Source of the DNA: Aurantibacillus circumpalustris
GTDB taxonomy: Bacteria > Bacteroidota > Bacteroidia > B-17B0 > Aurantibacillaceae
Assembly (NCBI RefSeq): GCF_029625215.1
Contig: NZ_CP121197.1
Span: 1,550,001-1,614,000, forward strand
Length of the DNA: 64,000 nucleotides
Direction of reading: 5' to 3'
Made by a program: the position numbers and the translations under genes. The first letter of the stretch is position 1; each line of letters begins with the position of its first letter. A model generated the notes under the pieces. The model did no database searches, had not been told where the DNA came from, and saw nothing but the letters and a program-made list of their open reading frames with translations. Of this stretch, positions 1 through 64,000 are shown piece after piece.

Positions 1-467
1 TGATTTTCAACTACCATGGTTTCAAAATATACATTGTCACCAACATAGCCGCTTCCAATCAATCCTCTCGTATTGCAATAAAGTCTCCCAGAAGGATTGT
101 TCGAAAAATCTTTCCCTACTTCTAAATTTAATACCGGATCGAGGCGTAATTTAAATTTTTCTGTTTTTGGTTCTACTCTTATGAAATGTTTATAAAAAAC
201 CAAATCAATTGCTGGATCATCTTTAATGAATTTAAATAAACGATGTGTGTCTACAACCTGAACATACTTAGAAGAAAAAAAGTGCACATAGGGTTTTATT
301 CCACCATGAATAGCACTGTCTTTGGCTGCAAGTTGTTTTTCTGTAAGAACTGAAAAGGAATTGTCGCTTGGAAAATTGTAAAACTGAGCAGATATTTCAA
401 ATGAAAAAACACAGGAGAAGAAAATACATAATCCAAAAGTATAATTATGTATTTTTTTACAATGCAT
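1..467 (-). CDS. Partial secreted outer-membrane protein (RemB/Wzi-like), N-terminal part
   Basis: The reverse strand reads open from an ATG at 467 to the window edge (about 155 codons), so the C-terminal part is missing. The first 28 or so residues form a signal peptide (hydrophobic stretch, then SAQF). The visible mature part has a motif resembling NTRGLIGSGYVGDNVYF followed by ETMVVEN, which I associate with the start of Bacteroidota outer-membrane beta-barrel proteins annotated near exopolysaccharide and gliding genes (RemB-like). It starts 29 bp after fcl and is probably the third gene of the gmd-fcl operon, which fits a role in surface polysaccharide. The open frame and signal peptide are seen directly; the family assignment is a tentative recollection. 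Confidence 0.6.
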   Translation of the reverse strand, partial: MHCKKIHNYTFGLCIFFSCVFSFEISAQFYNFPSDNSFSVLTEKQLAAKDSAIHGGIKPYVHFFSSKYVQVVDTHRLFKFIKDDPAIDLVFYKHFIRVEPKTEKFKLRLDPVLNLEVGKDFSNNPSGRLYCNTRGLIGSGYVGDNVYFETMVVEN

Positions 468-496
468 TTGTTTTGAATCTCAATGGTAGGATATTC

Positions 497-1438
497 TTAC
501 CAGACTTTCACATTCTCTTTTTTCTTGAAGTCTTCATAAACAGATTTTATCCCTGCCTCTAACTCAATGGAATGTTTCCACCCAAGCTTATGTAAAAAGC
601 TAACATCCATTAGTTTTCTTGGTGTGCCGTCTGGTTTGCTCAAATCATGTTTAATTTCGCCTTTATAACCAACTATTTTTTGAATGAGTAGAGCAAGATC
701 CTTAATAGTAAGATCAACACCAGTTCCAATATTTACATGCTGACTACCTTCGTAATTTTGCATGAGATAAACACAAGCATCTGCCATATCATCAGCGTGC
801 AAAAATTCACGCATTGGTGAACCAGTTCCCCACATTTCAACGAAGGGAAGGTTATTTTCTTTTGCTTCGTGAAATTTACGAATCAAAGCCGGTAATACAT
901 GAGAATTATTTAGATTGTAATTATCATTTTGACCATACAAATTCGTTGGCATCACCGAAATAAAATTGGCGCCGTACTGCCTTCTATAACTCTCACACAA
1001 TTTGATCCCCGCAATTTTTGCAATCGCATAAGGTTCATTCGTATCTTCCAAATAACCACTTAATAAATATTCTTCTTTTAAAGGTTGTGGTGCAAGTTTC
1101 GGGTAAATGCAAGAAGAACCCAAAAACATAAGTTTTGTTACTTTGTTTTCAAAAGCAGAATGAAGAACATTGTTTTGGATCATCAAATTTTCGTATAAAA
1201 AATCTGCTCTATAAACATTATTAGCATTGATGCCACCAACTTTTGCAGCCGCTAAAAAAACATAATCAGGTTTTTCTGTTCTAAAAAAATCAGATACTTG
1301 TTGTTGATTCCTTAAATCTAATTCTTTGGAAGTTTTTAATACAAAATTTGAAAATCCTTTGTTTTGTAAATTTCTTAAAATGGCCGAACCTACCATTCCA
1401 CGGTGCCCGGCGATGTATATTTTGGATTCTGCGTTCAT
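497..1438 (-). CDS. fcl: GDP-L-fucose synthase
   Basis: This 313-residue protein is an extended short-chain dehydrogenase that epimerises and reduces GDP-4-keto-6-deoxy-D-mannose to GDP-L-fucose with NADPH in the cytoplasm. The N-terminal nucleotide-binding motif reads [10 protein letters not shown], and the catalytic Tyr-Lys pair lies in PYAIAK after a Ser-Ser-Cys segment (LGSSCIYP), as in WcaG/Fcl. Length is normal for the family. It lies 59 bp downstream of gmd on the same strand, so the two consecutive enzymes of GDP-fucose synthesis are probably co-transcribed. The product supplies fucose for surface glycans. Confidence 0.95.
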
Positions 1439-1497
1439 TCTTGTTTACACAATTTATAACTTAGCTTAAAGAATTTGTTTGGGATAAAATAAATTAC

Positions 1498-2586
1498 TTA
1501 TTCTTTGTAATTTAAAACCTTGTGTCCGCCCTCTATTAAATATTTGTCGCGTTTAAATAATTCAAGATCGGCTTGAACCATTTCTTTACAGAGTTCAGAA
1601 ACAGTGTAGGTTGGAGTCCAGCCCATTTTATTTTTAGCTTTTGTAGCGTCACCTACCAAAAGATCTACCTCAGCAGGACGATAATATTTTGGATCTATCT
1701 CAACTAATGTTTTACCACTTTTAATGTCGATTCCTTTTTCATTTTCATTTTTTCCTTCCCATTTCAACGCAATGCCTACTTCGGCAAAAGCCATATTAAT
1801 AAACTCTCTAACGGTTATCTTAATACCGGTGGCAAGCACAAAATCATCTGGTTCATCTTGCTGTAACATACGCCACATACCTTCCACATAATCTTTAGCA
1901 TGTCCCCAGTCGCGTTCAGAATCAATGTTCCCCATAAAAAGTTTGTCCTGCATTCCCAAACTAATTTTTGCGACTGCTCTGGTTATTTTACGGGTAACAA
2001 ATGTTTCTCCGCGTAAAGGACTTTCATGATTAAATAAAATACCATTGCAGGCATACATGCCATAACTTTCACGGTAATTTTTGGTAATCCAAAATCCGTA
2101 AAGTTTTGCTACACCGTAAGGACTACGGGGATAAAAGGGCGTTGTTTCTTTTTGAGGAATTTCTTGAACTAAACCGTACAGTTCGCTTGTAGAGGCTTGA
2201 TAGAAACGTGTTTTTTTCTCTAAACCTAAAATGCGAATTGCCTCTAATATTCTTAAAGTTCCAATACCATCTGCATTGGCAGTATATTCAGGGGTATCAA
2301 AGCTAACTTTTACATGCGACATAGCCGCTAGATTATAAATTTCGTCAGGCTTTACTTCTTGTACTATTCTTATGAGATTGGTACTATCTGTTAAGTCGCC
2401 ATAATGCAATTTAAAACTTACATTTTTTTCATGTTGATCTTGGTAGAGGTGATCTATTCGGTCAGTATTAAACAAAGAACTACGGCGCTTTACGCCGTGA
2501 ACTTCATATCCTTTACTCAACAACAATTCGGAAAGATATGCTCCATCTTGCCCCGTTACGCCTGTGATAAGTGCTACTTTTGCCAT
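1498..2586 (-). CDS. gmd: GDP-mannose 4,6-dehydratase
   Basis: This protein catalyses dehydration of GDP-D-mannose to GDP-4-keto-6-deoxymannose, the first step towards GDP-L-fucose. It has the Rossmann motif [14 protein letters not shown], the RRSS segment typical of Gmd, and the YGVAK catalytic Tyr-Lys motif. I place the start at the ATG at 2586 (362 residues) because the frame extension up to 2604 adds only six residues (MLIEKI) ahead of the conserved MAKVALITG start. Length is typical. It is the first gene of the gmd-fcl-outer-membrane protein operon and is divergent from the DUF3098 gene. Confidence 0.95.
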
Positions 2587-2666
2587 AATTTTTTCAATTA
2601 ACAATATTACAAAAAATTAATGCACAAACCTTCGTATTAATGGCTAATCATAAAGTGAATTTTGCT

Positions 2667-2674
2667 TATATTTG
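2667..2674 (+). promoter_or_regulatory. Bacteroidota -7 box (TATATTTG) upstream of DUF3098
   Basis: TATATTTG matches the TAnnTTTG consensus exactly and sits 27 bp before the ATG at 2702. I do not see a good TTTG element at the expected distance upstream, so this is a half-match only. Confidence 0.45.
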
Positions 2675-2701
2675 GACTCTAATTATTTCAAAAAATATCT
2701 T

Positions 2702-2941
2702 ATGAAAAGCACCTTCACTAAAAAAAATTATTATGTTCTTGTTGCAGGAATAGCCTTAATTATTCTTGGATACGTATTAATGATTGGCGGTGGCAGTGAC
2801 GATCCAAATGTTTTTAATCCCGAGATTTTTAATTTCCAACGTATTACCTTAGCTCCTATGGTTTGTTTGATTGGCTTTGTTTCAATCATTGTCGCGATTA
2901 TGTGGCGTCCGAAAACGGAAGAGGTTGAAGCGACCAAATAA
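2702..2941 (+). CDS. DUF3098 family small membrane protein
   Basis: A 79-residue protein with two transmembrane segments (roughly residues 10-30 and 50-70) separated by a loop containing GGGSDDPNVFNPEIF and IFNFQRITLAP, which is the hallmark of the Bacteroidota DUF3098 family. The function is unknown. I choose the ATG at 2702 over an in-frame TTG at 2672, because the TTG overlaps the TATATTTG promoter box. It precedes uppP by 57 bp. In other Bacteroidota this family commonly sits between ftsX and uppP; here all three are neighbours but ftsX comes last. Confidence 0.8.
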   Translation: MKSTFTKKNYYVLVAGIALIILGYVLMIGGGSDDPNVFNPEIFNFQRITLAPMVCLIGFVSIIVAIMWRPKTEEVEATK

Positions 2942-2998
2942 AAATAAGAGGTACCTCATTTCTTTTGTAAAATGGCATCCAATTCTATTTAATCAAAT

Positions 2999-3790
2999 AT
3001 GACTTATTTACAAGCATTTATTATTGCAATCATTGAAGGGTTAACAGAATTCCTTCCGGTCTCTTCTACTGGACATATGATTTTGGCGGATTCATTGTTG
3101 AAAATTCAAAATCAGGAATTTGCAAAAACATTTGAAATTGTTATTCAGTTGGGTGCAATTTTAGCAGTGCTTCTAATCTACATCAAACGTTTTTTTGTTG
3201 GAATTAATATTTATATAAAGCTCTTTGTTGCCTTTTTACCAACCGGTATTATTGGGTTATTGGCATATAAAACTATTAAACATTATTTATTCAATCCATT
3301 CACAGTTAGCATCGCTTTAATAGTGGGCGGTGTTATTTTAATTCTACTCGATAAATGGAGTGAGAATAAAAAAAGCGAGTATAAAAATGTTGAAGATATA
3401 AGTTTTACTGGCGCATTAAAAATTGGGTTCATTCAGTGTTTTTCAATGATCCCTGGTGTTTCAAGAGCGGCGGCTACTATATTTGGTGGTATTTTTTCAG
3501 GATTTGATAGAAAACAAGCCGCAGAGTTTTCTTTTTTATTGGCTATTCCAACAATGTTTGCTGCTTCCGGTTATGATTTGCTTAAAGAAAAAGACAACAT
3601 TCATTTTGAGGATCTTAAACTAATGGCATTTGGCGGACTCATTGCTTTTATTGTTGCCATTTTTGCTGTAAAGGGTTTTATCGCTTTTCTAAATAAATAT
3701 GGGTTTAAGCATTTTGGGTGGTACCGCATCGCTCTTGGTATAGTATTTCTAAGTTATGCCATGTATGTAGGACTTGAAATCAGCGCCTAA
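2999..3790 (+). CDS. uppP: Undecaprenyl-diphosphatase
   Basis: A 263-residue polytopic membrane protein of the BacA/UppP family that dephosphorylates undecaprenyl diphosphate to recycle the lipid carrier for peptidoglycan and O-antigen synthesis; bacitracin resistance is a known side effect of its overexpression. The two signature regions are present: EGLTEFLPVSSTGHMIL near residue 14 and PGVSRAAAT near residue 156. About seven or eight hydrophobic segments are visible. Length is normal. It follows DUF3098 and precedes ftsX, all on the plus strand. Confidence 0.95.
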   Translation: MTYLQAFIIAIIEGLTEFLPVSSTGHMILADSLLKIQNQEFAKTFEIVIQLGAILAVLLIYIKRFFVGINIYIKLFVAFLPTGIIGLLAYKTIKHYLFNPFTVSIALIVGGVILILLDKWSENKKSEYKNVEDISFTGALKIGFIQCFSMIPGVSRAAATIFGGIFSGFDRKQAAEFSFLLAIPTMFAASGYDLLKEKDNIHFEDLKLMAFGGLIAFIVAIFAVKGFIAFLNKYGFKHFGWYRIALGIVFLSYAMYVGLEISA

Positions 3791-3834
3791 TTTAGCTTAA
3801 CAAACATCTTTCTGTTAATTATTACTTTGGTTAG

Positions 3835-3868
3835 TTGCCAATAAACAAGCAAATTAAAAATAACTTCG
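3835..3868 (+). promoter_or_regulatory. Candidate sigma-ABfr promoter of ftsX
   Basis: A TTG at 3835-3837 is followed after 23 nt by TAACTTCG at 3861-3868, a common variant of TAnnTTTG. It ends 18 bp before the proposed GTG start of ftsX. Spacing is at the upper limit of the usual 17-23 range. Confidence 0.35.
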
Positions 3869-3886
3869 CTCTATTAAAATAAAATT

Positions 3887-4756
3887 GTGAGCGATAGATT
3901 AACAAGAAAAAGACTTCGTACTTCGGGTGTAACGGTTATTATAAGCCTTGCATTGGTTTTATTTATGCTTGGAGCACTTGGTTTGCTTATTATTAACGCT
4001 AACAAACTCTCAACTCATTTTAAAGAAAATGTTGGCTTTCAAATTTATTTAAAAGACACAGCAACTTCAGCACAAACTGATGTGTTGATTCAAGAACTTA
4101 ATAATGCAGATTTTACTAAAAGTGTAAATCTTATCAGTAAAGAACAAGCTGCGCAAAAATTAAAGGCAGATTTAGGTGAAGATTTTGTAGCTTTTTTAGG
4201 AAGTAACCCGCTTTTAAATTCGCTGGAAGTTAAGCTGAATGCTAACTATGCAAATACCGACACCTTACAGATAATCGAAAAAAATTTGTTGCAAAAACCG
4301 TTTGTTAAGGAAGTCGTCTATCAAAAAGAAATGATAAACAAGCTAAATAAGAACACAAAAGCAGTGGCTTTTTTTATCCTTATTTTTAGCGGTGCGCTTT
4401 TAATAGTAGCCATAGCCCTTATTAACAATACAATTCGATTGTCTATTTATTCGCAACGGTTTCTAATTAGAACCATGTATTTGGTTGGAGCGACTCGTCT
4501 GTTTATTAGCAAACCTTTCATTTTTAAAGGATTTCGACAAGGGGTCATAGCCGGAATTATTGCCGGACTTTTATTGGCCGGATTTTTAATGCTAAGTACT
4601 AAGTTTATACCAGATCTTTTGCAGTTACAGGATGAAAACGTTCTTTTAATTTTATTTTGCGGAATCATTCTTGTAGGTGTGATCATTTCAGCTTTCAGTG
4701 CGTTTTTAGCGGTTTTAAGATACCTGCATTTAAAAACCAGCGATCTTTATTTTTAG
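3887..4756 (+). CDS. ftsX: Cell division protein FtsX
   Basis: A 289-residue permease-like protein with a short cytoplasmic N-terminus, a first transmembrane helix (about residues 17-38), an extracytoplasmic domain (about 40-155) and three C-terminal helices, which is the FtsX topology. Family-typical text includes VSLISKEQA-like NLISKEQAAQKLKADLGEDF and NPLLNSLEVKL in the periplasmic domain. FtsX partners the ATPase FtsE to control peptidoglycan hydrolases; ftsE is not in this window. The start is a GTG at 3887; no in-frame ATG precedes the first helix. Confidence 0.9.
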   Translation: MSDRLTRKRLRTSGVTVIISLALVLFMLGALGLLIINANKLSTHFKENVGFQIYLKDTATSAQTDVLIQELNNADFTKSVNLISKEQAAQKLKADLGEDFVAFLGSNPLLNSLEVKLNANYANTDTLQIIEKNLLQKPFVKEVVYQKEMINKLNKNTKAVAFFILIFSGALLIVAIALINNTIRLSIYSQRFLIRTMYLVGATRLFISKPFIFKGFRQGVIAGIIAGLLLAGFLMLSTKFIPDLLQLQDENVLLILFCGIILVGVIISAFSAFLAVLRYLHLKTSDLYF

Positions 4757-4780
4757 GCATCCCTTTAAATATTCTTAACC

Positions 4781-4809
4781 TTTATACCCTAAATAATTTC
4801 TTACATTTA
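4781..4809 (+). promoter_or_regulatory. Weak candidate promoter of the BI-1-like gene
   Basis: TTTA at 4781-4784, 17 nt, then TACATTTA at 4802-4809, located 22 bp before the ATG at 4832. Each half differs by one base from TTTG / TAnnTTTG. Confidence 0.3.
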
Positions 4810-4831
4810 TACCTAAAATAATTAACTGATA

Positions 4832-5566
4832 ATGGAAAATTTAAGAAGTACAGATATTAATAAAATTGAGTACACAACAATTGCAGGAGAAAATAAGTTG
4901 CTTAGAAACTCTTTTGCCTGGATGGCTTTAGCAATGTTACTCACTGCAATAGCTGCGTTGGTATTTGCAAACGTGCCAGAACTAACGAGCATTTTACTCG
5001 AAGAAACCGAAACTGGATTTAAGCCAACTATTTTTGCTTACATAGTAATGTTTGCACCACTATTATTTGTTCTTGGAATTAATTTTGGATTAAGTAAACT
5101 TTCTTATCCTGCATTGATCGGTTTGTTTATTGCTTACTCTATCATTAACGGAATTAGTTTTAGTTTTATTTTCTTTATATACGCTATTGGCTCAATCATT
5201 ACTGTGTTTTTTAGTACAACGGCATTATTCGCTTTAATGGCAATTGCAGGTTATACAACTAAAACAGATTTAACTAAAATGGGAAGTATCTTGATGATTG
5301 GTGTAGTTGGAATTGTAATCGCTTCACTCATCAATATGTTTATGGGAAGTGCCCAAATGGATTATATCATTAGTATTTTAGGAGTTATAATCTTCACTGG
5401 TCTAACTGCTTACGATGTTCAAAAAATTAAAAATCTGGGTCAGCAAGTTAATGGGGATTCAACTTTGGCAAATAAGCTAGGCATTATAGGCGCATTAACT
5501 TTATATCTTGATTTCATTAACTTATTCTTATTTCTTCTAAGATTGTTTGGTGGAAGAAAGGACTAA
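4832..5566 (+). CDS. Bax inhibitor-1 / YccA family membrane protein
   Basis: A 244-residue protein with seven predicted transmembrane helices and the C-terminal family motif FTGLTAYDVQKIK followed by ALTLYLDFINLFLFLLRLFG, which are diagnostic of the BI-1 (TMBIM) family. Bacterial members act as calcium-leak channels or interact with membrane proteases (YccA-FtsH in E. coli); the role here is unknown. It is a single gene closed by a strong hairpin terminator immediately downstream. Confidence 0.9.
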   Translation: MENLRSTDINKIEYTTIAGENKLLRNSFAWMALAMLLTAIAALVFANVPELTSILLEETETGFKPTIFAYIVMFAPLLFVLGINFGLSKLSYPALIGLFIAYSIINGISFSFIFFIYAIGSIITVFFSTTALFALMAIAGYTTKTDLTKMGSILMIGVVGIVIASLINMFMGSAQMDYIISILGVIIFTGLTAYDVQKIKNLGQQVNGDSTLANKLGIIGALTLYLDFINLFLFLLRLFGGRKD

Positions 5567-5591
5567 ATATTTTAGATTTATATAAATTAGA

Positions 5592-5620
5592 AGCCCTGTC
5601 AATGTTGACGGGGCTTTTTC
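5592..5620 (+). terminator. Rho-independent terminator after the BI-1-like gene
   Basis: The 10-bp arms 5592-5601 (AGCCCTGTCA) and 5606-5615 (TGACGGGGCT) pair with one G-T wobble around a 4-nt loop and are followed by a T run. Confidence 0.85.
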
Positions 5621-5684
5621 TTTGACCGCTGTTAGAAATACTTAACCTAGTGATTTGTAAGGCAGTGAACGAATGAGTGAATGA

Positions 5685-5717
5685 TTGTGTACTAGAATGA
5701 AAATAGTTATATCTTTG
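5685..5717 (+). promoter_or_regulatory. Candidate sigma-ABfr promoter of the giant T9SS protein
   Basis: TTG at 5685-5687, 22 nt, then TATCTTTG at 5710-5717, an exact TAnnTTTG match. This leaves a leader of roughly 60 nt before the ATG at 5787. Confidence 0.55.
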
Positions 5718-5786
5718 AATAGACTTTAAAAGCTGCTTTTAGTTTAATGTAAAAACAAATTCAATGATACCCAAAGAAAGAACAAA

Positions 5787-8700
5787 ATGAAACAATTTCT
5801 TTTTTTTATAATTGTACTGCTTGCTTACAAAGGAAATTTGTTTTCTCAAAATAGTGCGTGCGCTACTGCTTCTCCTTTTTGTACAGGTCAAACTATGAAT
5901 TTCCCTGCAACTACAGGAGTGCCAAATTCTCAGGTAGGACCCAATTATGGATGTCTTGGTTCACAACCTAATCCTGCTTGGTATTTTATGCAGATGGCGA
6001 ATACAGGTTCAATGTCAATTTCAATGGCTGCTGCAAGTGATATTGATTTTATTTGTTGGGGACCGTTTTCGAGTTTATCAGGCGCTTGCAATAGTTTAAC
6101 AAGTGGAAATATTCAATCATGCAGTTATTCTGGTTCACCAACAGAAACGTGTACAATTGCAAATGCGATTGCAGGGCAATTTTATCTTTTATTGATTACA
6201 AACTTTTCAAATCAAGTACAAAACATAACCTTTAATCAAAATAATGCTGGTACGTCGGGAGCTGCTACCACCAATTGTGGTTTTGTATGCGTCGTTTCAG
6301 GTACAACTTCAGGCATTGTTTGTTCTGGGCAATCTGTAACGGTTTCTCTTGGGCCAAACACAAGTACGTCAGTAAATACTTATACCTGGGTGGGTCCAAA
6401 CTCTTTTAGCTCCACTTCCTCAAGTAATATTTTTAATAACGTGCAAAATTCAGCAACTTATACTGTAATTGGCACGAGTAATGCTACGTTAAATAATATT
6501 CCGTATTCTGGAACTTGTCAAGCTGCTGTTACTGTTAGCGTAATCCAGCAACCTTCCTTTAGTATTACTCAAAGCACCACCAATATTTGTCAAGGGGGTA
6601 ATTTTTCAGCTGGTGTATCTTTTAGCCCTGCTGTTAATCCTGCAAATTATTTGTATAGTTGGTCCAATTCCTCTGGTGCCGGACCTTGGCAGATGTCATG
6701 GCCTTTCCTTCCACCACTTCTTCCAACTACTACAACATTAGCAACTATAATATACAGCGTTACAGTAGCTCCTTCAAACACCGCAGTAAACTGCCCGGTA
6801 ACGCAAACATTAGGTATTGTGATCAATAACCCTTTAACGCCTACAATTACAGCACCACCGAATCTTTGTAACACCTTTGCTCCTATACAATTAATGGCAG
6901 CTCCCGGAGGTGGCACTTGGAGCGCAAATCCTGCTGTAGGCATTGCGGGCACGTTCACTCCTTCAATTGCTTCCATTGGTACTAGTTCAGTAACATACAT
7001 GGTAGGTGTTGGGAATTGCATTGTAACTAAATCGGAAACCGTTTCAGTTTCTAAATTTTATTCTCCTGCACTTTCATCAGGAGTGAGTACATTATGTGTG
7101 CAAGATCCTTTATTTAACTTGATGAACATTCCTCAATTCACCGTTTCCGGATCCTGGGCTGGACCGCAGGTTGATAGCCTTAATCGCTTTAGTCCGTTTG
7201 GTCTCCCTACAGGCACATATGGCTTAACTTACAACACAAGATCTCTGCCTAATTATACAGTTTGTCCGGCTTCTACAGTTTTAATTGTTCCAGTTTTTAA
7301 TCCTCCAGTACCAGTTATCACTTCTATAAATCCACGTTGTACTAATTCGGGTACAATTGCTCTAACGGCAAATCCGCCTAACGGTGTTTGGTCTGGCGTT
7401 TCTGGAATTTCTCCAACAGGTATTCAAACACCTTCTGCTAATCCGATAGGAACCAACACAGTTATTTATACTGCTGGTTTAGGAACCTGTGTTGTAAGTT
7501 CTTCCAAAATATTTCATGTTTCACAATTTAATACAGCTGCTTTAACAGGAACAGTCCCACATTTGTGCGTAACGGGTGCTCCGGTAAATCTTATGAGCAT
7601 TGTTCAAAGTACAACGGGTGCTTGGACAGCTGTGGCACCTACACCATCGATTAGCGTTGGTAGTAACTTTTTTAATCCAGTTGGTTTGGCAACAGCTATA
7701 TATACGGTTTTATATACCAACCCATCCTCTCCCAATCCAACTTTATGTGTTGATGCGAGTAGTATTCAGATTTCAGTTTTAAATCCCGCTGTACCAAATA
7801 TTGGAATAGCTGGTCCTTTTTGTTCAACACAAGATCCTGTGCAATTGACGGTTAGCCCTGCTATCGGCCATTGGGTGGCGTCCTACTTTTTATCAGCCAA
7901 CGGAACTTTTTCACCCGCGTTAAGTCCGGTTGGAAATAATACAGTGCAATATGTTATTGGCACAAATACATGTAACGTTATACAAAGTAGAATTATTAGT
8001 ACAGAGGCATTCGTAACCGCGAAAATTACCGGAAGTCTTGGACCGCAATGTACTACTGGTCAACCGACAAATTTGTTACCCCTAGCATTAAGTAATAGCG
8101 GAACGTGGATTGGTCCTGGTATTAGCGGAACAAGTTTTAATCCCGGATTAAGCGGTGCGGGACAGTTTACAGTCACTTACAATACTTCCTCCATTCCGAG
8201 TGGTTTGTGTCCAGATAAATCGATATTGAGTGTTGAGGTGTTCTCTCTTGCAACACCTGTTATAACAAAAGTAGACCCTCTGTGTAATAATTCCCTGCCT
8301 ATAAAACTTAATGTGAACCCTGTTGGTGGCTTTTTTGGAGGTGGTATGATTGGAGCAATTTCAAACAGTGGCGTATTTAATCCTGCTATAGCTGGTATTG
8401 GTGATAATATTATTAGTTATAGTATTTCCTCGGGACCTTGTATTGCATTTACACAAGCGCATATCGAAGTAGACAAATTTGTTCCTGCTGATTTTGAAAA
8501 ATATGCTGAAACATATTATTGTTCGAATAGAGCGCCGTTTAATTTAAATAGTTTGGTTCAAAATCCCGGTGGTGCTTGGTACAGCAACAGTCCCGGTTGG
8601 GATGGTGGGATTATGTTCGATCCTTTTAAAGCTTATGAAGGTTCGAATACATTTACTTACCAAACGCATTCGGCTGTTTATCATTTGCTTTGTCCTGATG

Positions 8701-9530
8701 CCAAAACTGTAAGTATTCAGGTTAAAAATATTCCGCCGGTAACGGCCTCGTCGAGTAAAACTATTGGTTGTTTGCCGCTTGATGTGATTCTCACCTCTCC
8801 TCAAAATGGAGAGGCAATAATAGGTTATTGGTCAATAAACGACGGCACAGATTCACAGGAAGGGTTCACCACGAACCATGTTTTTACAAGCGCAGGATCT
8901 TATACACCTGTGTATACATATATCGATACCCAAGCAAAAGGATGCTCTACTCAGGTTATTTTAAGTCCAATTGAAGTGTACGAGTCTCCCAAGGCCGATT
9001 TTATTTTCCCTCCTGACGAGATAACAATCGCAAATCCAGAAGTACAATTTACGAATACTAGTTCTTCACTCAGAGATAATAAATATACTTGGACAGTCCA
9101 AGGACTCAATCAACGTTATGAATTAAATCCACTTATTTATTTTCCACAAATAGGAAATTATAAAGTTACACTCACCGCAACTTCAGTTCATAATTGTAAA
9201 AATGAAATAACGAAGTACATAGAAGTTAAAAATGATTTTGCAGTTTATATTCCAAATTCATTCACACCAAATTACGATGGACTAAACGATAAATTTAAAC
9301 CTGTTTTTTCTCTTTATGGATTAGATACTAAAAAATATAGATTCGAAATATTTGATCGCTGGGGACATTTATTATTTAGCACCACCGATGCGAATACTGG
9401 CTGGGATGGAACCATTCAAAACAAAGGTGAAGATCCTTTAAAAGAAGACACCTACATTTATAAATTGTCTTTCAAAGATCTTGAAGGACGCATTTACGAT
9501 AAGTTTGGAAATGTAACTTTGCTTAAGTAG
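5787..9530 (+). CDS. Giant secreted repeat protein with type B T9SS sorting domain (CHU_C)
   Basis: A 1247-residue protein with an N-terminal signal peptide (about residues 1-20, ending FSQN). Residues about 346-990 hold four tandem double modules of about 157-160 residues. Each unit starts with a segment like NPPVPVITSINPRC, contains GGTWSG-type and IGTNTVIYTAG-type strands, and ends with a LCPDAS-type segment; cysteines recur at fixed places. A PKD-like region follows (about 1060-1150). The C-terminus from about residue 1154 reads IPNSFTPNYDGLNDKFKP, then FEIFDRWGHLLF, then DGT, the gliding-motility-associated (type B) sorting domain recognised by the type IX secretion system. It is probably a surface or secreted adhesin; the ligand is unknown. 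Confidence 0.9.
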   Translation: MKQFLFFIIVLLAYKGNLFSQNSACATASPFCTGQTMNFPATTGVPNSQVGPNYGCLGSQPNPAWYFMQMANTGSMSISMAAASDIDFICWGPFSSLSGACNSLTSGNIQSCSYSGSPTETCTIANAIAGQFYLLLITNFSNQVQNITFNQNNAGTSGAATTNCGFVCVVSGTTSGIVCSGQSVTVSLGPNTSTSVNTYTWVGPNSFSSTSSSNIFNNVQNSATYTVIGTSNATLNNIPYSGTCQAAVTVSVIQQPSFSITQSTTNICQGGNFSAGVSFSPAVNPANYLYSWSNSSGAGPWQMSWPFLPPLLPTTTTLATIIYSVTVAPSNTAVNCPVTQTLGIVINNPLTPTITAPPNLCNTFAPIQLMAAPGGGTWSANPAVGIAGTFTPSIASIGTSSVTYMVGVGNCIVTKSETVSVSKFYSPALSSGVSTLCVQDPLFNLMNIPQFTVSGSWAGPQVDSLNRFSPFGLPTGTYGLTYNTRSLPNYTVCPASTVLIVPVFNPPVPVITSINPRCTNSGTIALTANPPNGVWSGVSGISPTGIQTPSANPIGTNTVIYTAGLGTCVVSSSKIFHVSQFNTAALTGTVPHLCVTGAPVNLMSIVQSTTGAWTAVAPTPSISVGSNFFNPVGLATAIYTVLYTNPSSPNPTLCVDASSIQISVLNPAVPNIGIAGPFCSTQDPVQLTVSPAIGHWVASYFLSANGTFSPALSPVGNNTVQYVIGTNTCNVIQSRIISTEAFVTAKITGSLGPQCTTGQPTNLLPLALSNSGTWIGPGISGTSFNPGLSGAGQFTVTYNTSSIPSGLCPDKSILSVEVFSLATPVITKVDPLCNNSLPIKLNVNPVGGFFGGGMIGAISNSGVFNPAIAGIGDNIISYSISSGPCIAFTQAHIEVDKFVPADFEKYAETYYCSNRAPFNLNSLVQNPGGAWYSNSPGWDGGIMFDPFKAYEGSNTFTYQTHSAVYHLLCPDAKTVSIQVKNIPPVTASSSKTIGCLPLDVILTSPQNGEAIIGYWSINDGTDSQEGFTTNHVFTSAGSYTPVYTYIDTQAKGCSTQVILSPIEVYESPKADFIFPPDEITIANPEVQFTNTSSSLRDNKYTWTVQGLNQRYELNPLIYFPQIGNYKVTLTATSVHNCKNEITKYIEVKNDFAVYIPNSFTPNYDGLNDKFKPVFSLYGLDTKKYRFEIFDRWGHLLFSTTDANTGWDGTIQNKGEDPLKEDTYIYKLSFKDLEGRIYDKFGNVTLLK

Positions 9531-9545
9531 GAATTAAATACCAAC

Positions 9546-9579
9546 AAAAAACCCGCATTTTTTAGATGCGGGTTTTTTA
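9546..9579. terminator. Bidirectional terminator between convergent genes
   Basis: AAAAACCCGCAT pairs with ATGCGGGTTTTT around a T-rich loop, with A and T tracts on both sides. It lies between the stop of the T9SS protein (9530) and the stop of the response regulator (9598), so it can serve both strands. Confidence 0.85.
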
Positions 9580-9597
9580 ATTTTTGTAAGAAAAAAC

Positions 9598-10299
9598 TTA
9601 CTGATTCACCAATAATTTAAATCCTTTACCGTGAATATTAATAATTTCAACCTTAGTATCGTCTTTTAAATATTTACGAAGCTTTGCAATGTAAACATCC
9701 ATACTACGACCGTTAAAATAATTATCGTCGTGCCAAATAGATTTTAAAGCAAACGTTCTATCTAATACATCGTTTTTATGAATGCATAATAAACGTAACA
9801 ACTGACTTTCTTTTGTCGTCAATTTTTGTTCAACGCCATTGTGTTGTAAAATTTGTTTTTCAGAATTAAACTGGTAAGTACCTACTTTAAAGTCGATGTC
9901 TTCGCCTTCTGAAGAACGTACTTTGTTTGTACGACGCAATACTGCCGTTACTCGCGCCAATAATTCTTCCATACTGAAAGGCTTGGTAATATAATCGTCG
10001 GCACCGGCATTAAACCCATCAATGGTATCTTCTTTCATGCTTTTGGCAGTCAGAAAAATAATAGGAATGTTTTTATCAACCACACGAATTTCCTTCGCTA
10101 ATGTTAAACCGTCCTTAATTGGCATCATCACATCTAATAAAAGAAGGTCGAAACTCCCTTTAAAAAATAAATCCCCGCCTTTTTTCCCATCATCAGCTAA
10201 TTTTGTTTCAAAACCTTTTGCATCTAAATACTCTTGCAAAAGGGGGCCAAGACTTGGGTCATCTTCTACCAATAAGATTTTAGTTTTAACAGTGTCCAT
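9598..10299 (-). CDS. OmpR-family response regulator (RprY-like)
   Basis: A 233-residue two-domain regulator. The receiver domain (about residues 6-125) has the acidic pocket E12/D13/D14, the phosphoacceptor D56 in LLLLDVMMP and the conserved Lys in ITKPF. The C-terminal winged helix (about 138-232) ends with the effector signature DVYIAKLRKYL and GKGFKL. It is the second gene of a two-gene unit, 74 bp after the histidine kinase on the minus strand. It resembles RprY of Bacteroides, but the targets cannot be read from the sequence. Confidence 0.93.
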   Translation of the reverse strand: MDTVKTKILLVEDDPSLGPLLQEYLDAKGFETKLADDGKKGGDLFFKGSFDLLLLDVMMPIKDGLTLAKEIRVVDKNIPIIFLTAKSMKEDTIDGFNAGADDYITKPFSMEELLARVTAVLRRTNKVRSSEGEDIDFKVGTYQFNSEKQILQHNGVEQKLTTKESQLLRLLCIHKNDVLDRTFALKSIWHDDNYFNGRSMDVYIAKLRKYLKDDTKVEIINIHGKGFKLLVNQ

Positions 10300-10373
10300 T
10301 AGTTCTAAATGTTAATTTGTTTAATTAAAGGTAAACACTTAACGTGCCATTTTAACAATTTTAACATTTATTG

Positions 10374-11909
10374 TCAAATTGGCAAATGTACATTAAACGT
10401 ACTTCCCTTACCTACTTCACTGTTTACCGAAATGGTTCCACCATGTTTAAGAATAACGGCTAGAACGTACGATAGGCCTAGTCCGAAGCCTTTTACATTA
10501 TGCACATTTCCAGTAGGAACACGGTAGAATTTATCGAATATTTTACGTTGATTTTCTTTTGAAATGCCCATTCCGTTGTCTTTTACCTGAATCATAATTC
10601 CTTCCGCTGTGTTATAAGTGGAAATTGTTATTTCAGGAACATCAAGTGAATATTTAATGGCATTATCAATTAAATTGAAAATAATGTTGGTTAAATGAAC
10701 ACGGTCTGCTTGCAGTTTAAATTTTTGAGCTTTTAAAAATGTATTTACGGAACCTTGTCTTTGATTAATTAACAAATGGGTATTGTTAATTGCTGTATTA
10801 ATTATTTCATGAATGTCAACTTCACTTAATTTTAATTTGAACTCACCTTTATCTAAAATAGATGTTTGTAAGATACTTTCAACTAACACACTTAAACGTT
10901 TGTTTTCATCACGAATCATTTTGATGTAACGGTGTTTTTTTTCAGGAGTCTGAGAGATACTTTCGTCGCCCAACATTTCACTAGCCAATGAAATAGTACT
11001 GATAGGTGTTTTGAATTCGTGGGTCATGTTACTGATAAAATCGTTCTTAATGATCGATAATTTTTTCTGTCTAAGATTACTCACCATGATGTAATAAAAT
11101 GAAAACGTAAGAATGAGAATTACAACAACCGAAGTAATTAAAAAGGGCCACATCTCTTTAAAGATGTCTCTGTTTTGAGCAGGAAAATAAAGTATTAAAT
11201 ATTCAGGATCGATAAAACTATTATCTGGAGCAAGGTTAACCATGTAATGTTCTATCCCTAAGGAATCAGACATGTTTTCGGCATGTTGTAAGTCACTGTG
11301 GTGAGGACTTCCAGGGAACAGCGATGTTAGATAATAATCGTACTTGGCGGTAATTTTTTCTTTTTTTAATTCAGTTTGCAAGATAGAATCTAATAACAGG
11401 GTATCTGTTTTTTGTTTGCGGTCGTAATAATTTCGGGTAGTGGTAATATCAAAAAGACTAACACGGTCGTTTGTTTTATTAAACAAATCGTTGTTTTGCG
11501 AAGATTGCAAGCGCGATTGTTCACGAATGGAATTTAAAAAATTAGTTGCTGAAGCATCAAATTTAATGGAGGAATCGCTGGTAAGATTTTTTTGTGTGTA
11601 GCGGTAAAACTGCCGGCCGTTACTATCAATACTCAATTCTGATTTAACACTAAAACCAAGATTTTCGCTGCCTTTAAAATCAGGAATATTTATACCTTGA
11701 ATACGCTCGGTGATTTTAGTATGTTTAGAACGGGGATCAAGTTTAGCCAATCTTGCGCTGGTAATGTTTAAAACACCATCAACCTTATTTTTAAAAAGTT
11801 CTTCTCTAACCAAATAGTCTTTACGAATCCAGTAAATCTGAAAACAAATTAAAACCAAAAGTGCCAAAGAAAAGGATATGGAAATAAACGTAAAAACCTT
11901 CTTGTTCAT
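10374..11909 (-). CDS. Membrane sensor histidine kinase (RprX-like)
   Basis: A 511-residue kinase with a first transmembrane helix at about 6-28, a roughly 220-residue extracytoplasmic domain, and a second helix at about 253-277. The dimerisation/phosphoacceptor box contains H297 in NMTHEFKTPIS. The ATPase domain shows the N box (NLIDNAIKYS), G1 box (VKDNGMGIS), F box (IFDKFYRVP) and G2 box (GFGLGLSYV). No HAMP domain is evident between helix 2 and the H box. It precedes its response regulator. A TAACTTCG box on the minus strand (11915-11922) lies just ahead of the ATG. Confidence 0.93.
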   Translation of the reverse strand: MNKKVFTFISISFSLALLVLICFQIYWIRKDYLVREELFKNKVDGVLNITSARLAKLDPRSKHTKITERIQGINIPDFKGSENLGFSVKSELSIDSNGRQFYRYTQKNLTSDSSIKFDASATNFLNSIREQSRLQSSQNNDLFNKTNDRVSLFDITTTRNYYDRKQKTDTLLLDSILQTELKKEKITAKYDYYLTSLFPGSPHHSDLQHAENMSDSLGIEHYMVNLAPDNSFIDPEYLILYFPAQNRDIFKEMWPFLITSVVVILILTFSFYYIMVSNLRQKKLSIIKNDFISNMTHEFKTPISTISLASEMLGDESISQTPEKKHRYIKMIRDENKRLSVLVESILQTSILDKGEFKLKLSEVDIHEIINTAINNTHLLINQRQGSVNTFLKAQKFKLQADRVHLTNIIFNLIDNAIKYSLDVPEITISTYNTAEGIMIQVKDNGMGISKENQRKIFDKFYRVPTGNVHNVKGFGLGLSYVLAVILKHGGTISVNSEVGKGSTFNVHLPI

Positions 11910-11974
11910 TAGGGCGAAGTTAAGTTTAAAAAAACAAGACTAAATTAAAAAATGCCAAAATTATTCATCTCTAT

Positions 11975-13450
11975 TTAAACTAAGCTTTCAATCGGTGTAC
12001 AAACGCCGTTTTCGCAGACGTAACACTTCAACCTGTCTTTAAAAACATAAGGCTTGTAAATAGATTTATTTAATAGCATTCTCAAACATTCCTGAACACC
12101 CTCTGTAATACTCGGGTGTGGATGCATCATGTCGGCCAAATCTCTTATACCCTGATTGGTATGTATTAGATAAGCGACACCTTGAATGGCGCTACTGGCA
12201 TGTTCTCCAACCACCCGCATGCCAAGTATTCGCATACCGTTATCGTTGGTTACTATAATTTTAAAAAAACCGGTTGTTTTGCGCATGGCAATGGCACGGG
12301 CATTAACAGTATAATCCAGTTTAACTACTTTGTGTGGTATGTTTTTGGCAACACATTCTTGCTCACTCATTCCTACAGAGGCAACCTCCGGGTTTAAAAA
12401 CATAATGGTACTTATGTTCTTATAAGATAGTGGTTTTACTGTTGGACCAAACATTCTCACAACTGCATGCCTTGCCTCTCTTTCACCCACATTTACAAGT
12501 GCTACCTCTGTGGTTACATCACCTGCAACATATATGTTACTAATATTTGTTTGCGTGTCATCGTCCCAAATAGAACCGCGCTCATTTAGCTTAACGCCAG
12601 CGTTTTCAAGTCCAATATTTTCTACATTAGGAACACGCCCAACCGAAATAAGTGCCTTACTTACAGTTAAAACTTCAGTTTTACCATCTTTGTATTCGAG
12701 TTCATATTCAACCTTTCCATTTTTAATCTCCATTCGTTTGAGCGAAGCACCGTGGTGAACTTTGGCTCCTTGTAATTCCAGGTTTGTTGTAACAACTTCC
12801 GCAACATCCTCGTCTTCAAAAGGCAAAATTCGATCAGCCTTATCAATTAAAAATACCTTTGTTTTTCCAAGAGCAGAAAAAATCGTGGCGAATTCGCAAC
12901 CAATAACACCAGCACCAAGTACTACCATGCTTTCTGGTAAGGATGTGAAATTTTTTATTCCATCCGATGTTACTATGTGTTGTTCGTCTACTTCAATATT
13001 ATTAGGTATTCTAGGCCGACTACCTGTAGCAATTAAAATATTATCAGCACTTACTTCTTTAGTTTTACCGTCCTCTTTAGTTATTCTGATTGTTTTTTTA
13101 TCGAGAATGTAAGCAGAACCTTTTTCGTAAGTAAAGAGCTTTTTAGAAAGACTATCGAGTAGTTTTAGATGCAGAGTCATTTGGGTTTTACGCTCGTAAA
13201 CCGCTTCGTCTACTATTTTCTTTAAGCTTTCAAAATTGACTTCGTAATCAGGAATCATTTCACGAATGGAAGCGGTTTTTAAGGCCTGTTCCCAAAGTGT
13301 TTTTGAGGTCAAAACGCCGTCGTATACACCGGCTCCTCCAATTCGCCTTTTTTCAATTAGCAGTACTTTTTTGCCAAAATCTATGGCTCGCATGGCACCC
13401 GCATATCCGCTAGGGCCACCACCAATAACAATAAGATCGTAATGCTCCAT
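11975..13450 (-). CDS. Lipoamide-dehydrogenase-like flavoprotein lacking the redox disulfide
   Basis: A 491-residue pyridine nucleotide-disulfide oxidoreductase fold: FAD-binding GGGPSGYAGA at residues 10-19, NAD(P)-binding GAGVIGCEFA in the middle, second FAD motif IYVAGDV, and a C-terminal dimerisation domain with the usual His-Glu dyad context HPHPSITE. In the active-site helix, the usual GGTCLNVGCIPSK reads GGAGVYDGVLTSK, so both redox cysteines are replaced (G41 and V46). The C-terminus instead carries C476, C479 and C484 (CYVCENGVC). I use the ATG at 13450 and not the upstream extension to 13492, because the family starts with MEHYDLIVIGGG. The substrate is unknown; it is not a normal dihydrolipoamide dehydrogenase. 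It is divergent from the pyrophosphatase gene. Confidence 0.8.
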   Translation of the reverse strand: MEHYDLIVIGGGPSGYAGAMRAIDFGKKVLLIEKRRIGGAGVYDGVLTSKTLWEQALKTASIREMIPDYEVNFESLKKIVDEAVYERKTQMTLHLKLLDSLSKKLFTYEKGSAYILDKKTIRITKEDGKTKEVSADNILIATGSRPRIPNNIEVDEQHIVTSDGIKNFTSLPESMVVLGAGVIGCEFATIFSALGKTKVFLIDKADRILPFEDEDVAEVVTTNLELQGAKVHHGASLKRMEIKNGKVEYELEYKDGKTEVLTVSKALISVGRVPNVENIGLENAGVKLNERGSIWDDDTQTNISNIYVAGDVTTEVALVNVGEREARHAVVRMFGPTVKPLSYKNISTIMFLNPEVASVGMSEQECVAKNIPHKVVKLDYTVNARAIAMRKTTGFFKIIVTNDNGMRILGMRVVGEHASSAIQGVAYLIHTNQGIRDLADMMHPHPSITEGVQECLRMLLNKSIYKPYVFKDRLKCYVCENGVCTPIESLV

Positions 13451-13577
13451 ATTTTGTGTGAATTTACTATTATTTAAGTAGATACAGAACATCCTCCGCG
13501 TGATCTGGGTTTTTGTAAATAACAGACTAAAAGTAATTGTTTTTGGGTATCTGCCTGAAAATTAAGCGATTAAATAA

Positions 13578-13608
13578 TTTCTTAATTAAGGGAATTTTCC
13601 TATTTTTG
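13578..13608 (+). promoter_or_regulatory. Candidate sigma-ABfr promoter of the pyrophosphatase-YceI gene
   Basis: TTTC at 13578-13581, 19 nt, then TATTTTTG at 13601-13608 (exact TAnnTTTG), followed by CAG. If used, the transcript has a leader of about 100 nt before the ATG at 13719. Confidence 0.5.
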
Positions 13609-13718
13609 CAGCCCGTAAATAAAATTTAATGAACGGCTGTGTTACAAATAAGACCCTAAATTGGCAAAAAAAAGCACAGGTTGAATGATAATAATTAAAA
13701 AACAAAAAATATCTGCTT

Positions 13719-16508
13719 ATGAATGAGAGTGTTATTTATTTAGTCCCGGTTCTTGGGATAATTGGTTTGATCGTAATGGCTTTAAAATCTGCTTGGGTTA
13801 GCAAGCAAGATGCCGGTGACAAAAACATGCAAGAGCTTGCAGGTTATATTGCGGATGGCGCAATGGCCTTTTTAAAAGCAGAATGGAAAGTACTAAGTAT
13901 TTTCGTAGTGTTTGCTGCAGCTTTATTAGCTTATTCAGGAACAATTCATGAAGTAAATGGGGTCCCTATTCATTCCAGCTGGATTATATCTATCGCATTT
14001 ATAATAGGTGCCGTTTTTTCTGCAACTGCTGGATATATTGGTATGCGCGTTGCCACTAAAGCAAACGTTCGTACAACGCAAGCTGCTCGCACAAGCTTAA
14101 AACAAGCATTAAAAGTATCTTTTACTGGTGGAACAGTAATGGGATTAGGTGTAGCTGGTTTAGCAATTCTTGGTTTAGGTGGCTTGTTCATAGTATTTTT
14201 AGGAATATTTAATGATGGTGTTGATAAAGAATATATCAAAACGGCTATTGAAGTTTTAACGGGATTTTCTTTAGGTGCTGAATCAATCGCTTTATTTGCA
14301 CGTGTTGGCGGCGGTATTTATACTAAAGCTGCAGACGTTGGAGCTGACTTAGTTGGAAAAGTGGAAGCTGGTATTCCTGAAGACGATGTTCGTAATCCTG
14401 CTACTATTGCCGATAACGTGGGTGATAACGTAGGTGACGTTGCTGGTATGGGTGCCGATTTATTTGGTTCTTATGTAGCTACAATTTTAGCTACAATGGT
14501 TTTAGGTCAAGAGATTGATGCTTCAGCAGATAATTTTGGAGGAATGTCTCCAATCTTATTACCAATGGTAATTTGCGGTTTAGGTATTTTATTCTCAATT
14601 GTTGGAACCTGGTTCGTTACTATAAAGGATGAAAAATCAAATGTTCAGAGCGCCCTAAACATGGGTAACTGGTCTTCAATGATTCTTACAGTGATTGCTT
14701 CTTATTTTATTGTAAACTGGATGCTGCCAGAAACTTTAAGTTTACGTGGCTACGAGTTCTCTAAACTAAATGTATTTATGGCAATTGTAGTTGGTACAGT
14801 TGTTGGTGCTATTATGAGTATTGTAACTGAATATTACACGGCAATGGGTAAAAAACCAGTTCTTTCAATTATTCAACAATCTTCTACAGGACACGCAACT
14901 AATATTATTGGTGGTTTGTCAGTAGGTATGAAATCTACCGTTATTCCAATATTAACTTTGGCTGGAGGTATTATGGCTTCTTATCATTTCGCTGGTTTAT
15001 ATGGTGTGGCAATTGCTGCTGCTGGTATGATGGCTACAACTGCAATGCAACTGGCTATTGATGCGTTTGGTCCTATTGCTGATAACGCAGGTGGTATTGC
15101 TGAAATGAGTCAATTACCTCCTGAAGTTCGTGAGCGTACAGATAATTTAGATGCTGTAGGAAATACAACTGCTGCAACAGGAAAAGGATTTGCGATTGCT
15201 TCTGCTGCATTAACGTCTTTAGCTTTATTTGCAGCCTTTGTTGGTATTGCAGGTATTGATGCTATTGACATTTACAAAGCACCGGTATTAGCTGGTTTAT
15301 TTGTAGGTGGAATGATTCCATTTATTTTCTCTGCACTTTGTATCCAAGCAGTGGGTAAAGCTGCAATGGACATGGTGCAAGAAGTACGTCGCCAGTTCCG
15401 CGAAATTCCAGGTATTATGGAATACAAAGCAAAACCTGAATACGAAAAATGTGTGGCTATTTCTACTAAAGCTTCTATTCGTGAAATGATGATGCCGGGC
15501 GCTATTGCCTTAATTACGCCAGTTATTGTTGGTTTTATTTTCGGACCAGAAGTGTTAGGCGGTTTGTTAGCAGGTGTTACTGTTTCAGGGGTGTTAATGG
15601 GAATTTTCCAAAGTAACGCTGGTGGTGCTTGGGATAACGCTAAAAAATCTTTTGAAAAAGGTGTTCTTATTAATGGTGAAATGTTCTATAAAAAATCTGA
15701 ACCACACAAAGCTTCTGTAACAGGAGATACTGTTGGAGATCCTTTTAAAGATACGTCTGGACCATCAATGAACATCCTCATTAAATTAATGAGTATCGTG
15801 TCTCTTGTTATCGCTCCTTACATTGCTATGAATGGTTCTGATGGAGATGCCTGTTGTGAAGGTGGTGCATCTAACAAAGGTATTTATACTTGCACAATTA
15901 ATGGAGAACAACATACTTGCTCTAGTCAAGCAGAGTGCGATAGTTTAGTTGCTGCTAACGTTAAAAGTATGTCTGATCTTAAAGGTGTTTATATAGTTGA
16001 TGGTGCACACTCCTCTGTAGCATTCAGTATTAAACATGTTATCAGCGACACGCGCGGTACTATTAGTCCTGACAGCGGTGTAGTTAATTTTGATGGAGCT
16101 AATTCTAAAATCTATATTCGTTTAGATATGAATTCGATCAATACTCAAAATAATATGCGTGATGGTCATTTAAAAGAAAAAGCAGATTTCTTTGATGTTG
16201 CAAAACATAAAAAAGCTGTTTTTGAATCGACTAGTGTGGTTGAAAATAATGAAGGAGAGTTCGCTTACACGGCGCATGGTAAACTTACCATTAAAGGCAT
16301 CACTAAAGACGTAGACCTTAATTTTAATTATGTTGGTTCTACAGATGGCAGCAGTTATGCAAGTGGTAAAGAAGTTCCAGCAACCATTGCAGGGTTTAAT
16401 GGTAAAACATCGATTAACCGCAAAGATTTTGAAATAAATGGTGGCGGTGCTTCAGAAGAAGTTAAAATAGAAGTAACATTAGAAGCGGCTCAGGAAAAAG
16501 CAAACTAG
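13719..16508 (+). CDS. hppA: Membrane ion-pumping pyrophosphatase fused to a C-terminal YceI domain
   Basis: A 929-residue protein. Residues 1 to about 705 are a complete membrane pyrophosphatase that couples PPi hydrolysis to ion export, with the substrate loop ([20 protein letters not shown], then [23 protein letters not shown]) and the late motif [10 protein letters not shown]485 in [10 protein letters not shown] indicates the potassium-dependent class. E188 (GAES) is present while the ADIYESYV glutamate position is glycine (G250), a pattern I associate with Flavobacterium-type proton pumps. After a cysteine-containing linker (about 708-750: [24 protein letters not shown]), residues about 755-925 form a YceI-like lipocalin domain ([39 protein letters not shown]). 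The mPPase C-terminus faces the periplasm, so the YceI domain should too. The frame is continuous, followed by a terminator. Confidence 0.9.
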
Positions 16509-16529
16509 TTTTATACCTTATTGCAAAGG

Positions 16530-16559
16530 ATCCTCGACGTAAGTCGGGGATTTTTTTTT
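16530..16559 (+). terminator. Rho-independent terminator after hppA-YceI
   Basis: The arms ATCCTCGAC (16530-16538) and GTCGGGGAT (16543-16551) flank a GTAA loop and are followed by nine or so T residues. Confidence 0.85.
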
Positions 16560-16681
16560 GGATTGGAATTTAAAAGGATTTAGAAAAAAGCTAATTATTT
16601 TTAATCAAAAATTTTTTTTGGGGAAAAGCACAGCAAAAATAAGTCTTTCGGGCCCAGATATTTTAAGCAGCGAGAAAACTC

Positions 16682-16712
16682 TTGACAACGTTGCTTTTTA
16701 TTTGTAAATTTA
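16682..16712 (+). promoter_or_regulatory. Candidate sigma-ABfr promoter of the T9SS type A protein
   Basis: TTG at 16682-16684, 20 nt, then TAAATTTA at 16705-16712 (one mismatch to TAnnTTTG), 27 bp before the ATG. Confidence 0.5.
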
Positions 16713-16739
16713 TCTGTAACTAAATTAAACCCCAGTATT

Positions 16740-18626
16740 ATGAAAAGAACATTCCTCTATCTTTTTTTAACGTTTTTGTCGACAGGGTCTATACAAGCCC
16801 AATGCGTTCAAACGTGTTCAAATTACATTGCATTTCCAACGACATTTACAACCTACCAGACTTTTGGTACTAATGTTACAAATTCGTTTTCACCAAATGC
16901 AGACGATGGCTACACCGCTCCTGTGCCCATTGGATTCAATTTTAATTTTTATTGTACAACTTACAACAACCTACTAATTTATAGCAATGGTTTAATCCAA
17001 TTCAATATTGGCGTTCCGTCTACATTTCCTTCGGGATATGACGCGGCCCAATACATTCCCAATCCATCAGTTCCTACCATTCTAAATGGCATTGTAGCTC
17101 TCAGAATGGATGATTTGGACCCATCTGTCGGAGGTACTGTTACGTACGCCACAATAGGTGTTACTCCGAATCAAATGTTTGTGGTGACTTATAGCAACGT
17201 ACCCTTATTCGGAAACTCCACTTTACTTTATTCAGGACAAATAGTGCTTCACGAAACAACGAACGATATTGACATCATTAGTATTAGTTCTCCACAAAGT
17301 CCAAATTACGCGACGCTTGGCATTGAAAATGAAACTGGAACATTAGGACTCTCTTATACGGTTACATCAGGCTCTTCCAATATGCCTCTCAATCAGGCCT
17401 ATTGGGCACAAACAAACACAGCGTACAGATTCTCTCCTGTTACACCGCAACCGCCATCATCACTCACGGGAAATACAGTTTTATGCCAAGGTGATCCAGC
17501 CAACTATCAAGCAAGTTTTATTACAAGCGCAACTGCTTATAATTGGTCGTTACCTGCAGGCTGGTCCGGCACAAGCACACTGAGTTCACTTTCAGGGTAT
17601 GCTGGTGCAAGTGGTGGCGTTTCTGTAAGCGCTACTTATAGTTGTGGAACGTCCGTGCCTACGGTAATAAACGTTACTGTAAATCAGGCGCCGGTAGTTG
17701 CTATAAATTCAATAGCCCCACCAATAATTTGTTCTGGCAAAACTATCACTATCACCACATCTGGCGCAATTTCCTACACTATAAATCCAGGTGGCATTCC
17801 AAGTACGGCAACAACACTAACAGACATGCCGGTTACAACGACTATATATACCTTAACTGGCACGGCTCCAAACGGATGTATCTCTGTTAACAATCCTACA
17901 ACCACAGTTACCGTTTTAGAAACTCCAGTTATAACAGTTAATAGCGGCACTATGTGTTTAGGAGAAACGTTTACAGTGATGCCAAATGGCGCTCCAAATT
18001 ATTTGATAGCTGGCTTACCTTTTGGCACTTCAACTCCTCTTGTCGCCGGGCAATATAGTTACGTAGTTACAGGAACGGGCACAAATGGATGTGTTAGTGC
18101 ACCCGTCGTGAGCTCTTTCACCGTATTTAACCTTCCAAATGTTGGCGCATCTGCTTCAAGATCGGTTATGTGTACCAAAGAATCTGTAATTTTAATGGCA
18201 TCGGGAGCTGATACCTATTCATGGAGTTCTTCTTCTTCTTCAAACGCTACAATTTCCGTTAGCCCTGTTACAACAACTTTATACTTCGTCGTAGGAACAG
18301 ATTTACAAGGATGCGCAAGTTCGCAATCGGTGGCACTTCAGGTAAAACCATGTACAGGTTTAAATGAGCTTTCATCAAATGGGGTTATAGATGTGAAAAT
18401 ATTTCCAAACCCTACGAATGGAAATTTTGATGTAACATTAAATTCACTAAATGAAAAAACCGTTATCGAGATTTACAATGCTCTAGGGCAATTACTAGTC
18501 TCAGAAAAAATAAATTCACTTGTAACGGAATTTAATCTAAATAGCCAAAGTAGCGGTTTGTATTATGTTATGGTGAAAAACTCCGCAGAGCAGAAAACGC
18601 AAATCATTAAACTAATAAAACAATAA
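16740..18626 (+). CDS. Secreted Ig-like protein with T9SS type A sorting domain
   Basis: A 628-residue protein with a signal peptide (about residues 1-20, ending IQAQ). The N-terminal domain (about 20-225) resembles nidogen-like/TSP-type domains in Bacteroidota secreted proteins (GFNFNFYCTTYNNLLIYSNG). Then come Ig-like or PKD-like modules with repeated CxG and YxW strands. The C-terminus (about 548-628) is a type A sorting domain: VKIFPNPTNGNFDV, VIEIYNALGQLL, then SGLYYVMV ending KLIKQ. It should be exported by the type IX system and anchored to or released from the surface. It is monocistronic, with its own promoter and terminator. No enzymatic motif is seen. Confidence 0.88.
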   Translation: MKRTFLYLFLTFLSTGSIQAQCVQTCSNYIAFPTTFTTYQTFGTNVTNSFSPNADDGYTAPVPIGFNFNFYCTTYNNLLIYSNGLIQFNIGVPSTFPSGYDAAQYIPNPSVPTILNGIVALRMDDLDPSVGGTVTYATIGVTPNQMFVVTYSNVPLFGNSTLLYSGQIVLHETTNDIDIISISSPQSPNYATLGIENETGTLGLSYTVTSGSSNMPLNQAYWAQTNTAYRFSPVTPQPPSSLTGNTVLCQGDPANYQASFITSATAYNWSLPAGWSGTSTLSSLSGYAGASGGVSVSATYSCGTSVPTVINVTVNQAPVVAINSIAPPIICSGKTITITTSGAISYTINPGGIPSTATTLTDMPVTTTIYTLTGTAPNGCISVNNPTTTVTVLETPVITVNSGTMCLGETFTVMPNGAPNYLIAGLPFGTSTPLVAGQYSYVVTGTGTNGCVSAPVVSSFTVFNLPNVGASASRSVMCTKESVILMASGADTYSWSSSSSSNATISVSPVTTTLYFVVGTDLQGCASSQSVALQVKPCTGLNELSSNGVIDVKIFPNPTNGNFDVTLNSLNEKTVIEIYNALGQLLVSEKINSLVTEFNLNSQSSGLYYVMVKNSAEQKTQIIKLIKQ

Positions 18627-18645
18627 AAATTCTTATTCTAATTGA

Positions 18646-18675
18646 AGTCCTGCTAAAAATTTAGCGGGACTTTTT
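18646..18675 (+). terminator. Rho-independent terminator after the T9SS type A protein
   Basis: AGTCCTGCTAAA (18646-18657) pairs with TTTAGCGGGACT (18660-18671) with one G-T pair and a very small loop; a T run follows. Confidence 0.85.
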
Positions 18676-18787
18676 GTTTATATTAAATCAATATTCCAAT
18701 ACAGTTAAATTCCAGAAGTTAAGGAGAAAAGAGTGTGACGGAATGTATTTCACTGATCCAAATTTTAATACTAATTTGCAGGGTAAT

Positions 18788-19558
18788 ATGCGAATAATTA
18801 CCTACAATGTGAATGGCATACGTGCTGCAATGAGCAAGGGCTTTATAGACTGGATGCGTGAGATTAATCCAGATGTTTTATGTTTGCAAGAAATAAAAGC
18901 AAGTCCCGAACAAGTTGGTGTATTTGAGTTAGAAGAAATGGGTTATAAACACTACTGGTATCCGGCACAAAAAAAGGGATACAGCGGAGTTGCTATTTTT
19001 ACTAAAAAAGAACCGCTTCGGGTAACCTACGGTTGTGGAATAAAAGAATACGATGATGAAGGACGTATATTGCGCGTGGATTTTGAAGATGTTTCAGTGA
19101 TGAGTGTCTACCATCCCAGTGGCAGTAGTGGTGATCTTCGTCAGGCTTTTAAAATGAAATGGTTAAGCGACTTTAATAACTATATTCATGAGTTAAAAAA
19201 AACGATTCCGAATCTTGTTCTTAGTGGTGATTTTAACATTTGCCACAAAGCAATTGATATTCATAATCCAAAATCGAATGCAAATACAAGTGGCTTCTTA
19301 CCTGAAGAACGCGAGTGGATGGAGCAATTTATTAACTCAGGTTTTATCGACACTTTTAGGCATTTTAATCAAGAACCGCATCAATACAGCTGGTGGAGCT
19401 ACAGAGCGGGAGCACGCTCAAAAAATTTAGGATGGCGGATTGATTATAATTTAAGCAGCAAAAATCTAAAAGAACGACTTCAAAGATCTGAAATTCTACC
19501 TGACGCAAAGCATAGTGATCACTGCCCCGTCCTTCTCGAAATTCGAGACATTGTCTAA
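18788..19558 (+). CDS. xth: Exodeoxyribonuclease III (AP endonuclease, Xth/ExoA family)
   Basis: A 256-residue protein of the EEP superfamily that incises DNA at abasic sites and has 3'-5' exonuclease activity in base excision repair. The visible motifs in order are NVNGIRAAMSKGF, LCLQEIKA (metal-binding Glu), the YHPSGSSGD segment, SGDFNICH (Asp-Asn) and KHSDHCPV (Asp-His). The open frame extends upstream to 18674, but the family start MRIITYNVNG is at the ATG at 18788, which gives the usual length of about 255 residues. Confidence 0.95.
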   Translation: MRIITYNVNGIRAAMSKGFIDWMREINPDVLCLQEIKASPEQVGVFELEEMGYKHYWYPAQKKGYSGVAIFTKKEPLRVTYGCGIKEYDDEGRILRVDFEDVSVMSVYHPSGSSGDLRQAFKMKWLSDFNNYIHELKKTIPNLVLSGDFNICHKAIDIHNPKSNANTSGFLPEEREWMEQFINSGFIDTFRHFNQEPHQYSWWSYRAGARSKNLGWRIDYNLSSKNLKERLQRSEILPDAKHSDHCPVLLEIRDIV

Positions 19559-19652
19559 GAAAAAAGCGTATTCATCGAAATTGTCAGGATTCTCTAGGTT
19601 TTAAGGCTTTGTTATTCCATATTTGTTATAATGTAAATTCAGCCAAAATTGT

Positions 19653-21401
19653 ATGAGAAAATTATTAGCAAGCACTGCATTTTTTTTAGTACTACTATTA
19701 TGGAGTTGCAGTAATGACAAAAACCAAGACCACAAAAATTCTAACGAAACAAAGGGTGGGGTTTATATAGGAGGGTTTTTAAGGGTTAACGAGGTTAACA
19801 ATATCAAAAGTCTTATGCCAATCGCTATCAATGAAGTAGCGAGTTACCACTTAGCCTCACAGGTTTACGAAGGGCTTGTTAAATACAATCAAATGGATCT
19901 TTCAATTATGCCAGGTTTAGCAAGAAGTTGGGAAATAAGTGCGGATCTAATGGAGTACACTTTTCATCTTAGAAGCGACGTGAAATTTCATAACGATCCT
20001 TGTTTCAAGGATAGCTTGGGTAGAAATTTAGTGGCCAATGATGTTAAGTATTGTTTTGAAAATTTATGTTCTAAAAACGTCAATAATAGTCAGTATGATG
20101 TAACGTTTAAGGACAGGGTAGAAGGCGCTAATGATTTTTTTGCTGAATCAAAATCAGGAAAGGTGCGCACGTTTAGAGGAATTACAGTAATCGATGACTC
20201 AACTATTAAGATACGTTTGGTTCATGGCGATGCTAATTTTTTGAACATTTTAGCTATGCCAGGCTGTTATATTTATCCTAGGGAGGCTGAACAAAAATAC
20301 GGAAATGAGATGCATACAAAATGCGTTGGAACAGGACCATTTTACATTGAAACAATTAAGGAAGGTGAAGCTGTTGTGATGAAGAAAAACTCCAACTATT
20401 GGGCTTATGATAAGGACGGCAATAGACTTCCATATTTAGACGGTGTGAAATGGACATTTGTACCAGATAAAAAAACAGAAGTGATGGAATTTCGTCGCGG
20501 AAATTACGACATGATCTACAGAATTCCTGTAGAAATGTTTCACGATATTTTTGGTGAAATGCAAAATGGTAAACGGAGTTTAGATTTCGACATCTATTCC
20601 TCACCAGCTTTAAGTACGCATTATTACGGTTTTAATCTGCAAACAAACCCGTTTTTTTCATTAAAAGAAATTCGCCAAGCATTTAATCTTGCCATTGACC
20701 GACAAAAAATTGCTGACTACACAATAAAAGGTGAGGGTAGATCGGCTGATTATGGCATGGTACCTTATACAGAGGTGTTTGAGAAGATGGGATATGATTA
20801 CAAAGGTTTAAAAGGATACAAGTATAATCCAGATTCTGCGAAGAAGTTAATGGCCTTAGCTGGATATCCCGACGGAAAAGGGTTGCCCTCATTTAATTTA
20901 GAAATAAATAGCGGGGGAGGAGATAGAAATATTTTAGTAGCCCTTGTTGTTCAGAAAATGCTTAAAGAAAACTTAGGAGTAAATGTAAACATGAATGTTG
21001 TTACCTGGCCTGAACATATTGATAACATTCAAAGTGGTAAAAGCGATTTTTTCCGTTATGCCTGGATTGCAGATTATCCTGATCCGGAATCATTCTTGAC
21101 TTTGTTTTATGGTAAACATGTTCCGGCAAATTATCTTGAAAAATCCTATGTTAATTTCGGAAGATTCAAAAACAAGATGTTTGATTCTTTATTTGTATCA
21201 GCGCGTTCTGAGCCTGATAAAGCTAAACGATACAAATTATTTTCCAAAGCTGAACAAATCGTTTTAGATGAAGCGGCCTGTATGCCTCTATTCTATGATG
21301 AAAATTTTAGACTGGAGCAGAAGAATGTGCGAAATTTACCAGAAAATCCAATGAATTACATCGATATGTCCACAACTTATCTTATACCTAAGAAAAAATA
21401 A
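19653..21401 (+). CDS. Orphan extracellular solute-binding lipoprotein (SBP_bac_5, peptide-type)
   Basis: A 582-residue lipoprotein: hydrophobic N-terminus with lipobox LLWSC, so C19 would be acylated. The body matches family 5 solute-binding proteins of oligopeptide/nickel ABC importers: VYEGLVKYNQMDLSIMPGLA, SWEISADLMEYTFHLR, VKFHNDPCF, and later IRQAFNLAIDRQKIADY and ADYPDPESFLTLFYG. No permease or ATPase genes lie next to it, so the partner transporter, if any, is encoded elsewhere. It is followed by a terminator. The substrate is not predictable from the sequence. Confidence 0.88.
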   Translation: MRKLLASTAFFLVLLLWSCSNDKNQDHKNSNETKGGVYIGGFLRVNEVNNIKSLMPIAINEVASYHLASQVYEGLVKYNQMDLSIMPGLARSWEISADLMEYTFHLRSDVKFHNDPCFKDSLGRNLVANDVKYCFENLCSKNVNNSQYDVTFKDRVEGANDFFAESKSGKVRTFRGITVIDDSTIKIRLVHGDANFLNILAMPGCYIYPREAEQKYGNEMHTKCVGTGPFYIETIKEGEAVVMKKNSNYWAYDKDGNRLPYLDGVKWTFVPDKKTEVMEFRRGNYDMIYRIPVEMFHDIFGEMQNGKRSLDFDIYSSPALSTHYYGFNLQTNPFFSLKEIRQAFNLAIDRQKIADYTIKGEGRSADYGMVPYTEVFEKMGYDYKGLKGYKYNPDSAKKLMALAGYPDGKGLPSFNLEINSGGGDRNILVALVVQKMLKENLGVNVNMNVVTWPEHIDNIQSGKSDFFRYAWIADYPDPESFLTLFYGKHVPANYLEKSYVNFGRFKNKMFDSLFVSARSEPDKAKRYKLFSKAEQIVLDEAACMPLFYDENFRLEQKNVRNLPENPMNYIDMSTTYLIPKKK

Positions 21402-21423
21402 TTACACTTTTTAATTGCTCTTG

Positions 21424-21457
21424 AAAATCCTGATCAAAAAATGGTCGGGATTTTTTA
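21424..21457 (+). terminator. Rho-independent terminator after the solute-binding protein
   Basis: AATCCTGATC pairs with GGTCGGGATT (two G-T pairs) around an A-rich loop, and a T run follows. It separates this gene from the ispD cluster. Confidence 0.8.
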
Positions 21458-21476
21458 TTAATTTAGAATTCTAATT

Positions 21477-22151
21477 GTGCAGGAAGAATACGTTATAATT
21501 GTAGCCGGTGGTGTAGGAAGTCGCATGAAAAGCGATCGGCCTAAACAATTTATTGATTTAGGCGGCGAGCCAATAATTGTGAGAACGATTCGCTGCTTTT
21601 TAAATTATAATTCCCAAATACAAATTATTATTTCTGTACACAAAAATTACAAAGCGCATTTGGAAGGGCTCATTGAAAAGTTCAACCTTAAAAATTCAAG
21701 TATTAAAATAACTTTTGGTGGTGAAACACGTTTTGCTTCGGTAAAGAATGGCTTGGATTTAATAACAAACGAAGCAGCCATTGTTGGAATTCACGACGCT
21801 GCACGACCATTCGTATCACTTCAAACAATACATAATTGCTATGAAACAGCCCTATCAAAAGGTGCAGCTGTTCCTTGTATTTCGGTGAATGAAAGTATGC
21901 GAAAAATAAGTAACAATGTAAATAACTCTGTAAACAGAAACGAATATAAAATCATTCAAACACCTCAATGTTTTTTGGTTTCAAAAATTAAAAGTGCCTT
22001 TCAACAAGAATATAGCCACGCTTTTACTGACGACGCAACTGTTTTAGAGTCTATTGGTGAAAAAATTATTTTAGTAGAAGGTAACGAAGAAAATATTAAA
22101 ATTACTTCTCCACATGATTTATTAATTGCCAAAGCACTATTAGCGAAATGA
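21477..22151 (+). CDS. ispD: 2-C-methyl-D-erythritol 4-phosphate cytidylyltransferase
   Basis: A 224-residue enzyme that transfers CMP from CTP to MEP in the non-mevalonate isoprenoid pathway. The N-terminal nucleotide-binding signature reads VAGGVGSRMKSDRPKQF, followed by VGIHDAARPFV and QTPQCF, all typical of IspD. It starts at a GTG at 21477; no in-frame ATG precedes the signature motif. Its stop overlaps the ATG of the next gene (ATGA), implying translational coupling with the PolX-like gene. Confidence 0.93.
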   Translation: MQEEYVIIVAGGVGSRMKSDRPKQFIDLGGEPIIVRTIRCFLNYNSQIQIIISVHKNYKAHLEGLIEKFNLKNSSIKITFGGETRFASVKNGLDLITNEAAIVGIHDAARPFVSLQTIHNCYETALSKGAAVPCISVNESMRKISNNVNNSVNRNEYKIIQTPQCFLVSKIKSAFQQEYSHAFTDDATVLESIGEKIILVEGNEENIKITSPHDLLIAKALLAK

Positions 22152-23749
22152 GTAACGATGATATAACAGACGCGCTGGAGATTACGGCAAAACTAATGGA
22201 GTTGCATAATGAAAATCCTTTTAAAACAAGAGCTTATACCAATGCCGCATTTAAACTGTCGAAGATGCGCTTCGATTTCCAAGGTAAAACACCTGAAGAA
22301 ATAGCAGCTATTGAGGGTATAGGTAAAGGAATTTCTTCCAAAATAGTAGAACTTATAAGTACGGGTACCACCGAAGAGTTATCAAAATTAAGAGAAAATA
22401 CACCAGATGGTGTAATAGAAATTTTAGGTGTAAAAGGTTTAGGACCAAAAAAGGTTAGACAGCTTTGGAAGGAATTAGAAGTGGAAAGTATAGGCGAATT
22501 GTTGTACGCCTGCAACGAAAACAGATTAATTACTTTAAAGGGCTTTGGTGAAAAAACACAAACTCAGGTAAAACAGAACATTGAATTTAAGTTAGCGAAT
22601 AAAAACAAATTCCATTATGCCTCTATAGAAAAACCAGTGAACACTATCATTGAGCTTATTTTAGAACAACAAAACGATCTTCAAATCGCCGCCGTTGGCC
22701 AGTTGGCAAGAAAGTGCGAAATCATTGATAAAATTGAAATTTTGATTGATGGCGAAATCACAAGCAACCTTAGTGAGTTAGAAAAGGCAATTCCATTAAA
22801 AATAACTTACACTAACTGCGAGCCGGGCGAATTTTTTTATAAATACGTTGAACTAACATCTACACCAGAACATCTGGAAAGAATTAATTTTTCGAGTTTA
22901 GATAGTACAGAGTTTTTTGACGATGAAGAGGTATACACTGCGTTAAATTTGCAATACATAGAACCTGAATTGCGTGAAGGATTGAACGAGGTTAAGCTTG
23001 CCGAGCAGCAGGCTATTCCAAAATTAATTGAGGTTGAAGATTTAAAAGGGATTTTGCACAACCACTCTACCTACAGTGACGGTGTGCATACTTTGAAAGA
23101 AATGGCAGACTATTGCAAAGGCTTGGGTTATCACTATTTTGGAATTTGTGATCACTCTAAAACTGCGGTGTACGCGGGCGGACTTCCAATTGAAAAAGTA
23201 ATTGAACAACAAAAGGAAATTGATAAATTAAATGCAGGCTATACAGATTTTAAAATTTTAAAAGGAATTGAAAGCGATATATTAAATGATGGCTCGTTAG
23301 ACTATCCGGAAGAGATTTTAAAAACATTTGATTTTGTAGTCGCTTCTGTTCATTCAAATTTAAAAATGACTGAAGAAAAAGCAACCGAACGTTTAATCGA
23401 GGCAATTGAAAATCCTTATACCTCAATACTTGGTCACCCTACAGGACGTTTGTTATTAGCAAGAAAAGGATATCCAATCAATCATAAAAAAGTAATTGAT
23501 GCTTGCGCGGTAAATAAAGTGTCTATTGAATTAAACGCGCATCCTTACCGTTTAGATATTGACTGGCGTTGGATTCCATATTGTTTAGAAAAGGGAGTAA
23601 TGATTTCTATTAATCCCGATGCACATCACAAAGAAGGTTTAAAGGACATGTATTACGGTGTTTGTGCAGCGCGTAAAGGCATGTTAAGTGCTGAACATTG
23701 TTTAAATGCCTTATCTTTAGAAGAACTTTTACTAAAATTTAAAAAGTAG
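22148..23749 (+). CDS. PolX-like protein: HhH domains, degenerate polymerase palm, intact PHP domain
   Basis: A 533-residue protein with the PolX layout. Residues 1 to about 90 are the 8-kDa-like helix-hairpin-helix domain, and about 92-135 the second HhH region (ILGVKGLGPKKVRQLW, LKGFGEKTQ). In the palm, the canonical polymerase motif (Gly-Ser...Asp-Ile-Asp) reads GQLARKCEIIDKIEIL, so the two catalytic Asp positions are K195 and E197; the third Asp also appears lost. The C-terminal PHP domain (from about 300) is intact: H304 and H306 in HNHSTYSDG, DHS, GIESDI, SVHSN, LGHPTGR and NPDAHH. It likely acts as a metal-dependent 3'-5' exonuclease or phosphoesterase, not as a polymerase. It overlaps ispD and the GH3-like gene. 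Confidence 0.85.
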   Translation: MSNDDITDALEITAKLMELHNENPFKTRAYTNAAFKLSKMRFDFQGKTPEEIAAIEGIGKGISSKIVELISTGTTEELSKLRENTPDGVIEILGVKGLGPKKVRQLWKELEVESIGELLYACNENRLITLKGFGEKTQTQVKQNIEFKLANKNKFHYASIEKPVNTIIELILEQQNDLQIAAVGQLARKCEIIDKIEILIDGEITSNLSELEKAIPLKITYTNCEPGEFFYKYVELTSTPEHLERINFSSLDSTEFFDDEEVYTALNLQYIEPELREGLNEVKLAEQQAIPKLIEVEDLKGILHNHSTYSDGVHTLKEMADYCKGLGYHYFGICDHSKTAVYAGGLPIEKVIEQQKEIDKLNAGYTDFKILKGIESDILNDGSLDYPEEILKTFDFVVASVHSNLKMTEEKATERLIEAIENPYTSILGHPTGRLLLARKGYPINHKKVIDACAVNKVSIELNAHPYRLDIDWRWIPYCLEKGVMISINPDAHHKEGLKDMYYGVCAARKGMLSAEHCLNALSLEELLLKFKK

Positions 23750-25269
23750 TGCCAATTTTAAATTCCATAGCCAGCTGGTTGATGAAGAAACGCATGCACC
23801 AAATCGAACTTTTTATGAAGTATCCGGTGGATGTGCAAATGGAATGGATGTACAGTTTGATAAGAGATGCTTCTAACACGCACTACGGAATTTCAAATAA
23901 TTTTTCTGAGATTGAAAATTATGAGCAGTTTAAAAGCACCGTTCCACTAAATGATTACGAGTCATTAAAGTCTTTGATTGAACGAACACGCAGAGGTGAA
24001 CAAAACTTATTGTGGCATTCAGAAATAAAATGGTTTGCTAAAAGTAGTGGCACAACCGATAAGAGTAAATTTTTACCTGTCAGCCAGGAGAGTCTGGATG
24101 GTTGTCACTACAATGCCGGAAGAGACATGATTACTTTGCAATGCAATAATAATCCTGAAACACAATTATTCACTGGTAAGAATTTAGCGCTTGGTGGAAG
24201 TCTGAAAGAAGATCAGTTTGGTGATTACAATTCTTTTCATGGCGATGTGAGCGCTATTATTATTCAAAACTTACCCATGTGGGCTGAATTTTTCAGAGCG
24301 CCTGAGGTTGATATTGCATTAATGGATGAGTGGGAAAGCAAACTCGAAAAAATTGCAGTTTCAATGATGAATGAAAACGTGGTGAGTCTTGCTGGAGTAC
24401 CAAGTTGGATGCTTGTTCTGTTAAAACGGATTCTCCATAAAAAAAATGTAAGTACAATAAATGAAGTGTGGCCTAACCTGGAAGTGTATTTTCATGGTGG
24501 CGTTAGTTTTACACCGTACAAAGATCAGTTTTTAAAAATTTTTGATAACAGCAAAATTAATTTTATGCAGTTATACAATGCTTCTGAAGGTTTTTTTGGC
24601 ATTCAAGATCAGTTAAAAAGTGAAGACATGTTATTGATGCTCGATTACGGCATTTTTTATGAGTTCCTAGATATTAAAGATCTGTCAAGTTTAGATTCTC
24701 ATAAAAAAGTAATTAATCTTGATCTGGTTAAAATTGGGGTGGATTATTCCATGATTATTACAACAAACGCTGGACTTTGGCGTTACCAGCTCGGGGATGT
24801 AATTCGTTTTACGAGTACCAATCCTTACCGTTTTGTAATTTCAGGAAGAACCAAACAACACATTAATGTGTTTGGTGAAGAATTAATGGTGCATAATACC
24901 GAAGCCGCAATTGCTGCGGCTTGCGAGAAAACACATGCTATGGTAAAAGACTATACTGTTGCACCAGTTTTTATGAAGAATAATTCGGGAGCGCATGAAT
25001 GGTTAATTGAGTTTGAAAAGGACCCAAATAATTTTGATTTTTTTGTTTCAATCCTCGATGAAAATTTAAAAAAACAAAACAGCGACTATGAAGCAAAACG
25101 CTACAATGATTTTGTATTGCATTTTCCCCATGTGAAAAAAATGCCTGAGAATAGTTTTTATAGATGGTTAAAAGCAAATAACAAAATGGGCGGACAATAC
25201 AAAGTACCACGATTAAGTAACGATAGAAAAATTCTTGAAGAAATTCTTCAATTAAATAACGAAAAATAA
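23749..25269 (+). CDS. GH3-family acyl-adenylate synthetase-like protein
   Basis: A 506-residue member of the GH3 superfamily, an adenylate-forming fold related to plant enzymes that conjugate hormones to amino acids. The ATP-binding signature KSSGTTDKSKFLPVS is near residue 100, a YNASEGFFGIQ motif near 280, and the hinge region GLWRYQLGDVIRFT near 343, all typical of GH3. Bacterial substrates are largely unknown. The GTG start at 23749 shares a base with the TAG stop of the PolX-like gene, so the genes are coupled. Confidence 0.88.
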   Translation: MPILNSIASWLMKKRMHQIELFMKYPVDVQMEWMYSLIRDASNTHYGISNNFSEIENYEQFKSTVPLNDYESLKSLIERTRRGEQNLLWHSEIKWFAKSSGTTDKSKFLPVSQESLDGCHYNAGRDMITLQCNNNPETQLFTGKNLALGGSLKEDQFGDYNSFHGDVSAIIIQNLPMWAEFFRAPEVDIALMDEWESKLEKIAVSMMNENVVSLAGVPSWMLVLLKRILHKKNVSTINEVWPNLEVYFHGGVSFTPYKDQFLKIFDNSKINFMQLYNASEGFFGIQDQLKSEDMLLMLDYGIFYEFLDIKDLSSLDSHKKVINLDLVKIGVDYSMIITTNAGLWRYQLGDVIRFTSTNPYRFVISGRTKQHINVFGEELMVHNTEAAIAAACEKTHAMVKDYTVAPVFMKNNSGAHEWLIEFEKDPNNFDFFVSILDENLKKQNSDYEAKRYNDFVLHFPHVKKMPENSFYRWLKANNKMGGQYKVPRLSNDRKILEEILQLNNEK

Positions 25270-25280
25270 AAAAGAATATT

Positions 25281-26078
25281 TTGAGATTGAATCATGTATA
25301 TACCTGCGTTTGTTTTATTCTTCTTTGTAGTTCTTTTATACAACACAATGAGCCAAAACCTCTTGTAATTAAAACTAAATTCGATTTTTTTACAACCGAT
25401 AATCTCGGTAATATATATATTGTGAAAGAAGATGAGTTGATGAAGTATTTGTCAAATGGTAAAATGTTTGCCAGATACAGCAATTTAAGACTTGGGGCCA
25501 TTTCATCGGTTGACGCAACAAACCCACTAAAAATTGTATTGTACTATAAGGATTTTCAGCAAATTCTTTTTTTAGACAATCAACTTTCTTTAAACAGCGA
25601 TGTGGTATCACTTGAAAAATTGGGATATGAACAAACAGATTTGGTTTGCGCTAGTGCCAATAATAGTTTTTGGATTTACAATAAACAAAACAACGAATTG
25701 AATCGTTTTAATGAGAGTTCAAAAAAAATAACTTCTACCGGAAATTTGAAACAAGTTTTGCGAAGCGACATAGCACCAGATTATATGATGGAATACAATG
25801 GTTATTTGTATTTAAATTCTCCTGAAACCGGAATTTATGTGTTTGATATTTTTGGCGCCTTTAGCAGAATAATTTCGATCAAAAACTTAACACAGTTTCA
25901 GGTTAATGAAAATATTATTTATTATCAAAAGGATAGTAGTTTTTGTAGTTACAATTATACACTCTTTGAAGATGCTTGCAAAGTGCTTCCAAACCATGGT
26001 AAACTAGTTGGGCTACGTTACGGAAATAAAAAATTATATTCTGGGTTTAAAGATTCATTGCTCATACAAGAGTTTTAG
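25281..26078 (+). CDS. Secreted propeller-like hypothetical protein
   Basis: A 265-residue protein with a signal peptide (hydrophobic about residues 7-20). The frame has only TTG starts before the signal peptide (25281 or 25287); the first in-frame ATG would remove it, so a TTG start is likely. Repeating strands such as NLGNIYIVKEDELMKYL, NSFWIYNKQNNELNRF and GYLYLNSPETGIYVFDIFG suggest a six-bladed beta-propeller. The start is 11 bp after the GH3-like stop, so it is the last gene of the ispD cluster. The function is unknown. Confidence 0.7.
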   Translation: MRLNHVYTCVCFILLCSSFIQHNEPKPLVIKTKFDFFTTDNLGNIYIVKEDELMKYLSNGKMFARYSNLRLGAISSVDATNPLKIVLYYKDFQQILFLDNQLSLNSDVVSLEKLGYEQTDLVCASANNSFWIYNKQNNELNRFNESSKKITSTGNLKQVLRSDIAPDYMMEYNGYLYLNSPETGIYVFDIFGAFSRIISIKNLTQFQVNENIIYYQKDSSFCSYNYTLFEDACKVLPNHGKLVGLRYGNKKLYSGFKDSLLIQEF

Positions 26079-26109
26079 TTTGTTGAAATAATAATAATTT
26101 TTATCTTTA
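26079..26109 (+). promoter_or_regulatory. Candidate sigma-ABfr promoter of the SHNRAGEI-type secreted protein
   Basis: TTTG at 26079-26082, 19 nt, then TATCTTTA at 26102-26109, 18 bp before the ATG. This is one of the best matches to the bipartite Bacteroidota promoter in the window. Confidence 0.6.
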
Positions 26110-26127
26110 GTTTTCAAACCCATTATC

Positions 26128-27894
26128 ATGAAAAAAATCGTAGCCCTTTGTTTCTTAGTATGTTCGTTTACTTTTTTAAAAGCCTCGCATAACCGCGCTG
26201 GTGAAATTTTATATAAACGCATAGCACCATTTACGAAAGTTGTTGGGAGCGTAACGGTTGAAGTGTACACCTATTCCATTACAGTTATAAGATATACCGG
26301 CGATGGCCCTGCAGTGGCAGACAGATGTGGGGATACTATTTATTTTGGTGATGGCGCATGGATTAGAGCTCCTAGAATAAACGGGGCGGGTACTTGTGGT
26401 TGCGGTTCAATTAACAATGCACCAGTTGGCTGTGGCGAAATCATTGTAAACGCACAAGGTTATATCGTAAAAAAAAATGTTTACACTGCAATACATACGT
26501 ATCCTGGTTCGGGTACGTATGTAATTTGGAGTTCTGATCCGACTCGAGATCAAGGCATTCACAATATACCGAATTCGGTTAACCGCTATTTTTATATTGA
26601 AACAAAAATTATTATTAGCCCATTTATGGGAGGAAACTCCTCGCCGATCTTATGTAATCCTCCCACAGATTATGGAAGGGTAGGATCTTGTGTTTATATT
26701 AACTGTGCTGCTTATGATTTGGATGGAGATAGCCTATCATACGAATTAACCGCATGTAAATATGAATATGGTGATGTTCCTGGGTATTTTTTTCCTGAAA
26801 CGGGTACAAATGGAACTTTTAGTATTAATGCTGTAACGGGATTACTTACTTGGTGTTCACCACAATTTAGCGGAACCTACGGTATCGCCATCATGGTGAA
26901 AGAATGGCGTAAAAACTCGTGCAACAGTCAATCCATTTTATTAGGCTACGTTATTAGAGACTTTGAGGTAACTATACAAACGACGCCTCTAAGTTCCTAC
27001 ACAGCCTCCGCAATTTCTGATATTTGTGTAAAAGCAGGGACGGCGGTTCATAAAACCATGCAAATAACTGCAGCTAATACAAGTTTAAGTTTATTGGGAG
27101 AAATAAAAACATTTACATCAAACCCTGGATCAATAACTCCGCAAAATGTGAGCGGAACACAGACTGTAAATTTCAATTGGCAGACCAAATGTTCTCAAGC
27201 TCGCAAGATGCCTTATGATATTTATATTGTTGCCAATGTTTCAAATTATTATATGCAAAAAGAATATACACAATTTAGAGTAACTCTTCTTCCACCTTCC
27301 CCATCAATGCTAACTCCTTTTATTGATACGGGTATAGTCATTCTAAATTGGATTCCATTAGACACTTGTTTACCATCACTTACTGGCTACAGTATTTATA
27401 GAAAAACGGGGAATAATTCTTGGAGTCCAAACTCCTGTGAGCACGGAGTTCCAGCTAATTCTGGATTTGTTTTAATTGGGAATGCACCTGCAAATGCTGC
27501 CAGTTTTACTGATGACGATCTTTCTTTAATTTTAAATGGAACATCAGCGCATTATATTGTTACACCGCATACAAGCGATTGTTTAGAAGGTATTGCAGAT
27601 AATGCTCAAACAGTCACACTCGTTGTAGGAATTAAGGAAAATGAGTTAAATCAAGAATTTCAGATTTATCCAAATCCATTTAATGAAGACATAGAAATCA
27701 ATTTAGGAGAAAAGAATTATAAACAAATAGAAATAAGTGTTTTTGCTATAGATGGCAAGCTCGTATTTAAAGGTCAAAATCTAAATAATGAAAGTAAATT
27801 TCAGCTCACTTTAAAATCTTTGAATGCGGGAATTTATTTGATTCGTGTAGCTACTGAAAGCGGCGTTGCTTATAAAAAAGTGGTTAAAAACTAA
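26128..27894 (+). CDS. Secreted protein with T9SS type A sorting domain, SHNRAGEI family
   Basis: A 588-residue protein. The signal peptide ends at about residue 19 (FLKA), and the mature protein begins with SHNRAGEILYKRI, a start I recognise from a family of Bacteroidota surface proteins. The middle contains a cadherin/Ig-like region (DLDGDSLSYELTAC) and a fibronectin-III-like stretch (GYSIYRKTG...NSW). The C-terminus (about 505-588) is a type A sorting domain: FQIYPNPFNEDIEINL, then EISVFAIDGKLVF, then NAGIYLIRV ending KKVVKN. A type IX secretion substrate; the role is probably adhesion or surface structure. Confidence 0.88.
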   Translation: MKKIVALCFLVCSFTFLKASHNRAGEILYKRIAPFTKVVGSVTVEVYTYSITVIRYTGDGPAVADRCGDTIYFGDGAWIRAPRINGAGTCGCGSINNAPVGCGEIIVNAQGYIVKKNVYTAIHTYPGSGTYVIWSSDPTRDQGIHNIPNSVNRYFYIETKIIISPFMGGNSSPILCNPPTDYGRVGSCVYINCAAYDLDGDSLSYELTACKYEYGDVPGYFFPETGTNGTFSINAVTGLLTWCSPQFSGTYGIAIMVKEWRKNSCNSQSILLGYVIRDFEVTIQTTPLSSYTASAISDICVKAGTAVHKTMQITAANTSLSLLGEIKTFTSNPGSITPQNVSGTQTVNFNWQTKCSQARKMPYDIYIVANVSNYYMQKEYTQFRVTLLPPSPSMLTPFIDTGIVILNWIPLDTCLPSLTGYSIYRKTGNNSWSPNSCEHGVPANSGFVLIGNAPANAASFTDDDLSLILNGTSAHYIVTPHTSDCLEGIADNAQTVTLVVGIKENELNQEFQIYPNPFNEDIEINLGEKNYKQIEISVFAIDGKLVFKGQNLNNESKFQLTLKSLNAGIYLIRVATESGVAYKKVVKN

Positions 27895-27942
27895 CTTATC
27901 ACTATTTAACACTTTTCTAATAGCTTTACATTCTTGGAATCT

Positions 27943-27950
27943 TAAATTTG
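27943..27950 (+). promoter_or_regulatory. Bacteroidota -7 box (TAAATTTG) upstream of the DUF4175 gene
   Basis: Exact TAnnTTTG match 16 bp before the TTG start at 27967; no convincing upstream TTTG. If used, the transcript would have a very short leader. Confidence 0.4.
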
Positions 27951-27966
27951 TATACAGCTATTTATT

Positions 27967-30900
27967 TTGGACTCTCAAAACAATATTCTTCTTCAAAAGC
28001 TCGACGAGTTTATTCGTCGTTACTACAAAAATAAATTAATAAAGGGAACAATTTATTCGAGTGGTATTTTGTTGCTCGCGTTTTTATCGGTTGTTTTTCT
28101 TGAGTACTTTGGGGAGTTTAATACTCTCATTCGAGGTGTTTTATTTTTTAGTTTTCTGAGTGCATCAATTGCTGTATTGATCAATTACATTGTTACACCT
28201 TTACTTAAGCTAAATAAAATAGGAAAAGTAATTTCTTACGATCAGGCCGCGGCTATTATTGGAAATCACTTTAGCAACGTGCAGGATAAATTATTAAACG
28301 TACTTCAACTCCAGAACAATCAACTTTTAAATGGTTCGAATGAATTGTTGTTTGCAGGAATTAACCAAAAGATCAATGAGTTAAAACCAATTCCTTTCAC
28401 TACAGCTGTTGATTTGAATGAAAATAGGAAATATCTTAAATACTTGCTTCCATTAGTGCTTGTAACAACGGCAATAGTAATTATTTGGCCGCAAATCATT
28501 TCTAAAAGCACTACACGCTTAGTTAACTACCAAACCTATTACGAGAAGGAAATGCCTTTTCAATTTACAATTCAAAATAAAGATCTACAAGCACTTCAAA
28601 CGCAAGACTATAAGTTGGAAGTAAAGATTGATGGAGATGAGGTTCCGAATGAAGTTTTTATCGAGGTGAGCGGAATTAGTTACAAATTAGAAAAAGAAAA
28701 TACTATTTCCTTTCATTACACTTTTACCAACTTACAAAACACACTGCCATTTCAACTAAGCGCAGCAGGTTTTACTTCAAAAGAGTATGAACTCAAAGTA
28801 CTTCCAAAACCGTCTTTACTCCAGTTTAATTTACAACTTATTTATCCGTCGTATTTGAACAAGCCAAATGAAAACCTTACAAATACAGGGGATCTTCAAA
28901 TTCCACAGGGTACAAAAGTAAATTGGGTATTTAATACTAAGAATACGGATGAATTAAAATTGCAATTCAGCGACAGTTTAGCATTACCATATAAAAGCAA
29001 CGAAAATCAATTTAGTTTTTCGCGAAGATTATTACAAAGCAACAACTACACCATAAAAGCATTGAATCAATTTGTGCCAAACGCAATTGATTCGGTTAAT
29101 TACGCTATTAATGTTATTGCTGATCAATTTCCAAATATTGATGTGAGTGAAACAGTAGATTCTTTGAACACAAAAAATATTTATTTTAGCGGACAAATTA
29201 AAGACGATTATGGATTTAGTCGTTTAACATTCTATTTTAAAAAATTCGGCACCGATACAAATGGAAAGTCAACTGAAACGAGTGGAAGTTATCCTATAGC
29301 TTTAATAAAAGGGCAAGTAAGCCAACCTTATTTTTATTTTTTTGATGCAGCTCAGTATGATTTACAGCAAGGTGATAAGGTAGAATACTATTTTGAAGTT
29401 TATGATAATGACGGTGTAAATGGTCCAAAAGCCTCAAAGACTGCGCTGATGGTTTTTAAAGCTCCAACTGAGGATGAGGTGAATGAATCAACACAAAAAA
29501 ATAACGCAGAGATTAAAAAAGATTTAGAAGAGAGCATTAAAAAAGCAAAACAATTGCAAAAGGATGTAAATGATCTTGCGAAAAAAATTAATGATAAAAA
29601 ACAATTGGGTTACGAAGAAAAAAAGAAAATTGAGGACCTCCTTAAAAAACAACAAGAACTTCAAAATAAAATAAACGAGGTTAAAAAAGAAAACGAACAA
29701 AATAATAAACAACAAAGCGAGTTTAGTCAAACCGATGAATCTATTCTTGAAAAACAAAAACAATTAGAACAGCTTTTCGAAAATGTAATGACGCCTGAAA
29801 TGAAAAAACTATTTGACGAGTTAAATAAAATGCTCGAAAAAATGGATAAAAATCAGGTGCAAGAGAAGTTGGAGCAGTTAAAACTTACCAATGAAGATAT
29901 AGAAAAAGAGTTAGACCGAAACTTAGAAGCGTTTAAGCAATTAGAGGTTCAGCAAAAAATGCAAAACGCAATAGATAAACTCGATGAACTCCAAAAGAAA
30001 GAGGAAGACTTGAACAAGGAAACGGAAGGGAAAAAACCAGAAGACTCTGCTGACAAAAAAGATAAGAATAAAGATGATAAGGACGGCAAGGATAAGAATG
30101 CCAAGGACAAGGATGGTAAACAAGACGAAAAAAAGACCGAATCAAAAAACTTAGAAAAGAAACAAGAAGAAATTAAAAAGGAGTTTGATGAGCTTAAAAA
30201 AGATTTAAAGGATCTTGAACAAAAAAATAAAGAGTTAGAAGAACCGAATGAACTTCCGAAAAATGACGAGAAGATGGATGAAGTTAGTCAGGACATGGAA
30301 AACAGTTCTCAAGAATTAAGTAAGAGCAATAATAAGAGCGCCTCTAAATCTCAGAAAAGTGCAAGTCAGAAAATGAAAGAAATGAAGGAGCAGATGGAAA
30401 AGGCAATGGAAGCGGAGGAGGATCAACAACAAGCTGAGAATGCACAAACACTTCGTCAAATCTTAGAAAATCTGGTAAACTTATCTTTTGGTCAGGAAGA
30501 ATTAATTAAACAACTTCCTAATACACGTGTGGATAACCCACAGTATGTTGCGATTCCGAAACAACAGAATAAACTCAAGGATGATAGTAAAATTGTGGAA
30601 GATAGTCTACTTGCTTTAAGTAAGCGTGCCCCTCAAATTAGCGCCATTGTTAACAGAGAAATAAACGCCATACATTTAAATATGGATAAGACGGTAAAGG
30701 CATTGGCAGATAGAAATACTGGTGAAAGTGTAATGCGAATGCAAAGTACTATGACTTCCGTAAATAATTTGGCTTTACTTTTAAATGAAGCGTTGGAGCA
30801 AATGCAACAGCAGATGAAACAGGCAAAAAAAGATAATGAGGGCAAAAAACCTGGAAAATGTAAAAAACCAGGGTCGGGTTCAGGTAAAAACCCTTCTAAA

Positions 30901-31488
30901 TCAGGAACACCATCTTCGAGCATGCGAAAATTGCAAGAGCAATTAAATCAACAGCTTAAGGAAATGAAAGAGGCCATGGAGAAAGGTCAGAAACCAGGTG
31001 AAAAGCCAGGGGATAAAAAGGGTCAGAAATCAGGTCAGGGTAGTATGGGTAGCTCTGGAACTGGAATGCCTGGCAGCGAACAGTTTGCGAAAATGGCCGC
31101 CCAACAGGAGGCCTTGCGCAGACAAATGCAGTCTCTTATGGATAAATTGAAAAATAAAGGGAATAATCCAGGGGGAGATCTTGCAAATTTAATGGAAGAA
31201 ACGGAGAAAGACCTTGTAAATAAGCAAATTACAAATCAAACCATGAGCAGACAGCAGGAAATACTTAGCCGTTTACTCGAAAGTGAGAAAGCCGAAAGGG
31301 AACGGGAGCAAGACGAACAACGTAAAAGTAATGAGGCCAAAAATGAAAATTTAAGCAACCCTGCCGAATTTTTAGAGTATAAAAGATTAAAGGAAAAAGA
31401 AATGGAATTGTTAAATACAGTCCCACCTAGTTTAACGCCTTACTACAAAGAAAAAGTAAATAATTATTTTAACAGCTTAAGTAAATGA
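27967..31488 (+). CDS. DUF4175 family membrane protein with long charged coiled coil
   Basis: A 1173-residue protein. Three hydrophobic segments lie near the N-terminus (about 28-46, 55-75 and 159-177), followed by an extracytoplasmic beta-rich region (about 180-500). A very charged Lys/Glu/Gln region follows (about 505-830), which reads as a long coiled coil with a Lys/Asp-rich patch around 690-720, then a Gly/Lys/Pro-rich low-complexity stretch and a helical C-terminus. This is the architecture of the DUF4175 family of Bacteroidota; the function is unknown. The start codon appears to be a TTG at 27967. Its TGA overlaps the ATG of the next gene. Confidence 0.82.
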   Translation: MDSQNNILLQKLDEFIRRYYKNKLIKGTIYSSGILLLAFLSVVFLEYFGEFNTLIRGVLFFSFLSASIAVLINYIVTPLLKLNKIGKVISYDQAAAIIGNHFSNVQDKLLNVLQLQNNQLLNGSNELLFAGINQKINELKPIPFTTAVDLNENRKYLKYLLPLVLVTTAIVIIWPQIISKSTTRLVNYQTYYEKEMPFQFTIQNKDLQALQTQDYKLEVKIDGDEVPNEVFIEVSGISYKLEKENTISFHYTFTNLQNTLPFQLSAAGFTSKEYELKVLPKPSLLQFNLQLIYPSYLNKPNENLTNTGDLQIPQGTKVNWVFNTKNTDELKLQFSDSLALPYKSNENQFSFSRRLLQSNNYTIKALNQFVPNAIDSVNYAINVIADQFPNIDVSETVDSLNTKNIYFSGQIKDDYGFSRLTFYFKKFGTDTNGKSTETSGSYPIALIKGQVSQPYFYFFDAAQYDLQQGDKVEYYFEVYDNDGVNGPKASKTALMVFKAPTEDEVNESTQKNNAEIKKDLEESIKKAKQLQKDVNDLAKKINDKKQLGYEEKKKIEDLLKKQQELQNKINEVKKENEQNNKQQSEFSQTDESILEKQKQLEQLFENVMTPEMKKLFDELNKMLEKMDKNQVQEKLEQLKLTNEDIEKELDRNLEAFKQLEVQQKMQNAIDKLDELQKKEEDLNKETEGKKPEDSADKKDKNKDDKDGKDKNAKDKDGKQDEKKTESKNLEKKQEEIKKEFDELKKDLKDLEQKNKELEEPNELPKNDEKMDEVSQDMENSSQELSKSNNKSASKSQKSASQKMKEMKEQMEKAMEAEEDQQQAENAQTLRQILENLVNLSFGQEELIKQLPNTRVDNPQYVAIPKQQNKLKDDSKIVEDSLLALSKRAPQISAIVNREINAIHLNMDKTVKALADRNTGESVMRMQSTMTSVNNLALLLNEALEQMQQQMKQAKKDNEGKKPGKCKKPGSGSGKNPSKSGTPSSSMRKLQEQLNQQLKEMKEAMEKGQKPGEKPGDKKGQKSGQGSMGSSGTGMPGSEQFAKMAAQQEALRRQMQSLMDKLKNKGNNPGGDLANLMEETEKDLVNKQITNQTMSRQQEILSRLLESEKAEREREQDEQRKSNEAKNENLSNPAEFLEYKRLKEKEMELLNTVPPSLTPYYKEKVNNYFNSLSK

Positions 31489-31892
31489 TACCAACTAAGT
31501 ACCAAACATTAAAAATAAACTCGAATACCCAAAGTCTTAGATTGGTTGAGCGCTTAATCGAAGATGTTTGTCAGGTATACGGGGTAAATGAAGATTGTTA
31601 TGGTAACATGCTTATTGCTGTTACAGAAGCAGTGAACAATGCTATTCATCATGGCAATCAAGACAATCCGGAAAAAGTTGTGAAAATTGGTTTTGAATCT
31701 GAAAATTCAAAACTTATATTTTCTATTACCGATGAAGGAACTGGATTTGATTATGCAAACTTACCTGACCCAACCGATCCAGCAAATATTGATAAGATAA
31801 GTGGGAGGGGTGTTTTTCTTATGCAAAATCTATCAGACTCAATAAGCTTTGAACAAAATGGGCAAAAAGTCATACTAGGCTTTAACTCTTAA
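31485..31892 (+). CDS. Anti-sigma-type ATP-binding protein (HATPase_c, RsbW/SpoIIAB-like)
   Basis: A 135-residue single-domain GHKL ATPase. The N box reads AVTEAVNNAIHHG, followed by the G1 box ITDEGTGFD and the G2 region SGRGVFLMQNLSD, as in SpoIIAB/RsbW-type serine kinases that bind sigma factors or phosphorylate STAS-domain antagonists. No STAS antagonist or sigma factor is adjacent. The ATGA overlap with the DUF4175 gene implies co-translation. Confidence 0.88.
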   Translation: MIPTKYQTLKINSNTQSLRLVERLIEDVCQVYGVNEDCYGNMLIAVTEAVNNAIHHGNQDNPEKVVKIGFESENSKLIFSITDEGTGFDYANLPDPTDPANIDKISGRGVFLMQNLSDSISFEQNGQKVILGFNS

Positions 31893-32008
31893 AAGATTTC
31901 CTACTCTTTACACGATTTTCAATTCTAATCATTTGTGAAAAAAGGCGAAAATGCCTTAGTTTACTTCTTTAAGAAAATGTTTGGGTGTATATTTATACTG
32001 CATTCTTA

Positions 32009-33877
32009 ATGAAAATTTCCTTCAAAATAACTTTATTGTTTGTTGCTGCTGTTTTGTTTTTCCAAATAAAATGTCACGCGCAGCAGGTACAAATGACTAT
32101 GCCTGCACCAACTCAACCAGCTACTAAAGACAAGTTGGCCATGCAGTATTTCGAGCAAAAAGAGTTTGAAAAGGCTAATGTCTATTTCGATGATCTTTTT
32201 GATGCCAATCCTTCTGCTTGGTATTATTATTATTACAAAAGTTTACTAGGCGCCAAAGAATATTCGAAAGCAGAAAAAATCACTAAGAAACAATTAAAAC
32301 AAAACAAACAGAACGTTTTTTTGTATGTCTATTTAGGAAGAATATATAAGTTGGAAGAGGATAGTAAAAAGGAAAAAGAATCTTACGAAAAAGCACTTAA
32401 AGAATTGGAGCCAATTCAACCAAATATAGAAAATCTTGCAAACGCTTTTAAGGAAGATAATTTGTACGATTACGCGATTGATGTTTATAATAAGGCTCGT
32501 AAGGTTAGTCCAGATTACCCTTATTACTACGAGAGAGCGGAAGTTTATAAAGCAAAGAACGATCTTTCTTCCATGATTAATGAATATTTGGATGCACTGG
32601 AGTTTAGGGATTCTGAAATTCAAACAGTTCAAACAAATTTGCAAAACTCACTGGGTTACGATGATGAAGCGGGTGGTATAAGAAATCCATTATTGAAACA
32701 AGAGCTGCAAAAACGCATTCAAAAACATCCAGACAAAATTATACTCAGTGAATTTTTAATTTTTATTCAAAAACAACAAAAAGATTTTGATGGTGCATTT
32801 GTGCAATCGAGAGCCTTAGATAAACGTTTAAAGGAAGAAGGTAATCGTATTTATGAGCTTGCTAAAATTTGCGTGAGTAATCAAAATTGGGATGTAGCAA
32901 AACGTTGTTTCGATTATCTTATTGAGAAAGGACCAGAAAATTTATACTACGATTCAGCCATTATTGATGGTTTAAATGTTGAATATCTTGCATTAACTCA
33001 GAAGCCACAGCCTTCAAATCAAGAACTGATTTTACTTGAAGAAAAACTAACTAAAGCAAACAAAAAATACAAGACTAGTTTTTTAAATCCTATTATTTTA
33101 AAAAATCTTGCTTCATTAAAGGCATATTATTTAAATAAGAGTGAAGAAGCAATTGAACTGTTAGAAAGTTTCATAAACCTTCAGGGTCTTGAGGCAACAA
33201 TGAAAGCAGAGTATAAAATCATGTTAGCAGATATTTATCTTCTAAAAGGCGAAATTTGGGAAGCATCTTTATTGTATTCGCAAGTGGAAAAAGATTTTAA
33301 GTACGAGGCTATAGGACAGGAGGCAAAATTTAGAAATGCGAAATTGAGTTTTTATGCAGGTGACTTTGCCTGGGCTAAAACGCAAGCAGATGTTTTGAAA
33401 GGCGCTACTACAAAACTTATAGCAAACGACGCACTCGATTTAAGTCTAATTATTACTGATGCTATTGGTGTTGACACGAATGACATTCCTTTAAAATTAT
33501 TTTCGAGCGCAGAGTTAATGATTTTACAACACCGTTATACAGACGCGATTGCACGTATGGATAGCATTAATCTTTTATTCAGTACAAATACTTTAGGAGA
33601 TGATATCTATTTTAAAAAAGCGCAAATTTATTTTAAACTCGGAAAATATTTAGATGTAGAGGCCATGTATAAAAACATTGTTGAGTATTATCCTGGTGAT
33701 CTTTACGGAGACGATGCTCAATTTCGCCTTGCGGAACTTTATGATAAAAATTTGAACGATAAGGAAAAAGCAAAACTAGCCTACGAAGACGTGCTTGTAA
33801 AATATCAAGGAAGTATTTTTACAGTGGAGGCGCGTAGACGATTCCGAGAATTACGAGGTGACAACCTAAGCAATTGA
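32009..33877 (+). CDS. Periplasmic/secreted tetratricopeptide repeat protein
   Basis: A 622-residue protein. I start it at the ATG at 32009, where a signal peptide begins (MKISFKITLLFVAAVLFF, cleavage near CHAQQ); the frame upstream adds eight residues. TPR-like helix pairs fill the N-terminal half (AMQYFEQKEFEKANVYFDDLF, NVFLYVYLGRIYKLEEDSKK, PYYYERAEVYKAKNDL) and the C-terminal end (DIYFKKAQIYFKLGKYLDVEA, AQFRLAELYDKNLNDKEKA). No enzymatic domain is visible. Such proteins usually scaffold envelope complexes; the partner is unknown. Its stop overlaps the start of the next gene. Confidence 0.82.
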   Translation: MKISFKITLLFVAAVLFFQIKCHAQQVQMTMPAPTQPATKDKLAMQYFEQKEFEKANVYFDDLFDANPSAWYYYYYKSLLGAKEYSKAEKITKKQLKQNKQNVFLYVYLGRIYKLEEDSKKEKESYEKALKELEPIQPNIENLANAFKEDNLYDYAIDVYNKARKVSPDYPYYYERAEVYKAKNDLSSMINEYLDALEFRDSEIQTVQTNLQNSLGYDDEAGGIRNPLLKQELQKRIQKHPDKIILSEFLIFIQKQQKDFDGAFVQSRALDKRLKEEGNRIYELAKICVSNQNWDVAKRCFDYLIEKGPENLYYDSAIIDGLNVEYLALTQKPQPSNQELILLEEKLTKANKKYKTSFLNPIILKNLASLKAYYLNKSEEAIELLESFINLQGLEATMKAEYKIMLADIYLLKGEIWEASLLYSQVEKDFKYEAIGQEAKFRNAKLSFYAGDFAWAKTQADVLKGATTKLIANDALDLSLIITDAIGVDTNDIPLKLFSSAELMILQHRYTDAIARMDSINLLFSTNTLGDDIYFKKAQIYFKLGKYLDVEAMYKNIVEYYPGDLYGDDAQFRLAELYDKNLNDKEKAKLAYEDVLVKYQGSIFTVEARRRFRELRGDNLSN

Positions 33878-34818
33878 TTTCTTACAATCCAATAATTCAA
33901 GAGTTACACAAAGAATCGGCTTATCAAGTGGATGTATTGCGTTTGGATTTAATTGATGTAGAAATCAGCGGTAATAAATGGTTTAAGCTTAAAAACAATC
34001 TCGAAAAAGCAATTTCGCAGAACAAAAAAAGCATCATTACATTTGGTGGTGCTTATTCAAATCATATTGCTGCCACGGCTGCTGCTTGCAAAAAATTCAA
34101 TCTGAAATGTATTGGTGTTATACGTGGCGAAGAAAAAGAAGAACTTAACGACACGCTTAAGACTGCTCAGAAAAACGGCATGGAGTTTTATTTTGTAGAC
34201 CGTGAGACCTATAAACAAAAAGACACAATTGAATTTAAAAATAATCTTGCAAAAACGTTTGGCGAACATTATTTAATACCGGAAGGCGGCAATAATGAAG
34301 AAGGTGTCAGCGGTTGTATGGACATTCTAAAAAAAGAATGGAACTATGACTATGTTTTTTGTGCTTGTGGAACAGCAACCACCTTCGCAGGAATTTTAAC
34401 TTCAGCTAAAGATCAAAATAAAATAATAGGAATAAGTGTTTTAAAAGGAGAGAATAATTTACCAGCTGAGGCCGAAGTTCTATTGGATAAAATTTCTTTG
34501 AATAGCTCTAAAATGAAGATACTTGGAGAAGAAGCGCTTAAAAAAGATTTTATTGAAGATAGTTGTATTTTAAATTCCTACGCATTTAAAGGTTATGCAA
34601 AAAAGAACACTGAACTTTTAAATTTTAAAACAGAATTCGAAAACAAATTTGAAATTCCACTCGATCACATTTACACTACCAAATTGTTTTATGCCGTATT
34701 CGATTTAATTAAACGTAAAAAATTAATATCAGATTCAAAGATTTTGGTGGTGCATAGCGGAGGCTTGCAGGGTAATGAGGCTTTTGAGAAGCGCTACCAT
34801 TTAACGCCTAATCTGTAA
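33874..34818 (+). CDS. PLP-dependent D-cysteine desulfhydrase / ACC deaminase-like protein
   Basis: A 314-residue fold-type II PLP enzyme. The Schiff-base lysine lies in GNKWFKLKNNL, followed by the cofactor-phosphate and substrate segment ITFGGAYSNHIAATA, and a late VVHSGGLQGN motif. These fit the ACC deaminase/D-cysteine desulfhydrase family, which degrades D-cysteine or 1-aminocyclopropane-1-carboxylate; the exact substrate cannot be decided. It starts at a TTG overlapping the previous stop (TTGA). The last 25 bp overlap the 3' end of the convergent minus-strand gene. Confidence 0.85.
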   Translation: MISYNPIIQELHKESAYQVDVLRLDLIDVEISGNKWFKLKNNLEKAISQNKKSIITFGGAYSNHIAATAAACKKFNLKCIGVIRGEEKEELNDTLKTAQKNGMEFYFVDRETYKQKDTIEFKNNLAKTFGEHYLIPEGGNNEEGVSGCMDILKKEWNYDYVFCACGTATTFAGILTSAKDQNKIIGISVLKGENNLPAEAEVLLDKISLNSSKMKILGEEALKKDFIEDSCILNSYAFKGYAKKNTELLNFKTEFENKFEIPLDHIYTTKLFYAVFDLIKRKKLISDSKILVVHSGGLQGNEAFEKRYHLTPNL

Positions 34819-35546
34819 TTTAAACTAAGCCAAGGGTAGGCTTGTTTACTCAATGCCAATTGGCTCGTGATGGAGGAAAAAACTTTCACAAAACCAAAAC
34901 CAATTGAGAGATGTTGTACAACTAATCCTTCAGGTCTGCTAAGTTTCATACCTAATTGTGTTTGAACGCTAATACCCTCGGTGTTATAAAAGGCAACATC
35001 GGTACCGTATCTAATACGTGGGCCAAGAAAAAACTTGAAAGTACTTCCTTTTTCGGCGTAAAAGTTAACATCCAAGCCGGTAATGTATTTTATGCCCGGA
35101 ACACGTGTTCTTGTGGAGTCAAAGCCATTGAAGAAATTACCAAAGGAAGGATCGAAGGTGAGTATAATTGGAATAACAAAACCGATGCGATTGTCTTTCG
35201 TAAAACGTTCGTAGGTAAGATTAATTCTTCCAAAAAGAACAGCCATTGGTTGAATACTAATACTATTCTTAGGAAGAGTGAGCGTGCTGTTACTCGCAGC
35301 CCTTGAAGTTTTTTGTTGAGGGTCGTTAGAAAATAAATAGCGGTTGCCTTTATAATCTTCCATAACAATCAACTGATTTTTATTGATCTTTTCAATTTTC
35401 GATGTGTCGGTGGCTCTGAAGTAAACAAATTCCTTTGTATTACTAACGAGTATTCCTGTTTTAGACGTTCCATCCAGAAAAAAAAGTTTATCCTGCGCTT
35501 TAAAAATGGAGAAGCTAAACAAGAGTATAATTAATAAATATCTCAT
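34794..35546 (-). CDS. Secreted hypothetical protein, paralogue of its upstream neighbour
   Basis: A 250-residue protein with a signal peptide (about 1-17, ending FKAQ). The mature start QDKLFFLDGTSKTGIL and the following short strands match a pattern common in Bacteroidota envelope proteins (a DG turn and a xKVxEI-type strand). The rest is beta-rich and ends in aromatic/charged strands, possibly a small outer-membrane barrel. It begins exactly at the stop of the 35546-36424 gene (TAATG), so the two form an operon. The function is unknown. Confidence 0.65.
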   Translation of the reverse strand: MRYLLIILLFSFSIFKAQDKLFFLDGTSKTGILVSNTKEFVYFRATDTSKIEKINKNQLIVMEDYKGNRYLFSNDPQQKTSRAASNSTLTLPKNSISIQPMAVLFGRINLTYERFTKDNRIGFVIPIILTFDPSFGNFFNGFDSTRTRVPGIKYITGLDVNFYAEKGSTFKFFLGPRIRYGTDVAFYNTEGISVQTQLGMKLSRPEGLVVQHLSIGFGFVKVFSSITSQLALSKQAYPWLSLNYRLGVKW

Positions 35547-36424
35547 TAAAAACTAAGACCTAAGTTAATGCCAAGATAAATTTTTGGGAAAAAGCTATAG
35601 TTTATTGGCTTTGTATTGGGATCTGCGTCTTTGTTTACGAGATAATTCACTTGTTTTTTGTATTCACCAAAAAGCGGATATCCACCTATTCCGGCAATGG
35701 TTTTAAAGAAAAAATTATTCTTAAAGTTTGTATGTGTGCCAATATTAAAAATAAAGGCAAGTTGCGAGCCAGTTGATGGAGTATATTTAACTATAGTTGA
35801 AGTGCCGCTTGTTTCCTCTTTAACGCTACTAAAACTAAACGAAGTATATTTTATCAGTGCACCCATGCAAAAGGTGGTTTTCCTTTTAAAATGTCCGGGA
35901 TAAAAATTAAAAAAAGCACCAAAATCATAACTTTTTTTTGCATTATGTAAAATGCCTATAAACAAGTTCGCAATGGTTGCATGATTGTTGAAATTATATG
36001 CGCCCATTAAGCCATACCCTATTTTTTTTGATTGCACGAGTCTTTCAAAAAAGAATGATAAATCGGCGTTACATAAAGCAAGCGTATTCATTGAAACAAA
36101 GTTAAATGCAAAGAGCTGTTGGTCTTTTTGGTCGTTTTTTCTTGTTGTCCCAATTGCGTTGCGTGTGAGCGTGTTTTTTGGAGTATTATAAACCTCAATC
36201 GTGCCATTTTTGTATTCAATTAATACAACATCTTTTGTTGGAATAGTCTCGTTAGAATTTATAAAAGGAGCGCCAGATTCACTAATTGGCACAACCGTAA
36301 TTTGATCGGCACTGATTTCAAGAACTTTTACGATTTTACATTCACCATCCATAAGGTAAACCTTATCCTGAGCCTTAAGAGCGCAGGATAGGACAATAAA
36401 ACTGTATAAAAGAAACCTTTTCAA
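35546..36424 (-). CDS. Secreted hypothetical protein, paralogue of its downstream neighbour
   Basis: A 292-residue protein with a signal peptide (about 1-18, ending LKAQ). The mature N-terminus QDKVYLMDGECKIVKVLEI resembles the neighbour at the same position, pointing to a tandem duplication. The C-terminal two thirds are beta-rich with alternating aromatic residues (KIGYGLMGAYNFNNHATI, YSFFPKIYLGINLGLSF), consistent with an outer-membrane barrel. First gene of the pair; divergent from ricT. The function is unknown. Confidence 0.65.
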   Translation of the reverse strand: MKRFLLYSFIVLSCALKAQDKVYLMDGECKIVKVLEISADQITVVPISESGAPFINSNETIPTKDVVLIEYKNGTIEVYNTPKNTLTRNAIGTTRKNDQKDQQLFAFNFVSMNTLALCNADLSFFFERLVQSKKIGYGLMGAYNFNNHATIANLFIGILHNAKKSYDFGAFFNFYPGHFKRKTTFCMGALIKYTSFSFSSVKEETSGTSTIVKYTPSTGSQLAFIFNIGTHTNFKNNFFFKTIAGIGGYPLFGEYKKQVNYLVNKDADPNTKPINYSFFPKIYLGINLGLSF

Positions 36425-36447
36425 TCAATCAAAGATAGTTAATTGCT

Positions 36448-36479
36448 TTTGTATTAAACCATCAATTTTCTTATCTTTA
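36448..36479 (+). promoter_or_regulatory. Candidate sigma-ABfr promoter of ricT-gldH
   Basis: TTTG at 36448-36451, 20 nt, then TATCTTTA at 36472-36479, 19 bp before the ATG of ricT. Good bipartite match with optimal spacing. Confidence 0.6.
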
Positions 36480-36498
36480 AGCTTGAAAAAATTAATTT

Positions 36499-37842
36499 AT
36501 GGGATGTAGTAGCGGCGGATGTGGAACCACAACAAATGGGATTCCGGCAGGATGTAATAATAATGGATCTTGTGGTACATCAGACGGATGTAATAAGTTG
36601 ACGGTTTTTGACTGGTTGGGGAACATGAGTTTACCTGATGGACAAAAATCTTTTGATATAGTGGAGGTTCGGTTTAAGAATTCGCGTAAGGAATTCTTTA
36701 GAAATACCAATAATCTTACTTTAAATGTAGGTGATGCCATTGCTGTGGAAGCAACATCGGGCCATGATATGGGAACCGTTTCCTTAACAGGAGAATTAGT
36801 TCGTCTTCAGCTTAAAAAGCGCAATGTTAATTTCGATAGTGAGGAGATTAAGAAGGTTTACCGTAAGGCAAAGCAAGCAGATATTGATAAATGGAAAGAA
36901 GCTCAGGCATTGGAGACGAATACTATGTACAGAGCGCGGACCATAGCTTTGAAGCTTGGACTCGAAATGAAACTGAGCGATGTGGAATTTCAGGGCGATA
37001 AGTCAAAAGCGGTTTTTTATTATACAGCCGATGCGCGTGTTGACTTTCGTGAACTGATTAAAGTACTTGCAGACGAATTCAGAGTGCGAATTGAAATGCG
37101 TCAGATTGGTGCACGTCAGGAGGCTTCGCGTTTAGGTGGAATTGGTTCTTGTGGAAGAGAATTGTGCTGTAGTACCTGGCTTACCGATTTTAGAACTGTA
37201 AACACGAGCGCTGCTAGATATCAGCAATTGTCTTTAAATCCTTTAAAATTAGCTGGTCAGTGTGGTAAACTTAAATGTTGTTTGAATTACGAGTTAGATA
37301 GTTATATCGATGCTTTAAAAGAATTTCCAGATCTGGAAGGAAAAAAATTACTTACCAAAAAAGGTGACGCGTTTTTACAAAAGACAGATATTTTTAAACG
37401 CATGATGTGGTTCAGCTACCGTAGCGAACCAGGTGTTTTTATTCCAATGGACGTAAAAGCGGTGCATGCTGTGTTGGAAGCCAACGCAAAAGGAGAAACT
37501 CCTGAAGCTTTAACCCCAACATTTAAAGTAACCGAGAAAGTAGTTGTTGTTGAACCTCTTTTTGAAAATGTGGTTGGACAGGATAGTCTTACACGTTTTG
37601 ATAGAAAAGGTGGTAAGAAACCAAACTTTAAACAGAACAGAAATAAAAATAACCCAAAAGGAAATCCTAATAAAGATCCAGATCAAAAACCAAAAGTTCA
37701 GGGTCAAAAAAAGCAACAAGCAAAGCCAAACGCTCGTCCGCAAGGCAAACCGAATAATACTAAACCGGGAGATAAACCCCGTCCGCAAAATAGAAAACCA
37801 AACTCTCCAAGAAATGATAATAAACCGAATAATCCGCAATAA
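36499..37842 (+). CDS. ricT: RicT/PSP1 (YaaT) homologue with Cys-rich N-terminus and basic tail
   Basis: A 447-residue protein. The core (about 45-320) is the PSP1/RicT domain, with Cys motifs at C218, C223-C224 (GSCGRELCCSTW) and C255, C260-C261 (CGKLKCCLNYE). In the Ric complex of Bacillus these proteins hold Fe-S clusters and act with RNase Y in RNA maturation; the role in Bacteroidota is not established here. The N-terminus adds a Cys/Gly-rich stretch (MGCSSGGCG, PAGCNNNGSCG). The C-terminus (from about 370) is a low-complexity Lys/Asn/Pro/Gln tail, possibly RNA-binding. gldH starts inside its 3' end. Confidence 0.88.
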   Translation: MGCSSGGCGTTTNGIPAGCNNNGSCGTSDGCNKLTVFDWLGNMSLPDGQKSFDIVEVRFKNSRKEFFRNTNNLTLNVGDAIAVEATSGHDMGTVSLTGELVRLQLKKRNVNFDSEEIKKVYRKAKQADIDKWKEAQALETNTMYRARTIALKLGLEMKLSDVEFQGDKSKAVFYYTADARVDFRELIKVLADEFRVRIEMRQIGARQEASRLGGIGSCGRELCCSTWLTDFRTVNTSAARYQQLSLNPLKLAGQCGKLKCCLNYELDSYIDALKEFPDLEGKKLLTKKGDAFLQKTDIFKRMMWFSYRSEPGVFIPMDVKAVHAVLEANAKGETPEALTPTFKVTEKVVVVEPLFENVVGQDSLTRFDRKGGKKPNFKQNRNKNNPKGNPNKDPDQKPKVQGQKKQQAKPNARPQGKPNNTKPGDKPRPQNRKPNSPRNDNKPNNPQ

Positions 37843-38296
37843 GACTTTTCTTTTATTAATCACTGTGAGTATGTTTTTTGCATCCTGCAGAGATGTTGTG
37901 TATAGTGAGTACAAAACGTTTGATAATTATGAATGGGCAGCAAAGGATAAAGCGGTATTTGATTTGGAAATCAAAGACACTCAAACATTAAACAATATTT
38001 ATTTAATGGTGCGTCATGTTGAGTCTTATCAATACAAGAATTTGTTTTTGTTTGTGACTACAAAATATCCTGATGGAAAAGTGTTAACAGATACCATGGA
38101 AGTTATTTTAGGGAATGAAAAAGGTGAATGGTTAGGCAGTGGTTCGGGAGATATTTTTGATTTTAAAGTTCCTATAAAAAAGAATATTCGTTTTCCTTTA
38201 GCGGGTAAATACGAATTTATTTTTGAGCAAGGCATGCGGGTTGATCCGCTTCCGATGGTGATGGATTTTGGGTTTGAAATTGAGAAGAGCAAATAG
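37814..38296 (+). CDS. gldH: Gliding motility lipoprotein GldH
   Basis: A 160-residue lipoprotein with lipobox FFASC (C25). The mature part matches GldH: YKTFDNYEWAAKDKAVFDLEI, VRHVESYQYKNLFLFV and the DTMEVILGNEKGEWLGSGSGD region, ending GKYEFIFEQGMR and MVMDFGFEI. GldH is needed for gliding in Flavobacterium, and the gene also occurs in non-gliding Bacteroidota. The open frame extends upstream, but the ATG at 37814 gives the signal peptide directly. It overlaps the end of ricT by 29 bp in another frame, so both are probably co-transcribed and coupled. Confidence 0.88.
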   Translation: MIINRIIRNKTFLLLITVSMFFASCRDVVYSEYKTFDNYEWAAKDKAVFDLEIKDTQTLNNIYLMVRHVESYQYKNLFLFVTTKYPDGKVLTDTMEVILGNEKGEWLGSGSGDIFDFKVPIKKNIRFPLAGKYEFIFEQGMRVDPLPMVMDFGFEIEKSK

Positions 38297-38329
38297 AGGT
38301 TGAAAATTTCTCAAGGAGTGTCTTAAGTT

Positions 38330-38356
38330 GACACGAATTTCACGAATGACACAAAT
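38330..38356. repeat. Dispersed intergenic repeat, CACGAATT type
   Basis: The text GACACGAATTTCACGAATG followed by ACACAAAT repeats a CACGAA unit and resembles the longer element at 44047-44109. It sits between convergent gldH and thiL, with no open frame of its own. Confidence 0.5.
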
Positions 38357-38402
38357 CTATGGGTCTGTTTAATCAATAACTAATTCGCCCTTATAGTCAA
38401 AA

Positions 38403-39446
38403 CTATTTTAACAAAGCATTCCAACCCTGCGCCTTTAATTCATGCACAGTGCCAGCTTTTGCAACCATTAATTGCCCTTTAGATTCATTAGTCATGTGAC
38501 CAATAATAGTAATGTCCATAGAGTTTTTTATTTTGTCGTAGTCTGCAATATCAACAGTAAATAATAATTCGTAATCTTCTCCACCGCTTAACACACACAC
38601 TGTAGGATCTAAATTAAATTCACGAGCCGTTTCGAAAGTTAAAGGATCAATTGGAATTTTTTCTTCATACAATTCAACTCCAACCTTTGATTGTGAGCAC
38701 AGGTGAAGGATTTCAGAAGAAAGTCCGTCACTCACATCAATCATAGAAGTGGGTTTTATATTCAGACTTTTTAATAATTCAATAATGTCTTTTCGCGCTT
38801 CCGGTTTTAATTGGCGTTCCAAAATATAATCTTTGCCTTCTAAATCTGGTTGAAGCTTAGGATTTTCTTTATAAACTGCTTTTTCTCTTTCTAAAATTTG
38901 AAGTCCCATGTAAGCACCACCTAAGTCGCCACTCACGCACAATAAATTACTTTCTTTCGCACCATCTCTGTAAACAAGATCTTCTTTTTTTGCTGCACCA
39001 ATGGCAGTAATGCTAATAACAAGTCCGCTGGTGCTTGTGGTTGTATCGCCACCAATTAAATCTACATTGTATTTTTTACAGGCGTGCAACATACCGGCAT
39101 AAAATTCTTCCATCGCTTCTAAACTAAAACGACTCGATAAAGCCAGAGAAACAACAATTTGTCGCGGAACAGCATTCATCGCATAAATATCGCTGAGGTT
39201 TACTACCACACTTTTGTAACCCAAATGTTTTAATGGAACATAAGTCAAATCAAAATGAACGCCTTCTACAAGCATGTCGGTTGACACAACAGTTTGTAAA
39301 TCTTTGTTATCAATTACAGCTGCATCATCACCAACTCCTTTAACTGTGGACTCATTCGTAAGTTCAATGTATTGTGTTAAGTGTTTTATAAGTCCGAACT
39401 CACCTAGTTCTGAAAGTTCGGTGCGGGAAGTGTTATCAAAATCCAT
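38403..39446 (-). CDS. thiL: Thiamine-monophosphate kinase
   Basis: A 347-residue enzyme of the PurM/ThiL fold that phosphorylates thiamine monophosphate to thiamine diphosphate. Motifs: ELGEFGLIKHL at the N-terminus, GVGDDAAVID (ATP/Mg site), STDMLVEGVHFD, the LIGGDTT motif, then IDVSDGLSSEI and SGGEDYELLFTV. Length is normal. It follows phhB by one base and folB further upstream, forming a minus-strand vitamin/pterin cluster. Confidence 0.94.
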   Translation of the reverse strand: MDFDNTSRTELSELGEFGLIKHLTQYIELTNESTVKGVGDDAAVIDNKDLQTVVSTDMLVEGVHFDLTYVPLKHLGYKSVVVNLSDIYAMNAVPRQIVVSLALSSRFSLEAMEEFYAGMLHACKKYNVDLIGGDTTTSTSGLVISITAIGAAKKEDLVYRDGAKESNLLCVSGDLGGAYMGLQILEREKAVYKENPKLQPDLEGKDYILERQLKPEARKDIIELLKSLNIKPTSMIDVSDGLSSEILHLCSQSKVGVELYEEKIPIDPLTFETAREFNLDPTVCVLSGGEDYELLFTVDIADYDKIKNSMDITIIGHMTNESKGQLMVAKAGTVHELKAQGWNALLK

Positions 39447-39447
39447 G

Positions 39448-39732
39448 TTATATTATTTTATCAATAAGTTTTGCCAATTTAAAATCGAGTTCTGTTAATC
39501 CACCGGCATCGTGGGTGTTTAGTTTGATAGAAACGGTATTGTATACGTTTTTCCAATCAGGATGGTGATTGAGTTTTTCTGCATGCAAGGCCACCTGGGT
39601 CATAAAAGTAAATGCAGAAATAAAATCTTTGAATTTAAATTCTTTTTGAATGGCGTTTCCATCCAGTTTCCAATCTTTCAAGTGGTTTAGGTTTTCCTGA
39701 ATTTCTGCGCTGGTATATAAGGATGGTCTCAT
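39448..39732 (-). CDS. phhB: Pterin-4-alpha-carbinolamine dehydratase
   Basis: A 94-residue protein with the family motif [20 protein letters not shown] (catalytic His-His pair) and [18 protein letters not shown]. It dehydrates 4a-hydroxytetrahydrobiopterin formed by aromatic amino acid hydroxylases; bacterial members may also serve in pterin or molybdopterin chemistry. It lies between folB and thiL, one base before thiL, so co-transcription is very likely. No hydroxylase gene is in the window. Confidence 0.9.
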
Positions 39733-39776
39733 GCTGTTTTAGAGTGTAAAGTTAGGATTTTTATACTAACATCTTC

Positions 39777-40130
39777 TTAATCCTTTATTTCAACACTCAC
39801 CTTTTCTACGTTACCATTCATGGGCGGTACAAGCTTGGTAACTCTAACGTGTAAAGTTTTTAAAGTAGGAAAAGCGCCTTTTATTTTTGTGTAAATGCGT
39901 TCACAAACTTGTTCAATAAGTTTACTTCGTATGGCCATTTCGGCTTTGCTAATTTCATACACTGTGCAGTAATCAAGTGTTTCGTTAAGATCATCTGTTT
40001 TCGCAGCTTTTGAAAAATCGGTTGTCAGGTATACGTCAACGATATAGTTCCCACCAATTTTTGCTTCTTCTTCAAGGCAGCCGTGGAAGCCGTATAGTTT
40101 AATGCCTTCGATGTTTATGGAGTGTGTCAT
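39777..40130 (-). CDS. folB: Dihydroneopterin aldolase
   Basis: A 117-residue FolB family protein: IKLYGFHGCLEEEAKIGG at the N-terminus (conserved YGFHG), LDYCTVYEISKAEM and a late VRVTKLVPPMNG segment. It converts dihydroneopterin to 6-hydroxymethyl-dihydropterin in folate synthesis. I use the ATG at 40130, which gives the family length; the frame extends to 40202, but that part has no family features. First gene of the folB-phhB-thiL unit. Confidence 0.92.
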   Translation of the reverse strand: MTHSINIEGIKLYGFHGCLEEEAKIGGNYIVDVYLTTDFSKAAKTDDLNETLDYCTVYEISKAEMAIRSKLIEQVCERIYTKIKGAFPTLKTLHVRVTKLVPPMNGNVEKVSVEIKD

Positions 40131-40146
40131 GTTTTGGTTTAAAAAT

Positions 40147-40314
40147 TTAACCACATAGGAGCATAGATTTTTTAATATAAGCCAAGATAAATAAAGGTAC
40201 ACATAGAAACGCTTCGCCAGGCGAAGCGTTTTGCACTATGCTTTTCCTTATTTTTAAAGACGGGCCGATTCCTTCTATGTGTCTATCCCGAGACAAGCTC
40301 GGGACAAGTTGTGG
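40147..40314. repeat. Structured intergenic repeat, CCACATAG type, with inner hairpins
   Basis: The left arm TTAACCACATAGGAGCATAG (40147-40166) and a right part CTATGTGTCTAT... ending GTTGTGG form an imperfect long inverted repeat. Inside are two perfect hairpins: 40208-40218 with 40220-40230 (AACGCTTCGCC/GGCGAAGCGTT), and CCCGAG at 40287-40292 with CTCGGG at 40298-40303. It fills the folB to TonB-receptor intergenic space. The left arm recurs near 43073 and 48097. Confidence 0.65.
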
Positions 40315-40349
40315 TTTTAGAGTTTGCAATTTATTTTGTTTAATTTCTC

Positions 40350-42869
40350 TTACTTACCAAAATCCAAACCGTCCTGATTTCCTTGCTGTGTATCGGTTCC
40401 TCTTAATTGTTTTGCGCGTTTAAAAATCGAAGCATCCATTTTTCCGAATAAATAAGTAACTGTTAAACGCACATAACGACTTTCTCTTCTTCTTGAAAGA
40501 TCTTGTGTGTAATACGGTGTTTCATAATGCGCGCCCATTACACGACTATTGAATACGTCGCTGAGTGTTGCGTTTACAATCCATTTTGTGCCAAACATTT
40601 TATTAAGTGATATGTCCATTGAATACACAGGTATTGTGGCACCTAACAATAAAATTTTAGGTGATTCATAATTACCGTTTACTTGAAGCGTGATAGCTTT
40701 TGGAAGTTTATAAGAGAGTGTTGCTTTTGTATTAAAAGCAAAACCTTCTGCTTTTACTTCTGGTTCTGTTGCAACTACAAGTCCTTTGATATAAATATAG
40801 AATGCATTGAAATTTACTGTTGCATCAAAGTTTTTAAATACGGTGTATTTAAAGGTGTGTTCCATTCCATAACGAATGCTGTTTTTTCCATTAACTGTTG
40901 TATTTACCAGAACTGTTGGATCTTCTAGGGAAGGATAAGCCACATCTGTAATGGGTTGTTCTTCGTAGCGGAAATAACCAGAACCTAAGTAACTACCTTT
41001 TGTAAATGTTTTGTTGTAATTTAATTCGGCAATGTTTTTAAACTCTGGTTTTAGTTGTGGGTTTCCAATTCTATAATTTTGTTTGTCGGCAAACATTACA
41101 AATGGCATCAATTGGAAAAAATTCGGTCGTTGAATTTTTCTACTGAAATTTACTTGCAACTCTTGATTCTTTTTTAATTTCTTAGAGAAGTAAATACCAG
41201 GAAAAATTGATTTTAGTAAATCTTCGCTGGATGAAGGGTAATTGTATGAGAAAGATTGGTTCTTATCAGTGATGTTTCCTTTGTAGTATGATTGTTCAAA
41301 GCGAAGCCCTGCCTGATAAGAAATATCCCAGAACATTTTGTTGTTATAATTTACGTAAGCAGCGTTTACCATGTCATCTATTACATAGCGATTACTTAGA
41401 ATGGTGTCAGGAAAATAATTTTCTGGAGTAGAAACGGCTCGTGATGTATTGTTTTCGCTAGTTGATTTTTTATAAAAAGCTTTGAGTCCAAATTCCAGTT
41501 TACTTGTTTCGCTATAAGGATTCGTATAATCTAACTGAAAGACATATTGGTCGGCATTACTTTTCCCGACGTTTTTTTGGTAAGTATCCGGAATGGCAAA
41601 TGTATCTGGATTTAGCGTGGAATTGGTAGTAAACAAATAGCCATTGTTCGAATTGGTATGATTGATACTTCCGTCCATAGTCAATTCTTGTCCGATTTTA
41701 GGATAAGTTTTTTTATAAAGAAGCTGTCCATTGTAATGCTGAAACGCAGCATTTTGTTCATTTATTCTTCCGCCGAATAAACGTTCTGTTTTGGTAGCAT
41801 CCTGCACTTGGTATTCTTGCTTATCGTAGGTTTTAAATTGTCCGGCAACGATCATCCCGCTTAAAGTAATGGTGTTGCGGTTGTTGATGCTATAATCAAG
41901 CCCTAGTTTGCCAAAATCAAACATATTCGTTTGACGCACTTTATTATCCTGATTAAAATAACCCGAAGCATTTCCCAAACTATCCAACTGTGTTCTGCGG
42001 GTATAACCTAAGGTGTTATTCATTGCTTGGTTGTGAGAATACATGGAAGTGAAATTCCATTTGCCTTCTTTCACATTTAAGTTTACCATTCCACCATAAC
42101 GATCGCCTGTGCCAATATATGCCATTGCCATGCCATTGTATCCCGGCTTCACATTCTTTTTCATGATAATATTTAGAATACCACCAGTGGCGCTTGCATC
42201 GTACTTTACAGAAGGATTGGTAATAATTTCAACACGATCAATTTGATCAGCGGGTATTTGCTGAAGCGTTAAATTTGTAGGACGGCCATCTACAAATAGA
42301 GTAGGGGCTTGATTCCGAAGCTCGGCGTTTCCATCTGCATCTACAGTAACACCGGGAACATTTTTCATCACGTCAACAGCTGTGCCACCTTTTATCGAAA
42401 TGTCTTTATCGACATTATAAGTTCTCTTATCAATAGACATCACCACGGCATTTTTGTCTGTGGTAATTTCCACTTCCTTTAAAAGTTTTTCGTCTACTTC
42501 AAAAGGAATATTTCCTAAATCCAATTCAATCTTATTTGGCATCTGGATATAAAATTTTGTCTCGTAGGTTTTGTATCCAATTTGGGTGACTCGTAAACGA
42601 AAGCCACCCATAGGGGGCAGCCCTTCAATATTAAATTCACCGTTTTCCTTTGTTAACCCACCGCCAAGAATACTATCTTTATTAAACCATAAAACCACAA
42701 CAGAGCTGTATTCAACCGGATTTTTGGTGTTTGCATCTATGATTTTTCCGTACACACGACCCTTAATGTCTTTCATGGCTTTCATCATGTCTTTGTTGCC
42801 GCCAGCAGGCATCTGAGCGTTTGCAAAAAAGGAAAAAAGGGCCAAGAGAAGAAGTACTAATTTTTTCAT
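40350..42869 (-). CDS. TonB-dependent receptor-like outer-membrane protein (OMP_b-brl_3)
   Basis: An 839-residue protein: signal peptide (1-18, ending FANAQ), a CarboxypepD_reg-like beta domain (about 34-130, VYGKIIDANTKNPVEYSSVV), a plug domain (GTAVDVMKNVPGVTVDADGN, then LFVDGRPTNLTLQQIPADQIDRVEI and YDASATGGILNI), and a C-terminal 14-strand-type barrel ending ESRYVRLTVTYLF with a short tail. The plug fits TonB-dependent uptake or the related OMP_b-brl_3 family, whose ligands are often unknown. Monocistronic on the minus strand, flanked on both sides by intergenic repeat regions. Confidence 0.88.
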   Translation of the reverse strand: MKKLVLLLLALFSFFANAQMPAGGNKDMMKAMKDIKGRVYGKIIDANTKNPVEYSSVVVLWFNKDSILGGGLTKENGEFNIEGLPPMGGFRLRVTQIGYKTYETKFYIQMPNKIELDLGNIPFEVDEKLLKEVEITTDKNAVVMSIDKRTYNVDKDISIKGGTAVDVMKNVPGVTVDADGNAELRNQAPTLFVDGRPTNLTLQQIPADQIDRVEIITNPSVKYDASATGGILNIIMKKNVKPGYNGMAMAYIGTGDRYGGMVNLNVKEGKWNFTSMYSHNQAMNNTLGYTRRTQLDSLGNASGYFNQDNKVRQTNMFDFGKLGLDYSINNRNTITLSGMIVAGQFKTYDKQEYQVQDATKTERLFGGRINEQNAAFQHYNGQLLYKKTYPKIGQELTMDGSINHTNSNNGYLFTTNSTLNPDTFAIPDTYQKNVGKSNADQYVFQLDYTNPYSETSKLEFGLKAFYKKSTSENNTSRAVSTPENYFPDTILSNRYVIDDMVNAAYVNYNNKMFWDISYQAGLRFEQSYYKGNITDKNQSFSYNYPSSSEDLLKSIFPGIYFSKKLKKNQELQVNFSRKIQRPNFFQLMPFVMFADKQNYRIGNPQLKPEFKNIAELNYNKTFTKGSYLGSGYFRYEEQPITDVAYPSLEDPTVLVNTTVNGKNSIRYGMEHTFKYTVFKNFDATVNFNAFYIYIKGLVVATEPEVKAEGFAFNTKATLSYKLPKAITLQVNGNYESPKILLLGATIPVYSMDISLNKMFGTKWIVNATLSDVFNSRVMGAHYETPYYTQDLSRRRESRYVRLTVTYLFGKMDASIFKRAKQLRGTDTQQGNQDGLDFGK

Positions 42870-43072
42870 AATCGTGTTTTAGCTTTTTAGTTAAAAGCAG
42901 GCACAAAATTAAGCTAAAGTAAAGGAATATCAGCGTTTTTTTATCAATGGTAAAAGGGCGTTATAATAGGAAGTGAGGCGGGTTAAATAGTTTGACTTTA
43001 AAGATAAATATAGCAGTTTAACGAGGTGTAAGCTAGAGTCAAATAATAATAAATTAATCGAAACCCAAATTT

Positions 43073-43146
43073 TTAACCACATAGAATCATAGGACCAACT
43101 ATACGCATAAATATAGAGGCGCATAGGTTTGAAGCCTCGCTTCAAA
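43073..43146. repeat. Intergenic repeat arm (CCACATAG type) with inner hairpin, upstream of gmk
   Basis: TTAACCACATAGAATCATAGG at 43073-43093 matches the left arm of the elements at 40147 and 48097. A perfect 8-bp hairpin TTTGAAGC/GCTTCAAA (43128-43135 with 43139-43146) follows, analogous to the inner GCTTCG hairpins there. This lies in the 557-bp gene-free stretch 42870-43426; the rest of that stretch holds the tandem repeat at 43212-43336 and the gmk promoter, and otherwise shows nothing I can name. Confidence 0.55.
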
Positions 43147-43211
43147 ATCTCTGTGTGATTGCATTTCGGTTGATTTGTTATTTTTATGCCCGGAAGGGTT
43201 TTGTTTGTAAT

Positions 43212-43336
43212 AAAAACCTCTGTGCACCTCTGAACCCTCAGTGCCTCTGTGTTGAAATAGCAGAATGCCACTGACATAGAAAAACCTTTGTGCACCTCTG
43301 AACCTCCCGTGCCTCTGTGTTGAAATAGCAGAATGC
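43212..43336. repeat. Two-copy direct repeat of CTCTGTGCC type
   Basis: Copies of 57 bp at 43212-43268 and 43280-43336 (period 68 bp) share AAAAACC(T)YTGTGCACC at their start and a perfect GCCTCTGTGTTGAAATAGC segment near the end, with only a few differences. Each copy contains its own short degenerate repeat of CCTCTGTG/CCTCTGAA. It is not a CRISPR array: only two units and no uniform spacer. It lies about 90 bp upstream of gmk. Confidence 0.75.
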
Positions 43337-43393
43337 GAACTTTTCTGAATATTATTTGTCAATAAAGGGCTAAATTTTGCTTTGATCGATAAG

Positions 43394-43423
43394 TTGTGGA
43401 AATATGGCAGTTTCTTATATTTG
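43394..43423 (+). promoter_or_regulatory. Candidate sigma-ABfr promoter of gmk
   Basis: TTG at 43394-43396, 19 nt, then TATATTTG at 43416-43423 followed by CAG. This is a near-perfect match. Its expected start site is about 43430, which decides against any start codon upstream of 43427 and raises the chance that the second ATG (43442) is used. Confidence 0.65.
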
Positions 43424-43426
43424 CAG

Positions 43427-43999
43427 ATGCACAGTGGAAAAATGATCATCTTTTCGGCCCCGTCCGGATCAGGCAAAACAACTCTTGTTCGCCATATTCT
43501 TAAAACATTTCCTGAGCACATTGCATTTTCTATTTCGGCTACAAGTCGCCCTAAACGAGGGGTTGAGGTAAATGGCAAAGATTATCATTATTTAAGTGTA
43601 GAAGAATTTAAACAAAAAGTCGCCAATAACGAGTTTTTAGAGTGGGAGGAAGTGTATGCAGGAACGCATTATGGCACCTTGCGATCAGCGGTGCAAGATA
43701 TCTGGGCTACAGGCAAAGCAGTTATTTTTGATATTGATGTAGAAGGTGGATTGAATTTGAAAGCCCAGTTTAAAGAAAACGCGTTGGGTGTATTTGTGAT
43801 GCCTCCAAGTATAAAAATTTTAGAAGAACGTTTACATTCAAGAAGTACTGATAACAAAGAAAGTATTGCAAGGAGAATTGCAAAAGCAGAAAAAGAATTA
43901 AAAACTGCTGAGCTTTTTGATGTATTTATTCTCAACGAAGTATTAGAAGAAGCCTGCGTTAAGGCTGAAGAATTAGTAAAAGAATTTTTAGGAATTTAG
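43427..43999 (+). CDS. gmk: Guanylate kinase
   Basis: A 190-residue enzyme (from the ATG at 43427) that phosphorylates GMP to GDP. The P-loop is FSAPSGSGKTTLV near residue 10; the GMP-binding residues lie in SATSRPKRGVEVNGKDYHYLS and VYAGTHYGT; the lid/later signature is DIDVEGGLNLK. The open frame begins at 43382, but those residues overlap the promoter. Starts at 43427 and 43442 are both possible: the first matches the usual M-x-x-GK-start, the second leaves a short leader after the predicted transcription start. Confidence 0.93.
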   Translation: MHSGKMIIFSAPSGSGKTTLVRHILKTFPEHIAFSISATSRPKRGVEVNGKDYHYLSVEEFKQKVANNEFLEWEEVYAGTHYGTLRSAVQDIWATGKAVIFDIDVEGGLNLKAQFKENALGVFVMPPSIKILEERLHSRSTDNKESIARRIAKAEKELKTAELFDVFILNEVLEEACVKAEELVKEFLGI

Positions 44000-44046
44000 C
44001 AATAAGAATTCCGCTAAGTTCATCTTGGGGGGTTCTTAGTTTTTGA

Positions 44047-44109
44047 GCCACTAATTACACGAATTGGCACGAAGGGATCTTGTTAGTGAAAATTAGTGTA
44101 ATTACTGGC
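44047..44109. repeat. Long imperfect hairpin, CACGAATT type
   Basis: A 27-bp arm at 44047-44073 (GCCACTAATTACACGAATT, then ggCACGAA) pairs imperfectly with 44083-44109, whose reverse complement reads GCCAGTAATTACACTAATT then ttCACTAA, with only a few mismatches and a loop of about nine bases. It lies between the convergent ends of gmk and the DUF349 gene. There is no T run, so it is not a simple terminator. Confidence 0.7.
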
Positions 44110-44114
44110 ACGAT

Positions 44115-45857
44115 TTAAGCCTCTGCTTTTTGTTTCTCAGCAGCTGCGCGAATTCTATTTAATTCCTCTGTGATCAATTTACGTTTCGCAGTCAGTTCTG
44201 CAATTTTGGCTTTTTCCCCAGTAATTTTATCTTCAATTTCTTTCATGAAATTATTATTACTGCCTTTTGAACTTTTAAAGAACCCTAAATTGTTATCATA
44301 CGTGCGAACACGGCTGTTGATTTCTTCAGCGAGTTTTTTCAAATGGTCCGATTCTTTTAATAATAAATCAAAGCCATTTTCAGATGAAGCTAAACGATCT
44401 AATTTTGTTTTAAATTGAATCGCAGCTTTTTCATTTTTATCAATGTGCATTTGCTCATACAACTCATCGAGTCTATTGTAGAAAGCATCGTTCACGCGTT
44501 TTTTGTCCTTCATCGGAACCATACCCGCTTCATTCCATTCGTGGCTTATGTTCTTTAATAACTCTCTGTTTGCAGCACCGTCTTCTGTTAAAGTAAGTTC
44601 ATTTAAACGTGTTAAAATCTCTTCTTTCTTCACAAGGTTTTGCTCAAACGCCGCGTCAACATCTTCGTAATGGGCTTTTTTGGCATCAAAAAATGTATTG
44701 CAGGCTTTCCTGAATCGCGCAAATAATTTCGGCTCTTCTTTATCACCATTGCTTGGATATTTCTTCCAGGTGTCTTGCAATCGTATTAAATCAAGTCCGG
44801 TTTTTTGCCAGTCGGTACTGTTCTTTAAAGCTTCTGCTTTCGCAATTAATTCTGATTTAATTTTTCTGTTGGACGCAAACTTTTCATTTAGTCCTGAAAA
44901 GAATACTTTTTTCTTTTCGAAGAAAGTATCGCAAAGGGTTCTGAATTCCGCCCAAATTTTTTCATTGTCTTTTTCAGTTGTTCTTCCTACCGATTTCCAA
45001 TCCGCTTGAAGTGCAATGATTTTTTCAGTTGCTTCATTCCAACGTGTTGCTTTGGCTTCAGTAACAGATTCAATGAGTTCTTTTACTTTTTCAATAATTT
45101 CAAGTTTGGAAGTTAAATTCGCGGCTTTTTGTTCTTCCATCGAATTATAATGTCCTTTTATTTTACGATAGGTTTCATCCAAAACAACTTTATAATCATT
45201 CTTTAATGCCTCCCACTTTGAGTTAGGAACAGGACCTATTTCATCCCATTCGTTCCGGTAAATTTTTATTAAACGTTCAGCTTCCTTAACATTTTCAAGC
45301 GCTTGAACTGTTTTTAATTTTTCAATTAATTCGGTTTTATGCTCAAAATTCTTTTTAAGATCGTGTTCTTGTAAATCACGGAAGATTTTGATGTTGTAAT
45401 AAATGTCTTCAACGGCTCTGCTATAGTCTGATTGTATTTCCTTGTATTTGTGTGAAGATATAGGTCCGGTTTCTTTCCACTGTGTTTGTAGCTCTTGCAG
45501 CTTTCTTACGGCAGAACCAACGTTTTCACTAACCTGACTTAAGTCACGGATTTTCGCAATAATCTCTTGACGAACTAATAAGTTTTTAGATTGCTCAGAT
45601 GCGATTTTAGCATCCGCTTCTTTTTTTAGTTTGTTGTATTTTTCAACTAAACTTTCAAACTTAAGGTCTTCAGAACCTTTGTGGTATTCAAACTCTTTGG
45701 TTTTACCACCTTCATCTACAAAAGATTGTTTGGCCGTTTCAAATTCAGAAGTCCAGAGCTTTTGATACTCTTTTTGCAGAGTGCGCACATCAGCAGCAAC
45801 TTCACCTGCGTCTTTCAACAGCAGTTCTTCCATTTTAGTAATCAGTTCGGTTTTCAT
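44115..45857 (-). CDS. DUF349 repeat protein
   Basis: A 580-residue all-helical protein made of repeated DUF349 units of about 70 residues, recognisable by recurring segments such as LQTQWKETGPISSHKYKEI, YRNEWDEIGPVPNSKWEAL, LQADWKSVGRTTEKDNEKIW, LQDTWKKYPSNGDKEEPKLF and ISHEWNEAGMVPMKDKKRV. The C-terminus is a coiled coil (KIAELTAKRKLITEELNRI). DUF349 proteins are universal in Bacteroidota and of unknown function. It is probably cytoplasmic. Start by the first ATG; the next gene is divergent. Confidence 0.85.
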   Translation of the reverse strand: MKTELITKMEELLLKDAGEVAADVRTLQKEYQKLWTSEFETAKQSFVDEGGKTKEFEYHKGSEDLKFESLVEKYNKLKKEADAKIASEQSKNLLVRQEIIAKIRDLSQVSENVGSAVRKLQELQTQWKETGPISSHKYKEIQSDYSRAVEDIYYNIKIFRDLQEHDLKKNFEHKTELIEKLKTVQALENVKEAERLIKIYRNEWDEIGPVPNSKWEALKNDYKVVLDETYRKIKGHYNSMEEQKAANLTSKLEIIEKVKELIESVTEAKATRWNEATEKIIALQADWKSVGRTTEKDNEKIWAEFRTLCDTFFEKKKVFFSGLNEKFASNRKIKSELIAKAEALKNSTDWQKTGLDLIRLQDTWKKYPSNGDKEEPKLFARFRKACNTFFDAKKAHYEDVDAAFEQNLVKKEEILTRLNELTLTEDGAANRELLKNISHEWNEAGMVPMKDKKRVNDAFYNRLDELYEQMHIDKNEKAAIQFKTKLDRLASSENGFDLLLKESDHLKKLAEEINSRVRTYDNNLGFFKSSKGSNNNFMKEIEDKITGEKAKIAELTAKRKLITEELNRIRAAAEKQKAEA

Positions 45858-45969
45858 TATAGTTCAAATTTTATTCTTCCCAAAAATAATCTAATTCAAA
45901 CGTTCTGCAAATGATTAACTTTATTGTTTTTTTATAAAGATTTTTGTAAATTGTAATTCGATAAAATAA

Positions 45970-48045
45970 ATGATTGAGAAGAAACACCTTGAGCTTCTTC
46001 AGTTTGATAAAGTAAAGAACTTAGTACAACAAAGATGTCACAGCAAACAAGCCAAAACGCTTTGTGAAGAGATCTTCCCGAAAAGTAATTCTAAAGACAT
46101 TCTAACCGAATTAAATCAAACGAACGAACTAAAATTAGTTATTGCTGCCCAAGGGTATTTTCCTTCGGTTGAACACGAAGATATTTCAGTTGAATTAAAT
46201 TACCTTGCTCTGGATGGTGCATTGTTGCATGAATCACAGCTACTAAGCGTTTTAAAAACAGTTGAAGTGTGCAATACTTTAATTCGTTTTTTAAAAGGTA
46301 AAAAAGCAAGTCTTCCATTTTTATTTGAGTTGGTTAAAGATTTAGAAGTGTTTGATTTTGTTGTGGATGAGATAAATAGAATTATTGATTCAGAAGCACA
46401 AGTTAAAAATAATGCATCCTCGGAATTAAGTCGAATCAGAAAACTCGTTGTTGAAAAACGACGTGAAAGCGATAAACGATTTTACAATTACATTAACGAA
46501 TTGCGAAAACATGGCTTTTTACGTGAAAACGAAGAAAGTTTTTTTAATGGTCGCCGAACCTTAGCAGTGCTTGTTGAGCATAAGTCGGATGTACCGGGAT
46601 TTGTGCACAGTAAAAGTGAAAGCGGTAAAACTATTTTTATTGAGCCGACTGTAACCATTGGTGTTAATAACGATGTTGCCGAACTAGAGATAGATGAAAA
46701 CAGAGAAATTAGTCGCATACTGAGGGAGCTTTGTGCAAAGCTGAATCCTTTTTCTCAATCTTTAAAAAACGCTTTTCAGTTTTTAATCTATATGGATTTT
46801 GTGAAAGCAAAGTCAGAATTTGCCGTCGATTTAAAAGCCTGTTTGCCAGAAATTAAAGAAGGGTTTAATTTAAGTGCGCGGGAAGCGTATCATCCACTTT
46901 TGTATATACAGAATAAACGATTAGGAAAACCGACCATTCCAATGTCCTTAGATTTAAATGGTAAGGATAGAATCATCGTTATCAGCGGACCAAATGCCGG
47001 AGGTAAAACAATATCTCTTAAAACCATTGGCTTGTTACAGTTGATGCTGCAAAGCGGATTGTTGATTCCGGTTAAAGAAACGAGCACCTATTGTTTTTTT
47101 GAAAAAATTCTGATCGATATTGGAGATACACAAAGTATCGAAAATGAATTGAGTACTTATAGTGCTAAATTAAAATCAATGACGTCTATCTTAAATGAAA
47201 TTAATGAGGCTTCGTTGGTTTTAATGGATGAGTTTGGAAGCGGCACCGATCCTGAGTTGGGAAGCGCAATTGCAGAGTCGGTTTTAGAAAATTTAGTGAA
47301 CTCAAAAACCAGAGGCGTTATTACCTCGCATTTTGGAGATGTAAAATTATTGGCGGAAAAATTAAATGGCGCTATCAATGCCAGTATGTTATTTAATATT
47401 GAGACACTCGAACCAAAGTACATTTTAAGCATAGGAGAGCCTGGAAGCAGCTATACCTTTGAAGTTGCAGAGCGCATAGGATTTCCAATTCATTTGATAA
47501 ATCGCGCGAAAGAAAAAGTAGATAAAGACAAATTAAAATTAAACCGTTTGCTGGCGGATGTTCAGGATCAAAAAACAAAGTTGGCCGAACAAGCGCAGCG
47601 TTTGGAGCACGAAGAGTTTCTTAAGAAAATAGCCAAAGAAAAATACCACACTTTATTTACTAATTGGGAAGAAAAAATAAACAAAGAACGCGAACGAAAA
47701 ATTGAATTGGTCCGTTTGGCCGATTTCGGACAGAAGTACTTACGTTTGATGGATGATTGGAATAAAAAACAAGATAAAAAAGTCATTATAAAACGCTTTA
47801 TTGATGGCATTACAGCAGAAACAAAAAAGCAGGAAGAATTAAGAAAACAAAACAAGCTGAGTAACTTTGCAGAGAAAAAAATCGCACGCATTAAACCCGT
47901 TTTAAAAGTTGGGAGTAAAGTAAAAGTCTTGAATGGAAATGAAGTGGGAGTGGTTGAAGAGATCAGAGACGAAAAGGTTTTTATCAAATTCGGTTTAATG
48001 AAAATGACGGTGGGAATGGAAAATTTGGTGCTGGCGGAGGAATAG
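45970..48045 (+). CDS. MutS2-like ATPase without Smr domain
   Basis: A 691-residue protein of the MutS2 branch: an N-terminal clamp/lever region (IRKLVVEKRRESDKRFYNYI, LVEHKSDVPGF, FIEPTVTIGVNNDVAELE), the ABC-type ATPase with Walker A GPNAGGKTISLKTIGLLQLM, Walker B VLMDEFGSGTDPELG and EPGSSYTFEVAERIGFP, then a coiled coil (about 520-630) and a KOW-like C-terminal strand region (LKVGSKVKVLNGNEVGVV). Typical MutS2 has about 780 residues and ends in a Smr nuclease domain, absent here. Such short forms exist in Bacteroidota. It lacks MutS mismatch-recognition domain I. Confidence 0.88.
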   Translation: MIEKKHLELLQFDKVKNLVQQRCHSKQAKTLCEEIFPKSNSKDILTELNQTNELKLVIAAQGYFPSVEHEDISVELNYLALDGALLHESQLLSVLKTVEVCNTLIRFLKGKKASLPFLFELVKDLEVFDFVVDEINRIIDSEAQVKNNASSELSRIRKLVVEKRRESDKRFYNYINELRKHGFLRENEESFFNGRRTLAVLVEHKSDVPGFVHSKSESGKTIFIEPTVTIGVNNDVAELEIDENREISRILRELCAKLNPFSQSLKNAFQFLIYMDFVKAKSEFAVDLKACLPEIKEGFNLSAREAYHPLLYIQNKRLGKPTIPMSLDLNGKDRIIVISGPNAGGKTISLKTIGLLQLMLQSGLLIPVKETSTYCFFEKILIDIGDTQSIENELSTYSAKLKSMTSILNEINEASLVLMDEFGSGTDPELGSAIAESVLENLVNSKTRGVITSHFGDVKLLAEKLNGAINASMLFNIETLEPKYILSIGEPGSSYTFEVAERIGFPIHLINRAKEKVDKDKLKLNRLLADVQDQKTKLAEQAQRLEHEEFLKKIAKEKYHTLFTNWEEKINKERERKIELVRLADFGQKYLRLMDDWNKKQDKKVIIKRFIDGITAETKKQEELRKQNKLSNFAEKKIARIKPVLKVGSKVKVLNGNEVGVVEEIRDEKVFIKFGLMKMTVGMENLVLAEE

Positions 48046-48096
48046 GTTCGGCTATCTTTAACCACAGAGCGAATGTGTTTCGTACCCTTCCAATTA

Positions 48097-48200
48097 TTAA
48101 CCACATAGACACATAGTTTACATAGAAAGAAAAAATTCATTCTAATCCTATGTGTCCCTATGCTTATGCGCTTCGTTCATCCTATGTTCCTATGTGGTAA
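48097..48200. repeat. Structured intergenic repeat, CCACATAG type
   Basis: Left arm 48097-48116 (TTAACCACATAGACACATAG) pairs with right arm 48182-48200, whose reverse complement is TTACCACATAGGAACATAG, with one small gap. Further copies of the unit (TACATAG, CTATGTGTCCCTATG) lie inside, along with GCGCTTCG. A separate AACCACAGAG fragment lies at 48059-48068. It is located between the convergent MutS2-like and AddB-like genes. Confidence 0.7.
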
Positions 48201-48213
48201 AAATGAGTTTGCC

Positions 48214-51072
48214 CTAAATCTTAAAATTACAAATCACATTATACGGACAATACTCATGCGTCTTCTCATCATCTGTTTGAATGAAGGGAAGAGTTTGATC
48301 AAAAATAGAAGCAATAAATAATTTTAATTCTGTTTCAAATTCATCAAAAAACTGTGACGTAAAAACAAAGGGTTTTTTATTAGCTCCCAGAACATATTTA
48401 GGTTCTTCTAAAAACACTTTAAAGGGAACAATGCAGGGCATCAACTTTTCAGGGGGCGTACCGTTTTTATATAGTAACCAGGCATAAATAAAAAGTTGAA
48501 ATTGTTTGTTGTAGTTTTTATCCTGAAATAATTTCTCAAATCCATCAAATACAAATTTATCGGTGTCTTTAACCGAACTTTTGTAATCGATAACCCTTAT
48601 TTGCCCGCCAAAACTGTCTACTCTGTCAATTTTTCCTTTAATGTAAATGGTTTCGGTTTTGTCTTTGAGCTTAAGTTCCAAGGCTGCTGAAAGTTCTTTT
48701 TCTAAACTATTCAAAGTAAGAAACTGATTTTCTTCTGATAAGCCCGTAATAAATTTGATATCGTTGTTAATGAGTTTTTTTACATACACTTTAATTACTT
48801 CTTGTTGTAAAATACTTTTTCCAACGGGTTCGGTATTATCGAAAAAGGAAATAAAACTTTCTTGAACGGCAACATCAGCTAGTTTCAGTTTTTCTTGTAA
48901 ATCGTTTGTAGTGATTATTTTTCCGGTAAAATCTTTGTAAAGTGTTTCTAAACTTAAATGCAAAATAGAACCAAAGGTATTTGCCTCAGCACTTTCTTCT
49001 ACCTCTTTTGTTTCTTTTAAATGTGTGCTGTAACGAAAATAAAACTTCAGCTGACATTCTTTGTAGGATATAAGTCCTGATGGAGACAGCCCGCCATACT
49101 GATCACTGCTAGTGGCTTTTGAAAGAATGGATTTTAGAACTTCATCGTTTTTTTGAATGATAATAGTGTTGTCTAATTCTTCCGGAAAAGTTTTGTAAGA
49201 AGCTACTTCTTCAGTTATAGTAATTTCTGAATTGTAGTGTTTCATTTCTAATTGCAACTGAGTGACGAATCTGCTTTTCTCACCTTTACCAAAGGTATCT
49301 GTTTCACTATCGTAAGTAATGGTAATATCTTTGGCCCTTTGTAACAAGCGATAAAAGTGATAGGCGTAAATAGCGTCTTTTTCCAAATACAAAGGCAAAC
49401 CAAAAGCCCGTTTAAGATCGTTAGGAATAAAAGAATTGATTGTTTTTCCAGAAGGTAAGACCCCTTCGTTCACATTCACTAAAATAATGTGATCGAAATC
49501 GAGAGTACGGGTTTCTAAAACCCCCATTATTTGCAACCCTCGCAAAGGTTCACCAATAAAAGGTGCAGAGGAGTTCCCTACAACTTGTGTGTAAAGTTGT
49601 TTAAACGATTGTATGTCGTTAAAATGCGGATACCGTATAAGGATATCATTTAAGCGGTTAAAATTTTTGAGTATAATTTGTAAATATTCAAGTTCTAAAT
49701 TGTTTTGATTACTACTTTGTTGTTCTGAAAAATAAACAATACAGGTTTTTAAAACACCTTGAATGGTTTCGCATAATTCCTGAATTGATTTGGAAGGTTG
49801 TAGAAGTTGTTGAACCTGAACATAACTTTCCTGTAATAATTGTTGTAGATTTTTTTGGGAAATAAAAGAAAGGTTCCGTGCGTTTATCTGTCCAATAATC
49901 AAAGAAAGGTTGAGATCTAGTCCCCGCGCTTTTAAGTAATATAAAAATATCGGTTGTCTAAAAAGATTAATTAAATCGTTGTGATAAATAGTCTTGTAAG
50001 CCTTTTTTTGCTTGTCAAAATTTAGTTGAAGTTGAATGAGAAGTTCAATAAACCCATAAGTAGAGGTATATCTCAAAGGATATTCCATCGTAATGTTTAC
50101 ATGCTCAATGGAACCTGGTAACTGCTGCAAAACGGGCCACAAAAGTTTTTCGTTCGCCAACACAACCGCAACGCGATCTAAAGGAATGTTTTGATCGATA
50201 AAGTGTTGAAGTGTTTGTTTTACAACTTGTGCCTGACCAATTTGTTTTGGGACAGAAATAATTTTAATGTCTTTTTTTTCTCGGAAATTATCTTGTATAA
50301 AAAGTGGATCTCGTTCTTTAAATAAATCAAAATTATTTCTTAAAAATAAACCCGCTTCCTGGTTTGGATTTTTTAAATAGTAATTATCTGCATCCCAAAT
50401 AAGGTCTGCTTTTTTTTGCTCAAAAAGTTTGTAAAATATTTTTAGTTCGGCCGCATTTAATGCATTAAAACCGCAAAAAAGTAATTTGTCAAATTGATCA
50501 ACAAAAGTATTTGTATCTTGATTGATTACGGCATACTTGTATGCTAGTCCTTGATACCCCCAGTTATTCGTAAGTAGAAAAGCTGAAAAATGTTTATAGA
50601 TAGCTCCGAGGCTATTCATAAATTGCAAATAGTTTGTTTGGTACTCGCTTAAATTTTCTTCGCCCAGACTCCAGTTTTCAATGACTTTAATGTCCTTTAA
50701 GTTTTCATAAAGTTGTTCTGAGTCTGCCAAGTAGCGGTCTATTTCATTAAAATCCTGTAAAATTAATTGCCCCCATTTTGCAAAACTGTCAAAAGTTTCA
50801 GCATTGGGGCCATAACAGATTTTATAACTTTCATAAAGATGACAAACTAAATCAATTTCCTCGAGTGTTTTTAGACCGCTGAGTTCGGTAATTAAATCTT
50901 CGGCGCTAATTATTGTAGGTAGCCAAATTGTTTTTCCAAAAGTTTGAGCCAGATGGTTTTTTAAAAAGAGTGCGCCCCGTTTGTTGGGTAATACAATGCA
51001 AAGTTTTTCTACATTATCTTTGTATCTTTCGTGAATAAATTCTGCAACTAATTTTAGAAACTCTTTTGCCAT
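48214..51072 (-). CDS. AddB-like PD-(D/E)XK nuclease with degenerate helicase region
   Basis: A 952-residue protein with a RecB-family nuclease domain at the C-terminus: SPSGLISYKECQLKFYFRY, then GSILHLSLETLY, then GKIDRVD and the catalytic IRVIDYKSS, ending EYCPYNVIC. Three cysteines (C673, C942, C948) match the pattern of the AddB iron-sulfur site (an early Cys and a late CX5C). The N-terminal two thirds resemble an inactive UvrD-like helicase (LPNKRGALFLKNHL, VAVVLANEKLLWPVL, GLQIMGVLETRTLDFDHIILVNVNEGVLP). It is likely part of a recombination/repair nuclease; the expected AddA partner is not adjacent. The start codon overlaps that of the next, divergent gene. Confidence 0.85.
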   Translation of the reverse strand: MAKEFLKLVAEFIHERYKDNVEKLCIVLPNKRGALFLKNHLAQTFGKTIWLPTIISAEDLITELSGLKTLEEIDLVCHLYESYKICYGPNAETFDSFAKWGQLILQDFNEIDRYLADSEQLYENLKDIKVIENWSLGEENLSEYQTNYLQFMNSLGAIYKHFSAFLLTNNWGYQGLAYKYAVINQDTNTFVDQFDKLLFCGFNALNAAELKIFYKLFEQKKADLIWDADNYYLKNPNQEAGLFLRNNFDLFKERDPLFIQDNFREKKDIKIISVPKQIGQAQVVKQTLQHFIDQNIPLDRVAVVLANEKLLWPVLQQLPGSIEHVNITMEYPLRYTSTYGFIELLIQLQLNFDKQKKAYKTIYHNDLINLFRQPIFLYYLKARGLDLNLSLIIGQINARNLSFISQKNLQQLLQESYVQVQQLLQPSKSIQELCETIQGVLKTCIVYFSEQQSSNQNNLELEYLQIILKNFNRLNDILIRYPHFNDIQSFKQLYTQVVGNSSAPFIGEPLRGLQIMGVLETRTLDFDHIILVNVNEGVLPSGKTINSFIPNDLKRAFGLPLYLEKDAIYAYHFYRLLQRAKDITITYDSETDTFGKGEKSRFVTQLQLEMKHYNSEITITEEVASYKTFPEELDNTIIIQKNDEVLKSILSKATSSDQYGGLSPSGLISYKECQLKFYFRYSTHLKETKEVEESAEANTFGSILHLSLETLYKDFTGKIITTNDLQEKLKLADVAVQESFISFFDNTEPVGKSILQQEVIKVYVKKLINNDIKFITGLSEENQFLTLNSLEKELSAALELKLKDKTETIYIKGKIDRVDSFGGQIRVIDYKSSVKDTDKFVFDGFEKLFQDKNYNKQFQLFIYAWLLYKNGTPPEKLMPCIVPFKVFLEEPKYVLGANKKPFVFTSQFFDEFETELKLFIASIFDQTLPFIQTDDEKTHEYCPYNVICNFKI

Positions 51073-51310
51073 GAAGCTTGAAGATATACACTTTCCTGTT
51101 TATAGGAAGTATAAAAACAATAAGAGTTATTTTAAAATTATACACCCCCGTTTATTTGAGGAAATTCAGATCATAGGAAGTAAAAAAGTGGTCAAACAAA
51201 TTGAGGCTAGATTGTTTCCCGAAGTGCTGTTTATACAGGATTTAGTTCTTAATTTTGGCGAGATGGCAGATGAGATCCAAGAAGTTGACTACTTACGTAT
51301 TAAAGAATAA
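51071..51310 (+). CDS. Small conserved-looking hypothetical protein
   Basis: A 79-residue protein with no transmembrane segment, rich in charged and hydrophobic residues (YRKYKNNKSYFKIIHPRLFEEI early, VLFIQDLVLNF late). I do not recognise a family. Its ATG (51071) overlaps the CAT of the minus-strand AddB-like gene, so its promoter and leader must lie within that gene. It precedes asnS by 65 bp. The divergent CATG arrangement and ordinary codon use favour a real gene. Confidence 0.65.
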   Translation: MKLEDIHFPVYRKYKNNKSYFKIIHPRLFEEIQIIGSKKVVKQIEARLFPEVLFIQDLVLNFGEMADEIQEVDYLRIKE

Positions 51311-51344
51311 TTCTGTAGAGATCTAGTTATCCCCAAAATCTTAC

Positions 51345-51352
51345 TAAATTTG
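51345..51352 (+). promoter_or_regulatory. Bacteroidota -7 box (TAAATTTG) upstream of asnS
   Basis: Exact TAnnTTTG match 23 bp before the asnS ATG; no TTTG at the right distance upstream. Confidence 0.4.
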
Positions 51353-51375
51353 ACTTCTTAAATTTTGACAAGATA

Positions 51376-52809
51376 ATGGCACGTTTACGCATTAAAGACA
51401 TTTTAAAAACTACACCAACAGAGCAAACCATCACCGTTAAAGGGTGGGTTCGTACATTTAGAAACAATTCCTTCATCGCGTTAAACGATGGTTCAACCAA
51501 TAATAATTTACAAGTTGTTGTCGATTTTGAAAATACAGCGGAAGAGATTTTAAAACGTATTACTACCGGAGCCGCTGTGAGTGCAACTGGCGTGCTGGTT
51601 GCTTCTTTAGGAAAAGGTCAAACTGTAGAATTAAAAGCCACTTCTGTAGAAATTATTGGTGATAGTGATGCGGAGAAATATCCACTGCAACCAAAAAAAC
51701 ATAGTTTAGAATTTTTGCGCGAGATTGCGCATTTACGTTTTCGTACCAATACATTCGGCGCAGTATTTCGTGTAAGAAATACTTTAGCGTTTGCCATTCA
51801 TAAATTCTTTAATGAAAAGGGGTTTGTATACATTCATACGCCCGTAGTAACAGCGAGTGATGCCGAGGGAGCAGGAGAAATGTTTCGGGTTACCACTCTT
51901 GACATGTCCAATCCTCCAAAGGATGAAAACGGTAACATCGATTTCAAACAAGATTTCTTTGGTAAATCAACCAACCTCACTGTTTCTGGTCAACTAGAAG
52001 GAGAATTGGCAGCAATGGCTTTTTCTGATATTTATACTTTTGGTCCAACGTTTAGAGCTGAGAATAGCAATACAGCACGTCACCTCGCTGAATTTTGGAT
52101 GATTGAACCAGAGATAGCTTTTTCTGATTTATCGGATAACATGGATTTAGCAGAAGAAATGCTGCAATACGTTATCAAGTACGCTTTGGAAAATAATTCG
52201 GAGGACATTCAGTTTTTAAGTCAGCGTTTAGAGGATGAAGAAAAACAGAAACCACAGAATGAAAGAAGTGAAATGACCTTATTAGACAAATTAAAATTTT
52301 GTTTAGATAATAAATTCGAGCGAATCACTTATACTCAGGCAATTGAAATTTTACGTGAAAGTAATCACAATAAGAAAAAGAAGTTTCAATATCTTATCGA
52401 TAAATGGGGCGTTGATCTTCAGAGTGAACACGAACGTTACCTCGTAGAAAAACATTTTAAGAAACCAGTCATCTTAACTGATTATCCAAAAGAGATAAAA
52501 TCGTTTTACATGCGTCAGAACGACGATGGAAAAACGGTGGCTGCTATGGATATTTTATTCCCAGGTATTGGCGAAATGGTTGGTGGAAGTCAGCGTGAAG
52601 AACGTTTGGATAAACTTGAAACCCGTATGGGTGAAATGGGAATTCCAACGGAAGAACTTTCCTGGTACTTAGATACAAGACGTTTTGGATCTTGTCCACA
52701 TGCAGGTTTTGGCTTAGGATTTGAGCGTTTGATCTTGTTTGTGACAGGTATGACGAATATTCGCGATGTAATTCCTTTTCCCAGAGCTCCTAAGAATTGT
52801 GAGTTTTAG
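51376..52809 (+). CDS. asnS: Asparaginyl-tRNA synthetase
   Basis: A 477-residue class IIb synthetase that charges tRNA-Asn. The N-terminal OB-fold reads [20 protein letters not shown]; the catalytic core has motif 2 ([21 protein letters not shown]) and motif 3 ([16 protein letters not shown] followed by [10 protein letters not shown]). The absence of the aspartate-specific pattern and the typical AsnRS end support Asn and not Asp specificity. Length is normal. Confidence 0.95.
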
Positions 52810-52852
52810 AAGACTAACACCAATTTATTTATCGCTAAGATTTAAACGAAGC

Positions 52853-53599
52853 TTACTTACTAGTATTCCTGTTAAACATCAAAGAAGATTCTGATACCTT
52901 ATAGCAGATCTTCGCAGGCGTTTCTATTTTTAATTTTATGTCTTCTTTATTTGAGTTGCAAATATTGCTTTGCTTAAAACAAATTTCGCCTTTTGTAATT
53001 TCAGGAATAAAGTTGTGACAAACAGCATCGCCTTTCTCTTTGCCAACCCAATTTTGTTGACTGAAATAATGGTCGAAATGAGCAAGAATATTCATTGAAT
53101 CTAAGTCAAGAATTAAAAATCCTTTTTCATAAGAGGCAAAACCACCCTCAAGGCCATTTTTGTCTGCAGAATGAAAACGTCCATCGCCTCTTTCATAATC
53201 GATTAACAGTTCATTTTTACCTTTACCATTAAAATCCATTCTCTTAAATTTTAAACGATCAGGGGTGTCAGCCATTATTTTATAGAGTAGAAAATAATCT
53301 TTTACTTTTTGCACGAAATAAATTCCTGGATTAGGGTTTAAAAAACTAACTTTTAAAATAGATCCTTTTGGTTCTGTAAGCGAGTCGAGGTAGTCTCCTT
53401 GGTAATTTTCTAAAGAGTATTTTTTAATGACAGGTAGTTTTAAAAATTTTATCGAGTCAGGATAACTTTCAGTTTCAGTACCCGCTAAATAAATTTGTGA
53501 ATAAGACGTATTCGCGCAAAGTAGCACTAGAGCCAAAAGAAAGACTTTGGTATATTTTAAATTTAGTGACTTTGTTTTTGTAGCTAACATATGTGTCAT
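52853..53599 (-). CDS. Secreted hypothetical protein downstream of recF
   Basis: A 248-residue protein. The hydrophobic stretch at about 17-34 (VFLLALVLLCANTSYSQ) is a signal peptide; the real start may be the M at residue 1 or 4. The mature part contains LIDYERGDGRFHSADKNG and FLILDLDSMNILAHFDHY, but I recognise no family. It starts 11 bp after recF ends, so the two probably share a transcript, although a functional link to RecF is not obvious. Confidence 0.65.
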   Translation of the reverse strand: MTHMLATKTKSLNLKYTKVFLLALVLLCANTSYSQIYLAGTETESYPDSIKFLKLPVIKKYSLENYQGDYLDSLTEPKGSILKVSFLNPNPGIYFVQKVKDYFLLYKIMADTPDRLKFKRMDFNGKGKNELLIDYERGDGRFHSADKNGLEGGFASYEKGFLILDLDSMNILAHFDHYFSQQNWVGKEKGDAVCHNFIPEITKGEICFKQSNICNSNKEDIKLKIETPAKICYKVSESSLMFNRNTSK

Positions 53600-53610
53600 G
53601 TTTTAGGGTT

Positions 53611-54729
53611 TTAGTGTGAAGGTTCTGTTAGGGAGTTGATCAAATTATTATCCACCATAAATATACGGTGTTCTATTTTTTTTTGGTTTAATAATTCATT
53701 CATTCTATCGGCGTGGGTATCTGTAATAAAAACCTGACCGAATTTATCACTACTTACCATTTCAAGTAATTTGGTAAAGCGCGCTTCATCGAGTTTATCA
53801 TACACGTCATCCAATAATAAAAGGGGCTTTGTATTTTTTTGGTTTTTTATAAATTCAAATTGCGCAAGCTTTAGCGCCAATAAAAAAGATTTTTGTTGAC
53901 CCTGTGAGGCATATTTTTTAAGACTAAAATTATTCAGTTTAAAATCGAGGTCATCTTTGTGCGGACCAACAGTTGTATAATTAACAGCCCTATCTCTTGC
54001 CAATGTGGTAAGAAGGCCTGTTTTATAATCTTTTTCTCCCAAACTATTTTCATAATGTATGGCAACTTCTTCTTTGCTTTCGCTTATAAATTTATAATAG
54101 GAATTAAATAAGGGAATAAATTGTTTTAAAAATTCGATACGTATTTCTAGAATACTTCTTCCGTACATCACAAGCTGTTCGTCCCAAATTTCAAGCGTTT
54201 CCGAATCAAAGCTCCTTGTCTCGTAAAAATGTTTTAGTAAGGCATTGCGCTGTTTTAAAACCTGATTGTATGAAATGAGTTTGTCGAGGTAAACCTTATC
54301 GTATTGAGAAATAATTCCATCCAAAAATTTACGTCTTGCTTCACTGCTGTCGTTAATAAGATCAGAATCACTTGGCGAAATCATTACTAATGGAAATTGA
54401 CCAATATGTTCACTTAAACGATCGTATTCCTTTTTATTTTTCTTGAATATTTTTTTTTGATTCCGTTTTATACCGCAATAAACCTCACTTTGTTCCCCAA
54501 CTTTATCAAAAAAGCCCTGGATTACAAAAAAACCCTCGTTGTGTTTTATGTTCTGGCTATCAATAGCAGTAAAAAAGCTCTTACAAAACGACAGGTAATG
54601 AATAGCGTCTAAGAGATTGGTTTTCCCAATGCCATTATTTCCCACAAAACAGTTGATCTTTTCAGAGAATTTTGCCTCAAATTCTGAGTGATTTTTGAAG
54701 TTTATGAGAGATAATTGCTTTAAAAACAT
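53611..54729 (-). CDS. recF: DNA replication and repair protein RecF
   Basis: A 372-residue SMC-like ATPase that loads RecA at DNA gaps. Walker A is FVGNNGIGKTNLLDAIHYL near residue 30; the signature motif reads YASQGQQKSFLLALKLAQ; Walker B is PLLLLDDVYDKLDEAR. Length is normal for RecF. A TATTTTTG box on the minus strand (54738-54745) lies just ahead of the ATG. In this window it is not beside dnaA/dnaN/gyrB, which is common outside the classical oriC cluster. Confidence 0.94.
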   Translation of the reverse strand: MFLKQLSLINFKNHSEFEAKFSEKINCFVGNNGIGKTNLLDAIHYLSFCKSFFTAIDSQNIKHNEGFFVIQGFFDKVGEQSEVYCGIKRNQKKIFKKNKKEYDRLSEHIGQFPLVMISPSDSDLINDSSEARRKFLDGIISQYDKVYLDKLISYNQVLKQRNALLKHFYETRSFDSETLEIWDEQLVMYGRSILEIRIEFLKQFIPLFNSYYKFISESKEEVAIHYENSLGEKDYKTGLLTTLARDRAVNYTTVGPHKDDLDFKLNNFSLKKYASQGQQKSFLLALKLAQFEFIKNQKNTKPLLLLDDVYDKLDEARFTKLLEMVSSDKFGQVFITDTHADRMNELLNQKKIEHRIFMVDNNLINSLTEPSH

Positions 54730-54800
54730 GATTTTTACAAAAATACGCTTATTTTTTAACGCTTTAGGGTATCCAAATTCTGATTTAACAGAAAAAGTGC

Positions 54801-54808
54801 TATCTTCG
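54801..54808 (+). promoter_or_regulatory. Candidate -7 box (TATCTTCG) of the TPR protein gene
   Basis: TATCTTCG followed by CA, a frequent variant of TAnnTTTG, 21 bp before the ATG at 54830. A weak TCTG lies 18 nt upstream. Confidence 0.4.
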
Positions 54809-54829
54809 CAGACTAATTTTTAAGTACAA

Positions 54830-55585
54830 ATGGCTGATTTAAAAGAAGAAACTACTGTTGATAATAACGAACAAAATCAAGTAGAAGAAACAGTTGAAAC
54901 AAAACGACCAATTGACCCAAGCTTACAAGGGATTCAGTTGTTTTATGAGCAAAATAAGAAGATGGTTACCTACTTAGGTGGTGGACTTTTAGTGCTAATT
55001 GGAGCATTTTGCTTTTTCAAATTATATTATTTACCTGAACAAGAAAAGGAAGCGGTTAACGAAATTTTTTGGGCTGAAAACCTTTTTCAAAGGGACAGTT
55101 TTAATATGGCAGTTAAAGGTGGTGCTATGGTAATGTCTGCGGATGGTCAAAAACAAATGAAAGGCTTTGAACAAATCGCTGAAGAATATAGCATGACTAA
55201 AACAGGAAGCCTTGCAAATTATTATGCCGGTATTTGTTATTTACGTACCGGTAACTTTGAGAAAGCAATTGAGTTTTTAGGAAAATACGATGGTAATGAT
55301 GCTACAATTGCTCCGATTGCAATTGGTGCTATTGGCGATTGTAACATGGAATTAAATCGCATAGACGAAGCTGTAAAGTATTATTCAAAAGCCGCAAACA
55401 AAAGCGAGAATGGATTTACTAGCCCACTTTATTTGAAGAAAGCTGGATTTGCAAATGAATTAAATGGAAATTTTTCTGAAGCCTTAAATAATTACGAAAG
55501 AATTAGAAAGGAATTTCCTAAATCTGCTGAAGCTCAGGATATTGATAAAAATATCGCTAAAGTAAAAGCTGAAGGAAATCTATAA
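54830..55585 (+). CDS. Single-pass membrane tetratricopeptide protein (YfgM-like)
   Basis: A 251-residue protein: a charged cytoplasmic N-terminus, one transmembrane helix at about 43-63 (MVTYLGGGLLVLIGAFCFF), then TPR-like helix pairs in the periplasmic part (SLANYYAGICYLRTGNFEKA, IGDCNMELNRIDEAVKYYSK, FANELNGNFSEALNNYERI). The arrangement resembles E. coli YfgM, an ancillary factor of the SecYEG/PpiD interactome. It is followed by a terminator and then ribH. Confidence 0.8.
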   Translation: MADLKEETTVDNNEQNQVEETVETKRPIDPSLQGIQLFYEQNKKMVTYLGGGLLVLIGAFCFFKLYYLPEQEKEAVNEIFWAENLFQRDSFNMAVKGGAMVMSADGQKQMKGFEQIAEEYSMTKTGSLANYYAGICYLRTGNFEKAIEFLGKYDGNDATIAPIAIGAIGDCNMELNRIDEAVKYYSKAANKSENGFTSPLYLKKAGFANELNGNFSEALNNYERIRKEFPKSAEAQDIDKNIAKVKAEGNL

Positions 55586-55607
55586 TAATCATTAAAATAA
55601 TAATAAG

Positions 55608-55634
55608 AAGTCTGCTTTTACGCAGACTTTTTAG
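55608..55634 (+). terminator. Rho-independent terminator between the TPR gene and ribH
   Basis: AAGTCTGC (55608-55615) pairs with GCAGACTT (55622-55629) around a 6-nt loop, followed by T residues. ribH therefore probably needs its own promoter or read-through. Confidence 0.75.
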
Positions 55635-55645
55635 TTTAGAATAAG

Positions 55646-56164
55646 ATGAGCAGTGTAAATAAAAATTTATCGGATGTAGAAGGAAGTAATATTCCGGATG
55701 CGAAAACGTTCAAGTTTGGTGTCGTTTATTCTGAATGGAATTACGAAATCACCAATGCTTTAAAAGATGGCGCCGTAAAAACACTCGTACAGAATGGCGC
55801 CCTTAGCGAAAACATTATTATTAAAGAAGTCCCAGGTAGTTTTGAGCTAACCTTAGGTGCACAATACTTAGCAGAGTATTCAAATGTAGATGCTATAATT
55901 TGCTTAGGCTGTGTTATTCAGGGCGAAACACGTCATTTTGATTTTATTTGTGATGCAGTGGCCAAAGGCATTACAGACTTAAATATAAAATACAATATCC
56001 CTGTTATTTTTGGTGTGCTTACACCTAATAATCAACAACAAGCTATTGATAGAGCAGGAGGAAAGCACGGCAACAAAGGCGATGAAGCCGCAGTTACGGC
56101 TATTAAAATGCTCGGACTTAAAAACAGTTTTAAGTCAAGTAAATCTGTTGGCTTTTCGCGATAA
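55646..56164 (+). CDS. ribH: 6,7-dimethyl-8-ribityllumazine synthase
   Basis: A 172-residue enzyme of riboflavin synthesis that condenses 5-amino-6-ribitylaminouracil with dihydroxybutanone phosphate. Motifs: VVYSEWNYEIT, VPGSFELTLGAQYLA, CLGCVIQGETRHFDFICD (catalytic His) and PVIFGVLTPNNQQQAIDRAGG. Length is usual for bacterial lumazine synthase, with a short N-terminal extension. Confidence 0.95.
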   Translation: MSSVNKNLSDVEGSNIPDAKTFKFGVVYSEWNYEITNALKDGAVKTLVQNGALSENIIIKEVPGSFELTLGAQYLAEYSNVDAIICLGCVIQGETRHFDFICDAVAKGITDLNIKYNIPVIFGVLTPNNQQQAIDRAGGKHGNKGDEAAVTAIKMLGLKNSFKSSKSVGFSR

Positions 56165-56219
56165 ACTCAATCAGAAAAATTTCTTTTCCTTATTAAAATA
56201 ATTTGAAAGAATATTTATT

Positions 56220-57707
56220 CTAGAAATTATCCTCTTTATCAAAATTTAAATTTTGATTCATTAAGGATCCAAAATAATCTTTGAAACTTACACCTTCCAC
56301 CAGCTTGTTTTTGCTAAGCAGAGAATGTTCTGCTAAGCCGTGAAGAACGAATTCCATAAGAGTAATTTTTTCGGCACCTTTTAGTTTAGGGTAGTATTTC
56401 GATACAAGTTCTTCCAATCCTTCTACAAAATTTAATGCCGAAGTATACACCTCGTCTTTTTCTTTATCAAGTAAGTCGAGTATATTATTTTGCGAAAACC
56501 ATTCTACGATTTCGGTGTATTCAGAAGCTTCTTTTTTACGTTTTAGTTTTGCAGGATCAGGAAATAACTGAATAAATAAATTGCGAATGGCTAGGCTAAT
56601 TAAATTTTGCGCAATCACGGCGGGACCTTCTTGTTCGCCTTCATACACCAACTCAATTTTTCCGTTTATGGCAGGAATAGCACCATAAAGGTCGCTGATA
56701 CGTGCAAAAGTGTAAGGTTGTTTATTGTTTAAGAAACGTAATTCCGCAGTACTAATTAAACTCTCGTAAGCACTTATTGTTAAACGTGCACTCACACCAC
56801 TTTTTGAATCCACAAACTCACTGGTTCTCGCTTCAATAGCTATTTGTTCAACAAGGTTTTTTAGAATTTCAGGAACTTCAATTTTTTGTTGCTCCTTATT
56901 TAAACGTGCTTGATCCTGCGTAATTTGTTTAGAATATTCAACTGATTTTGGATAATGGGTCAATATCTGTGAACCAATTCTGTCTTTTAATGGGGTTACA
57001 ATGCTTCCACGATTGGTATAATCTTCTGGATTGGCGGTGAATACAAATTGAAGATCTAAAGGAATTCTCAAATTAAAACCTCTTATCTGCACATCGCCTT
57101 CTTGCAAAATATTAAATAGTGCAACTTGCAGACGCGCCTGTAAATCGGGAAGTTCATTAATAACAAAAATAAAACGGTTACTGCGCGGAATGAGTCCGTA
57201 ATGAATCACGTTTTCGTCTGAAAAAGACAATTTTAAATTAGCAGCTTTAATAGGATCAAGATCACCAATTAAATCAGCTACACTTACATCGGGTGTTGCG
57301 AGTTTTTCTGCGAAACGATCGGCTCTGTGTATCCAGCTTATTGGTGTTTCATCTTTTTTCTCTGCAATAAGTTTTTTCGCAAAATTAGAGATGGGCTGCA
57401 AAGGGTCGTCGTTTAAAGGACTTCCGGCAATAACCGGAATGTATTCATCGAGTAAATTCACCAATTGCCTTGCCATTTTTGTTTTGGCCTGACCTCTTAA
57501 TCCTAAAAACAAAATATTGTGACGGCTTAAAATGGCGCGCTGCAATTCAGGTATTACGGTTTCTTCGTAACCGAAAATACCTTCAAAAATTTCTTCGTTC
57601 TTTTTAAGTTTGGTGATTAGATTTTCGCGTAACTCATCTTTAATACTTAAAAATTTGTATCCCGATTTTTTTAATTCTCCAAGCGTTTTTATTTTTGGTT
57701 GACTCAT
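56220..57707 (-). CDS. MoxR/RavA-like AAA+ ATPase
   Basis: A 495-residue AAA+ ATPase related to magnesium chelatase subunit I. Walker A is FLGLRGQAKTKMARQLVNLL near residue 70, Walker B FIFVINELPDLQARLQVALF, sensor/arginine regions around FTANPEDYTNRGSIVTPLKDRIG. It follows the VWA protein by 38 bp on the minus strand. In such pairs (RavA-ViaA, MoxR-VWA) the ATPase acts as a chaperone for metalloenzymes or protein complexes together with its VWA partner; the client here is unknown. Confidence 0.88.
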   Translation of the reverse strand: MSQPKIKTLGELKKSGYKFLSIKDELRENLITKLKKNEEIFEGIFGYEETVIPELQRAILSRHNILFLGLRGQAKTKMARQLVNLLDEYIPVIAGSPLNDDPLQPISNFAKKLIAEKKDETPISWIHRADRFAEKLATPDVSVADLIGDLDPIKAANLKLSFSDENVIHYGLIPRSNRFIFVINELPDLQARLQVALFNILQEGDVQIRGFNLRIPLDLQFVFTANPEDYTNRGSIVTPLKDRIGSQILTHYPKSVEYSKQITQDQARLNKEQQKIEVPEILKNLVEQIAIEARTSEFVDSKSGVSARLTISAYESLISTAELRFLNNKQPYTFARISDLYGAIPAINGKIELVYEGEQEGPAVIAQNLISLAIRNLFIQLFPDPAKLKRKKEASEYTEIVEWFSQNNILDLLDKEKDEVYTSALNFVEGLEELVSKYYPKLKGAEKITLMEFVLHGLAEHSLLSKNKLVEGVSFKDYFGSLMNQNLNFDKEDNF

Positions 57708-57745
57708 AGCCTAATTTTTTATTTCGTGTTACCCGTTTAAGACGA

Positions 57746-58840
57746 TTAAATTTTTTTACTCTTTTTATTTGTATAATCTCTAAAAATCATTTCACCAAGT
57801 CCTTTAAGTCCTGTAAAATAAGCTTTTCCTTGATTGGCTTCTGTAAATTCATCTATAAAACTTTTTAAATAATTATCGCTTGCAACCATAAAAGTAGTTA
57901 CTTCAATTTTGCTTCGTTTACAAGAAGCAGCAAGTGTTAAACATTTATTTACAATGCGACGATCTAAGCCATTACTGTTTTTATAGTAGGTTCCATTTTC
58001 TTTTATACAAGACGGCTTACCATCTGTGATCATAAAAATATGTTTGTTAGTGGCTTTCTTTTTTCTAAGAATCGACATGGCTAGTTCAAGCCCTGCAACC
58101 GTATTCGTGTGATAAGGACCCACTTGTAAATAAGGAAGATCTTTCAACTGAATTGGCCAGGCATCATCTCCAAAAACAATGATATCAAGACTGTCTTTAG
58201 GATAATTTCGTTTTACCATTTCGGCCATAGCCATTGCTACCATTTTTGCAGGAGTAATTCTATCTTCTCCATAAAGTATCATGCTATGGCTAATGTCAAT
58301 CATTAAAACAGTTGCTGTTTGTGTTTTAAATTCTTGTTCGCCCACCAAAAGATCATTTTCAGTAAGATGAAAATTATCAAGGCCGTGATTAATCTGCGCC
58401 TGCTTCAACGATTCAATCATTGAAATACTTTGCGGGGAATCACCAAATTCATAAGCTCTCAAATCCATGCTTATTTCTTCACCATTTTTACCAGTAAACT
58501 TTGTTTTGTGGTTTCCTGGCGCGCCCTTTTTTAGTTTCCCGAAAATGTGTTCTAGTGCATTGGAACGAATAGCTTGTTCCGTTTTTGGTGTAATCGATAA
58601 ACCACCTGTCCCATCTTTTTTTTCTTTCAGGTAACCACGCTTTTTTAAATCGTTCACAAAATCATCAAAGGTATAATCGTTGTTGGTAAGCTCGTATTCT
58701 TTGTCAAGTTGTTTAAACCAATCAAGCGCCTCTTCAACATCTCCACTAGTATGCGTTATGAGCTGTTTAAAAATAGTAAACAATTCATCAAACTTAGATT
58801 TTGGATCGGCTAGAAAATTTTTGAATCTATATCCTGACAC
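57746..58840 (-). CDS. VWA-domain protein, partner of the MoxR-like ATPase
   Basis: A 364-residue protein whose C-terminal half is a von Willebrand factor A domain with an intact MIDAS: DISHS in TATVLMIDISHSM, a Thr/Asn in HTNTVAGL and ITDGKPS. The N-terminal half (1 to about 160) is helical with no recognised domain. There is no signal peptide, so it is cytoplasmic. It is the first gene of the unit with the AAA+ ATPase, as in ViaA/RavA pairs. Confidence 0.87.
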   Translation of the reverse strand: MSGYRFKNFLADPKSKFDELFTIFKQLITHTSGDVEEALDWFKQLDKEYELTNNDYTFDDFVNDLKKRGYLKEKKDGTGGLSITPKTEQAIRSNALEHIFGKLKKGAPGNHKTKFTGKNGEEISMDLRAYEFGDSPQSISMIESLKQAQINHGLDNFHLTENDLLVGEQEFKTQTATVLMIDISHSMILYGEDRITPAKMVAMAMAEMVKRNYPKDSLDIIVFGDDAWPIQLKDLPYLQVGPYHTNTVAGLELAMSILRKKKATNKHIFMITDGKPSCIKENGTYYKNSNGLDRRIVNKCLTLAASCKRSKIEVTTFMVASDNYLKSFIDEFTEANQGKAYFTGLKGLGEMIFRDYTNKKSKKI

Positions 58841-58919
58841 GTTTTTAAAACAATTTTTGTTGTCTAAAGTTCAGTATTAATTGACAAAACTAATGTTAAT
58901 TAAGATAAAAATTAGAGCT

Positions 58920-59369
58920 TTATTTTTTAGGAAGATTGCTAAACTGCCCTGTAAGTGAGCCTCCGTTTCCATCTAAAGAACAGTTAAAAGTTCCTGCAAG
59001 TGTAGTTCCCGAATTTTCTGTTATGGTTACAGAGCCTGATTTGCCGTTAAAGTTTGCAGAGCCATTATTGTACTCTAAAGTAATGCCATTTGCTGGAGAA
59101 ATCGCGTGCGAGCCCTTGTTTAGATCTTCTAAAATAATATCAATTGCTGTAGCACCTGTTTTTATAGCTATAATCTCGTTGTAAGCAGAAATACAGTAAC
59201 CGTCGCTTGCATCAATTGTGGATCCTCCATTTATTGACCAGGTAAATTTAACTTGTGAGGCAACAGGCGGTTCTTCTTCAGGTTCGTTCGTTTCTTTTGC
59301 ACAAGCAATAATTAGTGACATCATAACAATAGTTAATGCCGTAAATAAAAAGAAGCGATTGTTTTTCAT
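58920..59369 (-). CDS. Hypothetical lipoprotein
   Basis: A 149-residue lipoprotein with lipobox LIIAC (C23), followed by a Glu/Pro-rich spacer (ETNEPEEEPP) and a beta-rich domain with repeating Gly/Ser strands (SITFTW-like VKFTWSINGGSTID, SGSVTITENSGTTLAGTF, GQFSNLPKK). This resembles many small Bacteroidota outer-membrane lipoproteins of unknown function. Confidence 0.7.
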   Translation of the reverse strand: MKNNRFFLFTALTIVMMSLIIACAKETNEPEEEPPVASQVKFTWSINGGSTIDASDGYCISAYNEIIAIKTGATAIDIILEDLNKGSHAISPANGITLEYNNGSANFNGKSGSVTITENSGTTLAGTFNCSLDGNGGSLTGQFSNLPKK

Positions 59370-59402
59370 AAAGCTAATTTAGTAAAAAGGAGGTTGGAAA
59401 GT

Positions 59403-59981
59403 TTAAGAATTTTCGACAATAATTTCATAACGCTGAAGTAATGACGGCAAGCTGCTAAGCATAAATTTCGCTCTTCTAATTTTATTTAATTCGGGGTCTA
59501 TAATAAAATTATGACAGCTTCTTAAATCAACACCGCTTAAATTTGTATTTGAAAACAAGGCCTCATAGAAATCACAATTATCAAGCTTGCTTTTTGAAAG
59601 ATCTGCCTGCGTAAAGTTTCCATTATGAATTTTGCAGGCTTTAAAAGTACTGCTATTCATTTTCTTTTTGTCGAAAGAGGCATAATCTAAATTGCAATTT
59701 TCAAAATGGACTTCAAATCCAAAATCTTTAGCGTTTGCAAAATTCAATCCAAGTAATTTACAATCTATAAACCAACAGTTTTGGAAAATAGATTGGTTAG
59801 TCTTTAAGTTACTGAGGTTTGTATTTTTAAAAACACAGTCCCTAAAAATCAAATGTGATAGATCATGAAATGTACAAGTTTTAAATTCGCAGTTTTCGAA
59901 TTCCCTTCTATCATTATGCTCGCTGGAAAAGTCTGTGTTAGAAAAAAACTCCTCTATCTTTTTGATTTTATTTTTATTCAT
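59403..59981 (-). CDS. Pentapeptide repeat protein
   Basis: A 192-residue protein of pentapeptide repeats (pattern A(D/N)LXX): HDLSHLIFRDCVFKNTNLSN, LKTNQSIFQNCWF, FTQADLSKSKLDNCDFYEAL, NTNLSGVDLRSC. The right-handed quadrilateral beta-helix with two blocks and a C-terminal tail (IDPELNKIRRAKFMLSSLPS) resembles Qnr-like proteins that protect gyrase, but there is no evidence here of quinolone resistance. Cytoplasmic. Confidence 0.82.
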   Translation of the reverse strand: MNKNKIKKIEEFFSNTDFSSEHNDRREFENCEFKTCTFHDLSHLIFRDCVFKNTNLSNLKTNQSIFQNCWFIDCKLLGLNFANAKDFGFEVHFENCNLDYASFDKKKMNSSTFKACKIHNGNFTQADLSKSKLDNCDFYEALFSNTNLSGVDLRSCHNFIIDPELNKIRRAKFMLSSLPSLLQRYEIIVENS

Positions 59982-60020
59982 TATTATTGGCTCTGGATGT
60001 TTGAACTAAAAACAGTATTC

Positions 60021-60638
60021 TTATTTTTTTACGTATTTCCAATTGCGTATTTTTCCTTCACTCATCCATTCTATGGCGGTTGCGAGTCTTGTATTTCGGG
60101 TTTCTTCCGTTTTGGCTTCTGTAACCCAAAGCACGTATTCTTTTTTATTGGTCGGGCTAAAAGCTTCAAATGTTTTTAATGCTTTTTTGTTTTTGCCAAG
60201 GGTCTTTGTAAAATAATCAGGAATAATAAGTTCTTTCGTTTTTGCTTGTTTTGTTTTAGGGGATAATTTAATGCCTTGCTCATTAAGCTTCATGGCGTTT
60301 TTTATGTACTTGATCAATACAGAGTCTTTTGGAAGGTCTTTTAAAGAAGTGATTCTACCTAAATGCCCCATAGCCTTTTCGGTTTTAGCCATCCCAATAA
60401 GCGTTTTTGAATCTTTCATCAGAGCGGCTTTCCAGAAACCAATAGCACAGTGCTGTTTAAATGAAGCAATGCCGCACAAGGGACCATTTTGGTAATCAAA
60501 GTGTGGAAAACCCCATTTAACAGTTTCTTCAACTAAGGGACAGGCCTTGTGGACGAGCATGCGGAAATGAATGAGAATGGGTTTTGCAAAATTGGCAGAC
60601 TTTGTTATGTATGCATCTATTCTCGCGTCTTTTTTCAT
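60021..60638 (-). CDS. YdeI-like (DUF1801 / bacteriocin-protection) protein
   Basis: A 205-residue protein: an N-terminal DUF1801-like domain (IDAYITKSANFAKPILIHFR, CPLVEETVKWGFPHFDYQNG) and a C-terminal YdeI region (IPDYFTKTLGKNKKALKTFE and YVLWVTEAKTEETR). The DUF1801 fold is linked to iron or small-molecule handling and the YdeI family to bacteriocin protection in some bacteria; neither is established here. Monocistronic. Confidence 0.8.
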   Translation of the reverse strand: MKKDARIDAYITKSANFAKPILIHFRMLVHKACPLVEETVKWGFPHFDYQNGPLCGIASFKQHCAIGFWKAALMKDSKTLIGMAKTEKAMGHLGRITSLKDLPKDSVLIKYIKNAMKLNEQGIKLSPKTKQAKTKELIIPDYFTKTLGKNKKALKTFEAFSPTNKKEYVLWVTEAKTEETRNTRLATAIEWMSEGKIRNWKYVKK

Positions 60639-60769
60639 GTTATAAAATTAATTTTCAAATATAAAAGTAAGGTTACTAAAATCCTTCCGAATAACGATTC
60701 AGTTTGTTAATTTTTCATTTTTGGTACAATAATTGCTTTACTTAGCACAAATTAATTTAAAATCTTCTT

Positions 60770-61216
60770 ATGAAACACACTGCAATTTTAACAAGGTTTT
60801 TTATTTTAAGCACCGTGTTTTTTTGTTTGATTTTAACATCGTGTAAAAAAGAAGAAATTCCCGGACCAAAGGGTGCGCCTGGTGATCCGGGTGGGGGTGG
60901 AAACGCTACTATAAGTAATAGTGCAATTTTTACGATTGCTACAACTCATTGGAAGGCTAATGCTGATTCTTCAGCTTGGGTGTATAGTATCTCTTCGTCA
61001 CTGGTTACACAGGATATTGTGGATAAGGGTGTTGTAAAGGCTTATGTATTGAGAGATGAGTCTTGGTGGGAGTTACCCTTTACTCAAGGAGATTTATTCA
61101 CACAATTTGGTTTTGTGGTGGGTAAAGTAAATTTGGAATTTGTTGATATTCATGGTGGATTACCTTTGAGACCTGTTACATCACAATACCGCATAGTTGT
61201 TCTTTCAGGGAGTTAA
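60770..61216 (+). CDS. Lipoprotein with short collagen-like motif (copy 1)
   Basis: A 148-residue lipoprotein with lipobox LTSC (C25), directly followed by a short Gly-X-Y stretch (GPKGAPGDPGGGG), then a beta-rich domain of about 100 residues (ISSSLVTQDIVDKGVVKAYV, YRIVVLSGS). It is a clear paralogue of the next gene in layout and sequence (SQYRIVVLS versus NYRIVIFS). Proteins with this layout are frequent in Bacteroidota; the function is unknown. Confidence 0.78.
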   Translation: MKHTAILTRFFILSTVFFCLILTSCKKEEIPGPKGAPGDPGGGGNATISNSAIFTIATTHWKANADSSAWVYSISSSLVTQDIVDKGVVKAYVLRDESWWELPFTQGDLFTQFGFVVGKVNLEFVDIHGGLPLRPVTSQYRIVVLSGS

Positions 61217-61280
61217 GAACTCAAGCGAGTTCAAATAGGAATGCAAATAAAAAAATACAACCTAAAAATAAATTAAGGCT

Positions 61281-61727
61281 ATGTACACTATAAGATCAGC
61301 ACGAACAATTATTCCAATTTCCATTTTGGTGCTTTTATTTATGTTTACTGCCTGTAAAAAATATGTAGCGGGGCCACAGGGAGATCCAGGTACGCCCGGG
61401 AAGGCAGGTAATTTAACACAAATAAATATTAATCCTATAAAGGTTAGTACTTTTTCCTGGACATTTAAGAGTAATACCTTTTCCTGGGAAACAACAATCT
61501 ACGTGGGTGAAATTTCGAAAGACGTTATTGAAAAGGGAGAAGTTAAAGTATACCTTGACCTCAATGATCAATGGAATGCTTTGCCTTATGGTAAGAATTA
61601 TATTTTTACTCAGTACAGTATTTCCGAGAACTTAATTAAATTAAATACTTCGCATATTCATGGCGGCGAGCCTTCTAGACCACTCGATGCAAATTACAGA
61701 ATTGTTATTTTTTCACCAGCACAATAA
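61281..61727 (+). CDS. Lipoprotein with short collagen-like motif (copy 2)
   Basis: A 148-residue lipoprotein with lipobox FTAC (C25), a Gly-X-Y stretch (GPQGDPGTPGKAG), then a beta-rich domain (TIYVGEISKDVIEKGEVKVYL, NALPYGKNYIFTQYSIS, DANYRIVIFSP). Same length and order as copy 1, 64 bp upstream; a tandem duplication followed by divergence is the simplest reading. A short GAACTC/GAGTTC hairpin (61217-61232) lies between them. Convergent with the radical SAM gene. Confidence 0.78.
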   Translation: MYTIRSARTIIPISILVLLFMFTACKKYVAGPQGDPGTPGKAGNLTQININPIKVSTFSWTFKSNTFSWETTIYVGEISKDVIEKGEVKVYLDLNDQWNALPYGKNYIFTQYSISENLIKLNTSHIHGGEPSRPLDANYRIVIFSPAQ

Positions 61728-61740
61728 CACCTGGTTCTAA

Positions 61741-63405
61741 TTAAATAGAAACCAATAGTGCTGTTTGGTTTACGATTTGCGCTTTGTTTGTTCCATTATA
61801 AGAGGCTATAAAATGGTGTTTGCCTTCTTGAATAATTCCGGTGTCAACAAAGTGATTGAAATCAAAATTTATTTCAATGATTGTAAATCTTAATTTATGA
61901 TGATTGAGTTTTAAATGTTCAATCAATTTATTCCTTTCTGGTCTTGCAATTTCTTCCAAAAACAAAACTTGTGGCTTTACCTTGAAATGCAGATAATAGT
62001 CAATCGCAATCAGCTGTTTTAAAACAATGTCGCTGGGATATTCTTTTTCCGCATAAGCAGTAACAATTTCAAAAACATCATTTAAAGAGTATTTGTGGTA
62101 ATCACGAATGGTTCCAAAATATTTTCCGAGCCCTAATAAAAAATCAAAAATACTGTAGCGGTTTGCAACATACCTCAATGTGTGTGTGGCTTTTTTACTA
62201 TTCCAATAAATTTCCAAAGCGTTTTCGAGTTTTACAATATCTGCTAATTGTTCCTTACTTAAATATTTGCTTTGAATAATTTGGTAAGGCGGTTCAGGAT
62301 CGTAAACAAACTCATGTTGTTCTTTATTCCGCATCGTGGTACCTTTGAGAAATTTAAGAAATCCCAATTGCATTTCAGGCGCAAATAATTTAAAGGTTTC
62401 TTCAATACTGTATTTAATATCCTCCCAATAATCCAAAGGCAAACCTACAATCAAATCAAGGTGCATCTCCACCTTATAATCCAGCTGTTTAATAATACTC
62501 TTTGTTTTTTCAAAACTTTGTTTGCGACTAACTTCTAAATTAGCTTTTTGATTTACGGTTTGAATACCAATTTCGAAACGAAATAAATCTTTTGGAACAT
62601 TGTCGTGAATAAATTGAATAATATCCGGATGAAGAATGTCTGCCGTTATTTCAAATTGAAAAACATTTTCTGGTCGATGGTGTTCTAAAATAAATTTAAA
62701 TATATCAAGCGTAAAATCACGTTTAATATTAAAGGTTCGGTCTAAAAACTTAATCACCTTTCCATGTTGCATCATGTAAAGGAGCGTTGCCTTAATACTC
62801 GCGTCTGGTAAATAACGTACTTTGTTATCGAGACTCGCTAAACAAAATTCGCATTTATACGGACAGCCTCTTGATGTTTCAATGTATAATACCTTATTTA
62901 AAAGTTCTTCAGGTTTATCGAACCGATAAGGCATGCTCTCAGAATAATTTTTTAAATCAAACATGGGAGCCGTTGGATTTGCAATTATTTGTTCCTTATT
63001 TTTTCTTACCAGATTTGGAACTTGGTCGACATTAGGGAAGTTTTTTAGAAATTCAGCAAAACCCGTTTCGCCTTCTCCAACAATTATATAATCAATAAAA
63101 TCTTTTGCGATTACTTTTTCGTATTCATAACTCACTTCAGGTCCACCTAACAAAATTTTAATGTTTGGATTTATGGCTTTGATTTTTTTGCAGACTTCAA
63201 GAGTTTGGCTAATGTTCCAGATGTAACAGCTAAAAGCAACTACATTAAACACACTGCACTGTTCAGCTACATCATCTTTTGGTTCTTTAATAGTAAATTC
63301 TTTCCACTCAAGTCCGTCGTGATTTTGGTTTAATTCGTACAACAAACGAATGGCTAAATTCGTGTGAATGTATTTGGCATTTAAAGTGGTAAGTAATACG
63401 CGCAT
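61741..63405 (-). CDS. B12-binding-domain radical SAM protein (DUF4080 type)
   Basis: A 554-residue protein. The N-terminal domain (1 to about 140) has the cobalamin-binding-like Rossmann fold (LLTTLNAKYIHTNLAIRLL, KILLGGPEVSYEYEK, YIIVGEGETGF). The radical SAM core carries CxxxCxxC at about residues 178-185 (SRGCPYKCEFC) with typical downstream strands (FLDRTFNIKRDF, VEMHLDLIVGLPLDYWEDI). The C-terminal 190 residues match DUF4080-type proteins. It may modify an unknown substrate anaerobically; the B12-binding DxHxxG motif is not obvious, so cobalamin use is uncertain. Confidence 0.86.
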   Translation of the reverse strand: MRVLLTTLNAKYIHTNLAIRLLYELNQNHDGLEWKEFTIKEPKDDVAEQCSVFNVVAFSCYIWNISQTLEVCKKIKAINPNIKILLGGPEVSYEYEKVIAKDFIDYIIVGEGETGFAEFLKNFPNVDQVPNLVRKNKEQIIANPTAPMFDLKNYSESMPYRFDKPEELLNKVLYIETSRGCPYKCEFCLASLDNKVRYLPDASIKATLLYMMQHGKVIKFLDRTFNIKRDFTLDIFKFILEHHRPENVFQFEITADILHPDIIQFIHDNVPKDLFRFEIGIQTVNQKANLEVSRKQSFEKTKSIIKQLDYKVEMHLDLIVGLPLDYWEDIKYSIEETFKLFAPEMQLGFLKFLKGTTMRNKEQHEFVYDPEPPYQIIQSKYLSKEQLADIVKLENALEIYWNSKKATHTLRYVANRYSIFDFLLGLGKYFGTIRDYHKYSLNDVFEIVTAYAEKEYPSDIVLKQLIAIDYYLHFKVKPQVLFLEEIARPERNKLIEHLKLNHHKLRFTIIEINFDFNHFVDTGIIQEGKHHFIASYNGTNKAQIVNQTALLVSI

Positions 63406-63473
63406 GGGGCGTAAAGATACGTTTTTAGAATCGTTTTATTGAACAAAAATCGCAATCGGGAGCGATGCATCAG

Positions 63474-63704
63474 CTAAGGTGTAGGAGGCTTTTCTTTTAT
63501 CAACCCTTTTCCTTTTCTAAACACCCACCTGCCTAAAACGGTTAATAACAAAGGGAATATAATACTGCCTAATGTATACCCAATGCTTTCGGCTGTTGAA
63601 TCTAAAGAGGTAAAAACATCAAAGGCACGAACTAAGGCAACAATTGAAATAAGAATTAAAATGATGCCAATAATTAATAAGAGATATCCGCTTAATTTTT
63701 TCAT
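63474..63704 (-). CDS. Small two-helix membrane protein
   Basis: A 76-residue protein. I use the ATG at 63704, where the hydrophobic N-terminal helix begins (MKKLSGYLLLIIGIILILIS); the extension to 63779 overlaps the next gene. A second hydrophobic stretch (SIIFPLLLTVLGRWVF) follows a polar loop (TSLDSTAESIGY). A basic tail ends the protein. The function is unknown. Confidence 0.6.
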   Translation of the reverse strand: MKKLSGYLLLIIGIILILISIVALVRAFDVFTSLDSTAESIGYTLGSIIFPLLLTVLGRWVFRKGKGLIKEKPPTP

Positions 63705-63705
63705 C

Positions 63706-63933
63706 TTACTTTTTTGATGAAAAATTTGCGCCAACTTTATCACTGATAAAAGAGCCAAGCCCTTGACCCTTGGCAGCATGAAGTTTCATTTGCTCTACCA
63801 ATTGTTTCCCCGGTCTTTTATAATCAAACGTATAAATACCCGATTCACCATCAAATTTAATTTTGATATAGGTTTTGCCAATTTCATAGGCAACAACTCC
63901 TGAAGTACCTGAAAGATTTTTGTAAGTTTTCAT
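63706..63933 (-). CDS. KTSC-like small protein
   Basis: A 75-residue protein with a beta-rich start (VVAYEIGKTYIKIKFDGESG) and a central YTFDYKRPGKQLVEQMKLHA segment followed by GQGLGSFI, which resembles the KTSC domain family of short cytoplasmic proteins. It ends one base before the small membrane protein gene begins, so the two are probably co-transcribed. The 67 bases to the window end show nothing I can name. Confidence 0.65.
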   Translation of the reverse strand: MKTYKNLSGTSGVVAYEIGKTYIKIKFDGESGIYTFDYKRPGKQLVEQMKLHAAKGQGLGSFISDKVGANFSSKK

Positions 63934-64000
63934 TTAGTGCAAAGTAACCAAATACTAGTTGAAACCTGATTTTTATTTTTATTGTTTCGAAAGTTCTTGT

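Follow-up and report, generated by a model that had tools for sequence, protein, structure and literature searches.

MITEs of DDE insertion sequences are non-autonomous; they are short, bear inverted repeats and sit between genes. The Rpn recombination-promoting nucleases (PDDEXK_2) and XisH, the excision factor of the fdxN element, are PD-(D/E)XK proteins tied to DNA movement or excision; compared by description only, neither is known to have a cognate solo repeat family. REPIN/RAYT systems are characterized, in the portions of the sources covered here, by a gene between two inverted repeats, by co-evolution of repeat and gene, and by a repeat abundance that tracks the cognate gene (PMC2817692, PMC3116915). 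In TIRtrons/TIRYTs, inverted repeats enclose a small gene, and some of these repeats exist as scattered families too, according to the covered portion of their description (PMC3733652).

A sequence-only reading had pointed out near-identical repeat arms at three sites in the window, a stretch of 64,000 nucleotides from Aurantibacillus circumpalustris. The exact arm sequence ACCACATAG is present at 40150, 43076 and 48100, followed each time by CATAG. The gap amounts to 3 nucleotides in all three cases, in place of the range of 3-6 given earlier. The features of the three sites are the following.

40150..40315, plus strand: solo element 1, CATAG type, with the layout of other copies
40150-40166, plus strand: left arm of element 1, ACCACATAG-GAG-CATAG
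40202, 40207-40231 and 40236, plus strand: core of element 1, with CATAG at 40202, central hairpin AAACGCTTCGCCAGGCGAAGCGTTT at 40207-40231 and CTATG at 40236
40275-40286, plus strand: right arm of element 1, CTATGTGTCTAT, broken by a CCCGAGACAAGCTCGGG palindrome, with TTGTGGT after it
43076..43251, plus strand: solo element 2, mixed or decayed
43076-43092, plus strand: left arm of element 2, ACCACATAG-AAT-CATAG, with a further CATAG at 43122
43128-43146, plus strand: hairpin of element 2, TTTGAAGC-CTC-GCTTCAAA
43149, 43218 and 43245, plus strand: CTCTGTG units on the right side of element 2, another arm type
43218..43319, minus strand: two tandem CTCTGTG...CCTCTGTG blocks, CACAGAG-type arms when read on this strand
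43218 and 43245 (CTCTGTG), 43286 (CTTTGTG) and 43313 (CTCTGTG), minus strand: units of the first and second tandem block
48057..48069, plus strand: lone start of a CACAGAG-type arm, TTTAACCACAGAG, probably a remnant adjoining element 3
48100..48198, plus strand: solo element 3, CATAG type, outer arms intact
48100-48116 and 48182-48198, plus strand: left arm ACCACATAG-ACA-CATAG and right arm CTATG-TTC-CTATGTGGT of element 3
48121 (CATAG), 48148 and 48158 (CTATG), plus strand: inner units of element 3

The first and third sites are both closed by inverted partners, as had been proposed (40150-40315 and 48100-48198), the right end of the former being interrupted. Inner hairpins or GCTTC/GAAGC text had been assigned to all three sites; a distinct central hairpin is seen at 40207-40231 and another at 43128-43146, while 48170 offers GCTTC text only. 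Element 2 is classed as mixed or decayed because its CATAG type is confined to the left arm and CTCTGTG units follow rightward (43149, 43218, 43245, 43313). The purely intergenic location holds as well: no site lies inside any reading frame taken for a gene, although mechanically called frames do overlap the sites. Repeats can create seemingly spurious reading frames, e.g. 42930-43295 and 43099-43578 in the window. The neighbouring genes are presumably folB, a TonB-dependent receptor gene, gmk, mutS2 and an addB-like gene, as named by recognition. Within the window alone, the excess of CCACATAG is modest (4 copies vs. 0.86 expected), since 4 copies are also reached in 2 of 100 shuffles.

The whole genome contains 32 occurrences of ACCACATAG-N{1,8}-CATAG (17 forward, 15 reverse) and none of the reversed pattern. 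Many of these two-unit arms are paired as palindromes. Arm types are numerous, CATAG being one. The family predicted from the window thus has many further copies in the genome. These, together with pairing that is kept through sequence changes, support the idea of a dispersed palindromic, REP- or MITE-like element. Stems were tested directly because the interiors are too variable for a trustworthy gapped alignment. A perfect central stem of at least 7 pairs occurs in 30 of 42 interiors, where mononucleotide shuffles gave 1.84 on average, and the 33 stems found have 18 distinct loop-proximal 6-mers. In gene-flanking arms (19 loci), agreement of the left with the right arm at the two variable unit bases is 51%, vs. 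18.5% expected. Paired bases consequently stay paired while the sequence varies, in central stems as in gene-flanking arms, which is the compensatory change that had been asked about. The notion that spacers between units are kept unpaired found no support: their pairability equals or exceeds expectation (19 loci). Median fold-stability z is -2.4 for interiors and -6.4 for whole elements, whose ends were chosen for complementarity.

Such stable folds, and central stems that are varied yet paired, also suit host-selected structured RNAs or terminators, whose RNA helices would be the outer arms and the central stem of the short copies. The positions of 22 closed copies from the own genome and genome G069 fit this explanation too: 8 are convergent, 14 tandem and none divergent, and 12 lie within 30 bp of the stop codon of a neighbour. 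The site at 43076, between divergent genes, differs from all 22, element 3 included. Against RNA helices stand the covariance-model search of 39700-48700 in Rfam, without a match up to E = 1, the presence and absence of elements among related genomes, some junctions of which hold other arm types or unrelated inserts in relatives, and the identical arms that also flank a gene. The structured RNA module considered in the sequence-only reading is less likely given the empty Rfam search and the filled and empty sites, and host-selected RNAs or terminators are an improbable origin of the short copies. The elements may still act as terminators in a secondary role.

Longer copies carry a single gene, GxxExxY (PF13366/TIGR04256), between the same inverted arms as the solo copies. 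They measure about 450-650 bp and consist of an inverted arm, the gene for a protein of about 130 aa, and an inverted arm. In the own genome, a CATAG-type GxxExxY gene sits between inverted CATAG arms. Within the taxonomic family, 149 loci were tested and 74 had inverted-flank scores of at least 34, compared with 47 of 1480 controls combining left and right flanks from different loci. A mixed set of 80 named loci and 35 from the family, partly overlapping with the 149, yielded 57 of the 113 tested at this score vs. 5 of 2256 displaced windows. Among named loci from many phyla, 49 of 77 reached it, a figure that becomes 45 of 78 if the mixed-set coordinates are used. Left out before counting were 2 of the 115 loci in the mixed set, whose flanks were short, 1 of 150 family loci, 3 of 80 named loci, and 1 of 80 in another count. 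Locus L060 scored 17 in the mixed set, yet at least 34 among the named loci, presumably owing to a different placement of the gene ends. Of the 149 family loci, half remain below 34 and 35 below 28; their arms may be decayed, missing or of a kind invisible to the flank test, and at one locus (L033) a single side bears arms. The test is motif-blind, and some high scorers are without unit-type arms (e.g. L073, L120).

Six genes of the own genome exceed the curated PF13366 cut-off, and the three own proteins scanned match TIGR04256 (E = 1e-39, 2.9e-38 and 3.4e-43). D72, E82 and K84 are invariant in 59 of 59 diverse, stop-free members, and E32 and Q96 are conserved at 90% or more; we take these residues to form the PD-(D/E)XK catalytic motif. 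GxxExxY is predicted to be a PD-(D/E)XK nuclease, and its active site is conserved. A structure model (pLDDT 95.8) places Cas4, lambda exonuclease and Hjc nearest in fold. The nearest fold by VIA-align is Cas4 SSO0001 (Z 9.4, 102 residues at rmsd 4.7), Hjc reaching Z 6.7; PDB 2okf was among the structures compared, with regard to Rpn and XisH. The top Foldseek match is lambda exonuclease (E = 1.6e-3), and no PDB match was found at E <= 0.001. A PDB sequence search with five own proteins gave none up to E = 1. PADLOC returned weak Cas4, Cas4b and PDC-M36A matches only, in 3 of 5 own proteins. Unlike Cas4, GxxExxY is missing the Fe-S cysteines, with no Cys among the conserved columns of 59 sequences. 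It differs from all three nucleases in its size of about 130 aa and in being encoded within a repeat-bounded unit. The gene is under purifying selection, dN/dS being 0.03-0.21 in 8 of 10 ortholog pairs.

Each arm consists of 2-4 short units in a row; for the CRCNNAG types, units are seven bases long and spacers typically 1, 2 and 3 bases. Each protein lineage has its own unit. Protein distance and arm similarity are correlated (Mantel r = -0.65, 0 of 2000 permutations) among the 101 of 150 loci scoring at least 30; the other 49, below 30 or untested, were dropped. Restricted to non-syntenic pairs, r is -0.59 (0 of 2000 permutations). For the three types tested, possession of a gene of one type goes with a larger number of further arms of the same type in the genome (p = 2e-4, 0.022 and 1e-6), and none of six non-cognate gene/arm combinations is significantly enriched (p >= 0.15). 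In 44 genomes no CATAG-type gene was among those fetched, yet 16 of them contain at least three CATAG arms, which perhaps stem from lost genes or from unfetched ones.

Arms plus gene, as well as solo elements, are insertion units. At the L035 junction (30 loci), the gap measures 544-606 bp in the 6 loci that hold gene and arms, and 45-105 bp in the 11 empty ones. The mutS2/addB-like junction, filled here by element 3, spans at most 33 bp in 10 of 13 relatives; 16 of 29 relatives were dropped, the locus being without one of the two genes. Solo elements also differ in presence between genomes G069 and G080. Target duplications were sought in empty/filled pairs but none could be established: the pairs are too diverged, and the TTAA found at both ends could be part of either element or target. 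Many GxxExxY genes occupy the same place in several species; the gene therefore moves rarely. In-frame stops occur in 14 of 150 family GxxExxY genes. The CATAG-type gene of the own genome (362227-362553) has one, so the window copies may by now be stranded. In a tblastn search with one GxxExxY protein, 8 plasmid records matched, each below 60% identity, and no phage record.

Frequent synteny across species and purifying selection would also suit arms that are operators or processing sites for another task of GxxExxY (own regulation, cruciform cutting, repair or defence). Solo copies would then be spread by recombination or another enzyme, the gene being a passenger or a domesticated partner. 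Strand joining, moreover, is not an obvious activity of a lone PD-(D/E)XK nuclease, nor does the fold suggest one. Yet similar proteins accompany similar arms at many non-syntenic places, as the restricted Mantel test indicates, and arms and gene form a discrete insertion at the L035 junction; the unit itself therefore seems to have moved. Arm number is also type-specific, and operators or processing sites are considered unlikely.

Y1_Tnp genes were found in 24 of 41 sampled family genomes, and organisation and behaviour of the elements are REPtron-like as far as the covered portions of the sources describe it (PMC2817692, PMC3733652). The elements might accordingly be REP/REPIN sequences moved by the RAYT tyrosine transposases (Y1_Tnp) of the same genomes. 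Unit pairs on both sides, however, flank 65 of 148 GxxExxY loci and 0 of 25 Y1_Tnp loci (25 of 30 fetched were tested), 8 of the 25 having inverted repeats of their own at a score of at least 34. A RAYT as mobiliser is unsupported, the tested loci being without these arms, and this origin is very improbable.

The window repeats are best explained, with a probability of about 0.68, as solo, non-autonomous copies of small mobile elements whose longer partner carries GxxExxY, similar to REPIN/RAYT but with an unrelated nuclease. As with REPINs/BIMEs and RAYTs, the gene lies between inverted repeats at the family and named loci counted above, the repeat co-evolves with it, repeat abundance follows the cognate gene (three arm types), short palindromic solo copies occupy intergenic DNA, and the gene is often inherited in place. 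Unlike in REPIN/RAYT, the enzyme is a predicted PD-(D/E)XK nuclease of PF13366 in place of an HUH/Y1 transposase, and the arms are rows of spaced short units. In the arms inspected by eye, no GTAG foot, the tag of REPIN/RAYT repeats, was noticed. TIRtrons/TIRYTs share the small gene inside inverted repeats that also occur scattered; unlike GxxExxY elements they encode a tyrosine transposase, and spaced short units are not mentioned in the covered portion of the source (PMC3733652). The solo copies resemble MITEs in being short, non-autonomous, intergenic inverted-repeat elements. A MITE of a DDE insertion sequence would be expected to have an autonomous partner encoding a DDE transposase, and a target duplication; the partner found here, which shares the ends, encodes GxxExxY, and no clear duplication emerged from the empty/filled pairs.

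That GxxExxY acts on the arms by binding and cutting them, and that this nuclease moves the elements, is inferred. It would recognise its cognate arms, probably in a hairpin or cruciform that forms during replication, and would make its cut at the foot of the element. The freed or copied palindrome would join A+T-rich intergenic DNA, often just past a stop codon, and host repair would complete the rejoining. Solo elements, reduced to arms and structured core, would be moved in trans; the gene would often stay inherited in place while short elements spread.

On balance, it is probable that GxxExxY, present in many bacterial phyla and in archaea, mobilises an unrecognised class of mobile DNA, in which a lone nuclease reads a lineage-specific address of units 1, 2 and 3 bases apart, and that CACAGAG-, CACAAAG- and CACATAG-like repeats of distant phyla are solo copies. 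The kind of element is apparently undescribed so far: the covered portions of the open-licence literature contain no description of such repeats or of GxxExxY-linked elements, mentions of GxxExxY being incidental. The reading gives a testable function to a widespread family named in NCBIfam by its motif alone, and it would explain the CACNNAG-type intergenic repeats adjoining GxxExxY genes in distant phyla. Should the nuclease indeed be the mover, one small restriction-like enzyme would suffice to sustain a mobile family, with no recombinase of the DDE, HUH, serine or tyrosine kind. Natural protein/arm pairs with differing units would then make a DNA recognition code directly readable.

The arms that the sequence-only reading had placed at three nearby sites, ACCACATAG, 3 bases and CATAG, occur at 40150, 43076 and 48100 of the window, and all three copies do lie between frames taken for genes. 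Closure by an inverted partner, claimed for the first and third sites, stands for the third; the first is also closed, with its right arm split by another small palindrome.

Repeats and repeat-built frames in the window
40150: element 1, CATAG type, closed
40287-40303: CCCGAGACAAGCTCGGG palindrome splitting the right arm of element 1; may be of another repeat family
43076: element 2, left arm of the CATAG type, right side of CTCTGTG units
48100-48198: element 3, closed CATAG palindrome
42930-43295 (-) and 43099-43578 (-): frames largely built of repeats, with peptides such as ISTQRHGRFRGAQRFF

The two repeat-built frames are probably spurious, and such frames are a possible source of false database proteins. 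In the window alone, CCACATAG is in modest excess (4 against 0.86 expected). The proposed genome-wide search recovered the two-unit arm 32 times in the 4.6 Mb genome of Aurantibacillus circumpalustris, whose proteins find their nearest named matches in Bacteroidota, and its reversed pattern not once. The looser pattern TTAACCACNNAG yielded 81 matches versus 20 for its reverse, the variable place being mostly AA, AG, AT, GA, GG or TA. CATAG is therefore one type within a larger family.

GxxExxY genes (PF13366/TIGR04256, predicted PD-(D/E)XK nucleases) can occur near repeats of this sort, which prompted a PF13366 profile search. Six such genes were detected in the same genome. One is of the CATAG type; four more share its arm layout with a different unit.

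GxxExxY genes of the genome and their arms
362227-362553: CATAG-type gene with an in-frame stop; inverted CATAG arms at 362044 (forward) and 362670 (reverse)
L035: gene with CACTAAG arms
L034: gene with CACAGAG/CACGGAG arms
L031, L032: genes with CACAGAG arms
L033: gene with CACAAAG arms on one side only
361623-361913 (L003): tandem pair of gene-less (solo) CATAG elements, left arms 156 bp apart, adjoining the stop-containing gene

The residues D72, E82 and K84 are invariant among 59 diverse GxxExxY members, and E32 and Q96 are kept in at least 90% of them. With the AlphaFold model (pLDDT 95.8), Foldseek is led by lambda exonuclease and Cas4 SSO0001 (E 1.6e-3 and worse), and VIA-align by SSO0001 (Z 9.4), with Hjc at Z 6.7; the many rows at Z 5-7 may reflect only a common fold. 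Eight of ten ortholog pairs have a dN/dS of 0.03-0.21; several of these eight show a high dS and one includes a stop-bearing gene. Of the two remaining pairs, one gives 0.55 from very few changes and the other is undefined. An in-frame stop occurs in 14 of 150 family loci.

Inverted arms were assessed free of any motif by aligning the 450 bp upstream of each gene to the reverse-complemented 450 bp that follow it. In a first set of 80 named and 35 taxonomic-family loci, of which 113 were tested, scores of at least 34 were reached by 57/113 and of at least 40 by 36/113, versus 5/2256 and 0/2256 for same-shape windows displaced within those loci. The family set, the matches listed for 87 family genomes, includes the same 35 loci (149 of 150 tested); 74/149 scored at least 34 and 114/149 at least 28, versus 47/1480 and 114/1480 for left and right flanks taken from different family loci. 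The arms are thus locus-specific. About half of the family loci stay below 34, and some high scores come from arms not of the unit type (e.g. L073). Named loci were chosen by closeness to the genome's own proteins, not at random, as the top 80 of at least 573 matches; 49/77 scored at least 34 (45/78 with the gene ends of the first set).

Named loci with a flank score of at least 34, phyla assigned from record titles
Bacteroidota: 23/39
Pseudomonadota: 7/10
Planctomycetota: 5/6
Chloroflexota: 3/3
Acidobacteriota: 2/3
Verrucomicrobiota: 1/2
Cloacimonadota: 1/2
Archaea: 1/2
Other or unnamed groups, one locus each: 6/10

Arm type follows the protein. Among the 101 family loci with an arm score of at least 30, protein distance and arm similarity correlate in a Mantel-type comparison at r = -0.65, and at r = -0.59 in non-syntenic pairs alone (0/2000 permutations each). 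Arms scoring at least 34 are common to 86% of 7 non-syntenic pairs with proteins less than 20% different, and to 1% of 1013 pairs at 50-60%. Separate sites thus carry similar gene-arm units, which looks as though gene and arms had moved together; many GxxExxY genes nevertheless hold the same place across species.

Arm number follows the gene. Three arm patterns were matched in 44, 40 and 21 of 87 genomes, their reversed forms giving 3, 1 and 0 matches overall. In 62 genomes with a sampled gene, taken as independent despite relatedness and only partially sampled for genes, arms beyond the gene's own were more numerous with the cognate gene: medians 13.5 (n=18) vs 0 (n=44) for CATAG (p = 2e-4), 5 (n=7) vs 1 (n=55) for GAACGCNGAT (p = 0.022) and 11 (n=7) vs 0 (n=55) for CACTNAG (p = 1e-6). 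The six non-cognate combinations in these genomes gave no significant enrichment (all p >= 0.15). At least three CATAG arms were present in 16/44 genomes without a sampled CATAG-type gene.

Spacing within the arms is graded, as in CCACTAAG-N-CACTAAG-NN-CACTAAG-NNN-CACTAAG. In 65 arms with at least three CRCNNAG units, the first spacer has one base in 49 and the second two in 47; where a fourth unit follows (n=26), the third spacer has three bases in 23. In CATAG arms, N3 separates the first two cores as a rule. The 44 distinct CATAG solo elements, picked from five genomes by complementary ends, span ACCACATAG to CTATGTGGT; two measure 41 and 44 bp, the remainder 86-173 bp. A perfect stem of at least 7 bp is found in 30 of 42 testable interiors (mononucleotide shuffles: mean 1.84, maximum 4). 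Stem sequences vary (GAAGC 13/33, CTTCG 5/33, every other sequence once or twice); the bases thus change but still pair. Of the 22 closed copies flanked by sufficient sequence, not one falls within a long reading frame; 8 sit between convergent, 14 between tandem and 0 between divergent frames, as raw counts whatever the intergenic space offers, and 12 have a stop codon no more than 30 bp away.

Filled and empty sites occur for both gene-bearing and solo elements. At the L035 junction, 30 loci were read from 40 genus genomes, each with some match. Gene and arms are present in six (the own genome, G003, G040, G010, G011, G022; gap 544-606 bp) and absent in 11 (45-105 bp); G041 has CACAAAG-like arms without the gene, and 12 loci hold other inserts, G031 among them retaining a CACTAAG-type right arm. 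The mutS2/addB-like junction, 168 bp and filled by element 3 in the own genome, measures at most 33 bp in 10 of 13 relatives with both genes; G033 carries a CAGAT-type palindrome and two relatives other sequence. Of 12 CATAG sites compared between G069 and G080, L332, L338 and L325 are empty in G080, L330 and L314 hold the same element in both, L317 and L327 face a palindrome of another arm type, and five are larger inserts or were not placed. No target duplication was shown at these sites, whose element edges are approximate. Palindromes of different arm types fill one and the same intergenic site in related genomes at L350 and L356 (G080) vs L317 and L327 (G069), and at L236 vs window 48100, which points either to reuse of certain sites or to replacement of one element by another.

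The L035 junction also holds four-helix-bundle protein genes: L399 (G014), L405 (G024), L407 (G016), L410 (G017), L413 (G026) and L395 (G031). L399 and L416 were classed by TIGR02436 tests, the other genes by eye. In five of the six, [TC]GGCAG repeats on one flank are matched by inverted copies on the opposite flank, L405 being ambiguous; this is perhaps a second, parallel gene-plus-repeat family.

For RAYTs and REPs, the criteria are inverted repeats at both ends of the gene, co-evolution and cognate abundance (PMC2817692). GxxExxY elements show all three, each for part of the loci. However, their enzyme is unrelated, and by the enzyme that defines REPIN/RAYT they fall outside that system; the repeat design also differs. 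These arms were found on both sides of 0/25 tested loci of Y1_Tnp (RAYT-type tyrosine transposase) genes from 41 sampled family genomes, versus 65/148 GxxExxY loci. In L180 (G032), a weakly matching Y1_Tnp-like frame with GADLRVCP-like repeats inside lies directly upstream of a GxxExxY gene. The listings obtained from the open-licence literature yielded no description of the GxxExxY gene/repeat association.

It is concluded that the repeats in the window belong to the GxxExxY element family as solo copies, most likely moved by the GxxExxY nuclease through putative binding, cutting and joining. Sorting by logic alone would make these elements a REPIN/RAYT variant. Their logic is REPIN/RAYT-like, but enzyme class and repeat design are not, and the defining enzyme is a different one; they are therefore rated a new kind.
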